Of a stretch of DNA of 64,000 bases, positions 1 through 64,000 are shown piece by piece. Source of the stretch: Thiomonas delicata (GTDB lineage Bacteria; Pseudomonadota; Gammaproteobacteria; Burkholderiales; Burkholderiaceae_C); the NCBI RefSeq assembly GCF_900088825.1, contig NZ_LT592171.1, forward strand, positions 730,425 to 794,424. Reading direction: 5' to 3'. The notes under the pieces are model-generated. The model was given only the letters and a program-made list of their open reading frames with translations, made no database searches and was not told the origin of the DNA. How positions within the stretch are numbered: the stretch's first letter is position 1; the number at the start of each line of letters is the position of its first letter. Position numbers and translations under genes: made by a program.

Positions 1-300
1 AGGCCATGCGGGACAGGCTTCGCCAGCCGCCTGATTGCAGACTGTAAAAATGAAATCCATCGATGGCGCATCCGGCGCCGCAAACTCCGTCCAGCTCTTG
101 CTGCGCAAGCCGCGAAGGTCATAGTGCTGACCGGCGAGAACTTCGAGCGTGAGCGGATGCACTTCGCCGCGAGGACGACTGCCCGCGCTGTACGCCTTGA
201 ACCGATCTCGACCGAGATGGTTCAAGATGACTTCTGCCATGATGCTGCGCGCGGAATTGCCGCTGCAGATGAACAGGGCGTTGTAGATTTTTGCGGCCAT
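1..300 (-). CDS. arsC: Arsenate reductase, LMW-phosphatase type (3' part outside window)
   Basis: Cytosolic arsenate reductase of the low-molecular-weight tyrosine phosphatase fold, converting arsenate to arsenite. The first 100 residues are visible and the gene runs off the left edge. The start ATG is at 300 and the protein opens MAAKIYNALFICSGNSAR, with the C-x5-R oxyanion loop formed by CSGNSAR. A later FTVCNQAAGEACP stretch provides the two resolving cysteines typical of thioredoxin-coupled ArsC. It starts only 1 nt after the arsA stop, so it is the last visible gene of the arsR-arsC-arsD-arsA operon and the second arsC of that operon. It differs clearly from the first copy at 2521-3000, so it is not a recent duplicate. 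Confidence 0.88.
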   Translation of the reverse strand, partial: MAAKIYNALFICSGNSARSIMAEVILNHLGRDRFKAYSAGSRPRGEVHPLTLEVLAGQHYDLRGLRSKSWTEFAAPDAPSMDFIFTVCNQAAGEACPAWP

Positions 301-301
301 G

Positions 302-2080
302 TCAGGCTCTTTCGGTGATGAGGCTGGGGCGGGGAGCCAGTTCCAGCAGGCGATCGACGCCGACCGGCTCTTCTTTCAACAGTGGCACGACCGCGTAGCG
401 CCGGGCATGGCGGGTCGCGACGGCGTCGATTTCCCGCAGTTCGTGGCTGGCACGCTGACGCAGCAAGAGCGAGTTCGGCGCGGCGGCCGCGATGCTGTTG
501 TTGATGATCCAGGCCCAGGGCTCGATCCCGGCGCGGCGCAGGTCGGCTTGCAGGTTTGCCGCTTCCAGTACCGGGGTGGTTTCGGCCAATGTCACGATCA
601 GCACCTTGGTCTGCCCGGCGTCCTGCAACTGCATCATCGGGGTGGTGTAGTGCAGCCCGGTGCCGGCCATCTGGCGGACGATTTCTCGATGATAGGCGCC
701 TGTCGCGTCGAGCAGCAGCAAGGTGTGGCCGGTCGGTGCCGTGTCCATCACCACGAACTTCTTGCCAGCCTCGCGGATGATGTGCGAGAAGGCCTGGAAC
801 ACCGCGATTTCCTCGGTGCAGGGCGAGCGCAGGTCCTCGTCCAGCAGCGCCCGGCCTTCCGCATCGAGCCGCGCGCCCTTGGTGGCCAATACATGCTGCC
901 GGTAGCGCTCGGTTTCGATGTGAGGGTCGATCCGGTTGACCGTGAGGTTGTCCAGCGCGCCGCTCAGGGTCTCAGACAGATGCGCGGCCGGGTCGGACGT
1001 GGTGAGGTGTACCGGCAGGCCGCGATGGGCCAGTTCGGCCGCGATGGCGGCGGCCAGGGTGGTCTTGCCCACGCCGCCCTTGCCCATCAGCATCACAAGA
1101 CCGCGGCCGTCTTCGGCGATGTCGTCAACCAGCTCGGACAGACTGGGCGCATCAAGCGCGACTGGAGCTACATCATCGTTGGGTGCTTGCGAGGCCGTCG
1201 TGGCCAGCAACTGGCGCAAGGCATCCAGCCCGACCAGGTTGAAGGGCTTGAGCGCGACCCGATCGCGGGGCAGGGCCTTGAGCACCTCGGGGATCGTGTC
1301 CAGTGCGGCCTGTTCGTGCGTGCAGATGGCTGCGGCCAGAGGGTCGTGCGCGGCTTCTTCCGGTGGCAGGACGCCGTTGATCACCAGATACTGCTGCGAC
1401 AGGCCAATACCCGCGAGTTCCGCATGGGTGCGTGCAACCTCCCGCAAGGTGGCTTGCTGGGCGCGGGCCACCAGAACCAGGCGGGTGCGCTGGGCATCGG
1501 CCAAAGCCTCCACTGCCGCCTTGTATTGGGCGCGCTGCTTGCCCAGTCCGGCCAATGGGCCGAGGCAGGATGCATCCCCCTTGTCCGCTTCAAGGAAATC
1601 GCTCCACGCGCCGGGCAATTGCAACAGCCTGATGGTGTGGCCGGTCGGGGCTGTATCGAAAATGATGTGGTTGTAGTCAGCGGTCAGGGCCGAGTCGGTG
1701 AGCAACGCGGTGAATTCGTCAAAGGCGGCGATTTCGGTGGTGCAGGCGCCGGAGAGCTGTTCCTCGATGCCGTTGACGATGTCGTCCGGCAGCGTCCCGC
1801 GCACCGGGCCGACGATGCGCTCCCGGTACTGCTGCGCCGCTTGCTGCGGGTCGATTTCGAGAGCCGACAGGCCGGGCACACCATGGATGCGAGTGATCGT
1901 GTTGCCGATGGCCTGGCCGAACACCTGGCCAACGTTGGACGCCGGATCGGTACTGACCAGCAGCACCTGTTTGCCTTGCCCGGCAAGGTGCATGGCGGTG
2001 GCGCAGGACAGCGATGTCTTGCCCACGCCACCTTTGCCGGTGAAAAAGAAAAAGCGCGGCGGCAGTTCGAGAAATTTCAT
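302..2080 (-). CDS. arsA: Arsenite-transporting ATPase ArsA
   Basis: Soluble catalytic subunit that binds arsenite or antimonite and drives an ArsB-type efflux pump by ATP hydrolysis. The 592-residue protein has the usual two homologous halves. Walker A GKGGVGKT occurs at residues 15-22 and again at 333-340, and the signature DTAPTGHT at 142-149 and 446-453. The metalloid-binding cysteines are present as C113, C172 and C421, matching the E. coli plasmid ArsA set. The ATG at 2080 is chosen because the upstream extension of the frame overlaps arsD and because MKFLELPPRF leads straight into the P-loop. It lies 17 nt behind arsD. No arsB or acr3 pump gene is visible, so it may lie beyond the left edge. 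Confidence 0.96.
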   Translation of the reverse strand: MKFLELPPRFFFFTGKGGVGKTSLSCATAMHLAGQGKQVLLVSTDPASNVGQVFGQAIGNTITRIHGVPGLSALEIDPQQAAQQYRERIVGPVRGTLPDDIVNGIEEQLSGACTTEIAAFDEFTALLTDSALTADYNHIIFDTAPTGHTIRLLQLPGAWSDFLEADKGDASCLGPLAGLGKQRAQYKAAVEALADAQRTRLVLVARAQQATLREVARTHAELAGIGLSQQYLVINGVLPPEEAAHDPLAAAICTHEQAALDTIPEVLKALPRDRVALKPFNLVGLDALRQLLATTASQAPNDDVAPVALDAPSLSELVDDIAEDGRGLVMLMGKGGVGKTTLAAAIAAELAHRGLPVHLTTSDPAAHLSETLSGALDNLTVNRIDPHIETERYRQHVLATKGARLDAEGRALLDEDLRSPCTEEIAVFQAFSHIIREAGKKFVVMDTAPTGHTLLLLDATGAYHREIVRQMAGTGLHYTTPMMQLQDAGQTKVLIVTLAETTPVLEAANLQADLRRAGIEPWAWIINNSIAAAAPNSLLLRQRASHELREIDAVATRHARRYAVVPLLKEEPVGVDRLLELAPRPSLITERA

Positions 2081-2097
2081 GACGGTATTTCCCGCGT

Positions 2098-2442
2098 TCA
2101 GCAGCAGCCTTGCGCGGCTTTCGACTCTGCTGCCGGTTGTGAAATGCCTGCCCAGCGAGCCAGCTCCATACGGTTGGGGTAGCGGCCCGCCAATGCCACT
2201 GCACCGTCCACCAGAACCAGGGGCAGGGCTTCCTGGCCGGAGCGTTCCAGGAATGCTTTGACCGTCGGGTTTTCGGCGAATGCCAGCGGTTGCCGGGCCA
2301 GATTGAAACGCTCGATCTGCGCACCGTTTTGCTTGGCCCAATCGGCGTCGGCCGAGAAGCGGACCAGTTCCTGATCGACATCCACACCGCACACGCCTGT
2401 GCTGCAGCACAGGGCCGGGTCATAGACTTGAATCTTTTTCAT
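2098..2442 (-). CDS. arsD: Arsenite metallochaperone ArsD
   Basis: Small cytosolic metallochaperone that hands arsenite to ArsA and can act as a weak repressor. The protein has 114 residues, about the family length. The arsenite-binding cysteines are C12, C13 and C18 (CCSTGVC), and a vicinal CC pair closes the C terminus. The ATG at 2442 is preceded by GGAG about 8 nt upstream (gagcaggagtattgaa). An in-frame start farther upstream would lack this spacing. Its order between arsC and arsA is the normal arsRCDA arrangement with tight spacing, so it should be co-transcribed from the arsR promoter. Confidence 0.93.
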   Translation of the reverse strand: MKKIQVYDPALCCSTGVCGVDVDQELVRFSADADWAKQNGAQIERFNLARQPLAFAENPTVKAFLERSGQEALPLVLVDGAVALAGRYPNRMELARWAGISQPAAESKAAQGCC

Positions 2443-2520
2443 TTCAATACTCCTGCTCAAGTTGCAATGTTGCTCATGAAAAAGGCGATACCTCGCGACC
2501 GAGTTATCGCCTCGTCAGCT

Positions 2521-3000
2521 TCAAGGCGCCAGCAAGCCGATGTGTTCGAGTTCCGTCCTGAGCGCGGCGGGGTCTTTGCGCAGACTGTCCATGGGTGATG
2601 CCAGCAGGGCTTCGATGCGCGCACGCAAGATGCGGTAGGCGTGTGCAAATGCGGCATTGATTTGTTCTTCGGATCCGGTCGCCTTGGCCGGGTCGTCGAC
2701 ACCCCAATGTGCGCGCAGAACCGGGCCAAGATAGGCCGGGCAGGTCTCGCCTGCGGCGCTGGCGCACACCGTGATCACGATGTCGGGGGTGACAGGCAAG
2801 CTGTCCCACGACTTGCTGAAGAGCCCTTCCGTTGGAATGCCTTCACGTTCCAGCAAAGCCAGCGAGCGTGGATGCACCTGGCCGGTTGGATGGCTGCCCG
2901 CGCTCATGGCGTGCCAGCCCTCGGGGGCCAAGTGGTTGAAGGTGGCTTCGGCCAGCACGGAGCGGCAGGAGTTACCAGTGCACAAAAACAGGATGTTCAC
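2521..3000 (-). CDS. arsC: Arsenate reductase, LMW-phosphatase type
   Basis: Cytosolic arsenate reductase, 159 residues, of the low-molecular-weight tyrosine phosphatase fold. The catalytic loop CTGNSCR is at residues 7-13 and the shuttle cysteines are C79 and C87 (TVCASAAGETCP), the pattern of thioredoxin-dependent enzymes. The start is taken as GTG at 3000, which places the family's usual opening (V/M)NILFLCTGNSCRS at the N terminus. A purine-rich AGAGAG lies about 8 nt upstream. An ATG-led frame extending to 3081 would overlap arsR. Only 4 nt separate it from the arsR stop, so the two are translationally close. Confidence 0.92.
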   Translation of the reverse strand: MNILFLCTGNSCRSVLAEATFNHLAPEGWHAMSAGSHPTGQVHPRSLALLEREGIPTEGLFSKSWDSLPVTPDIVITVCASAAGETCPAYLGPVLRAHWGVDDPAKATGSEEQINAAFAHAYRILRARIEALLASPMDSLRKDPAALRTELEHIGLLAP

Positions 3001-3004
3001 GTTG

Positions 3005-3376
3005 TCAGCTCTCTTGTGGCGTTGAAGAAAGGGGAGGAAGCACGCTCTCTGCGCATGGCGATGCGGCACGAAGGTCCACACAGTGTTCGGGATGACCGGC
3101 GCAGCATTCCTCGGTGAGATAGCCGATCAGATCCAGCATCAACGGAATGTTGGCCCGATAGCGTTGGAAGCGACCTTCCTGCTCGACCGAAAGCAGGCCG
3201 GTCTGCGTCATTGCTTTGAGGTGGAACGAGGTGTTGTTCGGCGGCAGGTCGAGTGCCGAGGCAATCTGCCCTGAAACCATGCCTTCCAAGCCTCGCTTGA
3301 CCAGCAGGCGGTAAATGTCGAGCCGGATGCCTGAGGACAGGGACTCGAAAATTCGAATGGCAACAGATTTTTCCAT
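3005..3376 (-). CDS. arsR: Arsenic-responsive repressor ArsR
   Basis: ArsR/SmtB winged-helix repressor, 123 residues, expected to shut off the ars operon until arsenite binds. The winged helix includes SGQIASALDLPPNNTSFHL. There is no N-terminal CVC metal motif. Instead, cysteines cluster near the C terminus: C91-C92, C99 and C108. This resembles the C-terminal site of the Acidithiobacillus ferrooxidans type of ArsR rather than the E. coli type. The ATG at 3376 fits the family start (MEKSVAIRIFESLS). No Shine-Dalgarno sequence precedes it, and the likely -10 lies only 6 nt upstream (see the promoter feature). Confidence 0.93.
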   Translation of the reverse strand: MEKSVAIRIFESLSSGIRLDIYRLLVKRGLEGMVSGQIASALDLPPNNTSFHLKAMTQTGLLSVEQEGRFQRYRANIPLMLDLIGYLTEECCAGHPEHCVDLRAASPCAESVLPPLSSTPQES

Positions 3377-3382
3377 GGTGCA

Positions 3383-3412
3383 ACTATACAATGTGTATTG
3401 CAGCGTTGTCCA
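3383..3412 (-). promoter_or_regulatory. Probable arsR promoter and operator
   Basis: On the minus strand, TGGACA (3407-3412) and TATAGT (3383-3388) are separated by 18 nt and make a plausible sigma-70 promoter. The spacer contains an imperfect dyad (CAATACACATTG) that would suit ArsR binding. Only TGCACC separates the -10 box from the arsR ATG, so the transcript may be leaderless. Confidence 0.5.
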
Positions 3413-3551
3413 GTGATTGGATGCCTTGCACGCTGCCAATCTCGGGTCGCCCCAGGCGCATACATTTGGCAGATACTTTTGCTGGTGAGCGTCCCAGGAG
3501 CGGCGTGCCGCCCAGCCCCTCGTAAGGGTCAAGGAACCTTGGGGGTTTCAA

Positions 3552-4655
3552 TCAATCGAAGACGGGAGTTTCGACGCCAAGCACCTTATGCAGTTTGGGG
3601 CTGGTGGTGGTGTACTGGAGGTGGATTTTCTTGTCCGGGAAGATGGTGTGGGCGGCGCCGAAGGCTGCCAGCGCGGCTTCGTGGAAGCCGCAGAGGATGA
3701 GTTTTTTCTTCCCCGGGTAGGTGTTGATATCGCCCACGGCGAAAATGCCCGGGATGTTGGTTTGGAACTTCTCCGTGTCGACCCGGATCTGCTTGCGCTC
3801 CAGGTCCAGGCCCCAGTGGGCGATGGGGCCGAGCTTGGGTGACAGGCCGAAGAACACCAGCAGCATGTCCAGCGGCAGGCGCCGGGTGATGCCGTCGTTG
3901 CCGGTGAGCTTGACCTGCGACAGGCGGCCATCGCCGTCGGCCTCGAACCCCGTGATCTGACCGACGACGAACTGCATCGCGTGCTGCTCGCACAGGGCGT
4001 GCATCTTGGCCACCGAGGCCGGCGCGGCGCGAAAGCCGTCGCGCCGGTGCACGAGGATGACGCTTTCGGCGCGGTGCGCGTCATCCTGGGCGAAGTGCAG
4101 CGCCCAATCCAGCGCCGAGTCGCCGCCGCCGACCACCACGAGATTTTTGCCGGCGAAGACCGCGGGGTTCTTCACGCGGTAGAACAACTGCGTGCCCTCG
4201 AAGGCGTCCAGCCCCTCCACTTTGAGGGTGCGCGGCTGGAACGAGCCCACGCCGGCGGCGATGAACACCGTCTTGGTGAGCAAGGTGGTGTCCTTGGAGG
4301 TGCGCACGACGAAGCGCCCGTCGTCCTGGCGCTGCAGCTCCGTCACGTCCTGTCCCAGATGGAAGGTGGGCTTGAACGGCTCGATCTGCTTGAGCAGGTT
4401 GTCGGTGAGTTCCTGGCCGGTGCACATGGGCACGGCCGGAATGTCGTAGATGGGCTTGTCCGGATAGAGCTCCACGCACTGGCCGCCCAGGTGCGGCAGG
4501 CTGTCGATGACGTGGGCCTTGATGTCGAGCAGGCCGAGTTCGAAAACCTGAAACAAACCCACGGGACCGGCGCCAATAATGACGGCATCGGTCTCGATCG
4601 GCGGGGCGCTGGCCAGGGCCGCGTCGGCGATGGCCGGATTGATGTGCATTTCCAT
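3552..4655 (-). CDS. Ferredoxin/flavodoxin-NADP+ reductase, thioredoxin-reductase-like type
   Basis: FAD-dependent oxidoreductase moving electrons between NADPH and ferredoxin, 367 residues. The FAD-binding GAGPVGL is at residues 28-34 and the NADPH-binding GGGDS at 176-180. No CxxC redox pair is present between them, which separates this YumC-type FNR from thioredoxin reductase. It is the last gene of the sulfate reduction operon, downstream of a ferredoxin, so it probably feeds the sulfite reductase. The ATG at 4655 is used. A second ATG two codons later is equally possible, and neither has a strong ribosome binding site. Confidence 0.88.
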
Positions 4656-4687
4656 GAGGGATGAGGGGGCGGTCGGAATCCGGATGT

Positions 4688-5011
4688 TCAGCGCTCGAGA
4701 AACTGCAGCTTGCCGGGTTTGCCATTCCATTCTTCGCCGTCCGGCGGGGCGGGCTTGCGCTTGGTGATGCTGGGCCAGCGGCGCGACAGTTCGGCGTTGA
4801 GGGCAATGAATGCTTGTTGGTCGCCAGGGACGTCTTCCTCGGCGAAGATGGCGTTGGCCGGACACTCGGGCACGCATACGGCGCAGTCGATGCATTCGTC
4901 CGGATCGATCGCCAGGAAGTTGGGGCCTTCGCGGAAGCAGTCCACCGGGCAGACGTCCACACAATCGGTGAACTTGCACTTGATGCAATTTTCGGTCACG
5001 ACAAAGGTCAT
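4688..5011 (-). CDS. fdxA: 7Fe ferredoxin ([3Fe-4S]/[4Fe-4S])
   Basis: Small electron carrier, 107 residues, the standard FdxA length. Nine cysteines lie in the first 50 residues (C9, C12, C17, C21, C25, C40, C43, C46, C50), arranged for one [3Fe-4S] and one [4Fe-4S] cluster, followed by the family's C-terminal tail ending GKLQFLER. The ATG at 5011 follows GGAG and overlaps the cobA stop as ATGA, so translation is coupled. Within this operon the likely role is to carry electrons from the downstream reductase to CysI and CysH. Confidence 0.94.
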
Positions 5012-5820
5012 CGGGGTTCTCCGCGATGCGAAACGATGTCTGCGGGCTGCAAACGCGGTCTGGCGATACTGTGTGCTGCAAGCGGCAGCGCAGCATGGGA
5101 TGCACGCGAAACGGCCATGGCGTATGGCGAAACCGGGTGCGCTCCGGCGCCGACAATCACCACCGTCGGGCGACCACTGTGCAGCAGACAGGCCTGCGCC
5201 AGATTGGTCAGGGCGTGGCTGCTGCACAGCCGGTCCGGAAAGCCGGTACGGGAGACCACGGAGACTTCGGTCTGCGGTGCCCAGCCCGTTGCCATCAGTC
5301 GGCGTGCCAGCGCGCCGAGCTGCCGACCGGCCATGTAGAACACTTCGGTGTCGGCACAGCGGCTGGCGCGCAACTGTCCATCGTGGGTCATGGCCGTACT
5401 CAGCGCCACGCTGCGCCCGCGTCCGCGCCGTGTCAGCGGCCGGCCGGCATCGGCTGCTGCGGCCAGCGCCGCGGTGACGCCGGGCACGATTTCGATGACC
5501 GCGCCGGAGCCGTGCAATGCAAGCAGTTCCTCCTCGAGCCGACCGAACACGCTGGGGTCGCCGCCCTTGAGCCTGACAACCAGACGATGGCGCGACGCGC
5601 AGCGCACCAGCAGGGCGTCGATGCGCTCCTGCGCCGTGGCGTGGCTGAAGCCGCGTTTGCCGACATCGATCCACCGGGCTTGCGGCGCCAGTTCGCGCAG
5701 CGCAGGATCGACCAACGCGTCGCACAGTACGACGTCGGCCTGCGCGAGCAGGCGAGCGCCACGCAGGGTGATCAAGTCGGCAGCGCCAGGGCCGGCGCCG
5801 ATGAAGACGATGCGGCCCAT
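5008..5820 (-). CDS. cobA: Uroporphyrinogen-III C-methyltransferase
   Basis: SAM-dependent enzyme making precorrin-2, the precursor of siroheme needed by sulfite reductase. The 270-residue protein shows the SUMT motifs: [17 protein letters not shown] at the N terminus, [13 protein letters not shown] near residues 82-94 and [14 protein letters not shown]. Only the methyltransferase domain is present, without the CysG dehydrogenase/ferrochelatase half, so those steps must come from elsewhere. The start codon overlaps the cysN stop by 1 nt (TAATG) and the stop overlaps fdxA by 4 nt. The C-terminal ~25 residues are less conserved in appearance. Confidence 0.93.
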
Positions 5821-7130
5821 TACTGAACCGCTTCAACCAGCAGCGCGCCGCTGGTGCGATGACTGGCGGGATCAACGACGATCATCGCTCCCGCCACGCG
5901 ATTGTCGACAAAAGTCGTCAGTGGCAGTGCTGACTGCGCCTGCAGGCGCACGCGGCCGATATCGTTGACCGCGAGCGTCTGCGCATCGACGTCCGTCAGG
6001 GTGTGAATGTCCAGCCGACTGCAGATGGCCGTGATGTGTCCTGCCACCCAGCGGTGCCCGTGGCGCAGCCAGTATTTGCGGCCGATGACCGCTGGCTCCG
6101 TATCCAGCCAGGCCAGGGTCGCTTCGAATCTCTGGATCGCATCGGGCTTGGGAGCTGAGAACAGCCCGACACTTTCGATCCAGTCACCCCGTGAGATGTC
6201 CACCTGGCGGTCGAGCACCAGTCCGGCCGACTGGCCCGCGGCGCAGCCATCGACGGCGACTCCCGCACGCCGCACCGCGACGACCTCGGCGCTCTCGCCG
6301 CTGGGGTGGATGCGGATCTTGTCGCCGGACTGGACCTGGCCCCTGGCGATGCGGCCCCAGACCGTGCGCGGCTGGTGGCCCAGGCCGTCGCCTTCGCGCG
6401 CCACGTATTGCACCGGCAGCAACAGGGAGCCGGTCTGCGGCTCCTCGGCGGCGGGCAGGGCTTCGAGCCATTGCAACAGGGTCGGCCCGGCATACCAAGG
6501 CCAGGATGCCTGGGCGATGGCGATGTTGTCGCCACGCAGCGCCGACACCGGCACGATGCCGGCGGGCGCGATGCCGGCCTCGGCGGCGAAGTCCAGCAGC
6601 GCATCGCGCACCGCCGCGAACGCAGCCTCGGCATCGTCCACGGCGTCGAGCTTGTTCACGGCGAACACGATGGACGGCAGGCGCAGCAGGCGCGCCAGCA
6701 AGGTGTGGCGCCGGGTTTGCGGCAGCAGGCGCAGGGGCGCGGCGCGCCAGTCGAGCTTGGTGATGTCGATCAGCACCACCGCGGCATCGCTGCCGGCGGC
6801 GGCCGTCACCATATTGCGCGTGTACTGCTCGTGCCCCGGGGCGTCGGCGATGATGAACTTGCGCCGCGGCGTGGTGAAGTAGCGGTAGGCCACGTCGATG
6901 GTGATGCCCTGCTCGCGTTCGGCCTCCAGCCCGTCGGTGAGTTGGGACAGGTCGATGCTGCCGCCCGCGGCCCGGCGTTGCAGGGCATCGAGCTGGTCGG
7001 CCAGGATGGCGCGGCTGTCGAGCAGCAGCCGGCCGATCAGCGTGCTCTTGCCGTCGTCCACGCTGCCGGCGGTGAGAAAGCGCAGCGCCTTGTGGCGGTG
7101 TTCGCCGTTGGCGTCGTTGTGCGTGTTCAT
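5820..7130 (-). CDS. cysN: Sulfate adenylyltransferase, GTPase subunit CysN
   Basis: Large subunit of ATP sulfurylase. Its GTP hydrolysis drives CysD to form adenosine 5'-phosphosulfate. The 436-residue protein has an EF-Tu-like GTPase domain: GSVDDGKST at residues 22-30, DAPGH at 96-100 and NKLD at 159-162, followed by two beta-barrel domains. The length matches a stand-alone CysN, with no fused APS kinase (CysC) domain, which fits with direct use of APS by the CysH here. The ATG at 7130 overlaps the cysD stop by 1 nt (TGATG). Confidence 0.96.
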
Positions 7131-8089
7131 CAGAAATAGCCTTCCTTCTTGCGCCGCTCCATCGAAGCGTCGGAGGTGCGGTCGTCCATGCGGGTGGCGC
7201 CGCGCTCGCTCAGGGTCGCGGTCAGGGTCTCGGCGACGACTTCCGTCGCGCTGGCCGCCGCGCTTTCCACCGGGCAGGTGCAGGTCATGTCGCCCACGGT
7301 ACGAAACCGCACCCGGGCCGTCTCCACCGCCTCGCCGGGCCGCGGCGGCGTCACGGCGGTCAGCGGCACCAGCAGACCCTTGCGGCGCAGCACCTGGCGC
7401 GGATGGCTGTAGTACAGCTTGGGCAGGGCGATGCTCTCGCGGGCGATGTACAGCCACACGTCCAGTTCGGTCCAGTTGCTGATGGGGAAGGCACGGAAAT
7501 GCTCGCCCGGACGCAAACGCGTGTTGAACAGCGACCACAACTCGGGGCGCTGCTCCTTGGGTTGCCACTGGCCGAAGTGGTCACGGTGGCTGAAGATGCG
7601 TTCCTTGGCACGCGCTTTCTCTTCGTCGCGCCGGGCGCCGCCGATGAGGCAGTCGAAGCGGTGCTGCTCGATGGCTTCGAGCAGGGCCACGCTCTGGTGC
7701 GGGTTGCGCGATTCCAGCGCATGGCCCAGGCGCACCGTGCCACGGCGGATGGATTCGTCCAAGTGTGCGACGATCAGCGCGTCGCCCGAGGCTTTGACGA
7801 GGGCGTCGCGGAAGTCGATGACTTCGGGGAAGTTATGCCCGGTATCGACATGCAGCAAGGCAAACGGCAGCCGGCCGGCGTAAGCCCCGTTGGCCTGGCG
7901 CTGCTTGAACGCCTTTTCCGCCAGGCGCAGCACGACGCAGGAATCCTTCCCGCCAGAGAACAGCAAGGCCGGGCGCTCGAAACCACCCGCCACCTCGCGC
8001 AGGATGTAGATGGCTTCCTCTTCCAGAGCGTCGAGATGACGGTGGTCGATCTGCGGCAACAGGCGTTCGAGATCCAAAGGGGCGTTCAT
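7130..8089 (-). CDS. cysD: Sulfate adenylyltransferase subunit CysD
   Basis: Catalytic small subunit of ATP sulfurylase, combining ATP and sulfate into APS. It has 319 residues. The PP-loop SGGKDS lies near residues 45-50, followed by LLHVDTGHNFPE and the GGARRDEEKARAKER segment typical of CysD. The ATG at 8089 overlaps the end of cysH as ATGA, and its stop overlaps the cysN start, so cysH-cysD-cysN are translationally linked. Confidence 0.96.
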   Translation of the reverse strand: MNAPLDLERLLPQIDHRHLDALEEEAIYILREVAGGFERPALLFSGGKDSCVVLRLAEKAFKQRQANGAYAGRLPFALLHVDTGHNFPEVIDFRDALVKASGDALIVAHLDESIRRGTVRLGHALESRNPHQSVALLEAIEQHRFDCLIGGARRDEEKARAKERIFSHRDHFGQWQPKEQRPELWSLFNTRLRPGEHFRAFPISNWTELDVWLYIARESIALPKLYYSHPRQVLRRKGLLVPLTAVTPPRPGEAVETARVRFRTVGDMTCTCPVESAAASATEVVAETLTATLSERGATRMDDRTSDASMERRKKEGYF

Positions 8090-8946
8090 GCGTGGGCTCC
8101 TGTCGGTTCCGCGACGATGGTTGGTTTGGCGATCGGTTCTGCGACGAGGCCGTCTGCGGCGGCTCCATGCTGTCCGTCGCGTGGGTCGCGGGCAACGAGG
8201 CGTTGCCCGACATGCAAGCCGCATTCCTTCACCCCCTCCTGCTCCCACCACCAGCGCCCGGCGCGGATGTCCTCGCCCAGCGCGACGGCACGGGTGCATG
8301 GAGCGCAGCCGATGCTGGGAAAGAATTGGTCGTGCAACGGGTTGTAGGGAACGGTGTGCAGCGCGATGTAGTGCCATACGTCGCCCTGTGTCCAGTCGAG
8401 CAGCGGGTTGAGCTTGGTGCGGCCTTGCGCGTCACTCTCACGCCGCGCGGCCTGGCCGCGCGCGGGCGACTGCTCGTGGCGCAGCCCCGTCACCCAGGCG
8501 GCACGGCCTTGCAGCATGCGGGACAGGGGTTCGAGCTTGCGCAAGGCGCAGCAGGCATGGCGCAAGTCGACGCTGGCGTACATGGCCCGCGGACCATGGC
8601 GGGCGACAAAGTCGCGCGCTGCAACCGCGTCCGGACGCCAGGTTTCGATATCGAGGCCATAGTGCTGCCGCGCACGGCCGAGCAGCTCCAGCGTCTCGCC
8701 GTGCAGCATGCCGGTGTCCAGCGTGGCGATGGCGATGGGTAGCGCATGCCGCGCGATCAGGTCGGTCAAGACCATGTCCTCCGCACCCAGGCTGGTGGCC
8801 TGCACGATGCGGCCGGCGAATTCCTGCGCCGCCGCGCGCAGCGTGGCGAGCGCGTCCTGCACGCGCTGGTCGAAATCGGCACTGGGTTTGGCGTACCGGG
8901 CCGGCGCCGAGCCGTGTGGCGCAGCGATGGGGATAGCGCGCTTCAT
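8086..8946 (-). CDS. cysH: Adenylylsulfate (APS) reductase
   Basis: Reduces adenosine phosphosulfate to sulfite, with thioredoxin or similar as electron donor. The 286-residue protein has the cluster-type cysteine pattern: CC at 132-133 and C214/C217, which together ligate a [4Fe-4S] centre, and the catalytic ECGLH at 241-245. The presence of the cluster cysteines points to an APS rather than a PAPS reductase, in agreement with the absence of a CysC kinase in the operon. About 35 residues after ECGLH form a low-complexity tail (repeated AEP). The stop overlaps the cysD start. Confidence 0.94.
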   Translation of the reverse strand: MKRAIPIAAPHGSAPARYAKPSADFDQRVQDALATLRAAAQEFAGRIVQATSLGAEDMVLTDLIARHALPIAIATLDTGMLHGETLELLGRARQHYGLDIETWRPDAVAARDFVARHGPRAMYASVDLRHACCALRKLEPLSRMLQGRAAWVTGLRHEQSPARGQAARRESDAQGRTKLNPLLDWTQGDVWHYIALHTVPYNPLHDQFFPSIGCAPCTRAVALGEDIRAGRWWWEQEGVKECGLHVGQRLVARDPRDGQHGAAADGLVAEPIAKPTIVAEPTGAHA

Positions 8947-9629
8947 GCTGCGATCTCCAGGGCAAGACCAGGCCGCCCCAGATTTGCTTCGCCCTCGCGA
9001 GAGACGGGCCAGCCGGCCAGCCCCTGGAGCCGTTTCAGAAAGAGCGGTTGCGGATCGAGCACGTCACCCTGGTAGTAGGCCGGCTGCGGATGCGGGCTCG
9101 GCGGCGTCGCAGCACCCCCATCCGTCGACCCTCGAACTCCTCCCGAGCGGGGCAAGGAAACTGGGGAACTGGCCTGCGCCTCCTGGAGTGCCGCGTCGTC
9201 GAACCCAGGCCACAGCCCCTCGAAAAACTGCAGTGCCCGCTGTGCGGCCTGCAGGCTCTGGCCGGGGCGCAGCACCGCGGTGTCGAACCCGGTCCGCGCC
9301 AACGGCAGCGCCATGTCCACCAGCACCTCGCCGGTGGCGCGCAGCTCGCCACGGTAGCCCAGGCGCACCCGCAACAACCGGGCCTGGGAATAGGCACGAC
9401 CATCGGTCCATTTCGGGAACTGCAGGTCGATGCTGGCGAAGTGCGACAGATCGAAAGCGAGTGTGCGCACGTCAAGGTCGTTGGGCAGCACCAATCCGGC
9501 GATCCCAGGCGTGGGCCAGGTCGCGCTGGCCGTCTGCCACTGCTCGGGCGTGAACAGGAGAAGCCCGCCTGCGCCCGGCGCCAAGTCCGTGGCGCCACGG
9601 GCGCCGTCTGCGGAAGTGATGAATTTCAT
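8943..9629 (-). CDS. DUF934 protein of the sulfite reductase operon
   Basis: Small protein of the DUF934 family, which is regularly found next to cysI and cysH in proteobacteria. Its biochemical role is not established and an accessory role in sulfite reduction is inferred. The recognisable core is LVLPNDLDVRTL, HFASIDLQFPKWTDGRAYSQ, LRVRLGYRGELRATGEVLVD and the final YYQGDV. At 228 residues it is longer than the usual roughly 160-190. A proline/glycine/serine-rich stretch (about residues 150-183) is inserted before YYQGDV and there is an extra C-terminal tail. The stop overlaps cysH by 4 nt. It lies 12 nt after cysI. Confidence 0.85.
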   Translation of the reverse strand: MKFITSADGARGATDLAPGAGGLLLFTPEQWQTASATWPTPGIAGLVLPNDLDVRTLAFDLSHFASIDLQFPKWTDGRAYSQARLLRVRLGYRGELRATGEVLVDMALPLARTGFDTAVLRPGQSLQAAQRALQFFEGLWPGFDDAALQEAQASSPVSLPRSGGVRGSTDGGAATPPSPHPQPAYYQGDVLDPQPLFLKRLQGLAGWPVSREGEANLGRPGLALEIAA

Positions 9630-9641
9630 GCGCGGAGATCC

Positions 9642-11501
9642 TCAAGAAAACGCAGGGCCGCCCCAAGTTTTCTTAACCCCCATGGATGGCGGGTCGGCTA
9701 GCTGACCTTGGGGGCGCTCATGCGCAACCGCACGGCCGGCCACAGCTTTCGCATCCTCTTCAGGGACGGTCAATTGCGACGCGGCGGCCTGGGGGTGTTC
9801 CTGGGTCGCGGCCGCGCGGCGCACGGCATCGGCTGCAGCCTTGAACGGTTGCGCACCGACGTGGCGGGCGAAGGTTATGAACAGCTCGCCGGGCTGGCGC
9901 TGCCGCAAATACAGGGCGATCAAGGCCTCGACCACATCCGGAACTTCCTCGGCCGCGAACGAGGGGCCGATGATCTTGCCGGGCGAGGCCGCACCGCCAA
10001 CCTCCGAGCCATCGCCGCCGCCAACGGTGATCTGGTACCACTCGGCACCGTCCTTGTCGACACCAAGGATGCCGATATGGCCACTGTGGTGATGGCCGCA
10101 GGAGTTGATGCAGCCGCTGATGTTGAGGTCGATGTCGCCGATGTCGAACAGCTCGTCGAGATCGGTGTAGCGCTCGGTGATGGCAGCCGCGACAGGAATG
10201 GAGCGGGCATTCGCCAGGGAGCAGAAATCGCCGCCGGGGCAGGCGATCATGTCGGTCAGCAGGCCGATGTTGGGCGTGGCGAAACCGGCTTCCCGCGCAT
10301 CCCGCCATAGCGTATGCAGGGCGTCGGCGCTCACCCAGGGCAGCACCAGATTCTGTTCGTGGCTCACGCGCAGTTCGCCGTGGCTGTAGCGATCGGCAAG
10401 GTCGGCGGCGGCGCGCATCTGCCGGGCCGTGACGTCGCCCGGCGCCTGGCCCGCGCGCTTGAGCGACAGGGTCACGGCGCGCAAGCCGGGGATGCGGTGC
10501 GTGTGCACGTTGCGCTGCAGCCAGCGTAGGTACGCCGGCTCGTGCGCGGGCGCTGTGGCAAGGGCAGCGGTCGCATCCGGCGCATCCGGCCGCACACCGT
10601 GAGGCGGCGCAAACTGCGTAGCCACGCGGTTGAGTTCGTGCAGGGTGATGAGGTGGGCGGCACCGCCCGGATCGCGCTGCAGGATGTCGGCGAACTCGCG
10701 CTCGACGGCCGCGGTGAAGCGCGCTCCTTCGGCCTTCACCAGCATCTTGATGCGTGCCTTCCAGATGTTGTCGCGCCGCCCATAGCTGTTGTAGACGCGC
10801 AGGATGGCCTCGACGTACACCAGCAACTGCTGCCAGGGCAGAAAATCGCGAATGACGTCGCCGATCATCGGCGTGCGACCCATGCCGCCGCCCACCTGCA
10901 CGCGAAAGCCGATCTGGCCGTGCTCGTCGCTCAGTGCCTGCAGGCCGATGTCGTACCAGCCGGCGGCGACGCGGTCTTCGCGCGCGCCGCTCACGGCGAT
11001 CTTGAACTTGCGCGGCAGATAAGCGAACTCGGGATGCAGGGTGCTCCACTGCCGCAGGATCTCGCAGAATGGCCGCGGATCGACGATTTCGTCCGGCGCG
11101 ATGCCGGCGAACACATCGCTGCTGATGTTGCGCACGCAGTTGCCGCTGGTCTGGATGCCATGCATGTCCACCGCGGCGAGGCGGTCCATGACGTCGGCGC
11201 TGTCGGCCAGGGCGATCCAGTTGTACTGCAGGTTCTGGCGCGTGGTGAAGTGGCCGTAGCCACGGTCGTATTCCTCGGCGATGTCGGCCAGGGCGCGCAA
11301 TTGCTGGCTCGCCAGCGCGCCGTAGGGAATGGCCACGCGCAGCATGGGCGCATGGCGCTGGATGTACCAGCCGTTTTGCAGGCGCAGCGGCTTGAACTCC
11401 TCGTCGCTCAGGCTGCCGGCCAGATGGCGCTCGAGCTGGTCGCGGTATTGGGCGGCACGGGCGCGAATGAAGCGGCGGTCGAAATCGGTGTACTGGTACA
11501 T
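9642..11501 (-). CDS. cysI: Sulfite reductase hemoprotein (siroheme/[4Fe-4S])
   Basis: Catalyses six-electron reduction of sulfite to sulfide. The 619-residue protein has the duplicated nitrite/sulfite reductase fold. The cluster-siroheme cysteines are present as a C-x5-C pair (ACPGGDFC) and a C-x3-C pair (SGCINSC) about 40 residues later. No cysJ flavoprotein is in the operon. Co-encoded ferredoxin and ferredoxin reductase suggest that ferredoxin is the donor. The final ~45 residues are an unusual extension beyond the family's end. The start at 11501 gives MYQYTDFDRRFI, typical for this group. Confidence 0.94.
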   Translation of the reverse strand: MYQYTDFDRRFIRARAAQYRDQLERHLAGSLSDEEFKPLRLQNGWYIQRHAPMLRVAIPYGALASQQLRALADIAEEYDRGYGHFTTRQNLQYNWIALADSADVMDRLAAVDMHGIQTSGNCVRNISSDVFAGIAPDEIVDPRPFCEILRQWSTLHPEFAYLPRKFKIAVSGAREDRVAAGWYDIGLQALSDEHGQIGFRVQVGGGMGRTPMIGDVIRDFLPWQQLLVYVEAILRVYNSYGRRDNIWKARIKMLVKAEGARFTAAVEREFADILQRDPGGAAHLITLHELNRVATQFAPPHGVRPDAPDATAALATAPAHEPAYLRWLQRNVHTHRIPGLRAVTLSLKRAGQAPGDVTARQMRAAADLADRYSHGELRVSHEQNLVLPWVSADALHTLWRDAREAGFATPNIGLLTDMIACPGGDFCSLANARSIPVAAAITERYTDLDELFDIGDIDLNISGCINSCGHHHSGHIGILGVDKDGAEWYQITVGGGDGSEVGGAASPGKIIGPSFAAEEVPDVVEALIALYLRQRQPGELFITFARHVGAQPFKAAADAVRRAAATQEHPQAAASQLTVPEEDAKAVAGRAVAHERPQGQLADPPSMGVKKTWGGPAFS

Positions 11502-11506
11502 GGCGC

Positions 11507-12274
11507 TCAGGCAATGATCTTGAAGCCGGCGAACGCCAGCGTGGCCGAGAGCAGCACGCGGGTCATGCGCTCGGGAAGAAAACGGGTGAGTTGGGCGCCG
11601 AGCCAGATGCCTGGAACCGAGCCGACCAGCAGCGCCAGCACCAGCGGCCAATCGACATGGCCCAGCGCCGCATGGCCGATGCCCGCCACCAGGGTCAGCG
11701 GCACGGCATGGGCGATGTCGGTGCCGACCAGTTGCCGCGCCGTCAAACGCGGATAAAGCAGGAGGATGCAGAGCGAGCCGATGGCACCGGCACCGACCGA
11801 ACTCAGCGTGACCAGCACCCCCAGCACCGCACCGAGGGCGATGGTCAAGCCCGGCTTGCGCGACGGCGGCAAGCGCGCTTCGAGCCGCAGCGCCAGCCGC
11901 TGCCAGAACCCGCGTGACATCACCGCGGCGGCGGTCAGCAGCAAGGCGGCGCCGAGGGCCAGGCTGAGCACGCCGAACCAGGCCTTGTCCGCACCCGAGG
12001 CATGCATCGCCACGAGGGTGGCGAGCGCCGCGGGCAGGCTGCCGGCGAGCATCAGCCCGGCAATGCGGCGATCCACATGCCCATGGCGGTGGTGCGCCAC
12101 GGCCCCGGATAGCTTGGTCAGCGCGGCGAACCACAGATCGGTGCCGATCGCCACGGGCAGGTCGAGCCGGAACACGCCGAGCAGCAATGGCGTCACCAAC
12201 GAGCCCGCGCCAACCCCCGTGGCGCCGATCAGGGCGCCCGCGGCGAGGCCGAAAAGAGTGGCTTGGGCATGCAT
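11507..12274 (-). CDS. TSUP (TauE/SafE) family membrane exporter
   Basis: Integral inner-membrane protein of 255 residues with about seven to eight hydrophobic segments and the two glycine-rich family motifs (GATGVGAGSLVTPLLL near the N terminus and LSSVGAGAIGS in the second half). TSUP proteins move sulfite, sulfonates or other sulfur anions. As the first gene of the sulfate reduction operon, 5 nt ahead of cysI, it could either import sulfate-like anions or export excess sulfite. The sequence does not decide the direction. Confidence 0.87.
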   Translation of the reverse strand: MHAQATLFGLAAGALIGATGVGAGSLVTPLLLGVFRLDLPVAIGTDLWFAALTKLSGAVAHHRHGHVDRRIAGLMLAGSLPAALATLVAMHASGADKAWFGVLSLALGAALLLTAAAVMSRGFWQRLALRLEARLPPSRKPGLTIALGAVLGVLVTLSSVGAGAIGSLCILLLYPRLTARQLVGTDIAHAVPLTLVAGIGHAALGHVDWPLVLALLVGSVPGIWLGAQLTRFLPERMTRVLLSATLAFAGFKIIA

Positions 12275-12412
12275 CAGTGGAGCTTTTCTGGGGTTGATGA
12301 TGACGGTCGAATCCTAGGGACGGGCCGCACCAAAGCAAACGACAGTCTTCTCATACCGATAGATGCCAAGCGATATAAGCAAGGAAATAAAACCTCAAGA
12401 TGGACTGCGGCC

Positions 12413-12835
12413 ATGTATCCAAGTTGTGAGCGGCCTTTATCCCTGGACACGGGGTTCTGCGCGGAAATCGTTGGGCACCACCATCGGGTCAACGATCTGT
12501 TCGTTGGCGGCATCAGCGCCAACGACAAGCTGATCTACGTCGATGACGTGATCAAGGGTCGCCTGTTGGACTGTAAGATTCTGATCCAGCAAGCTGTCAA
12601 CAACATCGCCGCGATGCGCTGCTACGTCGCATCGAAGCTCGGCGAGGAGGTCGATGTGCCAGATGAACTGAAGGCATGCATGACGCCCAAAATCACTTGG
12701 GATGGCCCGAAGTTTGGGCCAGTCAACTTGGTGGACGGTGTCTCCGGCTGTTCCCCGAGTTCCTGGTGCAGCTTTGCATCATGCACATGGTGTCGCGCGT
12801 TACCACCAAGCTGGACGCCGCGAGCGTTGGAGTGA
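12413..12835 (+). pseudogene. Unrecognised ORF ending in an IS256-like transposase fragment
   Basis: An open frame of 140 residues begins at 12413 and holds a segment LIYVDDVIKGRLLDCKILIQ that I could not assign with confidence (it recalls the C-terminal part of type I restriction HsdR subunits, weakly). In another frame, 12736-12800 reads LFPEFLVQLCIMHMV, which matches the conserved core of IS256/mutator transposases. The region therefore looks like joined remnants of two genes rather than one functional gene. It lies between the sulfate operon promoter region and the phosphoesterase gene. Confidence 0.35.
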
Positions 12836-12937
12836 GCATAAGGAAGTTGGCTGGATAGACACTCCATGCCGACATTGCCGATTCGCCCCGAATGGAAAGC
12901 AAGAAGCTCCCTGTTCAAGGGCGGATAGATCGGCGTA

Positions 12938-13981
12938 TCAGTTTGCAAAGAATGAGGCTAAGTCACTCACCTGGTCGTCGCTGGTGAAGGCGAGCAAGGG
13001 AAGGTCCCACGACTCCTCGATCGTCTTGAGCATCGAATAGTGATTCGTCGCCTGATGATCCACCATGTGATATGGATGCATGCTGGAAATCGCGATCAGC
13101 GGCACATTGGCTCCCCCGTAGACGCCACCTTGTGGGAAGACCTGCGCACCCGGTTGCAAAATAGGGCTGTCCGGAGCGCCCTGAGTATTGGCCCAGCCTC
13201 CGTTAGCCGTGTTTCCGTCGTAGTCGCCCTCGTCCCAGGTGATGAAGATGACGTTGTTGCCGTTGTTCCAGATCGGCGACTGCATGATCGCCTTGACCAT
13301 CTGACCAACGAATGCGTCGCCCTGGCTGTAGAGCAGTTGGGTGTTGCTGTAGGGGCACGCTGAACCTGACATGCCGTGCATGTCATGACAAACGTCAGGG
13401 GTGATCCAAACATACTTGGCAACATCACTGATACGAAGGGCTTGGGTCAGATTTCGAAGCGGCTGAACATGCGATGCTTCCTGCGGGTTGGCGTAGACGT
13501 TCTTGAACAGCATGAATGGATCATGCTTGAGGACGTACAAAGCAGAGCTTGCACCCCCAGCAGAAAACTGCCCCGTGAATCCCGCATAGGGGATCGATTG
13601 CATGTACGCCGCCCAAGAGATGTGGCGCGCATTCAGGGAATCGACGATGTTGCTGTGATTGAACTGCTGTGTCGGATCGTCGCTCTGGCTCCACCAGTTC
13701 GAGCCCGAAATCGCGGCCACGTAGTTGGGCAAACTCGGGTGGGTGACACCGTAGTAGTTGTCGGCGTAGCCGAAGGTGTTGATCAGGCGGTTGATCATTG
13801 GCATCTGGGGATTGCCAACCACGTTCTGGGCACCGGTGTTTTCCATCATGATGATGAAGACGTGGTCGAACCGCGGAATTTCGCGCTCGTGGTCACGGCC
13901 ATGCATTGCATCAGCGCTGGCAGAAACGGCAAGGGACAGCATTGCAGCGGCGAGCAAAGTCTTTCCAAACTTGAGATTCAT
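12938..13981 (-). CDS. Secreted phosphoesterase (acid phosphatase/phospholipase C family)
   Basis: Exported hydrolase of the phosphoesterase superfamily (PF04185-like), 347 residues. An N-terminal signal peptide (KTLLAAAMLSLAVSASA) is cleaved around residue 23. The metal and nucleophile region VFIIMMENTG lies at residues 41-50, followed by HPSLPNYVAAISG, and ITWDEGDYD near the second metal site. The start ATG at 13981 follows GGAGGAA, an excellent ribosome binding site, which rules out a longer upstream start. The natural substrate is unknown. It stands alone between IS remnants. Confidence 0.85.
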   Translation of the reverse strand: MNLKFGKTLLAAAMLSLAVSASADAMHGRDHEREIPRFDHVFIIMMENTGAQNVVGNPQMPMINRLINTFGYADNYYGVTHPSLPNYVAAISGSNWWSQSDDPTQQFNHSNIVDSLNARHISWAAYMQSIPYAGFTGQFSAGGASSALYVLKHDPFMLFKNVYANPQEASHVQPLRNLTQALRISDVAKYVWITPDVCHDMHGMSGSACPYSNTQLLYSQGDAFVGQMVKAIMQSPIWNNGNNVIFITWDEGDYDGNTANGGWANTQGAPDSPILQPGAQVFPQGGVYGGANVPLIAISSMHPYHMVDHQATNHYSMLKTIEESWDLPLLAFTSDDQVSDLASFFAN

Positions 13982-14519
13982 GGATTCCTCCGATGAGTGG
14001 CACAACTGGGAACTCGTACGCTAGGTATCGCGCGTGTCAGGCCCATGAAGGCAAGAGCCAAAGATGCAATCGGATGCAACAGTGAGATCGTCGACGTGTT
14101 TTTTCGCATTCGTACCCTGGTCAGGGGCGCGCGCGTGGATCGGCCTTCGGGCGATCACCTCGCCCGCACGGCGCCTCAGGTGCTGGACAACCAAGGGTCT
14201 TGCCGCTCCATCGGCACAGGGGCCGGATATAGCCCTCGCATTCGAGTTTGCGCGCCAGCGCTGGCTGATCGGTTGACGCTCGTGCCCGACGACGAGCACG
14301 AAGCGTCTGCCGCTGCGGGTGGACGCTGCGCTGCGGGCGCCTGCGGCAACGAGCGGGATCAACAGAGCGGAGGGACGGTCTTCACACATGCGAATCTCCG
14401 GATGACGTGGGCAACCTTGCGGACGCACCGCGAGCGCGTCCGGAGCCAGGTCATCGTCCTCATGGAGAGGTCGTTTCGGAAGATGCATGGCAGACGCCGC
14501 GCGACGAAAATCAACGGGT
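13982..14519. other. Intergenic stretch without a convincing gene
   Basis: About 540 bases upstream of the phosphoesterase gene. Both strands have open frames of up to about 180 codons, but these look like high-GC by-products: Arg/Pro/Ser-rich, with no recognisable motif or ribosome binding site. I see no clear promoter or repeat here apart from the phosphoesterase leader. Confidence 0.4.
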
Positions 14520-15227
14520 TCAGCGCCACACAGCATCGTCGGCGGCGATGAAGGCCTCGATTGCCCGGAGCATCCAGCGGTGATGGTGCTCGAGCAGCCA
14601 AGTCATGCTCAGAACCCCCAGGCCAGCCAGCCAGAAGCTGACCAGTCGGGGGCTGTCGGCCGGCAGCCAGGCCAGAATGCCGACCCAGATCAGCAAATTG
14701 ACCCCCGCAGCCCAGGCCCAGCGGCGTGCCTGCGTCCAGGGATGCCGGATCGAGGCGTCCAGCACCTCGGGCCGCCACGGCGCCAGCACGCTGCGCAAGG
14801 GCAGGGCCTGGACAGCAATCCCCGCGTTGCGATACAGCGCCCGCCACCAGGCATCGGCCCGCCCGAGTTGCAGCACCCCATGGCCGTACAGCAGGCCGAT
14901 GGCCAGGCTCAGGGCCAGCAGCAGGTGGCGTCCTTCCGCCGAGCTGCCCACCAAGACATGACCGGCCACGGCCAGGGCGATGACCAGAGGCGGCGTGCAC
15001 AGCGTCACGACGACCATGCCAGCCAGCAGGCGGTGTGTGGCGCGGAGCCGGGCCTGCTGCAGCGGCATGCCGGCGCGGGCCGCGCGCTGTGCCAGGCGCC
15101 GGCACCCGCGCACGCCGGCTGCGGCGTCGCTCCAGAACAGGGCCAGGGTCAGGTCGCGCAGCCGAGCAGCGAGGCCTGCATGCGGGAGGGAAGCAGAGTC
15201 GGAATCGAAATCGAAATCGGTTTGCAT
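14520..15227 (-). CDS. Membrane protein of unknown function
   Basis: Predicted inner-membrane protein of 235 residues that I do not recognise. The first ~65 residues are soluble, with arginine-rich helices. About four hydrophobic segments follow: two around residues 67-110 (GMVVVTLCTPPLVIALAVAG and LLLALSLAIGLLYG) and two around 170-210 (NLLIWVGILAWL and FWLAGLGVLSMTWLLEHHHRWM). The start at 15227 follows GGAGATCACC. A histidine triplet near the end could be structural only. The downstream neighbour is intergenic and the upstream neighbour is a tiny single-span protein. Confidence 0.6.
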   Translation of the reverse strand: MQTDFDFDSDSASLPHAGLAARLRDLTLALFWSDAAAGVRGCRRLAQRAARAGMPLQQARLRATHRLLAGMVVVTLCTPPLVIALAVAGHVLVGSSAEGRHLLLALSLAIGLLYGHGVLQLGRADAWWRALYRNAGIAVQALPLRSVLAPWRPEVLDASIRHPWTQARRWAWAAGVNLLIWVGILAWLPADSPRLVSFWLAGLGVLSMTWLLEHHHRWMLRAIEAFIAADDAVWR

Positions 15228-15305
15228 GGTGATCTCCAGAAAAGGTTGGTGATCACCATCACAGCATGCGATCTGCGCGATGCAAGTCGCGCTCAGGGGG
15301 CCGGT

Positions 15306-15479
15306 TCAGGTCTGCGGCGGCCACGCAGGCCCTGGGCGGTTCTGCGCACGGGACAGGCGTGCGCGGCGTTCTTCGCGTCGCAGCTCGCGTTCTTCGAGCC
15401 AGTCGAGGGTGACGGCGACCAGCAGGCCAAGAGGGACCGCGGCGAAGACGATGAGCACCGGGATGCGTCGGGATGGCAT
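15306..15479 (-). CDS. Small single-span membrane protein
   Basis: A 57-residue frame starting MPSRRIPVLIVFAAVPLGLL, with one transmembrane helix (about residues 6-26) followed by a strongly charged, helical cytosolic tail (LEERELRREERRARLS). AGGGAT about 9 nt upstream could serve as ribosome binding site. An in-frame upstream extension to 15563 exists but has no support. Function unknown. It is 78 nt ahead of the 235-residue membrane protein on the same strand and might be co-transcribed. Confidence 0.4.
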   Translation of the reverse strand: MPSRRIPVLIVFAAVPLGLLVAVTLDWLEERELRREERRARLSRAQNRPGPAWPPQT

Positions 15480-15578
15480 GGCGAAATATCCCTGAAGGGC
15501 CGTGCAGGATAGGCGATCGGCTTGGGATTTGCGGCCGGCCGTTCGTGTGGTCGCCAATGTCATGTGCTGCGGATGAAT

Positions 15579-15920
15579 TCAGATCGGCCGGGTGATGCGG
15601 CGTGGCAAGGCGCGGCGATGAATCAAGCTCGTATCCGTGGGTTGCTCGTAGGCTTTCTTGATGGGCTTCTGGGGGGGTAAATCCCCACCGTGCCAAGTAC
15701 TTGCCCACCGTGCGCACGGGCGCTTGATGCCATGCTGCCGCTCGATGAGCAGGTCCACGGCAGCACGGCTCCCTGGGCAGAAATCCATCCTCAACTGCTC
15801 GGGGCGCTTGTCGATCATGGTGCGACGTGTCTGCTCTTCTTGCTCGGGCTTCAGTACACGCCCGGCACCCGGCTCACGTCCCAGCGGGGACGGCCGAATG
15901 GCTGACAGTTCAATCTTCAT
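15579..15920 (-). pseudogene. IS630-family transposase, N-terminal remnant with two frameshifts
   Basis: The frame from 15920 gives QEEQTRRTMIDKRPEQLRMD and RAAVDLLIERQHGIK, the helix-turn-helix part of IS630 transposases. The continuation VRTVGKYLARWGFTP is in a second frame (around 15670-15717), and PIKKAYEQ is back in the first frame. One nucleotide is missing near 15718 and one is extra in a run of seven C (plus strand G) near 15670-15677. The catalytic DDE half is absent. It sits immediately downstream of the two-component sensor gene on the same strand. Confidence 0.7.
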
Positions 15921-15929
15921 AGGACCGAA

Positions 15930-17402
15930 TCAATAAGCATTCAGATAGCCGGGTTTGCGCGGCAGGTGCAACGTGGCCTCCAGGCCGCCATCCGGGTGGT
16001 TGCGCAAGGTCACATCGCCACCGGCCGCGCGCGCGATGTTGCGGGCGATGCCGAGCCCCAGGCCGGTGCCGCCGGTCTCGCGGCTGCGCGATGCTTCGAG
16101 CCGGTAGAACGGCTCGAACACCTTGCCGAGTTCGTCTGGCGCGATGCCAGGGCCCTGGTCCCGGATGCGAAGGGTGAGGGCCGCGGGGCCGTCTTCGACG
16201 ATGATGCGCGCCTGCCTGCCGTAGAGGATGGCGTTGTCGATCAGGTTGGAGATGCAGCGTTTGAGCCGCTCCGGGTCGCCGACATAGGGGGCCCGTGCGC
16301 GACCTTCGATGAGAACCTCGCGGTGCATGTCCTGGTTGTCCGCCTGCAGGCTTTCGAGCAGCGCCGTGATGTCGATCGGCCGCGCCACTTGGGGTGGCTC
16401 AAGCCCGCGCATGAAATCCAGCGTGTGCGTCACCATCAGCTCCATCTCGCGCAAATCCTTGTCGAAGCGCTGGCGCAAGTCGGCGTCTTCCAGCAGTTCG
16501 GTGCGCAGGCGCATGCGGGTGATGGGCGTTTTCAGATCGTGCGACATGGCGGCGAAAATGCGGGTGCGGTCCTGAATGAAACGCACCAGGCTGGACTGCA
16601 TGATGTTGAACGCATGCGCGGCACGCCTCACCTCGGTCGGCCCGGTCTCGGGCAGCGGCGGGCGGTTGATGTCCTTGCCCAGGGCATCGGCGGCGGAGGC
16701 CAGGACCGCCAGCGGCCGGGTCATCCAGCGCACCGCCGCGTACGACAGGACGAGCACCGTCAGCAGCAGCACCAACAGGGTCAGCAGCAGTCGCCACGGC
16801 GTGCTGGCCGGGCCTTGTGGCAACTGGGTGTCGAAAGCGACCCAACTGCCGTCGCGCAGTTGCACCTGGGTCAGGAACATCAAGCCCGATGCCATGAAGG
16901 GCCTCATGGCCTGCATATCCGGCATGCCCGGCATGCCCGGCATGGCTGCCGACATCGCCGCTGCCATGCCCGCATGTTCGCCCATCATGCCCTGGCGGCC
17001 GGACTCGAGCCCGGATGGCCTGGCGCCCGGCGCGGCCTGCCGGACGGAAACCCGCAGCGGCCGCGCATCGCCTAACGCGACATGCAGCGCAGCCGAGAAC
17101 ATGGCGGCATGCGGGTTGTCCAGCGCCGCGGCACTCGGCGCCTGCGGCGCTGCCTCCAGTCTTACCACCTGCGGCGGCACGCTGAGGATGGTGACGATGC
17201 GCTGCTGCTCGGCAGGGCCGAGGGAATCGAGCAGCTTGACGATGTCGGCGATGCGCTGCGCCGACTGCATGCCGCTGCTGCGCAACAGCAGGCGATCGCG
17301 CTCGGCGAAATTGATCGAGGCGCTCAGGATCTGGGCGAGCACCAGGCCGCTGAACAGGATCAACATCATCCGCCCGAACAGCGACGCCGGCAGCAGGCGC
17401 AT
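15930..17402 (-). CDS. Sensor histidine kinase with methionine-rich periplasmic loop
   Basis: Inner-membrane two-component sensor, 490 residues. A first membrane helix lies near residues 10-32, a periplasmic domain spans about 33-202, and the second helix is at ~203-225. HAMP, HisKA (phospho-acceptor H288 in MSHDLKTPITR) and HATPase domains (NLIDNAILYG, DQGPGIAPDE, GTGLGLGIAR) follow. The periplasmic loop has about ten methionines between 139 and 170 (MPGMPGMPDM), suggesting Cu(I)/Ag(I) sensing. The ATG at 17402 overlaps the regulator's TGA. A TTG one codon upstream is less likely. The divergent gene encodes another Met-rich periplasmic protein, its probable target. Confidence 0.92.
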   Translation of the reverse strand: MRLLPASLFGRMMLILFSGLVLAQILSASINFAERDRLLLRSSGMQSAQRIADIVKLLDSLGPAEQQRIVTILSVPPQVVRLEAAPQAPSAAALDNPHAAMFSAALHVALGDARPLRVSVRQAAPGARPSGLESGRQGMMGEHAGMAAAMSAAMPGMPGMPDMQAMRPFMASGLMFLTQVQLRDGSWVAFDTQLPQGPASTPWRLLLTLLVLLLTVLVLSYAAVRWMTRPLAVLASAADALGKDINRPPLPETGPTEVRRAAHAFNIMQSSLVRFIQDRTRIFAAMSHDLKTPITRMRLRTELLEDADLRQRFDKDLREMELMVTHTLDFMRGLEPPQVARPIDITALLESLQADNQDMHREVLIEGRARAPYVGDPERLKRCISNLIDNAILYGRQARIIVEDGPAALTLRIRDQGPGIAPDELGKVFEPFYRLEASRSRETGGTGLGLGIARNIARAAGGDVTLRNHPDGGLEATLHLPRKPGYLNAY

Positions 17403-18124
17403 CAAGCCGTTCCCTCGACCGGGGCCGACAAGACATAGCCGGCGCCGCGCACGGTCTTGATCAGGGCGGGGTCGCGCGGGTCGTCGCCCAGGCGCTGGCG
17501 CAAGCGGCTGACCTGCACGTCGATGCTGCGATCGAGCGGATCGGCCTCACGGCCCTGCGTCAGATCGACCAACTGGTCGCGGTTGAGCACCCGGTTCGGG
17601 TGACTCAGAAAAACCCGCAGCAGCCGGTACTCGGCGCCGCTCAGCGCGACCACCACGCCGGCGGGCGAAACCAGGTGGCGATGCGCGGTGTCGAGGGTCC
17701 AGCCGGCGAAGCGCACCTGGCGCGCCTCTTCCGGCTGAAGATTGCGCGGCAGGCTGCGGGCACGACGCAGGATGACCTTGATGCGCGCCAGCAACTCGCG
17801 CGCGCTGAAGGGCTTGGGCAGATAGTCGTCGGCACCCATTTCCAGGCCGACGATGCGATCGGTTTCCTCGCCGCGCGCCGTCAGCATCAGGATGGGAATG
17901 TCGGACTTGGCGCGCAAGTTTCGGCACAGGGTCAGGCCGTCGTCGCCTGGCAGCATCAGGTCGAGCACGATCAGGTCGACGCCGGAGGCCAGCAGCGCGC
18001 GCTCCATGGCCTTCCCATCGCCAACAGCCGTCACGCGCAAGCCGTTCTTCTGCAGATAAGCGCTCAGCAGGTGGCGAATCTCGGCGTCGTCGTCGACGAT
18101 CAGGATGTGGTCGGAGGTTTCCAT
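17402..18124 (-). CDS. OmpR-family response regulator
   Basis: Cytosolic DNA-binding regulator of 240 residues, partner of the downstream sensor kinase. The receiver domain has the acidic pocket DDD at 11-13, the phospho-acceptor D55 (VLDLMLPGDDG), and the conserved TAR and KPF positions. The C-terminal winged helix has RSIDVQVSRLRQRLGDDP and TVRGAGYVL. It is co-transcribed with the kinase (1-nt overlap) and faces away from the Met-rich periplasmic gene at 18346. The 221-bp gap between them should hold the operator. Confidence 0.94.
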   Translation of the reverse strand: METSDHILIVDDDAEIRHLLSAYLQKNGLRVTAVGDGKAMERALLASGVDLIVLDLMLPGDDGLTLCRNLRAKSDIPILMLTARGEETDRIVGLEMGADDYLPKPFSARELLARIKVILRRARSLPRNLQPEEARQVRFAGWTLDTAHRHLVSPAGVVVALSGAEYRLLRVFLSHPNRVLNRDQLVDLTQGREADPLDRSIDVQVSRLRQRLGDDPRDPALIKTVRGAGYVLSAPVEGTA

Positions 18125-18345
18125 GCGCCGATTTTGGCCGGCTGGCCGGGTGCCCAGGAAAAAACAATGTAACGCAGCATGTCAACGCCAGGATTGCGGG
18201 CAGTGCGATACAAAAAAGTGTTTTGTTGACATGGCGCGCTTACATGCCGAGGCTGAAATGGGAACCGTTGCGAAGGACTTCCTTCCATCTGGCCCGGCGG
18301 GATCGTCCCACGGACCATTCGCTCAATTCAGACAGGAGCAGCACC

Positions 18346-18918
18346 ATGAAACGCAGTCAGAAAGTCATTGTCGGCATCACCGCCGTCTTGTCCGCCGCCG
18401 CCATCGGTACGGCCTTTGCGCAATCCGGCGGCATGGGCGCATATCGCATGTCGGGCGTCGCCGCCGGCATGGAGCCGGGGTCCATGATGGGTGGAGGCAT
18501 GATGGGCGGGGGCATGATGAGCGAGGGCATCATGGGTCAGCGCGGCATGGCCGAAGGCATGATGCATTGGGGTGATACCGCGGCGATGGTGGACAGCCAT
18601 CTGGCCGACACCAAGGCCGCGCTGAACATCACCGCCGCGCAGGAACCCGCCTGGCAAGCCTTCGCCACCCAGGCCAAGCAGCAAGCCGAGGCCATGCAAA
18701 CCATGCGCGGCAAGCTGCGGGAGGCGAACGCAACCGCCCCCGATCGCATGCAGGCGCGCACGCAGTTGTTGCAGCAACGCCTGACCGGCATGGAGGCCAT
18801 GACCAAGGCCTTGAAGCATCTCTACGCCGTGCTGAGTCCCGAGCAAAGGAGCATCGCCAACCAGCGCCTGGGCATGATGGGCGGACAGCAGATGGGATTT
18901 GCCGGCCATGCCGAGTGA
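18346..18918 (+). CDS. Methionine-rich Spy/CpxP-like periplasmic protein
   Basis: Exported protein of 190 residues with a signal peptide (KVIVGITAVLSAAAIGTAFA) followed by a run of MMGGG-type repeats (about residues 45-72) and a helical LTXXQ-like domain (ALNITAAQEPAWQAF, YAVLSPEQRSIANQRLG). The family includes Spy, CpxP and ZraP chaperones/metal sensors. The Met/Gly/His content suggests copper or silver binding. AGGAG lies 8 nt before the ATG. It is divergent from the two-component genes and may be their regulated target. Confidence 0.8.
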   Translation: MKRSQKVIVGITAVLSAAAIGTAFAQSGGMGAYRMSGVAAGMEPGSMMGGGMMGGGMMSEGIMGQRGMAEGMMHWGDTAAMVDSHLADTKAALNITAAQEPAWQAFATQAKQQAEAMQTMRGKLREANATAPDRMQARTQLLQQRLTGMEAMTKALKHLYAVLSPEQRSIANQRLGMMGGQQMGFAGHAE

Positions 18919-18922
18919 GTGC

Positions 18923-20639
18923 CTGTGAACGTTTCAACTTCCGCGATGATCTCAACGCATCGAGACGCCCATGCGCTGCGGACGGGCGCGACGAGTCGAT
19001 TCGAGCCGCCGTTTGTTTGTTGGGACGAGCTTGGCGTTGATGCAGGGCCTGGTGGAGCGCAAACGCAGCCCGCGCCGACCCTTGCCGGCCTCTCAGGGCG
19101 CGAACGCGAAGTTCAGCGCCATCATCCGCTTCAAATTGTGGGCCAGCGCATGCCACAGCAACACGGCGCGCGCCTTGATCATTCCGCGCACGTTCAAGCG
19201 CTGCAAGCCGCGGTTGCGCAAACGGGCGTTGGCGCACTCGATGCTGGCAGCACGTTCCTTGTAGATTCGCTTGGCCGCCTCGGTGCCCATGCGCTGGCGC
19301 CACTGGCCCAGCGCCTGGCTGTCGCCGGGCAGCGCAGCATAGCGATCACGTTGCGGGGCCTTGGGCGCCACCACAGGCGCGAACGCTTGGGTGGCGCGCG
19401 CATCGAGTTCCTCGATGTGCGCGTGCTGGGCAAAGCCCCCATCGGTCAACCACTGCGCGGGCACTTGACCATAGCGGTCCTGGTGCTGCGCGTGCATGGG
19501 CAGCATCTGGTTCATGTCGCTGCCCGAGTTGATGAGGTCCACGCCGGTGATGATCAGGGTGGCGGTGTCCACCGCGAGTTGCGCATTGAACGCCGGGCGA
19601 AAGCCCCCATCGGCCATCTTCATCACACGCGCCTCGTGGTCGGTGGTGCTCACGCGCGGCTGCTTGGGTTTCTTGGCGCGCCTGGCCTCGTTGGGTTGTT
19701 CCTCGGCGCATTGCTCGCCCACGGGTTGCGTGGTCGGGGCCGCCTGGGGTTGCGCCGGCTCGTCTTGTGCCCTGTCGGCCTGCGTGCTGTTGGCTCGGGC
19801 CTTCTTGCCCTTGCCCGAGAGGCTCTTGTCGATCTCGGCCATCGCCTCGATGGCGCGCGCAATGCGTTGTTCGCGCTCGGTGGCCGCACGCTGGCGCGCC
19901 GCACGCACGCGGCGGGTGCCGGCCCCCGGATCGTCGCCCACCTCCTGCTTGAGTGCTTGCACCTGGGCCTGCGCGTCTTGCATGAGTTGCTCCAAGGTCT
20001 CGCGGCGCCGGAAGCTGGCCGCACCCGCCTGGGCGCGCACGCGCATGCCGTCGTGGGCCACCCGGTTCATGCTGACAAGCCCCTGCGACAGCAGACCCGC
20101 CACGCTGCGGGTGAGTTGGCCGTCCAACCACTGCGCATGTTCGACCCGGAAATCGCCCAGCGTGTGGTGGTTCACGCCCACCCCGCCGCACAGCCAGCGG
20201 TAGGCGTCATCCCTGTCGCACAGCCGACCCAGTTCGCGCGCCGAGCCCACACCGTCCAGCGTCGCGTACAGCCACAGACCCATCAGAATGGCCGGATCAA
20301 TGGGCGCGCGTCCGACGCCGCCCTCAACGGCGCGGATCTGTCCGTGCAGGGCTTGAAGATCGAGCGACTGCACAAAGGCCCAGACGGCACGGGCCTGATG
20401 ATCGGCCGGCAGCGTCGAGTCAAGATCGCAGGCCCGCCATTCGACTTGGTTGCGCATCGCGCTTTGCTCCCGCGGCGTCCCTTGGGGCTTACTGCGCTTC
20501 AGAGCAGCCGCACTGTCCGCAGGGACCGCCAAGCCCTCAAACAGGGCACCCGTGTGCCCGTTCGTTCCCGCTTCGTTCGTGATATTGCTCATGCCCAAAG
20601 ACACGCAGCATTCGTGCCATCAAAATCAAATGTTCACAG
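18923..20639. mobile_element. IS1182-family insertion sequence
   Basis: Element containing one transposase gene. Candidate terminal inverted repeats are CTGTGAACGTTT at 18923-18934 and its imperfect complement AAATGTTCACAG ending at 20639. This gives about 1.72 kb, the usual size for the family. No clear target-site duplication was recognised, so the exact ends are tentative. Confidence 0.6.
19093..20604 (-). CDS. IS1182-family transposase
   Basis: Transposase of 503 residues, apparently intact. The N-terminal IS1182/IS5-like domain reads PADHQARAVWAFV, IDPAILMGLWLYATLDGVGSAREL and FRVEHAQWL. The C-terminal DDE part includes VDTATLIITGVDLINSGSDMNQM, TDGGFAQHAHIEEL and the final YKERAASIECANARLRNRGL. 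An alanine/glutamine-rich linker with charged residues (about 245-325) separates the two parts, which is common in this family. The start at 20604 is the longest frame. An internal ATG (MSNIT) four codons later is equally possible. Confidence 0.87.
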   Translation of the reverse strand: MSLGMSNITNEAGTNGHTGALFEGLAVPADSAAALKRSKPQGTPREQSAMRNQVEWRACDLDSTLPADHQARAVWAFVQSLDLQALHGQIRAVEGGVGRAPIDPAILMGLWLYATLDGVGSARELGRLCDRDDAYRWLCGGVGVNHHTLGDFRVEHAQWLDGQLTRSVAGLLSQGLVSMNRVAHDGMRVRAQAGAASFRRRETLEQLMQDAQAQVQALKQEVGDDPGAGTRRVRAARQRAATEREQRIARAIEAMAEIDKSLSGKGKKARANSTQADRAQDEPAQPQAAPTTQPVGEQCAEEQPNEARRAKKPKQPRVSTTDHEARVMKMADGGFRPAFNAQLAVDTATLIITGVDLINSGSDMNQMLPMHAQHQDRYGQVPAQWLTDGGFAQHAHIEELDARATQAFAPVVAPKAPQRDRYAALPGDSQALGQWRQRMGTEAAKRIYKERAASIECANARLRNRGLQRLNVRGMIKARAVLLWHALAHNLKRMMALNFAFAP

Positions 20640-21136
20640 ACTCTGAGATCAACGGGCGGCTGAGCGCCTTGGCGCTCGGCTCACGCCGCAGTTCGATCCG
20701 TTACCAAGCGCAAGAGTCATGTCGACGGCAAGTCCAGCACAGTCCTATTGCGCACACCGGGGCGGTGAGTCGAACGCTTGGCTCGCCGCCTCCGAACCCG
20801 GCGTGGCCTGCAGCCCCGGATGCAAGGCGGCTGAATGTACCAACGCCGGACGAGCACCTCGATCACGAGCGGGACGAGAAAGCCAAGGAAAAATGCCGGC
20901 GCCTGCTCCAGGCTTTTTGCGCTGGCGTTTCCGTCAGCATTTTCAGCCCCAGCATGACAGCCACACCAAGGGAAAATCCGGCCATCGTGAGGAGCGGCAA
21001 CGCCCGGCGCATCACTTCGAGCAAGAGTTTCGTCGCAAGCGCAGCAAAAAATGGTCGCCGGGACCGAGCATTTTGTTGGAAATTGCGCATGCCCTCCTCA
21101 CCAGCACACTTGGGCGGTCAAGAGAGCTTTGCAGTC
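20640..21136. other. Intergenic stretch with one weak small ORF
   Basis: Between the IS1182 element and the zinc-ribbon pseudogene. A minus-strand frame at 20863-21090 would encode a 75-residue protein with one hydrophobic segment (LLTMAGFSLGVAVMLGLKML). It lies 46 nt downstream of the pseudogene on the same strand, but I see no family and no good ribosome binding site. Nothing else was identified. Confidence 0.3.
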
Positions 21137-21430
21137 TCAGTCGAAAATTTCTTTCCAGAACGATTTGCGGCCCTGCATCGGGCCATAGCGCCCCTGATGT
21201 TTGCCACCGCCGTGGTGGCCGTCGTTTTGGCCATCACTTTCAGGCTGTGGCGATGAACGGCCCGCTTGCTGTGGTGCGTTGGCCGCCTCCTGTCGCTGGC
21301 TGCGCTCGATGATCTTGTCGAGTTCGCCGCGATCGAGCCAAACGCCGCGGCATTGCGGGCAGTCATCCATTTCAATGCCCTAGCGTTCAGTCGTCACCAA
21401 GGTGCTTTCCTTGCAGACGGGACATTTCAT
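21137..21430 (-). pseudogene. zf-TFIIB-like zinc-ribbon protein interrupted by an amber codon
   Basis: Starting at the ATG at 21430 the frame reads MKCPVCKESTLVTTER, stop, GIEMDDCPQCRGVWLDRG, followed by an acidic/histidine-glycine-rich tail (residues to ~97). Two CPxC knuckles and the WLDRGELDKI segment identify the small zinc-ribbon family (COG3809-like). The stop codon is TAG at 21380-21382, exactly where family members carry glutamine before GIE, so a single CAG-to-TAG change explains it. The rest of the frame is open and well conserved, so the mutation is recent or is a sequencing error. Confidence 0.72.
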
Positions 21431-21469
21431 GACTGCATCTTCTTGTTGTGAAACCATGAACCCAGAACA

Positions 21470-23812
21470 TCAAGCCGTTGCGCGGCGCAGCGACAGCAGC
21501 CGCATGCCGTTGAACACCACCAGCAGGCTGGCCCCCATGTCGGCGAACACCGCCATCCACAGGGTCGCCACGCCGCTCAGGGCCAAGGCGAAGAACACCG
21601 CCTTGATGCCCAGCGCGAGGGTGATGTTCTGCTTGAGGATCGCGGCGGTGCGCCGGCTCAAGCGGATGAAATCGGCGATCTTGCGCGGGTCGTCGTCCAT
21701 GATGGCGACATCGGCGGTTTCCAGCGCGGTGGCGGTGCCGGCCGCGCCCATGGCGAAGCCGATATTCGCACGGGCCAGCGCCGGCGCATCGTTCACGCCG
21801 TCGCCGACCATGCCGACGAAGCCGTAGCGCGCATGCAGTTCGGCAACGGCGGCCTGCTTGTCCTGCGGCAGCAGATTGCCGCGCGCATCCTTGATGCCGA
21901 GCTCGACGGCAATCGCCCGTGCCGTGGCCGGGTTGTCGCCGGTCAGCATGACCGGCTCAACACCCAGCACCTTCAAGGCCGCAATGGCCTGCGCGCTTTG
22001 CGGCCTCAGGGTGTCGGCGACGCCAAACACGGCCACCGGACCGGCCGCGTCGCACAGTACGATGGCGGTCTTGCCGGCACGCTCCAGCACGGCAAGCTGC
22101 GCCTCCAGCGCGGCCGAACAGACCCCAATGTCTTCAGCCAGGCGGTGATTGCCCAGATGCCAGACCTGCCCGTCCATGCTGCCTTTGACGCCGCGCCCTT
22201 GCAGCACGCCGAAATCATCGACAGGCATGACTGCGGCGCCCGGCTGCTGCGCGCGCCAACCGGCGACCAGCGCCTGGGCGACCGGATGGGTGCTGTGGTC
22301 GTCGAGGCTGGCGGCGATCCGCAAAGCCTGCGCGATGGGCATGTCGCCAAGCGGGATGGCGTCGGTCAGCGCAGGCTTGCCGCGGGTCAGGGTGCCGGTC
22401 TTGTCGAGCGCCACGGCTTTGAGCAGCCGGCCGCCTTCGAGATGCACCCCGCCCTTGATGAGGATGCCCCTCCGGGCCGCCGCCGCAAGACCGCTGACCA
22501 CCGTGACTGGGGTCGACACCACCAAGGCGCAGGGGCAGGCGATGACCAGCATGACCAAGGCCTCGTACAGCCAGGAACTCCAGCCGCCACCGCTCAGCAG
22601 CGGGCCGAGGATGGCCACGGCGATGGCGAAGACCACAACCGCGGGGGTGTAGTAGCGCGCGAATTGATCGACGAAACGCTGGGTCGGCGCGCGCTGTGAC
22701 TGCGCGCTCTGGATGGCCAGGGCGATGCGGGCCAAGGTGCTGTCACCGGCCGAGGCCGTGACGGTGGCTTCCACCACGCCATCGGCCACGATGCTGCCGG
22801 CATAGAGCAGGTCGCCCGCCTGCTTGTCCACGGGCAAGCTTTCGCCGGTGATCGGCGCCTGGTTCAGCGCCGCGCGACCGGACGCGACGCGTGCGTCCAG
22901 CGGCACTCGCGCGCCAGTGCGCACCCGGATGCGGCTGCCGACCGCCACCTCGGCCACCGGCTTGGTCTGCCAGGCCTCGCCGGCCTTGACCTCGGCGGTT
23001 TCCGGCGCGATGGCCGTGAGCGCCTTGATCGCGTTGCGGGCACGCTCCAGCGACAGCGCCTCGATCGCTTCGGCCACGGCGAACAGGAACACCACCATCG
23101 CCGCTTCGGGCCACTTGCCGAGCGCCACGGCGCCGGCCACGGCGATGGACATCAGGAAATGGATGTTGAGGGTCAGATTCCTGAGCGCGATCCAGCCCTT
23201 CTTGAGGGTGGGCAGGCCGGCGCTGAGGATGGACACGGCAGCAAGCGCCATCACCATCCACGAGGTCTCACGCCCGCTCGACCAGGCGATGACCTCGGCC
23301 GCGACGGCGGCGGCACCCGCCACGGCGAGCAGACCTTTTTGCCGCGGGCTCAAGGCCTGGGGAAGCACGGACACCGGCGCATTGGCTTCCAGCAAATTGG
23401 GTGCCATGCCCAGCTTGTCCAGCGCCACGGCAATCTCCTGGGGCTGCTCCAAGCGGTGATACACCGTGAGTTCCCGTTGCAGGAGGTTGAAGTCGAGTTG
23501 GACAACCCCGGGCATCCCCTCCAGCTTGTTGCGGATCAGGCGCTCCTCGGTCGGGCAGTCCATCTTGTCGATGCGGTAGCGAACCCGGCGGGTCCCTTCG
23601 GGCGCCGGATTGGTGTTGCACGCCCCCGTGAGGCAATCGGTCTGTGTCGCCGGGGCGCAGCAGGCATCGGCCGCCGCGTGGGCATGGGTATGCGCATCAG
23701 GGCCGTGGTCGTGACCATGATCGTGCGCATGATCGTGGTCACATGCGGGCTCATGGTCTTGCGCCTGGACAGGCAGGCGTAACGCTGTGCTGGTGGGGTC
23801 GTGCTGGCTCAT
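21470..23812 (-). CDS. cadA: Cd2+/Zn2+/Pb2+-exporting P1B-type ATPase
   Basis: Inner-membrane efflux ATPase, 780 residues. The N terminus (20-65) is rich in His/Asp and Cys (HDHAHDHGHDHG, then CC and two further cysteines), followed by a metal-binding domain with DCPTEE at 85-90. Catalytic motifs are TGES at 322-325, the transport-site CPCAL at 426-430, DKTGT at 470-474 and GDGVND near residue 675. CPCAL without the GLATP continuation, plus the late ADMGASL helix, indicate a Zn/Cd/Pb rather than a copper pump. It is divergent from cadR, with a MerR-type promoter in the gap. Confidence 0.94.
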   Translation of the reverse strand: MSQHDPTSTALRLPVQAQDHEPACDHDHAHDHGHDHGPDAHTHAHAAADACCAPATQTDCLTGACNTNPAPEGTRRVRYRIDKMDCPTEERLIRNKLEGMPGVVQLDFNLLQRELTVYHRLEQPQEIAVALDKLGMAPNLLEANAPVSVLPQALSPRQKGLLAVAGAAAVAAEVIAWSSGRETSWMVMALAAVSILSAGLPTLKKGWIALRNLTLNIHFLMSIAVAGAVALGKWPEAAMVVFLFAVAEAIEALSLERARNAIKALTAIAPETAEVKAGEAWQTKPVAEVAVGSRIRVRTGARVPLDARVASGRAALNQAPITGESLPVDKQAGDLLYAGSIVADGVVEATVTASAGDSTLARIALAIQSAQSQRAPTQRFVDQFARYYTPAVVVFAIAVAILGPLLSGGGWSSWLYEALVMLVIACPCALVVSTPVTVVSGLAAAARRGILIKGGVHLEGGRLLKAVALDKTGTLTRGKPALTDAIPLGDMPIAQALRIAASLDDHSTHPVAQALVAGWRAQQPGAAVMPVDDFGVLQGRGVKGSMDGQVWHLGNHRLAEDIGVCSAALEAQLAVLERAGKTAIVLCDAAGPVAVFGVADTLRPQSAQAIAALKVLGVEPVMLTGDNPATARAIAVELGIKDARGNLLPQDKQAAVAELHARYGFVGMVGDGVNDAPALARANIGFAMGAAGTATALETADVAIMDDDPRKIADFIRLSRRTAAILKQNITLALGIKAVFFALALSGVATLWMAVFADMGASLLVVFNGMRLLSLRRATA

Positions 23813-23841
23813 GATGGCGGATCTCGGTGAACAGTGCGATC

Positions 23842-23872
23842 ATTGAACAGCCCGTACCTGCTACAGGGTCAA
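23842..23872 (-). promoter_or_regulatory. MerR-type cadA promoter/operator
   Basis: On the minus strand, TTGACC (23867-23872) and TTCAAT (23842-23847) are separated by 19 nt, the elongated spacing that MerR-family activators correct. The spacer has an imperfect dyad (CCCTGTAGCAGGTACGGG), the expected CadR binding site. It lies 30 nt upstream of the cadA start. Confidence 0.7.
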
Positions 23873-23899
23873 GTGCCTTGCACGAGAGGGGAATGCAAC

Positions 23900-24328
23900 A
23901 TGCGAATCGGGGAATTGGCGCGGCGCGGCCACTGCGATGTGGAGACGGTGCGTTTTTACGAGCGCGAGGGCTTGCTGGACGCGCCCGCCCGCGAGGACAA
24001 CGGCTATCGCAACTACACCAGCGTCCACCTGGAGCAGCTCAACTTCATTCGCCACTGCCGCTCGCTGGGCATGGGATTGCCGGACGTGCGCGTGTTGCGC
24101 AGCTTTCAGGAGCATCCTGAATCGGCGTGCGACGCCATCAACCATCTGATTGACGAGCAGATCGCGCGTATCCACCGTCAGGTCGAATCGCTGCGCTTGC
24201 TGGAGCAGCAGTTGCACGCGCTGCGCGAAACCTGCCAGGCCAACCGGACGGCGAGCGACTGCGGCATCATGCAGAACCTGCAGCACGCTGCGGCTGGCGA
24301 GCCCTGCGAATGTCATGCGGAACCCTAG
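23900..24328 (+). CDS. cadR: MerR-family regulator CadR/PbrR
   Basis: Cytosolic metal-responsive activator of 142 residues. The N-terminal winged helix (MRIGELARRG, ETVRFYEREGLL) is followed by a dimerisation helix. Metal-binding cysteines are C77, C112 and C121, the CadR/PbrR arrangement with two extra residues in the loop (C112 to C121), and a C-terminal CEC. It is divergent from the P-type ATPase it should activate. Its stop codon TAG (24326-24328) coincides with the CTAG target site of the adjacent IS5-family copy, so the gene is intact but abuts the element directly. Confidence 0.93.
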   Translation: MRIGELARRGHCDVETVRFYEREGLLDAPAREDNGYRNYTSVHLEQLNFIRHCRSLGMGLPDVRVLRSFQEHPESACDAINHLIDEQIARIHRQVESLRLLEQQLHALRETCQANRTASDCGIMQNLQHAAAGEPCECHAEP

Positions 24329-25159
24329 ATAGTATCGTCACGAGATATGGCATGATGGCGTTGTTCGCAACGACCGCGCTATTGAGATGCCAGAGACTCT
24401 TCATCGACACGACCTATCAGACAGGCACTGGGAATTGCTCGAGCCCCATCTGCCGGGGCGAGCGGGGGTTTGGGGTGGGGTTGCGCAGGACAACCGCCAA
24501 TTCATCAATGCCGTGTTCTGGATTCTTCGCACGGGCGCGCCGTGGCGAGACCTGCCGGCCTCGTATGGTGGGTGGAAAAACACCCATCGGCGTTTTTGTC
24601 GCTGGCGTGACCAGGGCATTTGGGAGTCGCTGCTCGAGCAGTTCATTGAGGAGCCTGATTTCGAATGGCTCATGATGGATGCCAGCCATTGCAAAGTCCA
24701 TCCGCACGCCGCAGGAGCGCGGGGTGGCAATCAGGCCATGAGCCGTACAAAAGGGGGCTCAACACCAAGATACATCTGGCCGTGGATGCGCATGGTCTGC
24801 CGCTCAGAGCGGTTATTACAGAAGGTACCCGAGCGGATTGCGCAGAGGCTGAGCGGTTGATGGATGGATTCAGGATGCAGTGTCTACTTGCCGATAAAGG
24901 CTACGACAGCGATGCCATCGTGGCGAAAGCCCAAGAGCAAGGTGCGCAAGCCGTGATTCCGCCGCGCAAGAACCGCAAGCAACCCAGGGCATATGACAAG
25001 GCGCTCTACAAACTGCGCCATCTGGTCGAGAACGCCTTCCTACATCTCAAGCGATGGAGGGGCATCGCCACGCGCTACGCGAAAAACGTCGCCTCATTCG
25101 TTGCCGCCGTGCAAATTCGCTGTCTCGCCCTCTGGCTGCATATCTCGTGACGACACAAT
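24329..25159. mobile_element. IS5-family (IS427-type) insertion sequence, left copy
   Basis: An 831-bp element with terminal inverted repeats ATAGTATCGTCACGAGAT (left) and, read inward from the right, ATTGTGTCGTCACGAGAT. It is flanked by CTAG on the left and CTAA on the right. A nearly identical copy of the same length lies inverted at 52106-52936. Transposase coding is split over two overlapping frames. Confidence 0.85.
24387..25150 (+). CDS. IS5-family transposase, two frames joined by frameshifting
   Basis: The first frame (24387-24860) holds the N-terminal domain, MPETLHRHDLSDRHWELLEP through LMMDASHCKVHPHAAGARGG. The second frame (24665-25150) holds the catalytic end, with LNTKIHLAVDAHGLPLR, LLADKGYDSDAI, IPPRKNRK and a final YKLRHLVENAFLHLKRWRGIATRYAK. 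The two overlap, and a likely slip site is the run ACAAAAGGGGG near 24746-24756, as in other IS427-group elements that use programmed frameshifting. Both copies in this window have the same arrangement, which supports frameshifting rather than damage. Confidence 0.8.
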
Positions 25160-25389
25160 CTAAAGAGTTTTCACAGAAATTCATCCCTGAATCAAATAGG
25201 ATCGGTATGCGCTATGGTGCGTCGCACGCATGGTCGCGGCCGCCTGTGGGACGAGGGCAGCACCGTAGTAGCAGTATGCACACTGAGAACCAATTTTTTC
25301 TGGAACTTCGGCAGGTGTGCAGGACTCTATAGCGATTTGCATGATGACGCTCGCTTATATCCGCTTGCTTTTCTCAATAGCCTGATTGC

Positions 25390-25812
25390 ATGAACGCCTT
25401 GCGTGTCGTCCTGCTCACCGTCCTGCTGGCTTTGCTGCCGCTGCAAGGCTGGGCCGCTATGGGCGATGCCACGACGTTCACGACCATGCTGGGTCACTGC
25501 CCAGACGAGCAAGGCCAAGCATTGATGGCGGCGTCGCGCACTGGCATGTCGGCCGCAGACCTGCAACAAGCAAAGCCGCAGCATTACCTCGACGCCTTAG
25601 AACGCAGTTGGTCGATGACGCCGGATGTCCGCCTGAGTCACCCAGTAGCTGGGCATGCCCTTTGCCCTGTCCCCTGCGGTATCGCGTTGGCGATGGCCTC
25701 CACGTCACTCGCTTGGCACATTGTGCAGAGTTCAGCCCCCATGCCGGAATTTCATACACGCCTCGTCGCCAGTGCGGCGCCGGACGCCCCTTATCACCCG
25801 CCCAGGGTCTGA
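25390..25812 (+). CDS. Small secreted protein of the copper/thiol module (copy A)
   Basis: A 140-residue protein I do not recognise. It begins with a signal peptide (MNALRVVLLTVLLALLPLQGWA). The mature part has three cysteines, two of them in CPVPC, and ends PDAPYHPPRV. A second member at 42130-42510 shares the signal peptide form, the paired-cysteine GL/IALA segment and the PPDASYRPPRA ending, and also stands immediately upstream of a TlpA and a DsbD-like gene. The conserved position suggests a periplasmic partner of this thiol-redox module. Function unknown. Confidence 0.6.
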   Translation: MNALRVVLLTVLLALLPLQGWAAMGDATTFTTMLGHCPDEQGQALMAASRTGMSAADLQQAKPQHYLDALERSWSMTPDVRLSHPVAGHALCPVPCGIALAMASTSLAWHIVQSSAPMPEFHTRLVASAAPDAPYHPPRV

Positions 25813-25994
25813 TCACCCCTCAAAGCCGGTATTCGCCCGGCGCTGCAATAGCAGGTCAATCTGCGAGGTCGCTTTCTGTCCCCGGCTCATCCCAACGACC
25901 AGCCTCCGGACCCGGTCCGAGAGCATCGTTCCGCGATGAAACTGGGCGAACCGATCGCCACAGTCTTCTTGAAAACATCGATCGAGGTGAAATC

Positions 25995-26495
25995 ATGCGT
26001 GTGCGTTTCACAATTGCCGCCATCGTGGCGTTCGTCATGGCCGTCATGGCCTATTTTGTCCTGGCCAGGAAGTCGACTGTCCCGCAGGCGACGTTTGTGC
26101 TGCTGTCTGGAAGAACGCTTTCAACCTCTTCCCTGCGAGGCCAGGTCTATCTGGTGAATTTCTGGGCCACGAGCTGCGCCACCTGCATCAAGGAAATGCC
26201 CCAAATGGTCAAGACGTACGAGCGATTCAAGGGAAGGAATTTCGAGTTCATCGCGGTGGATATGAGCTATGACCCGCTGCCCTATGTCACCGATTACACC
26301 TTGACCCGGCATTTGCCGTTCGAGGTTGCAAAAGACGTGGACGGCCGTCTGGCTCGCGAGTTTTACGACGTGCGCCTGACTCCGACCACGTTTCTGGTCG
26401 ATAAGCAAGGGAACATCGTCAAGCGGATTCTCGGCGAACCCGACTTTCCCGAGCTTGATCGACTGATCCAGCATGAACTGGCTAAAAACGCTTGA
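25995..26495 (+). CDS. TlpA/ResA-like membrane-anchored thioredoxin (copy A)
   Basis: Periplasmic thiol-disulfide oxidoreductase of 166 residues, held by an N-terminal helix (FTIAAIVAFVMAVMAYFVLA). The thioredoxin fold has the active site WATSCATC (CxxC) near residues 55-62 and the cis-proline segment LTPTTFLVDKQG. Its start at 25995 follows GAGGTGAAATC. The stop is 15 nt before the DsbD-like gene, which may reduce it. A homologue, about 60% similar, precedes the second DsbD-like gene (41523-42026). Confidence 0.88.
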   Translation: MRVRFTIAAIVAFVMAVMAYFVLARKSTVPQATFVLLSGRTLSTSSLRGQVYLVNFWATSCATCIKEMPQMVKTYERFKGRNFEFIAVDMSYDPLPYVTDYTLTRHLPFEVAKDVDGRLAREFYDVRLTPTTFLVDKQGNIVKRILGEPDFPELDRLIQHELAKNA

Positions 26496-26509
26496 AAGGA
26501 CCAAGCCCC

Positions 26510-27682
26510 ATGGACATCTCGCTCATCCTCGAAGTCCTCCTCGCGCTCGGCGCGGGCGTGTTGCTCAACCTGACGCCATGCGTGCTGCCCATCATTCCAA
26601 TCAAGGTTCGAGTCATCCTGCGAGCTGCCGGCGAAAAACCAGCGGCCCGTGCTTTGTCCGCTGGCCTTTTCGCTGCAGGGTCCCTGTTATTTTTCGCACC
26701 ACTGGGGCTGGCGACAGCTCTCTTGCATCTTCAGTGGGGCGTGCTGTTCCAGTCGCAGACCGTGCTGACTGGCTTGGTCATCATCCTGCTGGTGCTGGCC
26801 GTGATGAATTTCACGGGACGCGGATTGCCGATTCCGAGCGCCATCGCAAAAATGGGCGGCGGGCGTTTTGCCGAGCCGCTGATCTCCGGCTTGGTCAGTG
26901 CCCTTTTGTCGACGCCCTGCACCGGCCCCTTGCTGGGTGGGATTCTTGTGTTTGCCCTCACCCGGCCAACCGTCGACATCGTGATGATATTCATCGCGAT
27001 TGGTCTTGGCATGGCTCTGCCCTACGCCATTCTGCTTCTGAAGCCCGGACGTCTCGATCGGCTGCCACGTGGAGGGGCTTGGACTGATGTCGTGCGTCAA
27101 AGCTTCGGTTGGCTGCTTGCCGGCGCCGCGATCTTTTTCGCGCAAAGCCTGTTTCCCGCCAGCGTCGACAAGACACTATGGTTCGCATTTCTTGCCGGGG
27201 TCATGCTGTGGGTCCTCGCAACGAGCCTTCGCGCCGCAGATCACGCCTCACGCTGGGCCGCGCCACTTTCGAGCTTGCCCGCACTGGCTTTGGTTTATCT
27301 GAGTGCAGGACTCTGGCCGACATCCGCGCAAGGCATCCCCTGGCAGCCGCTTGAGGCAACACAGATCGCCGAGATTGCCAATCTGCATCGCCCTGCGCTG
27401 GTCGAGTTCACCGCGCAGTGGTGCCTGAACTGCAGGTTTCTGGAGCAAACCGTCTATGGCGACGCGCGCGTTGTGCAAGCCCTGCGCACCCGCGGTGTCG
27501 TTCCCTTGCAGGTCGACCTGACCCGCCCGAACCCAGAACTGCAAAGTCTCCTTGCCGCCTACGGCGGGGCTGGCCTGCCGTTCGTGGCGATCTTGAATCC
27601 ACATGGGCGAGAGATCGGCCATCTTTCCGGACTGTTCTCGGCCGACGCGCTCGTCCGAGGTTTGAATGCCATCCACCCATAA
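26510..27682 (+). CDS. DsbD-like thiol:disulfide transporter, beta-gamma type (copy A)
   Basis: Inner-membrane electron conduit moving reducing power from cytosolic thioredoxin to the periplasm. The 390-residue protein has about eight membrane helices carrying the paired cysteines in LTPCVLPI and LSTPCTGPLLGG, then a C-terminal thioredoxin domain with WCLNC near residue 307. The N-terminal DsbD alpha domain is missing but is supplied by the next gene. The ATG at 26510 follows AAAGGA. A TTG-led extension into the end of tlpA is possible. It belongs to the tlpA-dsbD-alpha operon. Confidence 0.9.
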   Translation: MDISLILEVLLALGAGVLLNLTPCVLPIIPIKVRVILRAAGEKPAARALSAGLFAAGSLLFFAPLGLATALLHLQWGVLFQSQTVLTGLVIILLVLAVMNFTGRGLPIPSAIAKMGGGRFAEPLISGLVSALLSTPCTGPLLGGILVFALTRPTVDIVMIFIAIGLGMALPYAILLLKPGRLDRLPRGGAWTDVVRQSFGWLLAGAAIFFAQSLFPASVDKTLWFAFLAGVMLWVLATSLRAADHASRWAAPLSSLPALALVYLSAGLWPTSAQGIPWQPLEATQIAEIANLHRPALVEFTAQWCLNCRFLEQTVYGDARVVQALRTRGVVPLQVDLTRPNPELQSLLAAYGGAGLPFVAILNPHGREIGHLSGLFSADALVRGLNAIHP

Positions 27683-27692
27683 AGGAATTTCG

Positions 27693-28187
27693 ATGAAGCC
27701 AAAACTCCGGCGCATGGCCGTCGTCTCGCTCATTGCCCTGACCGTCTTGATCGGCGCTGCATTGCTGTTCCATGCCGCGCATCCCGACCCTGGCTTGACC
27801 CCGGCTGCCGCCGGCGATCTGGTCGATTCCTCCGCCAAGGTTCGTGCCAGTGCCGCGATCAATGGCCACAATGCGGTGGTGACGCTGCACATCGACCGAG
27901 GCTGGCATGTCTACGCCAATCCGCCGTCGGCGCCCTACTTGATTCCTGTCACGGTGGTCGCGCAACGCAGTGGCCGTACGTTAGCGATCCAACCTCTCTA
28001 TCCACCCGGTCAAGACATCGGCCTACATATCAACGGCAAGACCATACGGGTCTACGAGAACGGTACACGCATCGCTCTGCCAGGTCTGTCAAGGCTGCGC
28101 GATGTCCGCCTACAGGTGCAAATCCAGGCTTGCGCCGACAAAGGGCTATGCCTTCCACCGGCGACGATCGTTGCGACGACCCAATGA
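27693..28187 (+). CDS. Stand-alone DsbD alpha (DsbC/DsbD_N) domain protein
   Basis: Membrane-anchored periplasmic protein of 164 residues. An N-terminal helix (MAVVSLIALTVLIGAALLF) is followed by an immunoglobulin-like domain with WHVYANPPSAPYLIPV and the C-terminal active-site pair in ACADKGLCLPP, the arrangement of the N-terminal domain of DsbD. It starts 10 nt after the beta-gamma gene, so DsbD here is split and in circularly permuted order. It would receive electrons from the preceding protein and pass them to TlpA or copper proteins. Confidence 0.85.
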   Translation: MKPKLRRMAVVSLIALTVLIGAALLFHAAHPDPGLTPAAAGDLVDSSAKVRASAAINGHNAVVTLHIDRGWHVYANPPSAPYLIPVTVVAQRSGRTLAIQPLYPPGQDIGLHINGKTIRVYENGTRIALPGLSRLRDVRLQVQIQACADKGLCLPPATIVATTQ

Positions 28188-28257
28188 TCTCATCGCTTCA
28201 GCGCTTTTCCGCCCGTAGAACGGGCCCCGTTGCGCGTTTTTCTCACGGAGTTGAACG

Positions 28258-28833
28258 ATGGATGGTCGTGTTTTTCCCTTGCTCGTCGCACTCGCCTGTG
28301 CCGGTCTTTCGTCAGGCGTCCGGGCCGCGAATGCCACCCCGGCAGCGGCGGCAAGTGCGGCGCAACCGTCGTGGACGAACGCCAGGCACGCCTTCACCCT
28401 GCAGTTGATGCAGCTCGGCCCCGACAATGTGCGCGCCTTCTACGAGAACATGGGCTATCCGCCCAAGGCGATCGCCTCCATCGCCCAGGTGTGCGTGTTC
28501 GGAACCTCGATCCGGAACAACGCCAAGGCACCCATCACGTATGACGTGGCGGACTGGATCGCCGTGACCCCGGATGGCCGGCGGCACCCGCTGATCACCA
28601 AGACCCAGTGGCTGCGCCGCTGGCAGCCCTGGGGCGTGAGTTCGGACTGGTCGATCCTGCCGGCGCGGCAAACCCTGCAGCCCGGGGATTGGGCCCAGGG
28701 GTTCACCACCGTCGACTTGCCGCGCGGCACGCGGTTCAAACTGGTTTATTTCTGGAGAGAGCATGGAACGCAACGCCAAGCCACATTGGCCGGACCGCAA
28801 TGCGCAGCAGAAGCCCGACATGACCAACACTGA
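28258..28833 (+). CDS. Secreted protein of unknown function
   Basis: A 191-residue exported protein with a signal peptide (FPLLVALACAGLSSGVRA) and a low-complexity Ala/Thr stretch. The rest forms a beta-rich domain with VCVFGTSIRNNAKAPITYDV, DGRRHPLITKTQWL and TRFKLVYFWREH. I do not recognise the family. CGGAG precedes the ATG by about 9 nt. It follows the DsbD alpha gene by 70 nt and overlaps a decayed TlpA-like gene, so it belongs to the same thiol/copper module by position. Confidence 0.55.
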   Translation: MDGRVFPLLVALACAGLSSGVRAANATPAAAASAAQPSWTNARHAFTLQLMQLGPDNVRAFYENMGYPPKAIASIAQVCVFGTSIRNNAKAPITYDVADWIAVTPDGRRHPLITKTQWLRRWQPWGVSSDWSILPARQTLQPGDWAQGFTTVDLPRGTRFKLVYFWREHGTQRQATLAGPQCAAEARHDQH

Positions 28834-29147
28834 ACGTCGCCGGATGCTGTCCTGGCTCGGCGGCGCCGGGCTGCTGGCCATCGGCAGCGCCGCGCGCGCC
28901 GCCGACCCGGTGCAGGACCATGCGCTCGCGGTGCAATGTGTTCGCGTATATGGCGCAGCTCAACCCCTCGCCCACCTTCCCGGTGTTGCTGGACCAGCAT
29001 AGCCAGGTGGCGCATGCGTTCGGCGTGATGGACATTCCGACGACCTATCTGATCGACAAGCAGGGCCTGATCGTCCGGCAGGCCGTCGGCGGCCGGGATT
29101 ACGACAGCCCCGCGATTCGGCAAACCATCGAGGCCCTGATGCGCTGA
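28820..29147 (+). pseudogene. Tat-exported TlpA-like thioredoxin, internal deletion
   Basis: The frame from 28820 starts MTNTERRRMLSWLGGAGLLA, a twin-arginine signal, and continues to AADPVQDHAL. From about 28935 the thioredoxin continues in another frame: VFAYMAQLNPSPTFPVLLDQ, FGVMDIPTTYLIDKQGLIV, ending IEALMR. The middle section with the CxxC active site is missing and the reading frame is broken, so the gene is inactive. The missing part would be about 60 codons. Confidence 0.65.
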
Positions 29148-29417
29148 ACGCGCGTCGGATCCGGGGCGCTCAGGCCACGGTGAACTGGCCCATCATGCCG
29201 CTCGCGATGATCGAGCCCATCATGCCTTGCAGGCTGATGTGCCGGACGGAGGCATCCGGCCGCAGCGTCGGGATGGAGGCGATTTTCGCGGGCAATCGGC
29301 TCCGCTTTGCGGCGGGGGTCACGGCACGGTGCGGTAGAGGTCGACACTTGAGCAAGATTTTTGAGAACGCCAAGCCGCTGTTGCAGAGTGCTACCCCTGC
29401 CACTTCGTGTGGAACGC
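29148..29417. other. Intergenic stretch, possible gene remnant
   Basis: Between the TlpA-like pseudogene and the convergent cupredoxin gene. On the minus strand, 29170-29250 reads HISLQGMMGSIIASGMMGQFTV, a short Met-rich piece that may be the relic of an exported copper protein. No intact gene or terminator hairpin was recognised. Confidence 0.3.
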
Positions 29418-30050
29418 TTACTCCACCAGAATCTTGCCTACCATGCCAGCTTCCATATGCCCGGGCATCGTGCAGGCGAAGTCGACGGTCCCGGGCTTGC
29501 CGAAGCGCCAGATCAACTCACCTTTGCCTCCAGGTGGTACGGCGACCATATTGGGCTCGGCTCCATCGGGCATATCAGGCATGGCCGCCATCATCTTTTC
29601 GTGCTCCTTGAGCTCGGCCATGCTCCCGATCGTCATCTCGTGCTTGAGATGGCCACGGTTGACCAAAACAAACCGAATGGTTTGTCCCGGCTGCACATGG
29701 ATAACGTCCGGCGTAAAACGCATCGAGTCGTCCATCGTGATTTCCACGTTTTTGGTGGCGTCCGTTGCTTGACCAGGATTGCCTACGGAAGATGCGTCGG
29801 CGTCAGCGTGAACCGAGGCGTGGGGGGCAGAGGCCGCACTTGTGGCAACCCCTGACATGTTCATCCCTTGCATATTCATGCCCTTCATGGCGCCAGGCAT
29901 TGCGGCAGCCTCGGAGGACACGCTTGCGCCAGGCTTCGGCATGGCCTCGTGCGACCGATTCTCGACTCCGGACGTATTCGTGGCGGCAAGCGCAAATACA
30001 GGCCATGCGCCAAGCAGAAGTATGGACAGCCGGATTTTTTTCATCTTCAT
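29418..30050 (-). CDS. Methionine-rich periplasmic cupredoxin
   Basis: Exported copper-binding protein of 210 residues: signal peptide (SILLLGAWPVFALA), a Met-rich linker at 51-66 (MPGAMKGMNMQGMNM), and a plastocyanin-like domain from ~100. Type 1 copper ligands are H137, C193, H198 and M203 (CTMPGHMEAGM). The acidic/Met helix KEHEKMMAAMPDMPD lies between. It is probably a periplasmic copper carrier or chaperone. The ATG at 30050 follows AAGGAT. It is downstream of copB (59-nt gap), likely the third gene of a copA-copB-cupredoxin operon. A broken homologue lies at 46054-46440. Confidence 0.88.
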   Translation of the reverse strand: MKMKKIRLSILLLGAWPVFALAATNTSGVENRSHEAMPKPGASVSSEAAAMPGAMKGMNMQGMNMSGVATSAASAPHASVHADADASSVGNPGQATDATKNVEITMDDSMRFTPDVIHVQPGQTIRFVLVNRGHLKHEMTIGSMAELKEHEKMMAAMPDMPDGAEPNMVAVPPGGKGELIWRFGKPGTVDFACTMPGHMEAGMVGKILVE

Positions 30051-30108
30051 AGGGATCCTTTCATTAGTTAAAAGAAGCACAGCAGCGAATCCGTTGAAAA
30101 CCAACGTG

Positions 30109-31239
30109 TCAGAACCAAAACCGCAAGCCAGCGACGACGGCCGTCTGGCGTGTCTTTTCGCCGGCTATGCGCGCGAAGTCCGCGCTGCGGCCAAATTTCC
30201 CGCTCCATTCCACACCGACATACGGCGCGAACTGACGCGTGAATTCGTAGCGCAGGCGCAACGCGGCGGTTGCGTCGGACAGCCCACTGCCGATTTGGCG
30301 TGCGGGGTCATCCTTGCCGTAAAGGTTGGCTTCGATGCGCGGTTGCAGCACGACGCGCTGGGTGATCAGGAGGTCGTAACTCGTTGCCAGACGCAGTGCG
30401 CTACGTCCCTCATTGCCCAAATAGCCTGTGGCCTCGACATCGAACCAATAGGGCGCCAGGCCCTGCACCCCGAACGCCAGCCAGTTGCGGTCGGGCCCGG
30501 AGCCGTTGTCGTGACGCACGCCGACCTGCGTGTCCCAGAACGCGGCAATCGCGTGATCCCAGAGAAGCTCGGTTCGGGCGTCCTGCAGGCGTCCCTGTGA
30601 GGCGTCGCCCTCGGCCTTGATCATCAGGCGGTTGAAATCGCGGCCGAACCAAGCCTGCACGTCGTAGGCGGTCCAGTTACCGTCGCGCGTATAGGCGCGC
30701 TCCAGGCGATCCACCAGCACCGAACCGAAATTCTCCTGGTCCGCAAGGCGCGGCGGTTTGACTCCAGGTGGGATCGATGGTCCGGTTGTCAGCGTGTAGC
30801 CGTCGGAGTAAGCGTCGGCGCTGCGGGGCTGGCTGAGAGTCGCGTCCTGCATCCCCTGCATCTTTCCGTTGGTCGTCGGCTGCGTCGCCGTTCCCATCCC
30901 CTGCATCTGCATTCCAGGCATATCCATGCCTTTCATGTCATGAGGCACCGTGCTCGGTTTTGGAGAAAGGGTGGAGGCTGACTTGGACGCATGCGAAGAG
31001 GTGCCCTCCATTCCCTGCATGTTCATCCCTGACATGTTCATGCCGCCCATATCGCCAGACTTTGGAGGGGCCTTCGTCGGCGAAGTGGGGTGATCGGCCG
31101 GGGTGGAAGCCGAAGCAGCAGGAGTTTCCATCCCCGGCATGTTCATCCCCGACATGTCCATGCCTTGCGCCCAGACCGGCGCAATCGCCAGACCGGCGAT
31201 CGCCAATGCCAGAGCTTTGTTGACGTATTGCAGTCTCAT
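30109..31239 (-). CDS. copB: Outer-membrane copper resistance protein CopB/PcoB
   Basis: Copper resistance protein of 376 residues. The signal peptide (KALALAIAGLAIAPVWA) is followed by a long Met/Gly/His repeat region (about 25-130, units such as MDMSGMNMPGM). A C-terminal CopB beta-barrel domain begins near residue 165, with FGSVLVDRLE, WTAYDVQAWFG, LWDHAIAAFWDTQVGVRHD and a final AGLRFWF whose terminal aromatic is typical of outer-membrane proteins. It is 27 nt downstream of copA, the normal order. Confidence 0.94.
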   Translation of the reverse strand: MRLQYVNKALALAIAGLAIAPVWAQGMDMSGMNMPGMETPAASASTPADHPTSPTKAPPKSGDMGGMNMSGMNMQGMEGTSSHASKSASTLSPKPSTVPHDMKGMDMPGMQMQGMGTATQPTTNGKMQGMQDATLSQPRSADAYSDGYTLTTGPSIPPGVKPPRLADQENFGSVLVDRLERAYTRDGNWTAYDVQAWFGRDFNRLMIKAEGDASQGRLQDARTELLWDHAIAAFWDTQVGVRHDNGSGPDRNWLAFGVQGLAPYWFDVEATGYLGNEGRSALRLATSYDLLITQRVVLQPRIEANLYGKDDPARQIGSGLSDATAALRLRYEFTRQFAPYVGVEWSGKFGRSADFARIAGEKTRQTAVVAGLRFWF

Positions 31240-31266
31240 TGATTTCTTCTCCTATTGCCGCGATGG

Positions 31267-32988
31267 TCACGACACCAGAATCTCGCGGAACATCCCAGCA
31301 TCCATATGCATCATCAGATGGCAGTGCCAGGCCCAGCGCCCCAGCGCGTCGGCGCTGATGCGGTAGCTGACCTGCTGCGCCGGCTGAACCGGGATGGTGT
31401 GGCGGCGCACCTGGAATTGGCCATCCGGACTCTCCAGTTCGCTCCACATGCCGTGCATGTGCATCGGGTGGGTCATCATCGTGTCGTTCACCAACACCAT
31501 GCGCAGGCGCTCGCCATAGCGGAAATGCACCGGTGTCGACTCCCCGAACGGCACGCCGTCGAACGACCAGGTGTAGCGCTCCATGTTGCCCGTCAGATGC
31601 ATCTCGATCGTGCGGCCTGGCGCACGCGGATCGATCGGGCCGCCGATCGTGTGCAGATCAGCAAGAGTCAGCACGCGTCTGCCGTTGTTGCGCAGGCCCA
31701 CACCGGGATCGTCCAGATTGGTCCGTGGGTGATCGACGCGGGCGTCGACGCCGGGACCGTACTCGGTCGGTGCGTGTCGCACGGCGGGGCCCGTGTCCAT
31801 GCTCATCCCCCCCATGTCCATTCCCGGCATCGAGCTCATGTCGTTGCCCATCATGTCGGCCATGGTCAGTTGCTGGCGGGGGTCCATCGGCGGGACGGGC
31901 GCGGCGAGCCCCGGGCGCGCAGCCAGTGTGCCACGCGCGTAACCAGTGCGGTCCATCGATTGTGCGAAGATGGTGTAGGCCGAGTCTTGCGGGCGCACCA
32001 GCACGTCGTAGGTTTCCCCGGGTCCGAAACGGAACTCGTCCACGCTCACCGGCTCCACATCCTGCCCATCGGCCGCCACCATGGTGAGCTTCAGGCCAGG
32101 AATGCGCACGTCGTAAAACGTGTTGCCTGCGCCGTTGATGAAGCGCAGCCTGGCCGGCTTTCCCGGCACGATGGGCGCCGACCAGTTGCCCGCCGGGGTG
32201 ACGCCGTTCATCAGGTAGGTGAGCGTCGCGCCCGAAAGATCCGAGAGGTCGTTCGGACTCATGCGCATCTGCTCCCACATCGCGCGCTTGTCGAGTGCCG
32301 CACGCAGCCCCTCGCGGGAGACATCGCGGAAAAAGTCCGCCGCCGTCGGCTCGTGGTAGTTGTCAAAACCGCTGTCGTCCTTGAGCTTGGCCAGGACGCG
32401 CATCGGGTCTTCGTCCATCCAGTCCGACAGCAGCACCACATGATCGGTCTCGGCGCGTATGGTCTTGCCATGCGCGGGTTCGATGATGATGGCGCCGTAC
32501 ATGCCGGTTTGCTCCTGCATGCCCGAGTGGGAGTGGTACCAGTAGGTACCGGCCTGCTGAACCTTGAAGTGATAGACGAAGGTCTCGCCGGGAGCGATAC
32601 CCTTGAAGCTCATTCCAGGCACGCCATCCATCTGAAAGGGCACGAGCATGCCGTGCCAGTGGATCGACGTCGAACGGTTCATCCGGTTGGTCACACGAAT
32701 CGTCACCGTGTCGCCCTCCTTCCAGCGCAGCGTTGGCCCTGGAATCGATCCGTTGATCGTCGTCGCGACCCGATGTTTTCCGGTGAAATTGACCGGTGTC
32801 TCGGCCACCACCAGATCGAATTCGCGACCCCGCAACTCCGGGGCCGTCCCGGTTGCGGCGGGCGCCGTTTGTGCGCGCGCCGTCCACGGGGCCAGCCCCA
32901 GCATGACGCCGCCAGCAGCGAACCCTTGCACGAAGCGCCGCCGTTGAACATGGACACCTTCTGGCCGGATGAGGAGATTGCGTTGCAT
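31267..32988 (-). CDS. copA: Periplasmic multicopper oxidase CopA/PcoA
   Basis: Tat-exported copper oxidase of 573 residues that oxidises Cu(I) in the periplasm. The twin-arginine signal is QRRRFVQGFAAGG at 15-27. Copper-site motifs are IHWHG and YWYHSH in the first domain, and HPMHMHG and HCHLMMHMDAGM at the C terminus. A methionine-rich patch (GNDMSSMPGMDMGGMSM) precedes the last domain, as in plasmid PcoA. It heads the minus-strand cop operon, divergent from copRS, with an 18-bp dyad in the gap. Confidence 0.96.
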   Translation of the reverse strand: MQRNLLIRPEGVHVQRRRFVQGFAAGGVMLGLAPWTARAQTAPAATGTAPELRGREFDLVVAETPVNFTGKHRVATTINGSIPGPTLRWKEGDTVTIRVTNRMNRSTSIHWHGMLVPFQMDGVPGMSFKGIAPGETFVYHFKVQQAGTYWYHSHSGMQEQTGMYGAIIIEPAHGKTIRAETDHVVLLSDWMDEDPMRVLAKLKDDSGFDNYHEPTAADFFRDVSREGLRAALDKRAMWEQMRMSPNDLSDLSGATLTYLMNGVTPAGNWSAPIVPGKPARLRFINGAGNTFYDVRIPGLKLTMVAADGQDVEPVSVDEFRFGPGETYDVLVRPQDSAYTIFAQSMDRTGYARGTLAARPGLAAPVPPMDPRQQLTMADMMGNDMSSMPGMDMGGMSMDTGPAVRHAPTEYGPGVDARVDHPRTNLDDPGVGLRNNGRRVLTLADLHTIGGPIDPRAPGRTIEMHLTGNMERYTWSFDGVPFGESTPVHFRYGERLRMVLVNDTMMTHPMHMHGMWSELESPDGQFQVRRHTIPVQPAQQVSYRISADALGRWAWHCHLMMHMDAGMFREILVS

Positions 32989-33065
32989 GGTTTCGGCTGC
33001 TCCTGTTCAATGGAAAATCGAAGCCGTAGCCTAGGAAGGCTCCACTGTCACGCCGATGACCCAAC

Positions 33066-33083
33066 CATTACATTAATGTCATG
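33066..33083. promoter_or_regulatory. Cop-box dyad between copA and copR
   Basis: CATTACattaatGTCATG, an imperfect 6-6-6 dyad in the 182-bp gap between copA and copR. Near-identical dyads stand at 38936-38953 and 46003-46020, each near copper genes. It is the probable binding site of CopR. Confidence 0.65.
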
Positions 33084-33170
33084 TTCTCGTCAGCTTGCTG
33101 TTGACGTGCTGCGGCTAGAGTTTGGGAACGAGAGCACGGCCGCAAGCCGTCGCCTCGTTGGGGGAGATCG

Positions 33171-33854
33171 ATGAAACTGCTGCTTGTCGAGGACGAAATC
33201 AAGACCGGTGAGTATCTGAGACAGGGGCTCAGCGAATCCGGATTCGTCGTCGATTGGGCGCGCAACGGCCTCGATGGCCATCATTACGCGATGACCGCGC
33301 CCTACGACCTTATCGTGCTCGACGTCATGCTTCCCGACGTCGACGGCTGGCGCATCCTCCAGTCTCTGCGCGAGTCTGGTAACGGCACCCCGGTGTTGTT
33401 CCTCACGGCGCGCGACGCGATCGAGGACCGCGTCAAGGGTCTTGAACTCGGAGCCGATGATTATCTGGTCAAACCTTTCGTCTTCACCGAACTGCTCGCG
33501 CGCGTGCGCAGCCTGTTGCGCCGCGGCCGTGCCCCGATCCAGACCGACCAACTACACGTCGCGGATCTGGTGCTCGATATACCGCGGCGTCGCGCCACGC
33601 GGGCGGGGGTCCGGATCAATTTGAGCAGCAAGGAGTTTGCCTTGCTGGAACTGCTGATCCGACGCCAGGGTGAAGTGCTGCCCCGATCGCTAATCGCCTC
33701 TCAGGTGTGGGACATGAACTTCGACAGCGACACCAACGTGATCGACGTCGCCATCCGGCGCCTGCGGGCCAAAGTCGATGACGGTTTCGAGCCCAAGTTG
33801 ATCCAGACCGTGCGCGGTATGGGTTATACCCTGGACGTCCCCGATGGGCGTTGA
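33171..33854 (+). CDS. copR: Copper response regulator CopR/CusR
   Basis: OmpR-family regulator of 227 residues. The receiver domain has D51 as phospho-acceptor ([12 protein letters not shown]) and [12 protein letters not shown]. The winged-helix DNA-binding domain ends [20 protein letters not shown] and [12 protein letters not shown], the usual CusR/CopR/PcoR form. GGGGGAGATCG provides a strong ribosome binding site. It overlaps copS by 11 nt. It likely binds the dyad upstream and activates copAB, the copper ATPase and other units carrying the same dyad. Confidence 0.95.
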
Positions 33855-35244
33855 GAAGCGAACACGCCGCCCCATGTCGCTGGCGGTTCGCGTCACAAGT
33901 CTGGTCGGCTTGGTGACAACGGCGATATTCGTACTCTCTGCATGGGGCATCGAATATTCGATCGAGCGGCATTTTTCCCGGATGGATCTGGCCGAACTGC
34001 AATCAGCTTGGGCATCGGTGGATGCAGCGCTTCGTCGAGATGGGGCTTCTTCGTCTGGGGCAGCACAGTCCCACGAGCTCGCCGACGCGATCGCGGGAGG
34101 CCACGATGTGTACTTTGTCGTCCGTGATGCTGATGGCCGGCGGCTGTACGGAACGACTGCACCAGATCTCGATGCCTTGGGCGAAAAGGTGCCAGCCACC
34201 ACGCATTTGGCTTTAGATACGCTCCATATCTGGCGAACCGATCACCACGTCTACCGAGGAGCGGTCTTGCGCAGTGGCGACAAAACGGTCGTCGTCGCCA
34301 CTGCGATCGACTTCCACCTCCAGTATTTGCGGGAATTGCAGAATGCTCTTTGGGCGGGGACGTTGATGGCAAGCCTCATCAGCGTTCTTGTTGCAGCCTT
34401 AGCCGTACGCCAAGGGCACGCGCCGCTGCGCCGCATCAGCGCGCGCATGCGAGAAATGACAACTGAGCGCTTGCACACACGCCTCGATCCAAAGCACGTT
34501 CCAGTCGAACTCGTGGATCTGGCGGCCGCCTTCAACGCCATGTTGACCAGGATCGAGCAAGGCTTCGCGCGTTTGCGTAACGTCTCGGCCGACATCGCTC
34601 ACGAGCTGCGCACCCCTGTGACCAATCTCACGACGCAGACCCAGGTCGCGCTGTCAAAGGCCCGGGACGTGGATGCCTACCGGGAAATCCTGTATTCGAA
34701 CCTTGAAGAATTCGAGCGTATGGGCGCGATGATCAGCGACATGCTGTTCCTGGCGCAAGCCGAGCAGGGGCCGATGCGACGCGACGCCGGGGGAATTGAC
34801 CTGCATGCGGAAATACGCAGCCTGTTCGACTACTTCGAAGCCTGGGCGGAGGACCGTGGGGTCTCGCTCGAACTGAACGGGCAAGTCGGTCGAGTCGAGG
34901 GTGATCGAGAGATGTTGCGCCGCGCACTCAGCAACCTGATCGCCAATGCCGTCCGCTACACGCAACGCGACCAATCCGTCGACGTACGCCTGTCGCGGAA
35001 TCAGCGATGGGTCACGATCGAGGTCTGTAATCCCGGGATTGGCATTCCATCAGAACATTTGCCGCATCTGTTCGATCGCTTTTACCGCGTGGATCCCTCG
35101 CGCCAGCGACGCGGCGAGGGTGCAGGCCTCGGACTTGCCATCGTCAAGTCGATCATCGAGGCCCACGCTGGGAAAGTCTCGGTCACCTCTACATCCGGAA
35201 TGACGTGTTTCAGCGTCGACCTGCCGGCCGGGCACATTCTGTGA
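33844..35244 (+). CDS. copS: Copper sensor histidine kinase CopS/CusS
   Basis: Inner-membrane sensor of 466 residues. Helices lie at about 17-37 and 170-188, enclosing a periplasmic domain with several histidines ([12 protein letters not shown]). HAMP is followed by the H-box with H253 ([12 protein letters not shown]), and by the N, G1 and G2 boxes ([33 protein letters not shown]). The first 11 nt overlap copR. Domain order and size match the heavy-metal sensor kinase family. Confidence 0.94.
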
Positions 35245-35299
35245 AACCCGTCAGCTCCGAAAGTATCCAGGTCGCGGTCAGTGCGTCGCGGCTTTCAGT

Positions 35300-35866
35300 C
35301 TACGGCGCAGTGCCAGAGGCCGTTGTCGATGGGGGTTTCGAAGGATACGCGAGAACCGTCTGAATCTGTTGCTCTGCCTGCAGGCGGATCTGAACAAGCT
35401 GGCGTAACGTATCCGCGACGCTTGTCGCTGCCTGAGATTGAGCCTTCGGGTCGGGCTTGGCTGCTGAATTCAAGGCCAGCAAATTTGCTCTTGCGGCGTA
35501 GAGCTGCGCCTGCAACGCACCTTCCTGACGCAGAGCGCTTGCCTGGATCTGTCCAATGCGGACCTGCTGCGCAAGCGTCAGATTTGCCTGCCAGGCCCGT
35601 CCAGCCCATGGTGCAGCTCCATCCATCATGCCGTACCCGCCATACGGTCTGTCGCGAGGGGCTGGACGCTCCCAATACCGGAGGGCACCACCCATCATGC
35701 CCATGCCGTAGGGCCAAGGCCCATTTTCATGCCACGGCGCCTGTGCGACGCCGACTTCCCATCGCTGCCCCCAGAAGGGAAACGGACCGAATTCTGGAAC
35801 CAGCGCCAAGTAGTAGGCGAACAGCACGATGCCAAGCGCGAGCACCCACTTTGAAATCTTGCTCAT
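35300..35866 (-). CDS. Membrane-anchored periplasmic metal-resistance-like protein
   Basis: Protein of 188 residues with an N-terminal anchor (WVLALGIVLFAYYLALVP), a Trp/Pro/Gly/Met-rich segment (about 20-75, including YGMGMMGG and GGYGMMDG), and a long helical domain with Gln/Ala heptads (QVRIGQIQASALRQEGALQAQ). It resembles the Spy/ZraP/CnrR-like periplasmic metal-binding proteins. It is convergent with copS. It is probably co-transcribed with the SHOCT and DUF302 genes upstream. The start is at MSKISKW. A TTG-led extension of four codons is less likely. Confidence 0.6.
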   Translation of the reverse strand: MSKISKWVLALGIVLFAYYLALVPEFGPFPFWGQRWEVGVAQAPWHENGPWPYGMGMMGGALRYWERPAPRDRPYGGYGMMDGAAPWAGRAWQANLTLAQQVRIGQIQASALRQEGALQAQLYAARANLLALNSAAKPDPKAQSQAATSVADTLRQLVQIRLQAEQQIQTVLAYPSKPPSTTASGTAP

Positions 35867-35874
35867 GATGCACC

Positions 35875-36126
35875 TCAACTTTCCAGCTCGCGCCGCATCC
35901 GCTCATAGGTTTCGCGGTCAATATCCCCGCGGGCATAACGTTCCTTGAGGATGTCCATGTGCTTTTTGTCTACCGGGCGTGACTCTGAACTGTTTGCGTG
36001 GCCCGTAAACAGCCATCGGATCAAGCCCACCACGAGCGCGAGGATCACGACCCACCACAGCACCATGAACACCCACCCCAGGCCGAATCCACCCCAACCA
36101 CCCATCATTCCATAGCCATATCCCAC
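35875..36126 (-). CDS. SHOCT-domain small membrane protein
   Basis: An 83-residue protein: a Gly/Tyr/Met-rich start (MGYGYGMMGGWGGFGLG), one membrane helix (VFMVLWWVVILALVVGLIRWLF) and a C-terminal SHOCT motif (MDILKERYARGDIDRETYERM). Such proteins are frequent in copper clusters, but their role is unknown; oligomerisation through the SHOCT motif is the usual suggestion. It is 9 nt upstream of the 188-residue gene. Confidence 0.8.
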   Translation of the reverse strand: MGYGYGMMGGWGGFGLGWVFMVLWWVVILALVVGLIRWLFTGHANSSESRPVDKKHMDILKERYARGDIDRETYERMRRELES

Positions 36127-36192
36127 GATGACGCTCCTTCAATCCGAATGCGAGAGCCCCCACAACGAGCCAAAAACTTGGCGGCGCTGTAC

Positions 36193-36588
36193 TTACGACT
36201 GCAGGGACTGGGCGACACGCAGCAGTTTGGTGCGCACTTCCCCTCCGAGCCGGTCGATTTCAGACTGCCCGACCATGCCGAGCACGGCGGCCGGATCCAT
36301 GAATACCACGCTGACCTTTCCGTCTGGTTCCTCTCGCACGACGACATTGCACGGCAGTAGCGCGCCAATGTCGGGCTCCACTTTCAATGCCTGGTGGGCA
36401 TAGTGGGGATTGCAGGCGCCCAGGATGCGATAGGGGCGCTCATCGATCCCAAGCTTGGCCTTGAGCGTCGCCGCCACATCGATTGTGGTCAGCACACCGA
36501 AGCCCTCCTCTTTCAATGCATCGGTCGCGGCCTGCACCGTGGTCTCGAAGTCTTTGTTGCTCGTGACGGTAAACACATAAGAACTCAT
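36193..36588 (-). CDS. DUF302 protein (cytosolic)
   Basis: A 131-residue protein of the DUF302 family: SNKDFETTVQAATDALKEEGFGVLTTIDV, RPYRILGACNPHYAHQAL and LPCNVVVREEPDGKVSVVFMDP are the family's signature segments. There is no signal peptide. Function is unsettled; members often stand by copper and sulfur genes. GGAGAA precedes the ATG. A secreted member of the family occurs at 62880-63335. Confidence 0.88.
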   Translation of the reverse strand: MSSYVFTVTSNKDFETTVQAATDALKEEGFGVLTTIDVAATLKAKLGIDERPYRILGACNPHYAHQALKVEPDIGALLPCNVVVREEPDGKVSVVFMDPAAVLGMVGQSEIDRLGGEVRTKLLRVAQSLQS

Positions 36589-36643
36589 GACGATTCTCCA
36601 ATGAACGATGAAAGAGAGGCCTGTCTGGCCTGGGCCCAGTTTT

Positions 36644-38839
<2,196 letters not shown>

Positions 38840-38935
38840 GGTGTTCGCTCTCCATCGGGCGGAGCCCGCGCGTCTCCGACGGCGGCCCAGCAAGACCAGT
38901 CTAGGCGGTCGGCGCTTTCAGGCAGATGACCGGAT

Positions 38936-38953
38936 CATGACGTCGATGTCATG
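38936..38953. promoter_or_regulatory. Cop-box dyad upstream of the copper ATPase
   Basis: CATGACgtcgatGTCATG, a perfect 6-bp inverted repeat with 6-bp spacer, about 97 nt upstream of the copper ATPase start. The following TTCGCC also resembles the TTCTCG after the copA/copR site. Confidence 0.65.
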
Positions 38954-39004
38954 TTCGCCGCCGGCCGACGGTCGGCCTTCGCGCCGGCGGGCAGGCGAAG
39001 CGTC

Positions 39005-39952
39005 CTATCGCGTGCGCCCGGCGGCGGCGATCTGCTTCCAGCTCCGTCCTCCGTCGAGGGAGAGATAGACGTCGCGCCGGAAGGTGGCGATCGCCAACTC
39101 GCCGCGGCGCGCCGGGTTCTGCGCGACGTACGCGACCGCGTCCTCCCGCAGCGGCGGCAGCGCGACGGCCTGCGGCGCGCTGGACCCGCCGGCGAAGGCG
39201 ATGCGCGTCAGGTGCGGCTGGCCGTCGTAGCTGCCGTACCAGAGATGCTTGCCGTCGAGGTCGAACGCCACCGACAGGAACTGGGCGTTGCCGGCGACGG
39301 CGCGGAAATGCGCGCCCGCGTCGGTGGACAGGTACAGCCCGCTCTTGGTCGCCGCGGCGACGATGCGCGGATCGGTGGGATGCACGGCCAGCGCGAACAC
39401 CTCGCCCTCGAGGCCGTCAGCGGCCGCATGCTTCCAGACGAAGCCGTCGTCGACCGTGCCATACAGCCCCGGCTCGGGCATGCGGCTGTTGCGCTCCATG
39501 GCCATCGCGTAGACCGCGTTGGAGGCGTATCCGGCCGCCATGACGTGGAAGTCCGACTCGCCGCGCAGGCCGAGGGTGTGCCAGGTCCGGCCGCCGTCGG
39601 TGCTCTTGACCAGGCCGATGGGATTGACCGCGTTCGTCCCCGGCGCCGGGTGGCCGCTGCTGTAGAACGCCGTGCGCGTGGCGGTAAAGCCCATGTAGTC
39701 GTTGGACGCGCTCGGCAGCGTGGACCAGCGTCCCGCCGAGTACACCGCCACGCCGTGGTGGTCGGGGATGTAGAGCCTGGTGCCGTCGGGGCCGAAGGCC
39801 AGGCCGTGCACGTGCATCAGCTCGACCGGCGCGCCCGCGGCGGCGATGCCCGCCATGGCCGGCATCGCCGGGCCGGCAGCCCAGGCCGGAAGCATCGTCG
39901 CGGCTGCGGCCAGCAAGGCGGCTGCGAGCCGCCGGGTGGGGAAATGTCTCAT
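39005..39952 (-). CDS. Exported BNR/beta-propeller repeat protein
   Basis: Secreted protein of 315 residues, with a signal peptide (MRHFPTRRLAAALLAAAATMLPAWA) and repeated sialidase-like Asp-box units (STDGGRTWHTLG, STDAGAHFRAV, SLDGGRSWKQI) that form a beta-propeller. It matches the F510_1955 type of glycosylhydrolase-like proteins often seen in copper clusters. Enzymatic activity is not shown by the sequence. HVHGLAFGPDGTRLYIPDHHG includes histidines that could bind metal. It overlaps the end of the DsbD-like gene by 4 nt, so the two are co-transcribed. Confidence 0.75.
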   Translation of the reverse strand: MRHFPTRRLAAALLAAAATMLPAWAAGPAMPAMAGIAAAGAPVELMHVHGLAFGPDGTRLYIPDHHGVAVYSAGRWSTLPSASNDYMGFTATRTAFYSSGHPAPGTNAVNPIGLVKSTDGGRTWHTLGLRGESDFHVMAAGYASNAVYAMAMERNSRMPEPGLYGTVDDGFVWKHAAADGLEGEVFALAVHPTDPRIVAAATKSGLYLSTDAGAHFRAVAGNAQFLSVAFDLDGKHLWYGSYDGQPHLTRIAFAGGSSAPQAVALPPLREDAVAYVAQNPARRGELAIATFRRDVYLSLDGGRSWKQIAAAGRTR

Positions 39953-41508
39953 TGCAACTCCTTTTCGGTTGGGATCAAGAGAAAGCTGAAAAAAGTGGAT
40001 CGCCTCACCGCACCGCGGCGCTCAGGGTCGTCGGCGGTAGGCAAAGGTCCTTGTCCTCGCAGGCTTGCCAGGCCGGGCAGGCCGATGCGCGCGTCGTTCT
40101 CGTAGACGAGGATGTCGCGGCCGTCGATGCGCAAGCCGATGGTCGTGCCGGGCGGATAGCTCGGCCGCCCGTCGAGCGCGCGCCCGTCGCTCAGCACGCG
40201 CACCGACACGGGGATCAGGTAGGGCGCCGAGGGCGGATTGGCGTAGACGTGCCAGCCGCGGGCGATGTGCAGGATCACCGTCGCGCCGCCGGCTGCCGCA
40301 GTGACGCTCGCGCTCACCTCCGACGCGGAGTCGACCGGCGCGGCCATGCCGGCCGTCGAAACAGGTTGCAGGGTGGAAAGCCGCTCGATCAGCGTGCCGG
40401 CGGTGAACAGCCCGGACAGATGCCCCACCTCGCGTCCGTTGCGATCGAGGATCGCCAGGAACGGCATGCCGGCACCGCCGTACTTCGCCAGCAGCCGCTG
40501 CAGGACGGGGTCGGGGCGGGTGAGGTCGGCCTGCAGCGGCACGGCGCCGGCCGCGCGCACGGCGCGCGCCACCGCCGGGTCGCGGTACACGGTCTTCTCC
40601 AGGATGCGGCAGTTCAGGCACCACTGCGCGGTGAACTCGACCAGCGCCGGCCGATGCAGCGCGCCGATGGCGCCGGCGTCGCCAGCGCGCAGCGGCTGCC
40701 AGGGGATGCCCTGTCCGGCAGCGGGCCAGAACCCGGCGCCCAGGTAGGCGATGGCCGGCGCCGCGGCCCACCGGGTGCGCCGGTCAGTGGCGCGCAGCGC
40801 GGTGACAGCGGCCCACGGCACCAGCGCGGCGAGAAACGCAATCCACGCTGCATCAGCGACCCATGCCGGCAGCAGGCTCTGCGCGAAGAAGACCGCGCCG
40901 CCCAGCAGCAGCCAGCCGAAGCTCTTGCGCACCACCTCGGCCCAGGCCCCGCCTCGCGGCAGCCGGGCGAGTAGGGCAGGCCGCAGCAGCAGCACGACGT
41001 AGGGCAGCGCCATCCCCGAACCGATGGCCACGAACAGCGTCACAATGTCCGCCGGCGGTCGGGTCAGGGCGAAGACCAGCACGCCGCCGAGCAGGGGGCC
41101 CGTGCACGGCGTGGACAGCACGCCGCCGACCAGACCCGACACCAGCGGCTCGAGATGGCGACCACCGCGCAGGCGCGCGACCGCTGCCGGCACCGGCAGG
41201 CTGCGCGCGGAAAAGCTCGCCGCCGCCAGCACCAGCATCACCACGACCAGCCCGACCAGCACCGCGCGCGACTGGAACAACACCCCCCACTGCAAGTGCA
41301 GCAGCGCGGTGGCCAGTCCCAGCGCCGCGAAGAACGACACCGAGCCGAGAGCGAACAGGGCGGCGGACACGGCCCGCGCTCCGATTCCCTCGCCGGCCTC
41401 GCGCAGGATGGTTCGGACCTTGATCGGGATGACCGGTAGCACGCACGGGGTCAGGTTCAGCAGCAGGCCCGCGGCGAGGGCCAGGGCGATTTCGAAGAAA
41501 AGGGACAT
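39949..41508 (-). CDS. DsbD-like transporter fused to DsbD alpha domain, 3' end frameshifted (copy B)
   Basis: Inner-membrane thiol:disulfide transporter of 519 residues. The membrane part holds LTPCVLPV and LSTPCTGPLLGG, and the thioredoxin domain holds WCLNC. Unlike copy A, a DsbD alpha domain is fused at the C terminus (WHVYANPPSAPYLIPV from ~residue 430). The frame then departs: after LPGLASLRG it reads unrelated residues to 39949, while the expected ACEDKDLCLPP pair is encoded at 40005-40064 in another frame ending with TGA at 40005. About 35 nt are missing compared with copy A. The alpha domain has therefore lost its active-site cysteines. Confidence 0.85.
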   Translation of the reverse strand: MSLFFEIALALAAGLLLNLTPCVLPVIPIKVRTILREAGEGIGARAVSAALFALGSVSFFAALGLATALLHLQWGVLFQSRAVLVGLVVVMLVLAAASFSARSLPVPAAVARLRGGRHLEPLVSGLVGGVLSTPCTGPLLGGVLVFALTRPPADIVTLFVAIGSGMALPYVVLLLRPALLARLPRGGAWAEVVRKSFGWLLLGGAVFFAQSLLPAWVADAAWIAFLAALVPWAAVTALRATDRRTRWAAAPAIAYLGAGFWPAAGQGIPWQPLRAGDAGAIGALHRPALVEFTAQWCLNCRILEKTVYRDPAVARAVRAAGAVPLQADLTRPDPVLQRLLAKYGGAGMPFLAILDRNGREVGHLSGLFTAGTLIERLSTLQPVSTAGMAAPVDSASEVSASVTAAAGGATVILHIARGWHVYANPPSAPYLIPVSVRVLSDGRALDGRPSYPPGTTIGLRIDGRDILVYENDARIGLPGLASLRGQGPLPTADDPERRGAVRRSTFFSFLLIPTEKELQ

Positions 41509-41522
41509 GTCGGTCGCACCTA

Positions 41523-42026
41523 TCACGAAGCGGCCAGCTCGCGGCGGATGAGGCGGTGGAGTTCCGGGAAGTCCGGTTCACCGAGGATGCGCTTGAGGAT
41601 GCGCCCGCGCTTGTCGACCAGGAAGGTGGTGGGCGTCATCCGCACCCCGAAGAACGCGCGGGCCGCGCTGCCGTCGGCGTCGCGGGCGACGTCGAAGGGC
41701 AGGCGGCGCGTGCGGGCGTACTGCTCGACGAAGTCCGGCGGGTCGTAGCTCATCGCTACCGCGACGAAGGCGAAATCCCGCCCCTTGAAGCGCTGGTCGG
41801 TCTGGATCATCTGTGGCATTTCCTTGATGCAGGTGGCGCAACTGGTCGCCCAGAAGTTCACCAGGTAGACCTTGCCGCGCAACTGCGTGGTGGTCAGCTT
41901 CCGGCCAGACAGCAGGACGAAGGTCGCGTCCGGCGCCGGCGGGTGGTCGGTGAGCGCGACATAGGCCACGGCGACCAATGCGGCGGCCACGCCGGCCGCA
42001 ACGACGGATCGCAGACGAATGCGCAT
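41523..42026 (-). CDS. TlpA/ResA-like membrane-anchored thioredoxin (copy B)
   Basis: Periplasmic thioredoxin of 167 residues with an N-terminal anchor (VVAAGVAAALVAVAYVAL). The active site is WATSCATC, followed by KEMPQMI, and the cis-proline region is MTPTTFLVDKRG. It is closely related to copy A at 25995-26495, matching in length and in most motif positions, but with much higher GC in silent positions, so the duplication is old or came from different sources. Its stop lies close to the DsbD-like gene start (14 nt). Confidence 0.88.
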   Translation of the reverse strand: MRIRLRSVVAAGVAAALVAVAYVALTDHPPAPDATFVLLSGRKLTTTQLRGKVYLVNFWATSCATCIKEMPQMIQTDQRFKGRDFAFVAVAMSYDPPDFVEQYARTRRLPFDVARDADGSAARAFFGVRMTPTTFLVDKRGRILKRILGEPDFPELHRLIRRELAAS

Positions 42027-42129
42027 GGGAAAACCTCGATCGATCGTTCACGGGGACGGCCGCGGCGGATGCCGGCGTCCCCCGGAAGGGACGGCCACAT
42101 GGCCGCCCCGCAGTGAGGCGTCGGGAGAT

Positions 42130-42510
42130 TCAGGCCCGGGGCGGCCGGTAGGATGCGTCGGGCGGCGCGCTGGGGAGGCGCTGGTCGTCGGGTTGCGGCA
42201 CAGCCGCTGCGGCAGGCGGCAGGAAGGACACGGCCGGCGCCGAAACCGTCGCCAGCGTCAGTCCGCAGACGACATGGCAGGTCGACTGGCCGCCGGCAGG
42301 ACAGCCTGCGCCGTGACGCACGAACGGACGCGGCGGTGCGGCGAGGCTCGTGGCGCGCGCGGCCGACCCGTGTCCGAACGTTGGAGCCGCATGGCCGCAT
42401 GCAGTCCCAGCCATCGCCGTGGCGGCCGCGGGCATTACGGCGTACGCCCAGCCGTGCAGTGGCAAGACTGCCAGCACAAAGGCGATGAAAGCGATGCGCA
42501 AGGCGCTCAT
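42130..42510 (-). CDS. Small secreted protein of the copper/thiol module (copy B)
   Basis: A 126-residue unknown with a signal peptide (MSALRIAFIAFVLAVLPLHGWA) and cysteines at about 39, 72, 79 and 83 (GCPAG, CHVVC). The ending PPDASYRPPRA parallels copy A at 25390-25812. It precedes the TlpA-like gene by 103 nt, as in copy A. The two copies are weakly similar in between. The start ATG at 42510 is chosen by analogy with copy A. Confidence 0.55.
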   Translation of the reverse strand: MSALRIAFIAFVLAVLPLHGWAYAVMPAAATAMAGTACGHAAPTFGHGSAARATSLAAPPRPFVRHGAGCPAGGQSTCHVVCGLTLATVSAPAVSFLPPAAAAVPQPDDQRLPSAPPDASYRPPRA

Positions 42511-42552
42511 GCGTTCGGGGAAGTGGGAATGGCCGGACCGTTGCACCGAAAA

Positions 42553-43376
42553 TCATAGGCTCTTCGAATCCCCCGACGCGGCCGGGGCTTTCTCGCACAG
42601 GCGGGGGCGGGAAGCGGCGAGGTCGCGCCGGAGATTCCGTACCTCCTCGCGCAGCAACCGCAACTCGTCCTGGATGTCGCACTGCGCCTTCTTCTCGCTC
42701 TCGCCCACGAAGAACGCGGCGACGCCCGCAGTGACGAGCGAAAACACCGCGTAGCCGCCGGTCACCACCAGCACGGCCAGCGCCCGCGAGGCCGCGGTGG
42801 TCGGGACGAAGTCGCCGTATCCCACGGTGGCTGCGGTGGTGAACGCCAGCCACACGCCCTGGCCGTAGGTGCGGATGGTCGGCTCGATCCGGTAGAAGCC
42901 CACTCCCGCCAGCAGCACCGCTCCGGCCCCCAGCAGCACAGCGTAGGGAATCACGCTGTCGGAGAACACACGGCGGACATGGCCCAGCAGCCAGGCGAAC
43001 ACAGGGCGATGTAGAGCAGGTGGAGCAGGTGGACGATCGGCATCCAGCCCCGGTTGGCGCCGAGCAGCGCCAGCCCCGAAACCAGGACGATGAAGACCTT
43101 GAGCCAGTTGGCCGCGAGGTAGCGCCAGCGCCTGCGGCACAGCGTCGCCGTCAGCGCGGTCTCGGCGGCGAAGGCGGCGAAGATGAGCGCGTCGATGCGC
43201 AGCCCCCAGCCTGCGTACAGGGCATTGCCTTGCAGGTCCTCGAGGTAGAACGAGGGCATCGCCAGCAGGGCGATGCCGATCATCCACGGCGCAGCGAACC
43301 TGCCGAGCGCGCGGGCCGCGCGTCTCTCCCCCGCGGGAACGCCGTTGAAGCCGATCCAGGACGTGCGCGTCTTCAT
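42553..43376 (-). pseudogene. Voltage-gated-type potassium channel, single frameshift
   Basis: Inner-membrane ion channel of about 274 residues if repaired. The first frame (43376 to about 43010) encodes four membrane helices ending LLHLLYIAL. The second (from about 43010 to 42553) continues RPVFAWLLGHVRRV, then the pore helix and selectivity filter TTAATVGYGDFVP, the last helix and a coiled-coil tail (LRLLREEVRNLRRDL). The total of 824 nt is one short of a multiple of three, so one base is missing near 43003-43012. It may be a real mutation or a sequencing error. It is 39 nt downstream of the DUF3141 gene. Confidence 0.75.
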
Positions 43377-43415
43377 ACCGTGCCGACCGCGGTCAGCGCC
43401 GCGGCCGACGCTGCT

Positions 43416-45248
43416 TCACCGACCATGGGACGCGCCTTTGCGTGTCGCGGGTTTGGCGGCAGCGGCAGGCTGCCCGGCGCCGTACAGCAGGGCGAACATC
43501 CGCTCGTCCTGGCCATCGCGCCATTCGCGCCATGCACCGATCGCCGCGCCCGTCCGGCGCACGGCGTCGCTCTCGCTGGCCATCAGCGGGTGCTCGGGCG
43601 GCAAGGGTTTGCGCCGCTGCCCGACCTGCCGGGCGAGTTCGCGCACCGCGCCCATCCACGGGTTGAACTCCCCGGACAGCAGCATGCGGCTGGTGCGCAT
43701 GGGGTGCAGTCTCTCCAGGACCGCGGCGCTCCATGGGTTGGCCAGAGCGCGCACCAACGGGCCGGCCCAGTCGCGGTAGAGACGCTCGTTGGCCTCGGAA
43801 ACCTGCCGCACGCGCTCGAACGCCTCGGGCGTCGCGGGGAACTTCAGGTCCTCCACCTCGCGCGGTTCGAAGCGCACGGCGTAGGCCGGTTTGCGCGAGT
43901 CGGGATCGCCCGAGGGATTGTCGATGCGCATCTCGTACAGGCCGGGCTCGAGCGATTCGATCTCGGCGAGGCTTTCGAGGATCGCGCGGTGCTCCAGCCG
44001 CGCCACCTTGGCCGAGACGAAGATGCCCAGGTGGCCGACGTGCGGGTCGATCAGGTAGACGATACGCTGGCCGGCGGCCTTCAGGTCGGCGGTGTCCTCG
44101 TAAACCGCCGGGATCCAGCCCAGCGCCTGGTGCGGCGGGGTGATGTTGTCGCCGTGCGAGGCGAAGATCACCAGCGGATTGCGGATGCGCCGCAGGTCGG
44201 CGAAGCAGCCGTCGCAGATTCGCACCCCGCCTTCCTCGAGCCGGTTGCCGATGAACAGGTTCTCGACGATGGAGAGGATCTCCTCGCGGCCGAGGAAGTA
44301 GAAGCTGCCCCACCAGCGCTCGAACTCCAGGAAGCGGTCGCGCTCGGTGTCGACCGCGACGAACAGGCAGGCGTATTTTTCCCACACCGCTTCCGGCTTT
44401 AGGGTCTCGAAGTTCTGCACCAGCCAGGCGCCGTCGAAGCGGCTGTCGCCGAGGTCGGCGAGCAAGTGGGTCATCCAGGCGCCGCCGACGAAGCCGCCGG
44501 CGATGCGCATGGGGTTGACCCCGGGCTCGCCCGCCCAGTACGACAGCGGCGAGCCATTGAGCACCGCCGGCCCGGCCAGCCCCTGGCAGTCCGCCGACAG
44601 CAGGGCAATGGCCCAGCCCGCCTGGCAATTGCCGTAGAGGACGGGTCGCGTTCCGGGGTGGCGCTCGGCCACGACCTCGACGAAGCGCCGCAGCGCATGC
44701 AGCACGTCGGCCAGCGTCTGGTCCGGGCAGGGCTCGGGGAAGAACACGACGAAGTACACCGGATGGCCCTCGCGCATCGCCATGCCGACCTCGGAGTCGC
44801 GCTTGAACCCGCCGATCCCCGGGCCGTGGCCGGCGCGCGGGTCGACGATCATCACCGGGGGCTTGGACGCGTCGGTGCAGCACTCCTCGCAGCGGTCCTC
44901 GCCAATGCGGGTGATGCGCAGCAGTGCGTAGTTGGCCGGGCGCTCGAAGCGGCGCGCGTCGAGCAGCGTCTCGTAGTCGAAGTCCAGCAGCGGCGGCTTG
45001 CCGGCGCGCTCGTGGGCGATCAGGTCGTCGGCGCGCTGGCGCAGCGTGTCCCAGAACAGGATCGAACGCTCGACGACGTCGCGCGCATAGTCCAGCGGGA
45101 GGAAGCCGGCCGCTGCCGGCGGTGCCGGGTTCGGCTCCGGCGCCGCCGGCGTTGCGGCGACGGCAGGCGCGGGAACCGGCGCGGGCGCAGCGGCGACTTG
45201 CGTCGGGGTAGCGGACCGACGGGGAGACTTGCGTGGGATCGCGTGCAT
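43416..45248 (-). CDS. DUF3141 alpha/beta-hydrolase (PHA-synthase-like)
   Basis: Protein of 610 residues related to polyhydroxyalkanoate synthases. After an Ala/Pro-rich leader (about 15-50) comes the helical LDYARDVVERSILFWDTLRQR segment. The hydrolase core has YGNCQAGWA, a nucleophile elbow with cysteine in the usual serine/cysteine position, IFASHGDNITPP and DPHVGHLGIF with acid and histidine. The cellular role is unknown; a granule or lipid role is an inference from family. An ATG at 45275 overlapping the upstream stop (ATGA) is an alternative start. 45248 is preferred for its GGAAGAG site. Confidence 0.85.
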   Translation of the reverse strand: MHAIPRKSPRRSATPTQVAAAPAPVPAPAVAATPAAPEPNPAPPAAAGFLPLDYARDVVERSILFWDTLRQRADDLIAHERAGKPPLLDFDYETLLDARRFERPANYALLRITRIGEDRCEECCTDASKPPVMIVDPRAGHGPGIGGFKRDSEVGMAMREGHPVYFVVFFPEPCPDQTLADVLHALRRFVEVVAERHPGTRPVLYGNCQAGWAIALLSADCQGLAGPAVLNGSPLSYWAGEPGVNPMRIAGGFVGGAWMTHLLADLGDSRFDGAWLVQNFETLKPEAVWEKYACLFVAVDTERDRFLEFERWWGSFYFLGREEILSIVENLFIGNRLEEGGVRICDGCFADLRRIRNPLVIFASHGDNITPPHQALGWIPAVYEDTADLKAAGQRIVYLIDPHVGHLGIFVSAKVARLEHRAILESLAEIESLEPGLYEMRIDNPSGDPDSRKPAYAVRFEPREVEDLKFPATPEAFERVRQVSEANERLYRDWAGPLVRALANPWSAAVLERLHPMRTSRMLLSGEFNPWMGAVRELARQVGQRRKPLPPEHPLMASESDAVRRTGAAIGAWREWRDGQDERMFALLYGAGQPAAAAKPATRKGASHGR

Positions 45249-45271
45249 GGGAAGCTCTTCCGGGCGCAGCC

Positions 45272-45562
45272 TCATTCGGTCAGCCGGGCAGCGAAGAAGT
45301 TGAACAGCGGGCCGAAGATCAGCGCCACGTACCAGCCGTAGCCGAAGCTCTCGCCCAGGCCGAGCAGGAAGCTCGGCCAGCTCAGCCAGGTGAATCCGGG
45401 CAGCAGCTTCAGCCAGCTCTGGTACATGGCCTGCCCGGGAACGAGCAGATCGAAGCCGACGCAGGCGGCGAAGGTGATGGCCAGGAAGATCCCCAGGCTC
45501 ATGCCAAGGGCGACCACCGGCAGGCGCGGGCGATTGGCGGGACGCCAGGTTTCAGTGGGCAT
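45272..45562 (-). CDS. DUF5676-like small membrane protein
   Basis: A 96-residue protein with two hydrophobic segments (VVALGMSLGIFLAITFAACVGFDLL and GYGWYVALIFGPLFNFFAARL) and a central WLKLLPGFTWLSWPSFLLGLGES stretch. This is the form of the DUF5676 family that accompanies copper ATPases and YHS proteins. Function unknown. It overlaps the YHS gene upstream by 11 nt and touches the DUF3141 gene, so all are one operon. Confidence 0.75.
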   Translation of the reverse strand: MPTETWRPANRPRLPVVALGMSLGIFLAITFAACVGFDLLVPGQAMYQSWLKLLPGFTWLSWPSFLLGLGESFGYGWYVALIFGPLFNFFAARLTE

Positions 45563-45881
45563 GGGAGTGCTCCTTCTCTTGGTCCGCCATGGCGTAGCGC
45601 TCGGGCGCAGCCTCGAACTGGTCGCGGTGCTCTGCGGAGCAGAACCAGTACGGCCGGCCGCGGTAGACGGCCGACCTGGCGGTGGCGGTGTCCACGCTCA
45701 TGCCGCAGACCGGGTCGACCGCCTTGTCCGGCGCCGGGCCGCCGGAGGCGCCGCCAGCCCCTCCACCAGCGCGGTCGTGGCCCTCGTGTCCGCCGTGGCC
45801 CATGACGTGCGCCCCGCAACCGAAGCGCATCATCACGAAAAACACGCCGGCGATCAGCAGTAAGTACAGCAGTGTGCCCAT
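45552..45881 (-). CDS. YHS-domain membrane protein
   Basis: A 109-residue protein: one membrane helix (GTLLYLLLIAGVFFVMMRFG), a Cys/His/Gly linker (CGAHVMGHGGHEGHD), and a YHS metal-binding domain (DPVCGMSVDTATARSAVYRGRPYWFCS, then FEAAPERYA). YHS domains are linked to copper and other heavy metals. The ATG at 45881 is used. A frame running to 46019 would cross the probable promoter and the dyad at 46003-46020. It heads the operon YHS-DUF5676-DUF3141-channel. Confidence 0.82.
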   Translation of the reverse strand: MGTLLYLLLIAGVFFVMMRFGCGAHVMGHGGHEGHDRAGGGAGGASGGPAPDKAVDPVCGMSVDTATARSAVYRGRPYWFCSAEHRDQFEAAPERYAMADQEKEHSHAH

Positions 45882-46002
45882 GAGCCTGCCCTCCTCAGCT
45901 TGCACCGCGCATCGCAGACCCGGCCCATCCGCAGTCAGTGCGCGATTTCCGATTGCTCGATCCGAGTATAGGCATCCGTCGCTGTCCCGCGCATGACCAT
46001 CC

Positions 46003-46020
46003 CATGACATCTGCGTCATG
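46003..46020. promoter_or_regulatory. Cop-box dyad upstream of the YHS operon
   Basis: CATGACatctgcGTCATG, again a perfect 6-bp inverted repeat with 6-bp spacer, 122 nt upstream of the YHS gene start and just downstream of the broken cupredoxin gene. Confidence 0.6.
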
Positions 46021-46053
46021 AATTTGCAAGGCGAAGCCGGACCCGATGCGGGG

Positions 46054-46440
46054 CTACCGGACCAGCACTTTGCCCAGCATCCCGGCCCGCATGTGGCCGG
46101 GCATGGTGCAGGCGAAATCCACCGCCCCGGCCTGGCCGAAGTGCCAGACCAGTTCGCCCTTTCCTCCCGGCGGCACGGCGACCATGTTGGGTTCGACGCC
46201 GTTGGCCATGTCGGGCATCGCCGCCATCATCTTCTCGTGCTCCTGGAGTTCGGCCATGGTCCCGATGGTCATCTCGTGCCGCATCTTCCCCTGGTTGACG
46301 AGGATGAAGCGGACGGTCTGCCCCCGCTGCACCTACATCGCGTCCGGTGTGAAGCGCATCGAATCGTCCACGGCGATCTCGATCGTCCGCGTCGCGTCGG
46401 CCACGACGCCCGGAACGCCGACGGCGGATAGCCGGCGAAA
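46054..46440 (-). pseudogene. Cupredoxin copy B: 5' truncated and amber-interrupted
   Basis: The 3' part (46054-46332) encodes QRGQTVRFILVNQG, the helix QEHEKMMAAMPDM and the copper ligands CTMPGHMRAGM, closely matching the intact cupredoxin at 29418-30050. Upstream, in the same frame, DATRTIEIAVDDSMRFTPDAM is followed by TAG (46333-46335) in the place of the histidine codon of copy A. Similarity ends near 46440, where sequence of an IS5-type element begins, so the signal peptide and Met-rich part are lost. The gene is dead twice over. Confidence 0.8.
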
Positions 46441-46493
46441 GGCCGCAAAAGAAGCGTGACGTTGCACAACTGAGCTATGCGGCTTTGAGCTGC

Positions 46494-47118
46494 CGCCGCA
46501 GCAGTCCCGACTTGGGTTCTTCTGACGCTGTACACAAAGGGCAAGGCGCGCAAGCCCTACGAGTTCGGGGTCAAGACGAGCATTGCGGGCGCCCATCAGA
46601 GCGGGCTGATGGTGGGCGCCCGGACCTTCCCGGGCAACCCCTACGATGGCCACGTGTTGAACCCGCAACTGGAACAGACGGGCATTTTGCTGGAGGGGAC
46701 GGGCAAAGTGCCCAAGCAGGTGGTGGTCGACTTGGGCTATCGGGGCGTGGACAAGGACAACCCTGGCGTGGAGATCATCCACCGGGGCAAGTACAAGCCG
46801 CTGACGCTGCAACAGCGCCGATGGCTGAAACGCCGGCAGGCGGTGGAGCCGGCCATCGGGCATCTGAAATCGGATAACCGGATGGATCGCTGCTGGTTGC
46901 AAGGGGCCACCGGCGATGCGTTGCATGCGGTGCTCTGCGCGGCGGGCTACAACCTGCGCTGGTTGCTGCGGGCGATGGTGCGTCTGGGGCTGAAGGTCCT
47001 TTTATTGCGCCCTGAATTCGTGGCCGGGTTGGCCCACTTCCTGGGCTCCCCTGCGTCCGGTAATGTCAACGCGCTTAGATATGCGTTCGCTCATGCCAAT
47101 CTCGGTGGCATCAGATGA
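46494..47118 (+). pseudogene. IS5-family transposase, C-terminal fragment
   Basis: Open frame encoding LYTKGKARKPYEFGVKTS, ARTFPGNPYDGHVL, VVVDLGYRGVD and RRQAVEPAIGHLKSDNRMDR, the C-terminal DDE half of an IS5-group transposase. The N-terminal half is missing. The piece TTGCAGGGCCGAC just after the stop (47125-47137) looks like the element's right inverted repeat. It points in the opposite direction to the next IS5 fragment, so two different elements have collided here. Confidence 0.7.
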
Positions 47119-47247
47119 ATTTTGCAGGGCCGACTACTTCGCGTCAATAACGTGCCACTACAAACAGTTTCGGAAAAACACCCCACGGTGACATTCAACC
47201 CATTGATTCAACACATCTATCAACCGCCGACCATCGCTGAAATCTGC

Positions 47248-47990
47248 TCAGAACGTCGAACTTGGGTTGCCCAGGCCGTCGGGACGTTTCTTGATCAGGC
47301 TGCGCTTGGTGGCCACATGCCAGTTCACGTTCGGTGCGATCCGGCCGTCTTGCTGCGCGGCCGTGACCTCGTCGCGCTTGTCCACGCCGGTGTAACCCGC
47401 ATCGGCAAAGACGTCCGCTTCCTCGCCATGCAGCAGTTCAGTCACATGCGACACATCGGCTGCGTGGGCAGCGGTGGTCACCCCCGTATGCGCCAGCCCC
47501 GACTCGGCATCGACGCCGATGTGCAGCTTCAAGCCGAAGTGCCAGTTGTTGCCCTTCTTGGTCGAGCGCATCTCGGGGTCGCGCGTGCCCTGCGCGTTCT
47601 TGGTGGAACTGGGCGCCGCGATGATGGTAGCGTCGATCAGCGTGCCACGCTTGAGCAGCAGTCTGCGCTCTTGCATGCCGGCGTTCACCCCGTCGAGCAG
47701 TGCGCGCGTGAGGTCGTGGGTTTCCAGCAGGCGGCGAAACTTCAGCAAGGTCGTCGAGTCAGGGGCGCGCTCGGTGCGCAGATCGATGCCGACGAAGCGC
47801 CGGAATGCCGCACTGTCGTACAGGGCGTCTTCCACGCCCTCGTCGCTCAAGCCAAACCACAGTTGGATGCAATACAGCCTCAGCATGCGTTCGGCGCCAA
47901 TGGGCGGGCGACCGCGACGACCGCTCTTGGGGTACACCGTCTCGATGGCCTGCACCAGCTTGTCGCTGGCGTCGATCTCGCTGTTGGACT
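47248..47990 (-). pseudogene. IS5-family transposase, truncated at both ends
   Basis: About 245 codons of an IS5-group transposase: LVQAIETVYPKSGRRGRPPI, ERMLRLYCIQLWFGLSDEGVEDALYDS, RFVGIDLRTERAPDSTTLLKFR, DATIIAAPSSTKNAQGTRDPEM and FADAGYTGVDKRDE. The N-terminal ~40 residues of the family are absent: at about 47990 the frame runs directly into the antitoxin-like remnant. The C terminus also ends early in unrelated residues. The element is therefore inactive. Confidence 0.72.
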
Positions 47991-48076
47991 TGGCTGCCAG
48001 CGCCTTGAGCCTGGCATGCTGCGCCGGTCAAGATCGGCAGAGTCTTCAGCGTGTGGCTCACGGTTTTGCGCTTCAT
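47990..48076 (-). pseudogene. BrnA-like antitoxin N-terminal remnant, frameshifted
   Basis: From ATG at 48076 the frame reads MKRKTVSHTLKTLPIL, then a one-base slip moves it to QHARLKALAAKSNSEIDASD, the standard opening of BrnA-type antitoxins. At about 47990 the sequence changes into IS5 transposase. Only about 35 residues remain, without the DNA-binding part. Confidence 0.55.
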
Positions 48077-48084
48077 CGTGTTGC

Positions 48085-48176
48085 CTTTCGGTGCGGTCGG
48101 CGCGACGTGCCGAGATGGTGCGGATGATCTCAATGGGGTGGCCGTTCTCATCGGCCTTGCGCACGGTGTGCGTCAC
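48085..48176 (-). pseudogene. BrnT-like toxin C-terminal remnant
   Basis: The frame MTHTVRKADENGHPIEIIRT continues ISARRADRTER, the characteristic C-terminal segment of BrnT ribonuclease toxins, directly ahead of the antitoxin remnant, as in brnT-brnA operons. The N-terminal two thirds are missing. Confidence 0.5.
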
Positions 48177-48207
48177 GCTATATCGTCATGTTGTCACTTT
48201 CGAGCAC

Positions 48208-48448
48208 TCAAGCCGGGGACTGGCGGCGTGCGTGGGTGACGGCGAGCATGTCGATGCTGGTGGCCGTCACGCGGTAGAACACGATGTAGGTCGGGTGGAC
48301 GACCATCTCCCGCGGCTGTGCAAACCAGTCGATGATCTTGTACAGGGGGATGCTCGGGTAGCGCCTCGGTGAGCTGGGTGATGCGCTCCAGCGGCCTTCC
48401 GGCAACAATCAGGGCGCACTCGCCGATGTCATCGATGACCTGGTGCAA
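48208..48448 (-). pseudogene. ParE/RelE-like toxin, frameshifted
   Basis: The first frame (48448 to about 48350) reads HQVIDDIGECALIVAGRPLERITQLTEALPEHP. A second frame carries on with LYKIIDWFAQPREMVVHPTYIVFYRV and TSIDMLAVTHARRQSP to the stop at 48208. The C-terminal Y-I-V-F-Y-R-V and L-A-V-x-H-A-R-R features are typical of ParE/RelE toxins. One frameshift lies near 48350. No intact antitoxin is next to it. Confidence 0.5.
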
Positions 48449-48509
48449 GTTACAACGCCTCTTGCTCGGTAGAGTCGAACTCGGACACGGACACGATGAT
48501 CAGACCAAC

Positions 48510-49052
48510 CTACGCCATCGCAGAGACTGAAGGCTCAGCCCCTGGCCCCGGCTTCCAGTCCATGTCGCGCGCGTTGATCGGCTCGGCGCACTGATCACAC
48601 ACCAAAACCGGCTGTGACACCTTGCCGCAGGGCCTGTGCATCAACACCAACGGCGGCCCCTTGTCCTCGTCCAGCCAGCGGTCACCCCAGCGCATGAGCA
48701 GCACGATAGCTGGGTACAAGTCGACCCCCTTTTCCGTCAGCCCGTATTCGAAGCGCGGAGGACGCTCCAGATATTGATGCCTCTGTAGCAGGCCGTTGGC
48801 GACCAGCTTTTTGAGACGGTCGGTCAGGATGTTGGGCGCGGCCGCCAGGGTGGTCTGGAATTGATCGAAGCGGCGCACGCCAAAAAACGCTTCCCGCAGG
48901 ATCAGGAAGGTCCAGGCGTCGCCAACCTGCGACAGCACGCGCTCGATCGAATCCACCCGCGGGCGTCGCTGCGCGACCGGGACCTCGGGGCGTGATCCGG
49001 TTGATTTCTTTTTATTAACTTGCATTTTGATAGCGTCTGTGTAACTATTCAT
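48510..49052 (-). CDS. HxlR-family transcriptional regulator
   Basis: Winged-helix regulator of about 180 residues. The HxlR core is IERVLSQVGDAWTFLILREAFFGVRRFDQFQ, LAAAPNILTDRLKKLVANGLLQ and FEYGLTEKGVDLYPAIVLLMRWGDRW. A C-terminal extension has four cysteines (RPCGK, LVCDQCAE) that could bind zinc. The ligand is unknown. It is divergent from an enoyl-CoA hydratase gene that it may control. Starts at 49052 or 49025 are both possible; neither has a clear ribosome binding site. Confidence 0.82.
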   Translation of the reverse strand: MNSYTDAIKMQVNKKKSTGSRPEVPVAQRRPRVDSIERVLSQVGDAWTFLILREAFFGVRRFDQFQTTLAAAPNILTDRLKKLVANGLLQRHQYLERPPRFEYGLTEKGVDLYPAIVLLMRWGDRWLDEDKGPPLVLMHRPCGKVSQPVLVCDQCAEPINARDMDWKPGPGAEPSVSAMA

Positions 49053-49125
49053 TCGATTGTGACTGGTTGTGCGCCCAGGTGCAAGCCCGTCGCTGCAACA
49101 CATCCCGAACTCAAGGAGCAAGCGG

Positions 49126-49986
49126 ATGAGCAACGATCTGATCATTGAACAAAGCGGTGACGCCATGCTGCTGACGCTGAACCGTCCGCAGCGGCGCAAT
49201 GCGCTGTCCATGTCCTTGTCCGCCGAACTGGTCGGCGCCTTCGAAAAGGCGCGCGACGCCACCGACATCAACTATCTGATCATCAAAGGCGCGGGGGAGC
49301 ACTTCTGCGCCGGCGACGACATCACCGAAATGCCCAAGTGGGGCAATGCCAACGACGTCATGCGCCGCGTGCGCTACTACCAGCACATGGCGAATACGCT
49401 GGAGGAGTTGGACAAGATCACCATCGCAGCGGTCGACGGCATGGCCGTCGGCGGCGGCTTGGAGATCACCATGGCCTGCGATTTCGTCATTGCCACTGAG
49501 CGGGCTCTCTGGGGCATGCCGGAAGTGGATGTGGGCATTACCCCGGGCTGGGGCGGCACCACGCGCATGGCGCGCCTGATCGGTCGGCGCATGAGCAAGG
49601 AGATCAACCTGATCGGCGCCTTGCACGGTGCGCGCCGCGCCGTGGACCTCACCCTGTGGAACCGGGTCGTGCCGATCGGTGCACTCGATGCGGAAGTGAA
49701 CCATTTGTTGGAGGTATTCCGGGTGAAGAATCACCAGGCCGTGAGACAACTGAAATTCATCATCAATCGGGGAGTGGAGTGCGATTTGTACACCGCGCAG
49801 GGCTTCGAGGCGTTGTCGGGCGCGCTCTCCGGCGCGGTCAACGGCGCCTGGCAGGTGCCGGATGCGGATCAGGGCAGCGGCGTCGTCGATTTCGCCAGCA
49901 AGAAGGGCAAGTGGGATCAACGGCGGCCGCTGGCGCGCAATTTCTGGGTCGACTGCCCATCAATGCAAACACACCCACGGGAATAA
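49126..49986 (+). CDS. Enoyl-CoA hydratase/isomerase family protein
   Basis: Crotonase-fold enzyme of 286 residues. LNRPQRRNALSMSLSAEL, the oxyanion-hole segment FCAGDDITEM and the second one GMAVGGGLEITMACDFVIA are present, as is the catalytic-region segment GMPEVDVGITPGWGGTTRMARLIG. The C terminus is longer than usual (FASKKGKWDQRRPL onward). The CoA substrate is not evident. AAGGAG lies 7 nt ahead of the ATG. It is followed after 2 nt by a dehydrogenase gene, so the two probably act in one acyl-CoA or aromatic degradation pathway. Confidence 0.88.
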   Translation: MSNDLIIEQSGDAMLLTLNRPQRRNALSMSLSAELVGAFEKARDATDINYLIIKGAGEHFCAGDDITEMPKWGNANDVMRRVRYYQHMANTLEELDKITIAAVDGMAVGGGLEITMACDFVIATERALWGMPEVDVGITPGWGGTTRMARLIGRRMSKEINLIGALHGARRAVDLTLWNRVVPIGALDAEVNHLLEVFRVKNHQAVRQLKFIINRGVECDLYTAQGFEALSGALSGAVNGAWQVPDADQGSGVVDFASKKGKWDQRRPLARNFWVDCPSMQTHPRE

Positions 49987-49988
49987 CA

Positions 49989-50924
49989 ATGAGCCATTGG
50001 ACAACGGCCGACATGCCGGATCTGAAGAACAAGCTGGCGGTCGTCACCGGCGCCAACAGCGGCTTGGGGTTTCACACGGCGCTCGAACTGGCGCGCAACG
50101 GGGCGCAGGTGGTGCTGGCTTGCCGGGGACGCGAGAAAGCCGAGTCTGCAATGAACGCGATCAAGGTTGCAGTGCCCGGTGCGCAGCTCGAGTTCATGGC
50201 GCTCGACCTCGCCGATCTCGATTCCATCGCTGCATTTGCGAAGGCTTTCAAAGCCAGGCATCAGAAGCTGGATATCCTGCACAACAATGCCGGCGTGATG
50301 GCGCTGCCGCTGGTGCGGACCAAGCAAGGCTTCGAGATGCAGATCGGCACCAATCATCTTGGCCATTTCGCTCTTGCCGGCCTGCTGCTGGATGTATTGC
50401 TGGTGGCATCCGCCGCCCGCGTGGTCAGCACAGCGAGCCTTGCGCACAACTGGACGCGCAGCATGGACTTCGGTGACCTGAACTGGGAGCGCAAGCGCTA
50501 CAAGAAGTGGGACGCCTATGGCAAGAGCAAGCTGGCGAACCTGCTGTTCACCTACGAGCTGCAGCGGCGCCTGAGCAAGGCGGGAGCCCGGGCGATCAGC
50601 GTTGCCGCGCATCCGGGTTACGCCGCCACCAATCTGCAAACCGCCGGGCCCACGATGGAGAAGTCCGCCTTGGGTCGGATGTTCATGCGGATGGGCAACG
50701 CGCTGCTGGCGCAATCCGCCGAAATGGGTGCGTTGCCCCAGCTCTACGCAGCCAGCATGCCGGATGTGCGCGGCGGCGATTACTACGGTCCGGACCGCAT
50801 GGGCGGGAATCGGGGCTACCCCAAGAAGGTGGGCTCCAACCAAGCCTCGCGCGATGAAGACTCCGCGCGCCGCCTATGGGCGCTGTCCGAAAAGCTGACC
50901 GGCGTGCGCTATCTGAGCGAGTGA
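49989..50924 (+). CDS. Short-chain dehydrogenase/reductase
   Basis: NAD(P)-dependent oxidoreductase of 311 residues with a Rossmann fold. The cofactor loop TGANSGLG is at about residues 20-27, NNAGV follows near 100, and the catalytic YGKSK is near 177-181. The length and the ending (DEDSARRLWALSEKLTGVRY) match the retinol-dehydrogenase-like subgroup annotated as SDR oxidoreductases. The substrate is unknown. It starts 2 nt after the enoyl-CoA hydratase stop and is followed by a hairpin terminator at about 51047. Confidence 0.88.
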   Translation: MSHWTTADMPDLKNKLAVVTGANSGLGFHTALELARNGAQVVLACRGREKAESAMNAIKVAVPGAQLEFMALDLADLDSIAAFAKAFKARHQKLDILHNNAGVMALPLVRTKQGFEMQIGTNHLGHFALAGLLLDVLLVASAARVVSTASLAHNWTRSMDFGDLNWERKRYKKWDAYGKSKLANLLFTYELQRRLSKAGARAISVAAHPGYAATNLQTAGPTMEKSALGRMFMRMGNALLAQSAEMGALPQLYAASMPDVRGGDYYGPDRMGGNRGYPKKVGSNQASRDEDSARRLWALSEKLTGVRYLSE

Positions 50925-51046
50925 TCCTTCAACTTGGGAACTGGTGTCGTCGCCTGCGGTAGATTGGATTGGTCTGCCCCGAGCGGGCAGTCGTCAGCGA
51001 GCGGTCGGGGGCGTGTGTCGCTCGGTCCGCATTGGCGCCAGTGAAC

Positions 51047-51072
51047 CGCCTCGGGTTTCCGGAGGCGTTTTT
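51047..51072 (+). terminator. Rho-independent terminator
   Basis: The stem CGCCTC/GAGGCG with a 9-nt loop is followed directly by five T. It lies about 120 nt downstream of the dehydrogenase gene and would end that transcript. Confidence 0.65.
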
Positions 51073-51403
51073 GCTTGAGTCAAGCTGCAACAGCTTGCTC
51101 AGCAAGTTGACGATCGTAGTTGTCGGCGATGTCTCATCTGAGTTGTTCGCGCCGACGTCAGGTTGACCAAGGGGCCGAAATTGCGGTGACCAGGGAAGAA
51201 TTGCGGGTGTTTCCTGTCGAGTGAGGACATGTACCCAAGGCGCATGGATCAACGATGCGTCGGCACACTGGTCAAATCCGAACGGTATACACATCCGCTT
51301 CAGTTCCGGGGAAACCACGACTCGCTCGATAAGCAGCTACTACCAGCTCAGGCGTGTACAGCGAACAATGGTGGAACCACATGCTCCAATGGAGACAATC
51401 ACG
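51073..51403. other. Intergenic stretch upstream of the DJ-1/PfpI gene
   Basis: About 330 bases between the terminator and the DJ-1/PfpI start. Open frames here have no recognisable family. The leader just before 51404 contains GGAGACAATCACG, the ribosome binding site. No repeat or clear promoter was recognised. Confidence 0.35.
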
Positions 51404-51979
51404 ATGAGCAAGATCCTGATGCTGTGCGGCGACTTCGGCGAAGACTACGAGGTGATGGTTCCTTTCCAGGCTCTGCAGGCTGTAGGCCACACCGTTCACG
51501 CCATCGCGCCCGACAAGAAAAGCGGCGATCACGTGATGACGGCGATCCACGACTTCGAGGGCCAGCAGACCTACAGCGAGAAGCCTGGCCACCGCTTCAC
51601 CCTCAACGCCAGCTTTGGGGACATCGACCCCACCAAGTACGACGCACTGGTGGTGCTCGGCGGTCGTGCGCCCGAGTACCTGCGCATGAACACGCGCGTG
51701 GTCGAGATCGCGCGGCACTTTCTGACCAACAACAAGCCCGTCGCCTCCATCTGCCATGGCGCCCAACTGCTGGCCGCCACCGGCTTGATCAAGGGCCGCA
51801 AGCTCAGCGCCTACCCCGCCTGCCAGATCGAGGTCGAGTTGGCCGGTGCGGAGTACGTGGGCATCGCCATCGACGCGGCCGTGACGGACGGCAACCTGGT
51901 CATGGCGCCTGCCTGGCCAGCGCACCCGGCGTGGATCGGCCAGTTCCTGGCCGTGCTCGGCACGCGCATCAGCCTGTAG
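51404..51979 (+). CDS. DJ-1/PfpI family protein
   Basis: Cytosolic protein of 191 residues of the DJ-1/PfpI/YhbO superfamily. The features are [43 protein letters not shown] and the nucleophile elbow SICHGAQLL, with the catalytic cysteine and following histidine. Members act as deglycases, chaperones or amidotransferase-like enzymes under stress; the sequence does not decide which. Start at 51404 with GGAG upstream. A longer frame from 51221 adds unconserved residues. Confidence 0.88.
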
Positions 51980-52011
51980 CATTCCAACCCACGGCCTCCT
52001 GGAGCCCAGCC

Positions 52012-52105
52012 ATGTGCAAGATCTTCATCAGTGCCGACCCCACCAGCTATGAAAGCCGTACGCGATCCGTGCGCTTGCATGGGGTGGTCACCAGCATCAG
52101 GCTAG
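52012..52105 (+). pseudogene. Ribbon-helix-helix protein truncated by an IS
   Basis: The frame reads MCKIFISADPTSYESRTRSV and continues RLHGVVTSIRL, the N-terminal part of the RHH_4 type of ribbon-helix-helix proteins, in which IRLE would follow. At the CTAG (52102-52105) the IS5-family copy begins and the gene is cut after about 31 codons. The remainder is not found on the other side of the IS or next to the other IS copy. Confidence 0.7.
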
Positions 52106-52936
52106 GTCGTGTCGTCACGAGATGCGCAGCCAGAGGACGATGCATCGAATTTGCACGGCGGCAACGAATGAGGCGACGTTTTTCGCGTAGCGCGTGGCGA
52201 TGCCCCTCCATCGCTTGAGATGTAGGAAGGCGTTCTCGACCAGATGGCGCAGTTTGTAGAGCGCCTTGTCATATGCCCTGGGTTGCTTGCGGTTCTTGCG
52301 CGGCGGAATCACGGCTTGCGCACCTTGCTCTTGGGCTTTCGCCACGATGGCATCGCTGTCGTAGCCTTTATCGGCAAGTAGACACTGCATCCTGAATCCA
52401 TCCATCAACCGCTCAGCCTCTGCGCAATCCGCTCGGGTACCTTCTGTAATAACCGCTCTGAGCGGCAGACCATGCGCATCCACGGCCAGATGTATCTTGG
52501 TGTTGAGCCCCCTTTTGTACGGCTCATGGCCTGATTGCCACCCCGCGCTCCTGCGGCGTGCGGATGGACTTTGCAATGGCTGGCATCCATCATGAGCCAT
52601 TCGAAATCAGGCTCCTCAATGAACTGCTCGAGCAGCGACTCCCAAATGCCCTGGTCACGCCAGCGACAAAAACGCCGATGGGTGTTTTTCCACCCACCAT
52701 ACGAGGCCGGCAGGTCTCGCCACGGCGCGCCCGTGCGAAGAATCCAGAACACGGCATTGATGAATTGGCGGTTGTCCTGCGCAACCCCACCCCAAACCCC
52801 CGCTCGCCCCGGCAGATGGGGCTCGAGCAATTCCCAGTGCCTGTCTGATAGGTCGTGTCGATGAAGCGTCTCTGGCATCTCAATAGCGCGGTTGTTGCGA
52901 ACAACGCCATCATGCCATATCTCGTGACGATACTAT
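52106..52936. mobile_element. IS5-family (IS427-type) insertion sequence, right copy
   Basis: An 831-bp element, inverted relative to and nearly identical with the copy at 24329-25159, flanked by CTAG on both sides (52102-52105 and 52937-52940). Terminal repeats are GTCGTGTCGTCACGAGAT (left) and ATAGTATCGTCACGAGAT read inward from the right. Only a few substitutions separate the copies, for instance in the last 10 codons of the second transposase frame. Confidence 0.87.
52115..52878 (-). CDS. IS5-family transposase, two frames joined by frameshifting
   Basis: Same arrangement as the left copy: the N-terminal frame (52405-52878) and the catalytic frame (52115-52600) overlap and need one frameshift. 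Conserved pieces are DRHWELLEPHLPGRAG, WILRTGAPWRDLP, LADKGYDSDAI and HLVENAFLHLKRWRGIATRYAK. The C-terminal end reads RCIVLWLRIS instead of RCLALWLHIS. It may still be active, since the rest equals the left copy. Confidence 0.8.
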
Positions 52937-53059
52937 CTAGGGTGGCACGCCTTGACCAAATTGTCGCAACGGGATGACGTCGGCCGAAAAGTTTCCGTCA
53001 CATCGGTGATGAAAATGAAGGCAGTCATCCCGAAGATGAACAGCACGCCAAAAAATCCC

Positions 53060-53091
53060 TTGACTCTGGACCTCACTCCAAGGTCTAGAGT
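53060..53091 (+). promoter_or_regulatory. MerR-type promoter/operator
   Basis: TTGACT (53060-53065) and TAGAGT (53086-53091) are separated by 20 nt. The spacer has the dyad CTGGACCT/AGGTCTAG. This is the stretched promoter geometry of MerR-family activators. It precedes the small thiol protein at 53177 and the MerR-type regulator at 53523. Confidence 0.72.
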
Positions 53092-53176
53092 GCATCCATC
53101 GCGATACGGCAGGTCTTTGTTCACCCGGGGATCATGCCAAGACAGATGGGTGTGTTTCAAAAGAAGGAGTTCTGTG

Positions 53177-53443
53177 ATGGCAACACAACGTCAGGTGGAG
53201 GTCTTCAGCGCCGGTTGCGCCGTGTGCGAAGACGTGGTGGCTTTGGTCAAGCGCGTTGCCTGCGCGTCTTGCGGCGTCGTCGTGCATGACATGCACGACA
53301 TCAAGGCTGCGGCGCGTGCCAAGGCGCTGGGCGTGCGTTCGGTTCCCGCGGTCGCCATCGACGGCCAACTCGCCGGCTGCTGCGCCGGGCGCGGTGTCGA
53401 CGAAGCCGCGTTGCGCGTGGCCGGTCTCGGTCAGGCGCGCTAG
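53177..53443 (+). CDS. Small thioredoxin/glutaredoxin-like protein with two CxxC motifs
   Basis: Cytosolic protein of 88 residues with a thioredoxin-like fold. CAVC is at residues 14-17, a second CASC at 29-32 and a CC pair at 68-69. The segment VRSVPAVAIDGQLAG contains the cis-proline typical of glutaredoxins. Six or more cysteines in so short a protein suggest metal or thiol transfer. AAGGAG lies 8 nt before the ATG. It is the first gene behind the MerR-type promoter and is followed by the regulator. Confidence 0.75.
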   Translation: MATQRQVEVFSAGCAVCEDVVALVKRVACASCGVVVHDMHDIKAAARAKALGVRSVPAVAIDGQLAGCCAGRGVDEAALRVAGLGQAR

Positions 53444-53522
53444 GATTTTGTTTTGCATCGCCTGGTTCTGGGATGATGCCGGGGCCAGGCATGTCCTCCT
53501 CCTGAACGGCAGAAAACGATCC

Positions 53523-53948
53523 ATGCTGACCATTGGCAAACTCGCGGAACTGGCGCAGACCACGCCCGACGCCCTGCGCTTCTACGAGCGCGAGGGTCTG
53601 ATCGCCCCCACGTCCAAGTCCGAAGGGGGCTACAGACTCTATGACGCCGATGCTGCGCGTCGCATCCGGTTCATCAAACAGGCCCAGCATTGCGGTTTCA
53701 CCCTGGCGGAGATCCACGCGTTGCTCGATATGCGCGCCACGGACGCCGCCTGTTGCGGCGATATGCGCAAGCGGGCGATCGAGAAAAAGCTGCAGCTCGA
53801 AAGCCGCATCAAGGCGCTCAGGGCCATGTCCAACGCGCTGGATCGTCTGATCGCCGACTGCAACCAGGAACGCTACCCCCTGGATGCCTGCCCGATTCTG
53901 GCCGCGCTCGAAGGCGCTGAACTGACTGCGTCCAAGGGAGCACACTGA
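53523..53948 (+). CDS. MerR-family heavy-metal regulator
   Basis: Metal-responsive activator of 141 residues: MLTIGKLAELAQTTPDALRFYEREGLIAP is the winged-helix start. Candidate ligands are the vicinal C77-C78 pair of AACCGDM, plus C112 and C122 near the C terminus (DCNQERYPLDAC). This is closer to ZntR-type sensors than to Hg-MerR. It lies on the same strand as its likely promoter and overlaps the next gene by 1 nt (TGATG), so the regulator is itself part of the operon it controls. Confidence 0.88.
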   Translation: MLTIGKLAELAQTTPDALRFYEREGLIAPTSKSEGGYRLYDADAARRIRFIKQAQHCGFTLAEIHALLDMRATDAACCGDMRKRAIEKKLQLESRIKALRAMSNALDRLIADCNQERYPLDACPILAALEGAELTASKGAH

Positions 53949-54208
53949 TGCACGTCGAACTGTTCTACTCCCCCGGCTGCACCCAGTGTGATGGAGCCCG
54001 CACCCAACTCAAGGCGGCCGCCCTGCAGCGCTTCCCGCAAGTTCAGTGGCGCGAATGCAATGTGCTGGAGGCACTCGACCGTGCCGTTGAACTGGGCGTC
54101 CTGAGCTTGCCGGCGCTGGCCGTCAACGGGGATTTGCTCTTCCCCAAACTGCCGACGCCGCAGCAGCTCTGTGCGGCCCTGGAACCGCTTGCGCGGGACG
54201 AGCGCTGA
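53948..54208 (+). CDS. Small thioredoxin-like CxxC protein
   Basis: An 86-residue protein opening MHVELFYSPGCTQCDGA, with the CTQC active site at 11-14 and a cis-proline segment GVLSLPALAVNGDLLF. It resembles the small thioredoxin/glutaredoxin-like proteins that accompany CcdA-like membrane proteins. No signal peptide, so cytosolic. It starts by a 1-nt overlap with the regulator and ends 3 nt before the CcdA-like gene, implying a joint function as electron donor or acceptor. Confidence 0.8.
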   Translation: MHVELFYSPGCTQCDGARTQLKAAALQRFPQVQWRECNVLEALDRAVELGVLSLPALAVNGDLLFPKLPTPQQLCAALEPLARDER

Positions 54209-54211
54209 CCG

Positions 54212-54907
54212 ATGGACCCATCCCTGTTTCGCACCACCCTGGAACATGCTGGCCCGGCTGCTCTGGGCGTCAGCTTCGTGGCCGGGCTGGCCTTCAGCAT
54301 CAATCCCGTGGCGCTGGCCGCCATTCCTGTCTCGATGGCCTATGTCACCAAGGCCAGGCAGGCCCGCCAGGCTTGGTCCTTCGGCGCCATGTTCATCCTG
54401 GGCATGCTGCTCATCCACGGGCTCTTGGGTTTGATCGCCAGCTTGGGCGGCGCCTGGGTCGAGCATCTGCTGGGGCGCCAATGGGGATTGTTCCTCGGGC
54501 CGCTGCTGATTCTGATGGGCCTGCTATGGCCGGGCTGGATCCGCCTGCCCCTGCCGGCCTTGGCCTTGCGTGCGCGCCGCCCCAAAGGGCTATGGGGCGC
54601 GTTTGCCCTGGGCATCCCGTTCTCGGTTGCGGTGTGTCCGTTTTGCACTCCCGCGCTGGCTGTGCTGATCGGCGTCGCTGCCGCATCGGGATCACCATGG
54701 TTGGGGGTGGGTCTGCTGCTGGCCTTCGCCTTCGGCCGGGCGATTCCGGTGGCCGTGGGTGCGTGGTCGTTGGGGTGGCTCCAGAACCTCCGGCGCTTGG
54801 ACGCCTACCGACGCCTGTTTGAGGCTGCTGGCGGCATCACGCTGATTCTGTTCGGGGTCTATCTGCTCAACGGTTACTACGCCTGGGTGCCGGCTTTGGC
54901 CATCTGA
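54212..54907 (+). CDS. CcdA/DsbD-like membrane thiol transporter
   Basis: Inner-membrane protein of 231 residues with about six hydrophobic segments. In the first repeat NPVALAAIPVSM occupies the place of the NPC-type motif but lacks the cysteine; the second repeat has VCPFCTPAL with a CxxC. The family moves reducing equivalents across the membrane. Loss of the first cysteine and presence of a CPFC pair is atypical, so transport of a metal ion instead is conceivable. It is the last gene of the MerR-controlled four-gene module. Confidence 0.78.
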   Translation: MDPSLFRTTLEHAGPAALGVSFVAGLAFSINPVALAAIPVSMAYVTKARQARQAWSFGAMFILGMLLIHGLLGLIASLGGAWVEHLLGRQWGLFLGPLLILMGLLWPGWIRLPLPALALRARRPKGLWGAFALGIPFSVAVCPFCTPALAVLIGVAAASGSPWLGVGLLLAFAFGRAIPVAVGAWSLGWLQNLRRLDAYRRLFEAAGGITLILFGVYLLNGYYAWVPALAI

Positions 54908-55114
54908 AAGCAACGATGCGGTACAACGGCAGGTATGCATTCGCGGCAAGCTTGTGTCGGCCGATGGGTGCTCAGCGACCACCGAGATCCGATCATCCAA
55001 CGGGCAGCGTCCCGACCCGAAACGGTCACTGCGCTCGTTCCGCATGACTGCGGTTTCGCGACACCAGATCGCAGTTTGCGTCAAACTTGCGCACTGCGCC
55101 TTGAGGGATAAACC

Positions 55115-55534
55115 ATGGACCATGATTCGGATGACTTCACCATCGGCACCGTCGCCCGGGCGGCAGGGGTCAATGTCGAAACCATCCGGTTCTACCAGCG
55201 CAAGGGCTTGCTGTGCGAGCCCGAGCGACCGCAGGGCAGCTTCCGCCGCTACGGACCCGATGACGTCGCCCGTCTGCAATTCATCAAATCCGCCCAGCGC
55301 CTGGGCTTCAGCCTCGACGAGATCGCCGGCTTGCTGCAACTCGACGACGGCATGCACTGCGACCAAGCGCGCGAACTGGGCGAACGCAAGCTCATGGATG
55401 TTCGCGTCAAGATAGCCGGTCTGCACCGCATCGAAGCGGCTCTGGCCAGGATGGTGCGCGACTGCGGCTCCAGCCTCGGATCCACGTCTTGCCCCTTGAT
55501 CGAAGCACTGCATGCCCGTGTTCGCGACACTTGA
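55115..55534 (+). CDS. merR: Mercuric resistance regulator MerR
   Basis: Hg(II)-responsive regulator of 139 residues. The winged helix is [26 protein letters not shown]. The three mercury ligands occupy exactly the classical positions C82, C117 and C126. Unlike in Tn501/Tn21, merR is not divergent but lies upstream of merT on the same strand, with the mer promoter in the 141-nt gap. It would thus bind downstream of its own gene. The start at 55115 is followed by acidic residues, MDHDSDD. Confidence 0.93.
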
Positions 55535-55613
55535 GCACGGCGATCTCACGCGTCCTTGATGCGTCGGGGCGGGGCAAGGCCACAAGACCTTGTCAACCAT
55601 GGCGCAGCGCCGC

Positions 55614-55644
55614 TTGACTCCGGACTTTGGTACGGCCCTACAGT
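55614..55644 (+). promoter_or_regulatory. mer promoter/operator
   Basis: TTGACT (55614-55619) and TACAGT (55639-55644) are separated by 19 nt. The spacer contains the dyad CCGGACTTTGGTACGG, a variant of the classical mer operator. It lies 32 nt upstream of merT. Confidence 0.78.
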
Positions 55645-55675
55645 GCCACCATCGTCAACCGAACGGAGTTCGTGC

Positions 55676-56032
55676 ATGCCTCAACCGACCCGACCCCATG
55701 GGCGTGGCGCCCTGTTCGCCAGCGGGCTCGCGGCCATCCTGGCCTCGACCTGTTGCCTGGGGCCTCTGATTCTTCTGTCGCTGGGCATCAGCGGCGCGTG
55801 GATCAGCAATCTGACCCTGCTCGAGCCCTACAGGCCGATCTTCATCGGCGCCGCTCTGGTCGCCTTGTTCTTCGCCTACCGCCGCCTGTTCCGGGCGCCT
55901 GCGGCATGCAAGCCCGGCGAGGTCTGCGCCATTCCCCAGGTCAACGCCACCTACAAGTTGCTGTTCTGGGTCGTGGCGGCGCTCGTCGTCGTCGCCCTGG
56001 CTTTCCCCCTCGTCGCTCCCCTGTTCTATTGA
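55676..56032 (+). CDS. merT: Mercuric transport protein MerT
   Basis: Inner-membrane Hg(II) importer of 118 residues with three hydrophobic segments. The mercury-binding vicinal pair is STCCLGPLI in the first helix. The second pair is in the cytosolic loop ACKPGEVC. The order of helices and both cysteine pairs agree with MerT. It starts 32 nt after the mer -10 box and is followed after 11 nt by merP. Confidence 0.94.
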   Translation: MPQPTRPHGRGALFASGLAAILASTCCLGPLILLSLGISGAWISNLTLLEPYRPIFIGAALVALFFAYRRLFRAPAACKPGEVCAIPQVNATYKLLFWVVAALVVVALAFPLVAPLFY

Positions 56033-56043
56033 AAGGAACCCTC

Positions 56044-56322
56044 ATGAACAAGCTCCTGACTGCCATCGCACTCATTTCCGCTTGCACTGCCCCTGCCTGG
56101 GCTGGTGTGCAGACCGTCACCCTCGCCGTGCCCGGCATGACCTGCCCGGTGTGTCCGATCACCGTCAACAACGCTTTGCACACCGTACCTGGCGTCGAAA
56201 AGGTGGACATCAATTTTGGGAAAAAAATAGCCCAAGTCACCTTCGACGATGCCAAGACCAACGTCAAAGCCCTGATCAAGGCCACCACCGACGCCGGCTA
56301 CCCCTCGGTGGTCTCCCAGTAA
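56044..56322 (+). CDS. merP: Periplasmic mercuric-binding protein MerP
   Basis: Periplasmic Hg(II) scavenger of 92 residues, passing the ion to MerT. The signal peptide (KLLTAIALISACTAPAWA) is followed by an HMA domain with GMTCPVCPITV, giving the CxxC pair, and the typical KVDINFGKKIAQVTFDD beta strand. GAAAGGA precedes the ATG. Confidence 0.95.
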   Translation: MNKLLTAIALISACTAPAWAGVQTVTLAVPGMTCPVCPITVNNALHTVPGVEKVDINFGKKIAQVTFDDAKTNVKALIKATTDAGYPSVVSQ

Positions 56323-56425
56323 GTCGATGACGCGACAGTTTGACTGTCGCTCCGGCCATGCCGCCGAGGCGGCACGTACCGTCCTTCACCCCCTCGAAAC
56401 AACGTTGTGCATTGGAGACGCCGTC

Positions 56426-58556
<2,131 letters not shown>

Positions 58557-58625
58557 CGTGATCACGGCGCCATCACCCCAAGCGGCGGTAGCACGCGGAT
58601 ACATGGCGGCCTCAAATCTGAAGTG

Positions 58626-60536
58626 GTGCGCCGGGAGACCGGCAAGGAGTAGGTGGTGCAAGTCCACTGCGATGAAGGAATAGCGAACCGCATCGACCCC
58701 GAGCCGTGCGCAGGCATCCGTGAGGATGTCGGCGAAGCGTCGGCAGGGGGACGTACAGGCCAGCCATTGAGCCGCGATAGGATTTCTATTCCGGGTGCCG
58801 ACACCGTCACTTCTGTGGAAGGCAACATCGACGGGTGCGTCAACGCAAGCGCCCGCTGGACCCGGCGTGGTCGTAGAACCTGGCATGTACGCACGCTCCT
58901 GGCACGGGAACCGGGAGATCTCGGGTCTGACCAGCCGCTGTACGGGCTGGCCCGCATTGGGAAGGCGAGGAGCCGAAGCCAATGATGAACGGACCCGAGA
59001 AGTCAGACTCGGTCGTAGTAGCTGTGAAGCCCGCGAACAAGGCCGGTCCGCCGGTTGCGGAGTGGGTGGAGCGAAGGACCGGGACCAAGGGGAACACGGA
59101 ACAGCCGCACACGCGACGGACACAGAGCCGCGATAGCGTGTCACAGGAGCTGGACTGTGTACGGAAAGCTGCAAGGCAGCGGAAGAAGGAGAAGTTCACC
59201 GCGCTGCTGCACCACGTCAGTGTTGACCTGCTGAGGGAATCGTTCCTGGCGCTCAAGCGCCGTGCCGCTCCCGGGGTTGATGGTCTGACATGGCAGGACT
59301 ACGAGGCGGGTCTGGAGGTCAACCTCCTCGACCTGCATGCACGGGTTCATAGCGGAGGGTATCGGGCGCTGCCCGTCAGGCGACGGTTCATACCCAAGTC
59401 TGGCACCGACAAGCAGCGACCGCTGGGTATCGCCGCGCTGGAAGACAAGATCGTCCAGCGTGCGCTCGTTGCGGTGCTCAATGCCATCTACGAGGAAGAC
59501 TTCCTTGGGTTCTCGTACGGGTTTCGGCCTGGGCGGGGTCAGCACGATGCGCTTGATGCACTGTCGGTGGCGATCAGCGGCACCCCGGTGAACTGGATTC
59601 TCGACGCGGATATTCGGAGCTTCTTCGATTCGGTCAGCCAGGAATGGCTGCTCCGTTTCCTCGGCCACCGGATCGGCGACGAGCGCGTCATCCGCCTTGT
59701 GCGCAAGTGGCTCAAGGCGGGCGTCCTGGACGACGGGGAGTGGAGCGTCAGTGCCGAAGGCACGCCGCAGGGGGCCGTGATCTCACCGCTGCTTGCGAAC
59801 GTGTACCTGCACGATGTCTTCGACCTGTGGGCCAAGCAGTGGCGAGGGCGGGAGGCAACGGGCAACATGATTGTCGTGCGCTATGCCGACGACATCGTTG
59901 TCGGCTTTCAGCACGAAGCCGATGCACGGCGCTTCTGGGACGCGATGCGAACGCGGTTCGAGCAGTTTGGGCTCGAACCGCACGGGGAGAAGACGCGCCT
60001 GCTGGAGTTTGGCCGCTACGCGGCTGAGCGCCGCTCGCGGCGCGGTCTGGGCAAACCTGAGACGTTCATGTTCCTGGGTTTCGTCTTCATCTGCGGTCGG
60101 TCCCGACGTGGCGCATTCTTGCTCCACCGAAAGACCCGGGGCGATCGGATGCGAGCGAGGCTCAGGGAGATCAAGGCGACGTTGCGTGAGCGCATGCATG
60201 CACCGATCCCTTCCCAGGGGCGGTGGCTCGCGTCGGTGCTCAACGGCTATTTCGCCTACCACGCAGTGCCCACGAATTTCCGGGCACTCGGGGCGTTTCG
60301 ACACCACGTCTTGAATCTCTGGCTGCGAACGCTGCGGCGCCGCAGTCAAAGGCAAAACCTGACGTGGGAGCGCATGACGCGAATCGCAGAAGACTGGCTC
60401 CCAATCCCAAGAATCCTTCATCCATGGCCTCAACAGCGCTTTGCCGTCAAGCACCCGAGGTAGGAGCCGTATGCCCGAATCGGGCCCGTACGGATCTGTG
60501 CGGGGGGTGGCCGGTAACGGGCATCTCTACCGCGAT
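58626..60536 (+). mobile_element. Group II intron with reverse transcriptase/maturase
   Basis: Retroelement of about 1.91 kb. The 5' end is GTGCGCCGGGAGACC, the usual GUGYG start. A reverse transcriptase ORF occupies the middle. Domain V is recognisable at about 60466-60500 (GAGCCGTATGCCC, GAA-type tetraloop region, GGGCCCGTACGG), followed by a domain VI hairpin ending CTCTACCGCGAT at 60536. The ends are fixed by the rejoined IS30 repeat on either side. Confidence 0.8.
58982..60463 (+). CDS. ltrA: Group II intron reverse transcriptase/maturase
   Basis: Intron-encoded protein of 493 residues needed for splicing and mobility. The reverse transcriptase blocks include GVDGLTWQDYE, RRFIPKSGTDKQRPLGIAAL, FSYGFRPGRGQHDAL, ILDADIRSFFDSV, GTPQGAVISPLLANVYLH and the catalytic YADD at 301-304. 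The maturase (X) domain follows with LNGYFAYHAVPTNFRALGAFRHHV. No HNH endonuclease domain is evident at the C terminus. The reading frame is intact. The true start may be further in than 58982, as the first ~60 residues look unconserved. Confidence 0.92.
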   Translation: MMNGPEKSDSVVVAVKPANKAGPPVAEWVERRTGTKGNTEQPHTRRTQSRDSVSQELDCVRKAARQRKKEKFTALLHHVSVDLLRESFLALKRRAAPGVDGLTWQDYEAGLEVNLLDLHARVHSGGYRALPVRRRFIPKSGTDKQRPLGIAALEDKIVQRALVAVLNAIYEEDFLGFSYGFRPGRGQHDALDALSVAISGTPVNWILDADIRSFFDSVSQEWLLRFLGHRIGDERVIRLVRKWLKAGVLDDGEWSVSAEGTPQGAVISPLLANVYLHDVFDLWAKQWRGREATGNMIVVRYADDIVVGFQHEADARRFWDAMRTRFEQFGLEPHGEKTRLLEFGRYAAERRSRRGLGKPETFMFLGFVFICGRSRRGAFLLHRKTRGDRMRARLREIKATLRERMHAPIPSQGRWLASVLNGYFAYHAVPTNFRALGAFRHHVLNLWLRTLRRRSQRQNLTWERMTRIAEDWLPIPRILHPWPQQRFAVKHPR

Positions 60537-60564
60537 CAACACCCCAAGCCTGTAAGGTGTTGCG

Positions 60565-61590
60565 ATGCAAAGGACGACGACGTACCGACAGCTTCAACCG
60601 GAAGAGCGCATGACGATGGCCAGTTTGATGCAGCAGGGGTGCAGTGTTCGGGCCATGGCCCGAACACTGGGGCGTGCGCCCTCGACCATCAGTCGGGAGC
60701 TTGGCCGCAATGGCGAGGACACGAGGCCCTATGCGGCCGCAACGGCGCAGCAGCGCTGTGCGACGCGCCGGGATGCCGCACGCCCGTCTCCCAAGCTGCA
60801 CCGGGACGGCATCCTCTGGGGCGTGGTCACTGCCTTGCTGGACTGGAAGTATTCGCCCCAGCAGATTGCTGGCACACTGCTGCGGGTGTATCCCGAGCGC
60901 CCCGAGCTGCAGGTCTCGCATGAGACCATCTACACCGCCATCTATGCCCATGCCCGCGGGGAGTTGCGACGGCAGTTGATGGCCTGTCTGCGCCACGGCC
61001 ACAGCAAGCGCATGCCGCGCTCGCGTGGCACCGACCGCCGCGGCCAGATTCCCGAGATGGTCAGCATCCATGTGCGCCCGCCCGAGATTGAAGACCGCTT
61101 GATGCCGGGACACTGGGAGGGCGACCTCATCAAGGGGGCTGGCAACAAATCCGCCGTGGGCGTGCTGGTCGAGCGTTCCAGCCGTCTGCTGTTGCTCGTC
61201 CAGATGCCCGATGCCACGGCCGCCTCGGCCCTGGCTGGCTTGACGGCCAAGCTGCGGTCGATTGCTGCGCCACTGCGCCAGAGCATGACGTACGACCAGG
61301 GTCGAGAGATGACCCGCCATGCCGAGCTCACCGCCAACACCGGCGTGCGCGTGTACTTCTGTGACCCCCACAGCCCCTGGCAGCGCGGCACCTGCGAGAA
61401 CACCAACGGATTGCTGCGCCAGTATCTGCCCAAGGGCACCGACCTGTCGGTGTACTCCCAGGCTGACCTGGACACCATTGCCGACAGCCTCAATGGCAGA
61501 CCAAGGGCCACCCATGCATTCCATTCCCCGTTGGAGGTCTTCGCGCAAATGCTGGCCAATACCCACGAAGCTCCCTCCTCAATTCAATAA
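60565..61590 (+). CDS. IS30-family transposase
   Basis: Transposase of 341 residues. The N-terminal helix-turn-helix domain reads LQPEERMTMASLMQQGCSVRAMARTLGRAPSTISREL, and the DDE domain has GHWEGDLIKG, MTYDQGREM and the E-containing CDPHSPWQRGTCENTNGLLRQYLPKGTDLS. All motifs and the length are normal, so the protein should be active, although the left inverted repeat of its element is interrupted by the intron. Confidence 0.92.
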   Translation: MQRTTTYRQLQPEERMTMASLMQQGCSVRAMARTLGRAPSTISRELGRNGEDTRPYAAATAQQRCATRRDAARPSPKLHRDGILWGVVTALLDWKYSPQQIAGTLLRVYPERPELQVSHETIYTAIYAHARGELRRQLMACLRHGHSKRMPRSRGTDRRGQIPEMVSIHVRPPEIEDRLMPGHWEGDLIKGAGNKSAVGVLVERSSRLLLLVQMPDATAASALAGLTAKLRSIAAPLRQSMTYDQGREMTRHAELTANTGVRVYFCDPHSPWQRGTCENTNGLLRQYLPKGTDLSVYSQADLDTIADSLNGRPRATHAFHSPLEVFAQMLANTHEAPSSIQ

Positions 61591-61794
61591 CCAACGGGTG
61601 TTGCACTTCACTATTGAAACCGCCCTTTTTCATGCCTATCGCGGTGTCAGGAACTTTAGCCTGTTCCAACCCATCCACTGGGGAGGATGCCACCGATATT
61701 CCCCCGCGTCGATTGATTTGCGCTTGCTCGAGGTAACTTGAGTCCATGCAGCCGTCGTTCCCCCCGTCCTCCCAACCCCAAGGAACTTTGCCCG

Positions 61795-62835
61795 ATGAAA
61801 CCCCGCTTGCGTCTGTCCAGCCTTGCCCTGCTCGCGCTGATGGCTGTGGCGGCACCAGCCGCTCCTGCATATGCCTCCCCGGCGGGCGCATCCGCGTTCT
61901 TGGTCGGAGCCTTCCAGGCCCCACCCATGGGGGGAGGCCCGGGCAAAATGGCGGTGGTGCGCTGGCCCGGCAATGCTGCGCATGTGCTGAATTTTGGCCA
62001 GGCTGGAACACCCAAGGGGAATAGCTTTTTTGTCGGTGTGAATGCGCAGGACCACCAAGTCTTCATCCCGAGTCTTGCCGGGACCACCGATGTGATCGAC
62101 CTTCGTACAGACAAACCGGTCGGGCAGTTCAAGAGCATCCCGGGTGGGCGCGTGGCGGTGGTGTCGCCTGACCACCGCCTGGTGTTCGTGCTCTCCGGCA
62201 AGGCATTGGCGGCGTACGCAACCCGCGATGATGTGTTGCGCTACGAGATCCCGGTTGGTGGCAATGCGTTGGCGTTCAACGCGGACGCCAGCCACTTGTA
62301 TGTGGGTGGCAATATGGATACGGCCATCACCGATATCGATCCCTCCACCGGTCAAATCCTGCGGCGGATCCCCATCGGTCATTCCGGGGATCTGGTCTGG
62401 GCGCACGGATTGTTGTTCTCGGCAGACATTCAGAGTGGCGTAATGACTGCCTTCAATCCCGTGACCAACCAGATCGTCAACATGAGGACTAGCGAGGTTG
62501 ACCCCAATTTCGCCTACAACAAAATTCCTGCCGCAACAGCAGGATTCATGCAATTGGCGGTGAGCCCTCGTCAAGACATCGTGTATGCAGCCGGCTTTTC
62601 TGGTCACATTTTGCGGTTCTCTACCATCGGGCCGCGCTATCTGGGTGAGGTCAAGGTTGCCGTCGGCAAGGAAGGGCCCAACAAGCTCAGCGGTCTTGCG
62701 GTGCTGCCCCATGGAACCAAGGCCATCACGACCATCGAAAACCGTCACGAGTCCGTGGTGGTCGACCTTCGCACTGGCCAAGTGCTCAAGCGTCTGCCAG
62801 GCATCGCCAGCAATCGCTGGGTGCTGGCGCGCTAA
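61795..62835 (+). CDS. Secreted YncE-like beta-propeller protein
   Basis: Exported protein of 346 residues: signal peptide (LSSLALLALMAVAAPAAPAYA) and about six repeats of a seven-bladed propeller type, with segments such as TTDVIDLRTDKPVGQFKSI, AFNADASHLYVGGN and VVDLRTGQVLKRLPGI. No catalytic motif is visible. It may scaffold or bind ligands in the periplasm. A ribosome binding site (AAGGAAC) is 14 nt away, a rather long distance. It is followed 44 nt later by a secreted DUF302 gene. Confidence 0.75.
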   Translation: MKPRLRLSSLALLALMAVAAPAAPAYASPAGASAFLVGAFQAPPMGGGPGKMAVVRWPGNAAHVLNFGQAGTPKGNSFFVGVNAQDHQVFIPSLAGTTDVIDLRTDKPVGQFKSIPGGRVAVVSPDHRLVFVLSGKALAAYATRDDVLRYEIPVGGNALAFNADASHLYVGGNMDTAITDIDPSTGQILRRIPIGHSGDLVWAHGLLFSADIQSGVMTAFNPVTNQIVNMRTSEVDPNFAYNKIPAATAGFMQLAVSPRQDIVYAAGFSGHILRFSTIGPRYLGEVKVAVGKEGPNKLSGLAVLPHGTKAITTIENRHESVVVDLRTGQVLKRLPGIASNRWVLAR

Positions 62836-62879
62836 TCCGCACAACCCGTGGTTTGAACCCGAACGACAAGGAGATTGAG

Positions 62880-63335
62880 ATGTCCAAATTCCTGCTGGCC
62901 CTTGCTGCCGTATTTGTCCTGGCCCAGGGCGCCTGGGCACAAGCCCCACAAGTAATTGAGGTGCGCAGCACGCACACGGCTGCAGAGACGTTGCAACACT
63001 TGGAGCATGCGATCCAGCAACGTCATTTGCAAATCGTTGCCGTGGTGGATCACAGCGGCTCCGCGCACAAGGCGGGGCTGGAACTTCGGCCCACCAAGCT
63101 GGTGATCTTCGGCAATCCGGCCTTGGGCACAAAGCTGATGCAGATGAACCAACAGGCAGGGCTTGGGCTACCTTTGAAAATACTGGTCTGGGAGGATGCC
63201 AAACATCGCGTTTGGTTGGGCTATACCAACCCTGCGGTGTTCGCGCGGCGCTACGACATCAATCCTTCGGCCAAGCCCATTCTGATCATGAGCAAGGCCC
63301 TGCATGCGATCGCTGCCGAGGCGGCCGGGAGCTAG
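62880..63335 (+). CDS. Secreted DUF302 protein
   Basis: Exported protein of 151 residues with a signal peptide (SKFLLALAAVFVLAQGAWA) and a DUF302 domain: HTAAETLQHLEHAIQQRHLQIVAVVDHSG, LRPTKLVIFGNPALGTKLMQ and LPLKILVWEDAKHRVWLGY. The domain form (VVDHSGSAHKAGLELRPTKLVIFGNP) is the heme-binding-like secreted subgroup, but the role is unproven. AAGGAGATTGAG precedes the ATG. It forms an operon with the propeller gene. Confidence 0.86.
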   Translation: MSKFLLALAAVFVLAQGAWAQAPQVIEVRSTHTAAETLQHLEHAIQQRHLQIVAVVDHSGSAHKAGLELRPTKLVIFGNPALGTKLMQMNQQAGLGLPLKILVWEDAKHRVWLGYTNPAVFARRYDINPSAKPILIMSKALHAIAAEAAGS

Positions 63336-63653
63336 GCTGACCCGGTTATCGGCAATGCGATGACCGGATCTGGGCTGCCGTGATGCGGGTTCGCGCAGTC
63401 GGCAAAGTGACTGCAACTGATCGCTGAGCGACCACCAAGGTTCGGCACTCCAGCGGGGCCTGACCGACCCGCATGGACAGTCAGAAGGATGTTTAGCAGA
63501 TGTGGGTTGCACGAAGGAAGAATCACCCCGTCAACCTTTCGGCCCAACGTTTCTCGTCCGAACGGACAAAGGCCATGCTGCGCTGGACTCACATGGAAAC
63601 GCGCGGATGGCCTGGCCTTTGACATGACGGCTTCTATGTGCTTCTATGCGCAT
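63336..63653. other. Intergenic stretch before the ArsR-family gene
   Basis: About 320 bases without a convincing gene. 63424-63482 resembles a stretch at 54969-55025 (shared GCTNAGCGACCACC and GACCCG cores). A tandem CTTCTATG lies at 63631-63648, just before or inside the start region of the regulator. Confidence 0.35.
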
Positions 63654-64000
63654 ATGTCTAAAGCGGCCAATTTCTTCAAACTCTTCGCCGATCCAACGCG
63701 CTACCGGATTCTCCACTTGTTGACGCTGGATGAATGTTGCGTGTGTGAGCTCGTGGATGCGGTGCAAACTCCACAGTACACAGTCTCACGCCACCTCGCT
63801 GGATTGCGCAAGGGAGGATGGGTGGTGGAACGGCGTGATGGAACCTGGATCTACTACCGCCTCGCCCCCGAGCATGCCGCCCTGATCAAGGCGGTGCTGC
63901 AAACCGCCCAAGCCCATGACCTGGATGCGCAGTTGCTCACTGCGGATGCAGCTCGACTTCAAACGCGGTTAGACATGCGAACAGCGGGTCGCTGTACGTT
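63654..64000 (+). CDS. arsR: ArsR/SmtB-family regulator (3' end outside window)
   Basis: Winged-helix metalloregulator. The frame MSKAANFFKLFADPTRYRIL continues HLLTLDECCVCELVDAVQTP, QYTVSRHLAGLRKGGWVVERRDGTWIYYRLAPEHAAL and stays open to the window end. The CVC in helix 3 is the classical arsenite-binding motif of E. coli-type ArsR, in contrast with the first ArsR at 3005-3376, which lacks it. Starts at 63624 and 63636 are also in frame. The genes it controls probably lie beyond the right edge and could form a second arsenic operon. Confidence 0.85.
   Translation, partial: MSKAANFFKLFADPTRYRILHLLTLDECCVCELVDAVQTPQYTVSRHLAGLRKGGWVVERRDGTWIYYRLAPEHAALIKAVLQTAQAHDLDAQLLTADAARLQTRLDMRTAGRCT

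Follow-up and report, generated by a model that had tools for sequence, protein, structure and literature searches.

In Thiomonas delicata, the left inverted repeat of an IS30 element is interrupted by a complete, 1911-nt group II intron, and we have mapped the three recognition elements through which the intron would read that target. In the window (the whole 64,000-nucleotide stretch of DNA analysed here), a merA-like gene (56706-58556) that matches merA of plasmids ends about 50 bp upstream of the element. IS30 left ends are, as read from sequence, best regarded as the homing site of this intron, because its EBS1 and EBS2 match the target at 12 of 12 positions and an intron of a distinct sub-lineage interrupts another IS30 left end at the same nucleotide. 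To the explanation as a whole, in which base pairing guides reverse splicing into the IS30 left repeat, such ends act as a homing site and the DNA end is left split, we assign a probability of roughly 0.8.

An intron inside an IS30 inverted repeat

The position of the intron inside the left inverted repeat is confirmed. The IS30 element spans 58605-61624, is split after the 21st base of its left repeat, and measures 1109 bp without the intron (21 + 1088). Leaving out 58626-60536 joins 58605-58625 (GGCGGCCTCAAATCTGAAGTG) to 60537-60544 (CAACACCC), and when the right end (61596-61624) is reverse-complemented, 24 of 29 positions agree with the joined left end, a symmetry that the first-pass annotation had pointed out. 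Intact relatives offer a stronger test, and carry the joined sequence rather than a dissimilar end: GGCGGCCTCAAATCTGAAGTG runs uninterrupted into CAACACC in L102, L118 and IS1086 (L149), as well as in three contig-edge copies of another genome (L196, L200 and L202 in G020), and L122 has the same sequence with one mismatch. Also empty is the nearest intact IS30, L101 from the same genus (93.75% over 1088 nt), whose slightly different end, GGCGGCCTCAAAGCTGTGAAGTG, is followed by CAACACC. The span first proposed, 58604-60544, was right in placing the insertion within the left inverted repeat, but the IS30 end begins one base later, at 58605.

Terminal inverted repeats (24/29 with the insert disregarded) and a transposase matching NF033563 identify the element as a member of the IS30 family. 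By eye, no exact target duplication flanks it (CAT at 58602-58604 against CTT at 61625-61627), whereas the intact L148 (CAG) and L149 (GAG) have 3-bp duplications; rearrangement or mutation of this copy would explain the difference, and the transposase family call is unaffected. The N-terminal part of the transposase frame contains a perfect 28-bp palindrome (CAGTGTTCGGGCCATGGCCCGAACACTG, 60642-60669), which is complete in L101 and 26 bp long in L148. Just outside the right end, 32 bp (61629-61660) have a 94% copy on the other strand at G000:C5:1743372-1743403.

Independently of the IS30 repeat, the intron ends are fixed by relatives that carry the same two ends. A 5' end was recognised in 53 of 81 relatives, 38 of which begin exactly GTGCGCCGGGAGAC, and 3' ends near CTACCGCGAT were recognised in 73 of the 81. 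These agree with the boundaries first drawn at 58626 and 60536, and Rfam models account for domains I to VI between them. The core of domains I to IV matches RF02005 well above its gathering score, and domains V and VI lie directly 5' of the 3' end, where RF00029 matches over its full length (E 8.6e-06) at a score just below its gathering score of 40. Domains V and VI fold into two hairpins (z = -2.59), with 2 of 200 shuffles folding equally well.

The encoded reverse transcriptase/maturase has a YADD motif, read off the translation, and its PDB matches include group II reverse transcriptase structures. Pfam recognises RVT_1 alone in this protein, and neither Pfam nor NCBIfam gives an endonuclease domain at E 0.001. 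The RNA core, the placement of domains V and VI and the EBS-IBS pairing described below, the last with shuffled controls, are those of a mobile group II intron, and its sequence suggests that it probably still splices.

Features of the intron and the IS30 element, in window coordinates
Feature	Position	Strand	Basis
Outer 21 bp of IS30 left inverted repeat (5' exon)	58605..58625	+	Identical in intact L102, L118, L149
Intron target: IBS2 AAATCT (58614-58619), IBS1 GAAGTG (58620-58625)	58614..58625	+	12/12 with EBS2/EBS1
Group II intron	58626..60536	+	Ends common to relatives; Rfam RF02005 and RF00029
Intron RNA core, domains I to IV	58659..58880	+	Rfam RF02005 (group-II-D1D4-6), 187.2 bits, gathering 49
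EBS2 GGATTT	58780..58785	+	Covariation with IBS2
EBS1 CACTTC	58808..58813	+	Covariation with IBS1
EBS3 G	58873	+	Pairs with C at 60537, first 3' exon base (+1)
Intron-encoded reverse transcriptase/maturase, 493 aa	58982..60463	+	TIGR04416, 326.5 bits, cut-off 300
Intron domains V and VI	60462..60536	+	RF00029, 39.9 bits, and fold
Inner part of IS30 left inverted repeat (3' exon)	60537..60544	+	CAACACC in intact relatives
IS30 family transposase, 341 aa, frame open	60565..61590	+	NF033563, 315.1 bits, cut-off 80; HTH_38 and rve (Pfam)
IS30 right inverted repeat	61596..61624	-	24/29 identical to joined left end

Base pairing with the IS30 left end

All 12 positions of AAATCTGAAGTG pair with EBS2 and EBS1, 11 of them as Watson-Crick pairs and one as a wobble, and the first-pass suggestion of a pairing with GAAGTG is backed by covariation. 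Three separate EBS/IBS elements are a trait of the IIB subclass. The comparison drew on 43 introns, namely that of the window and those relatives (about 95 fetched) whose 5' end was recognised by pattern, leaving out near-duplicates (L031, L036, L038 and L012) and degenerate starts. Covariation was scored in gap-free windows for 42 of the 43, which have different insertion sites; the truncated L013 was dropped. Of 252 EBS1/IBS1 cells, 238 were paired (mean 108 and maximum 141 over 2000 shuffles); for EBS2 and the five nucleotides from -12 to -8, the figure was 175 of 210 (42 introns; shuffle mean 89, maximum 113). In 32 of 34 introns, the base in the EBS3 column was the complement of the first nucleotide of the 3' exon (mean 12.6 and maximum 22 over 500 shuffles). 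EBS2 and EBS3 are the best columns of a column scan, and their shuffled controls apply to the column chosen. One intron, L039, pairs poorly (2/6 and 1/5), probably with a misplaced end, and was scored as a miss.

The element's own right end pairs with the intron at 9 of 12 positions against 12 of 12 for the left; pairing thus accounts both for insertion at the left end and for its sense orientation. The end of L101 pairs at 10 of 12. Introns of this family commonly show a high EBS/IBS match wherever they sit, so the perfect match is by itself no proof of a dedicated homing site.

We suggest that an intron lacking a recognisable endonuclease domain would read an IS1086-like IS30 left repeat through EBS2-IBS2, EBS1-IBS1 and EBS3 with the +1 base, and would reverse-splice there, in the same sense as the transposase gene. 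Entry may be into single-stranded DNA at replication forks, the route described for RmInt1. The IS30 DNA end would thus be divided into 21 bp, 1.9 kb of intron and the remainder, and the inner left repeat with CAACACC now lies 1.9 kb from the IS30 tip. Judging from this arrangement of the DNA, the split end probably no longer works in transposition and the IS30 is probably immobilised, which agrees with, but does not prove, what is seen in the genome: a single complete copy and no exact target duplication. Splicing could restore the joined leader in RNA only. A promoter scan found no sigma-70-like promoter in the region or in an intact IS30 start, a result that decides nothing.

IS30 left ends as a probable homing site

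The 12-mer AAATCTGAAGTG is almost confined to IS30-like left ends, which account for 13 of its 14 occurrences (by eye) in six genomes that were picked for their IS30 relatives or for the island rather than at random; the reversed pattern has 0 occurrences in the same six. Four of the occurrences are in the window genome, all at IS30-like ends by eye: one is occupied, and three (L190, L191 and L193) are remnants or diverged IS30 ends with a perfect 12-mer and no intron. The five further genomes, four picked because they carry IS30 relatives and one because it carries the island, contribute ten, nine of them IS30-like; L194 is the exception and L197 shows a weaker likeness. Some sites are redundant, L192 and L198 being the same insertion and L190 and L203 the same remnant in two genomes. 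This short IS30 left-end remnant has the same left flank at L190 (C4:200061) as at L203 (G013), in the same genus.

Plasmid 4 of Variovorax sp. WDL1 provides an independent recurrence. There, the IS30 left end GGCGGCCTCAAGTCTGAAGTG passes directly into an intron start, with the break at the identical nucleotide, and IS30 transposase remnants (71-72% to that of the window) follow downstream on the same strand. The intron fragment is 97.8% identical (89 nt) to L060 and 96.5% to both L056 and L022, which are inserted at sites elsewhere, and 80.5% identical (87 nt) to the window intron. Being closer to L060 than to the window intron, it represents a separate arrival of a different sub-lineage; the fragment is truncated ahead of its EBS, and so bears on the site and not on the pairing.

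Wider scans returned few further candidates. The plasmid query with the 5' junction matched 94 records, and among the 30 of these 94 that were listed the one with at least 80% coverage was Variovorax WDL1; the plasmid query with the 3' junction gave no matches. Cupriavidus necator N-1 was considered as a second plasmid case and rejected, its exon not being an IS30 end. At up to three mismatches, 12 of 399 genomes in the order sample matched, with an intron start in the window's own only. Five of 399 matched in the family sample (the window's own and G655 being real and three not introns), and one of 369, the window's own, in the class sample. Viral contigs gave 2 matches to the 5' junction and 12 to the 3' junction, none of them an intron by eye.

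G655, from another genus of the same family, carries the same island at the same mer locus, with 95.0% identity in the merA flank, 99.95% in the intron and 99.26% in the IS30. We therefore count G655 and the window as one insertion rather than two, and the island of mer operon, intron and IS30 would then have spread to, or been inherited by, at least one other genus. Between G000 and G655 the intron differs by 1 SNP in 1911 and the IS30 by 8 in 1102 (Fisher p 0.0019), an imbalance that might have pointed to separate homing into diverged IS30 copies. That idea was dropped since recombination explains the mosaic divergence map (56400-62240 against L172) equally well: merA is diverged, 58518-60986 has one SNP, 60987-61494 has eight and 61495-62240 has none. 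The mosaic differences fit transfer and recombination of the mer island.

The habit is rare in the intron family, for no IS30 end is occupied by any of the 81 relatives (0 of 53 recognised 5' flanks and 0 of 73 recognised 3' flanks). The expectation that other copies would occupy the same site is borne out by the Variovorax plasmid and G655, the latter being the same insertion, and not by these 81. Nor does the window genome show several copies in the same insertion sequence, a trait of introns of the RmInt1 and RmInt2 kind; it has one copy.

An ectopic, one-time retrotransposition by partial match, after which the EBS drifted towards its flank because splicing needs the match, would leave IS30 ends as no homing site at all. 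Such an event could account for 81 relatives at other sites, for one copy in a genome with three perfect sites empty, and for EBS matches that are high at unrelated sites too. We consider it unlikely, since it does not predict that another sub-lineage should break a different IS30 at exactly the same nucleotide, or that the 12-mer should be so nearly confined to IS30-like left ends in the six genomes. From these observations we infer that IS30 left ends are a homing site rather than a one-off ectopic target. Of the two possibilities raised in the first-pass annotation, a stranded IS30 end and IS30 ends as the preferred homing site, the latter has become the better supported reading, on the 12/12 pairing and the Variovorax case as one independent recurrence.

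It is far less probable that the composite is still mobile, the IS30 transposase using the right end together with the outer 21 bp while the intron rides along. The transposase frame and outer 21 bp are intact in G000 and G655, and there are two known loci where an IS30 end contains an intron (the window and Variovorax), but the Variovorax intron belongs to a different sub-lineage and is not a moved copy of the window's. Single copy number in the window genome, the shared mer locus of G655, the distance to the inner repeat and flanks without an exact target duplication, in contrast to L148 and L149, also oppose joint movement. We give practically no credence to a coincidental repeat, or to an intron that was there first with an IS30 inserted beside it. 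No support was found for either; intact relatives holding the exact joined sequence refute them, and an IS30 arriving beside the intron would have brought its own complete left end.

Building on the homing-site reading, a broader proposal is possible, and we offer it tentatively. The IS1086-like left end may be a convergent landing site for which separate intron sub-lineages reprogrammed EBS1, EBS2 and EBS3. The intron might then act as a self-spreading inactivator of IS30 ends that leaves the transposase frame intact, possibly expressed through a spliced mer read-through transcript.

Introns that home to insertion sequences

Introns homing to insertion sequences, and even to their inverted repeats, are already published, and the case described here adds a clearly resolved instance of this behaviour without amounting to a new type of system. 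For RmInt2 of Sinorhizobium meliloti, both inverted repeats of ISRm17, left and right, are reported to serve as targets (PMC5894124). The two introns are alike in taking terminal inverted repeats of an insertion sequence as DNA target, but the target of RmInt2 is another element used at both repeats, whereas pairing of the window intron favours the left. The insertion within an inverted repeat, which the first-pass annotation had called unusual, is thus real but less unusual than claimed.

RmInt1 is reported to have its natural homing site inside ISRm2011-2 (IS630 family), where insertion blocks spread of the element (PMC5894124), and this intron, whose protein lacks an endonuclease domain, is described as inserting into single-stranded DNA at replication forks (PMC8914252). 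A site in an insertion sequence and a protein without an endonuclease domain are common to RmInt1 and the window intron; the RmInt1 site is described as within the element rather than shown at its end, and RmInt1 has many copies per genome where the window intron has one (PMC5894124, PMC8914252). E.c.I4 and other Enterobacteriales introns are reported to retrohome into IS629, IS911, ISEc16 and ISEc31, and share with the window intron a specific insertion sequence as target, but in transposase genes, not a terminal repeat (PMC3522654); that text contains 0 mentions of IS30. IStrons likewise combine an intron and an insertion sequence at one locus, but are described as chimeras with a group I intron that move as a unit (PMC4227781), whereas here a group II intron interrupts the end of the element with no sign of joint movement. 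No intron in an IS30 end was found in the limited literature searched.

Relatives of the window intron also occupy transposase genes of IS110 (L006, L037 and L038) and DUF772/DDE type (L030, L031, L036, L047 and L049), assigned by Pfam for L037 and L047 and by flank similarity, by eye, for the others. They are of the same intron family and show recurrent sites in insertion sequences, but lie inside coding sequence, not a terminal repeat; they recur at fixed codons of these genes in different genera. A further group (L007, L008 and L012) lies beside imuA on plasmids of Burkholderia cenocepacia, B. anthina and B. aenigmatica, in each case after the same TACAGT, a hexamer that resembles the tip of a palindromic SOS-type operator.

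Group II introns depend on landing sites that are safe and frequent, and the ends of insertion sequences are conserved, multi-copy and rarely essential. The target code of the present intron is unusually complete, with one convergent case: all three recognition elements are mapped, the target is nearly unique to IS30-like ends in the genomes searched, perfect sites in the same genome stand empty and a second sub-lineage has entered at the same base. These findings extend the habit reported for RmInt2 and ISRm17 to the IS30 family, and make it directly testable whether introns track and disarm particular families of insertion sequences.
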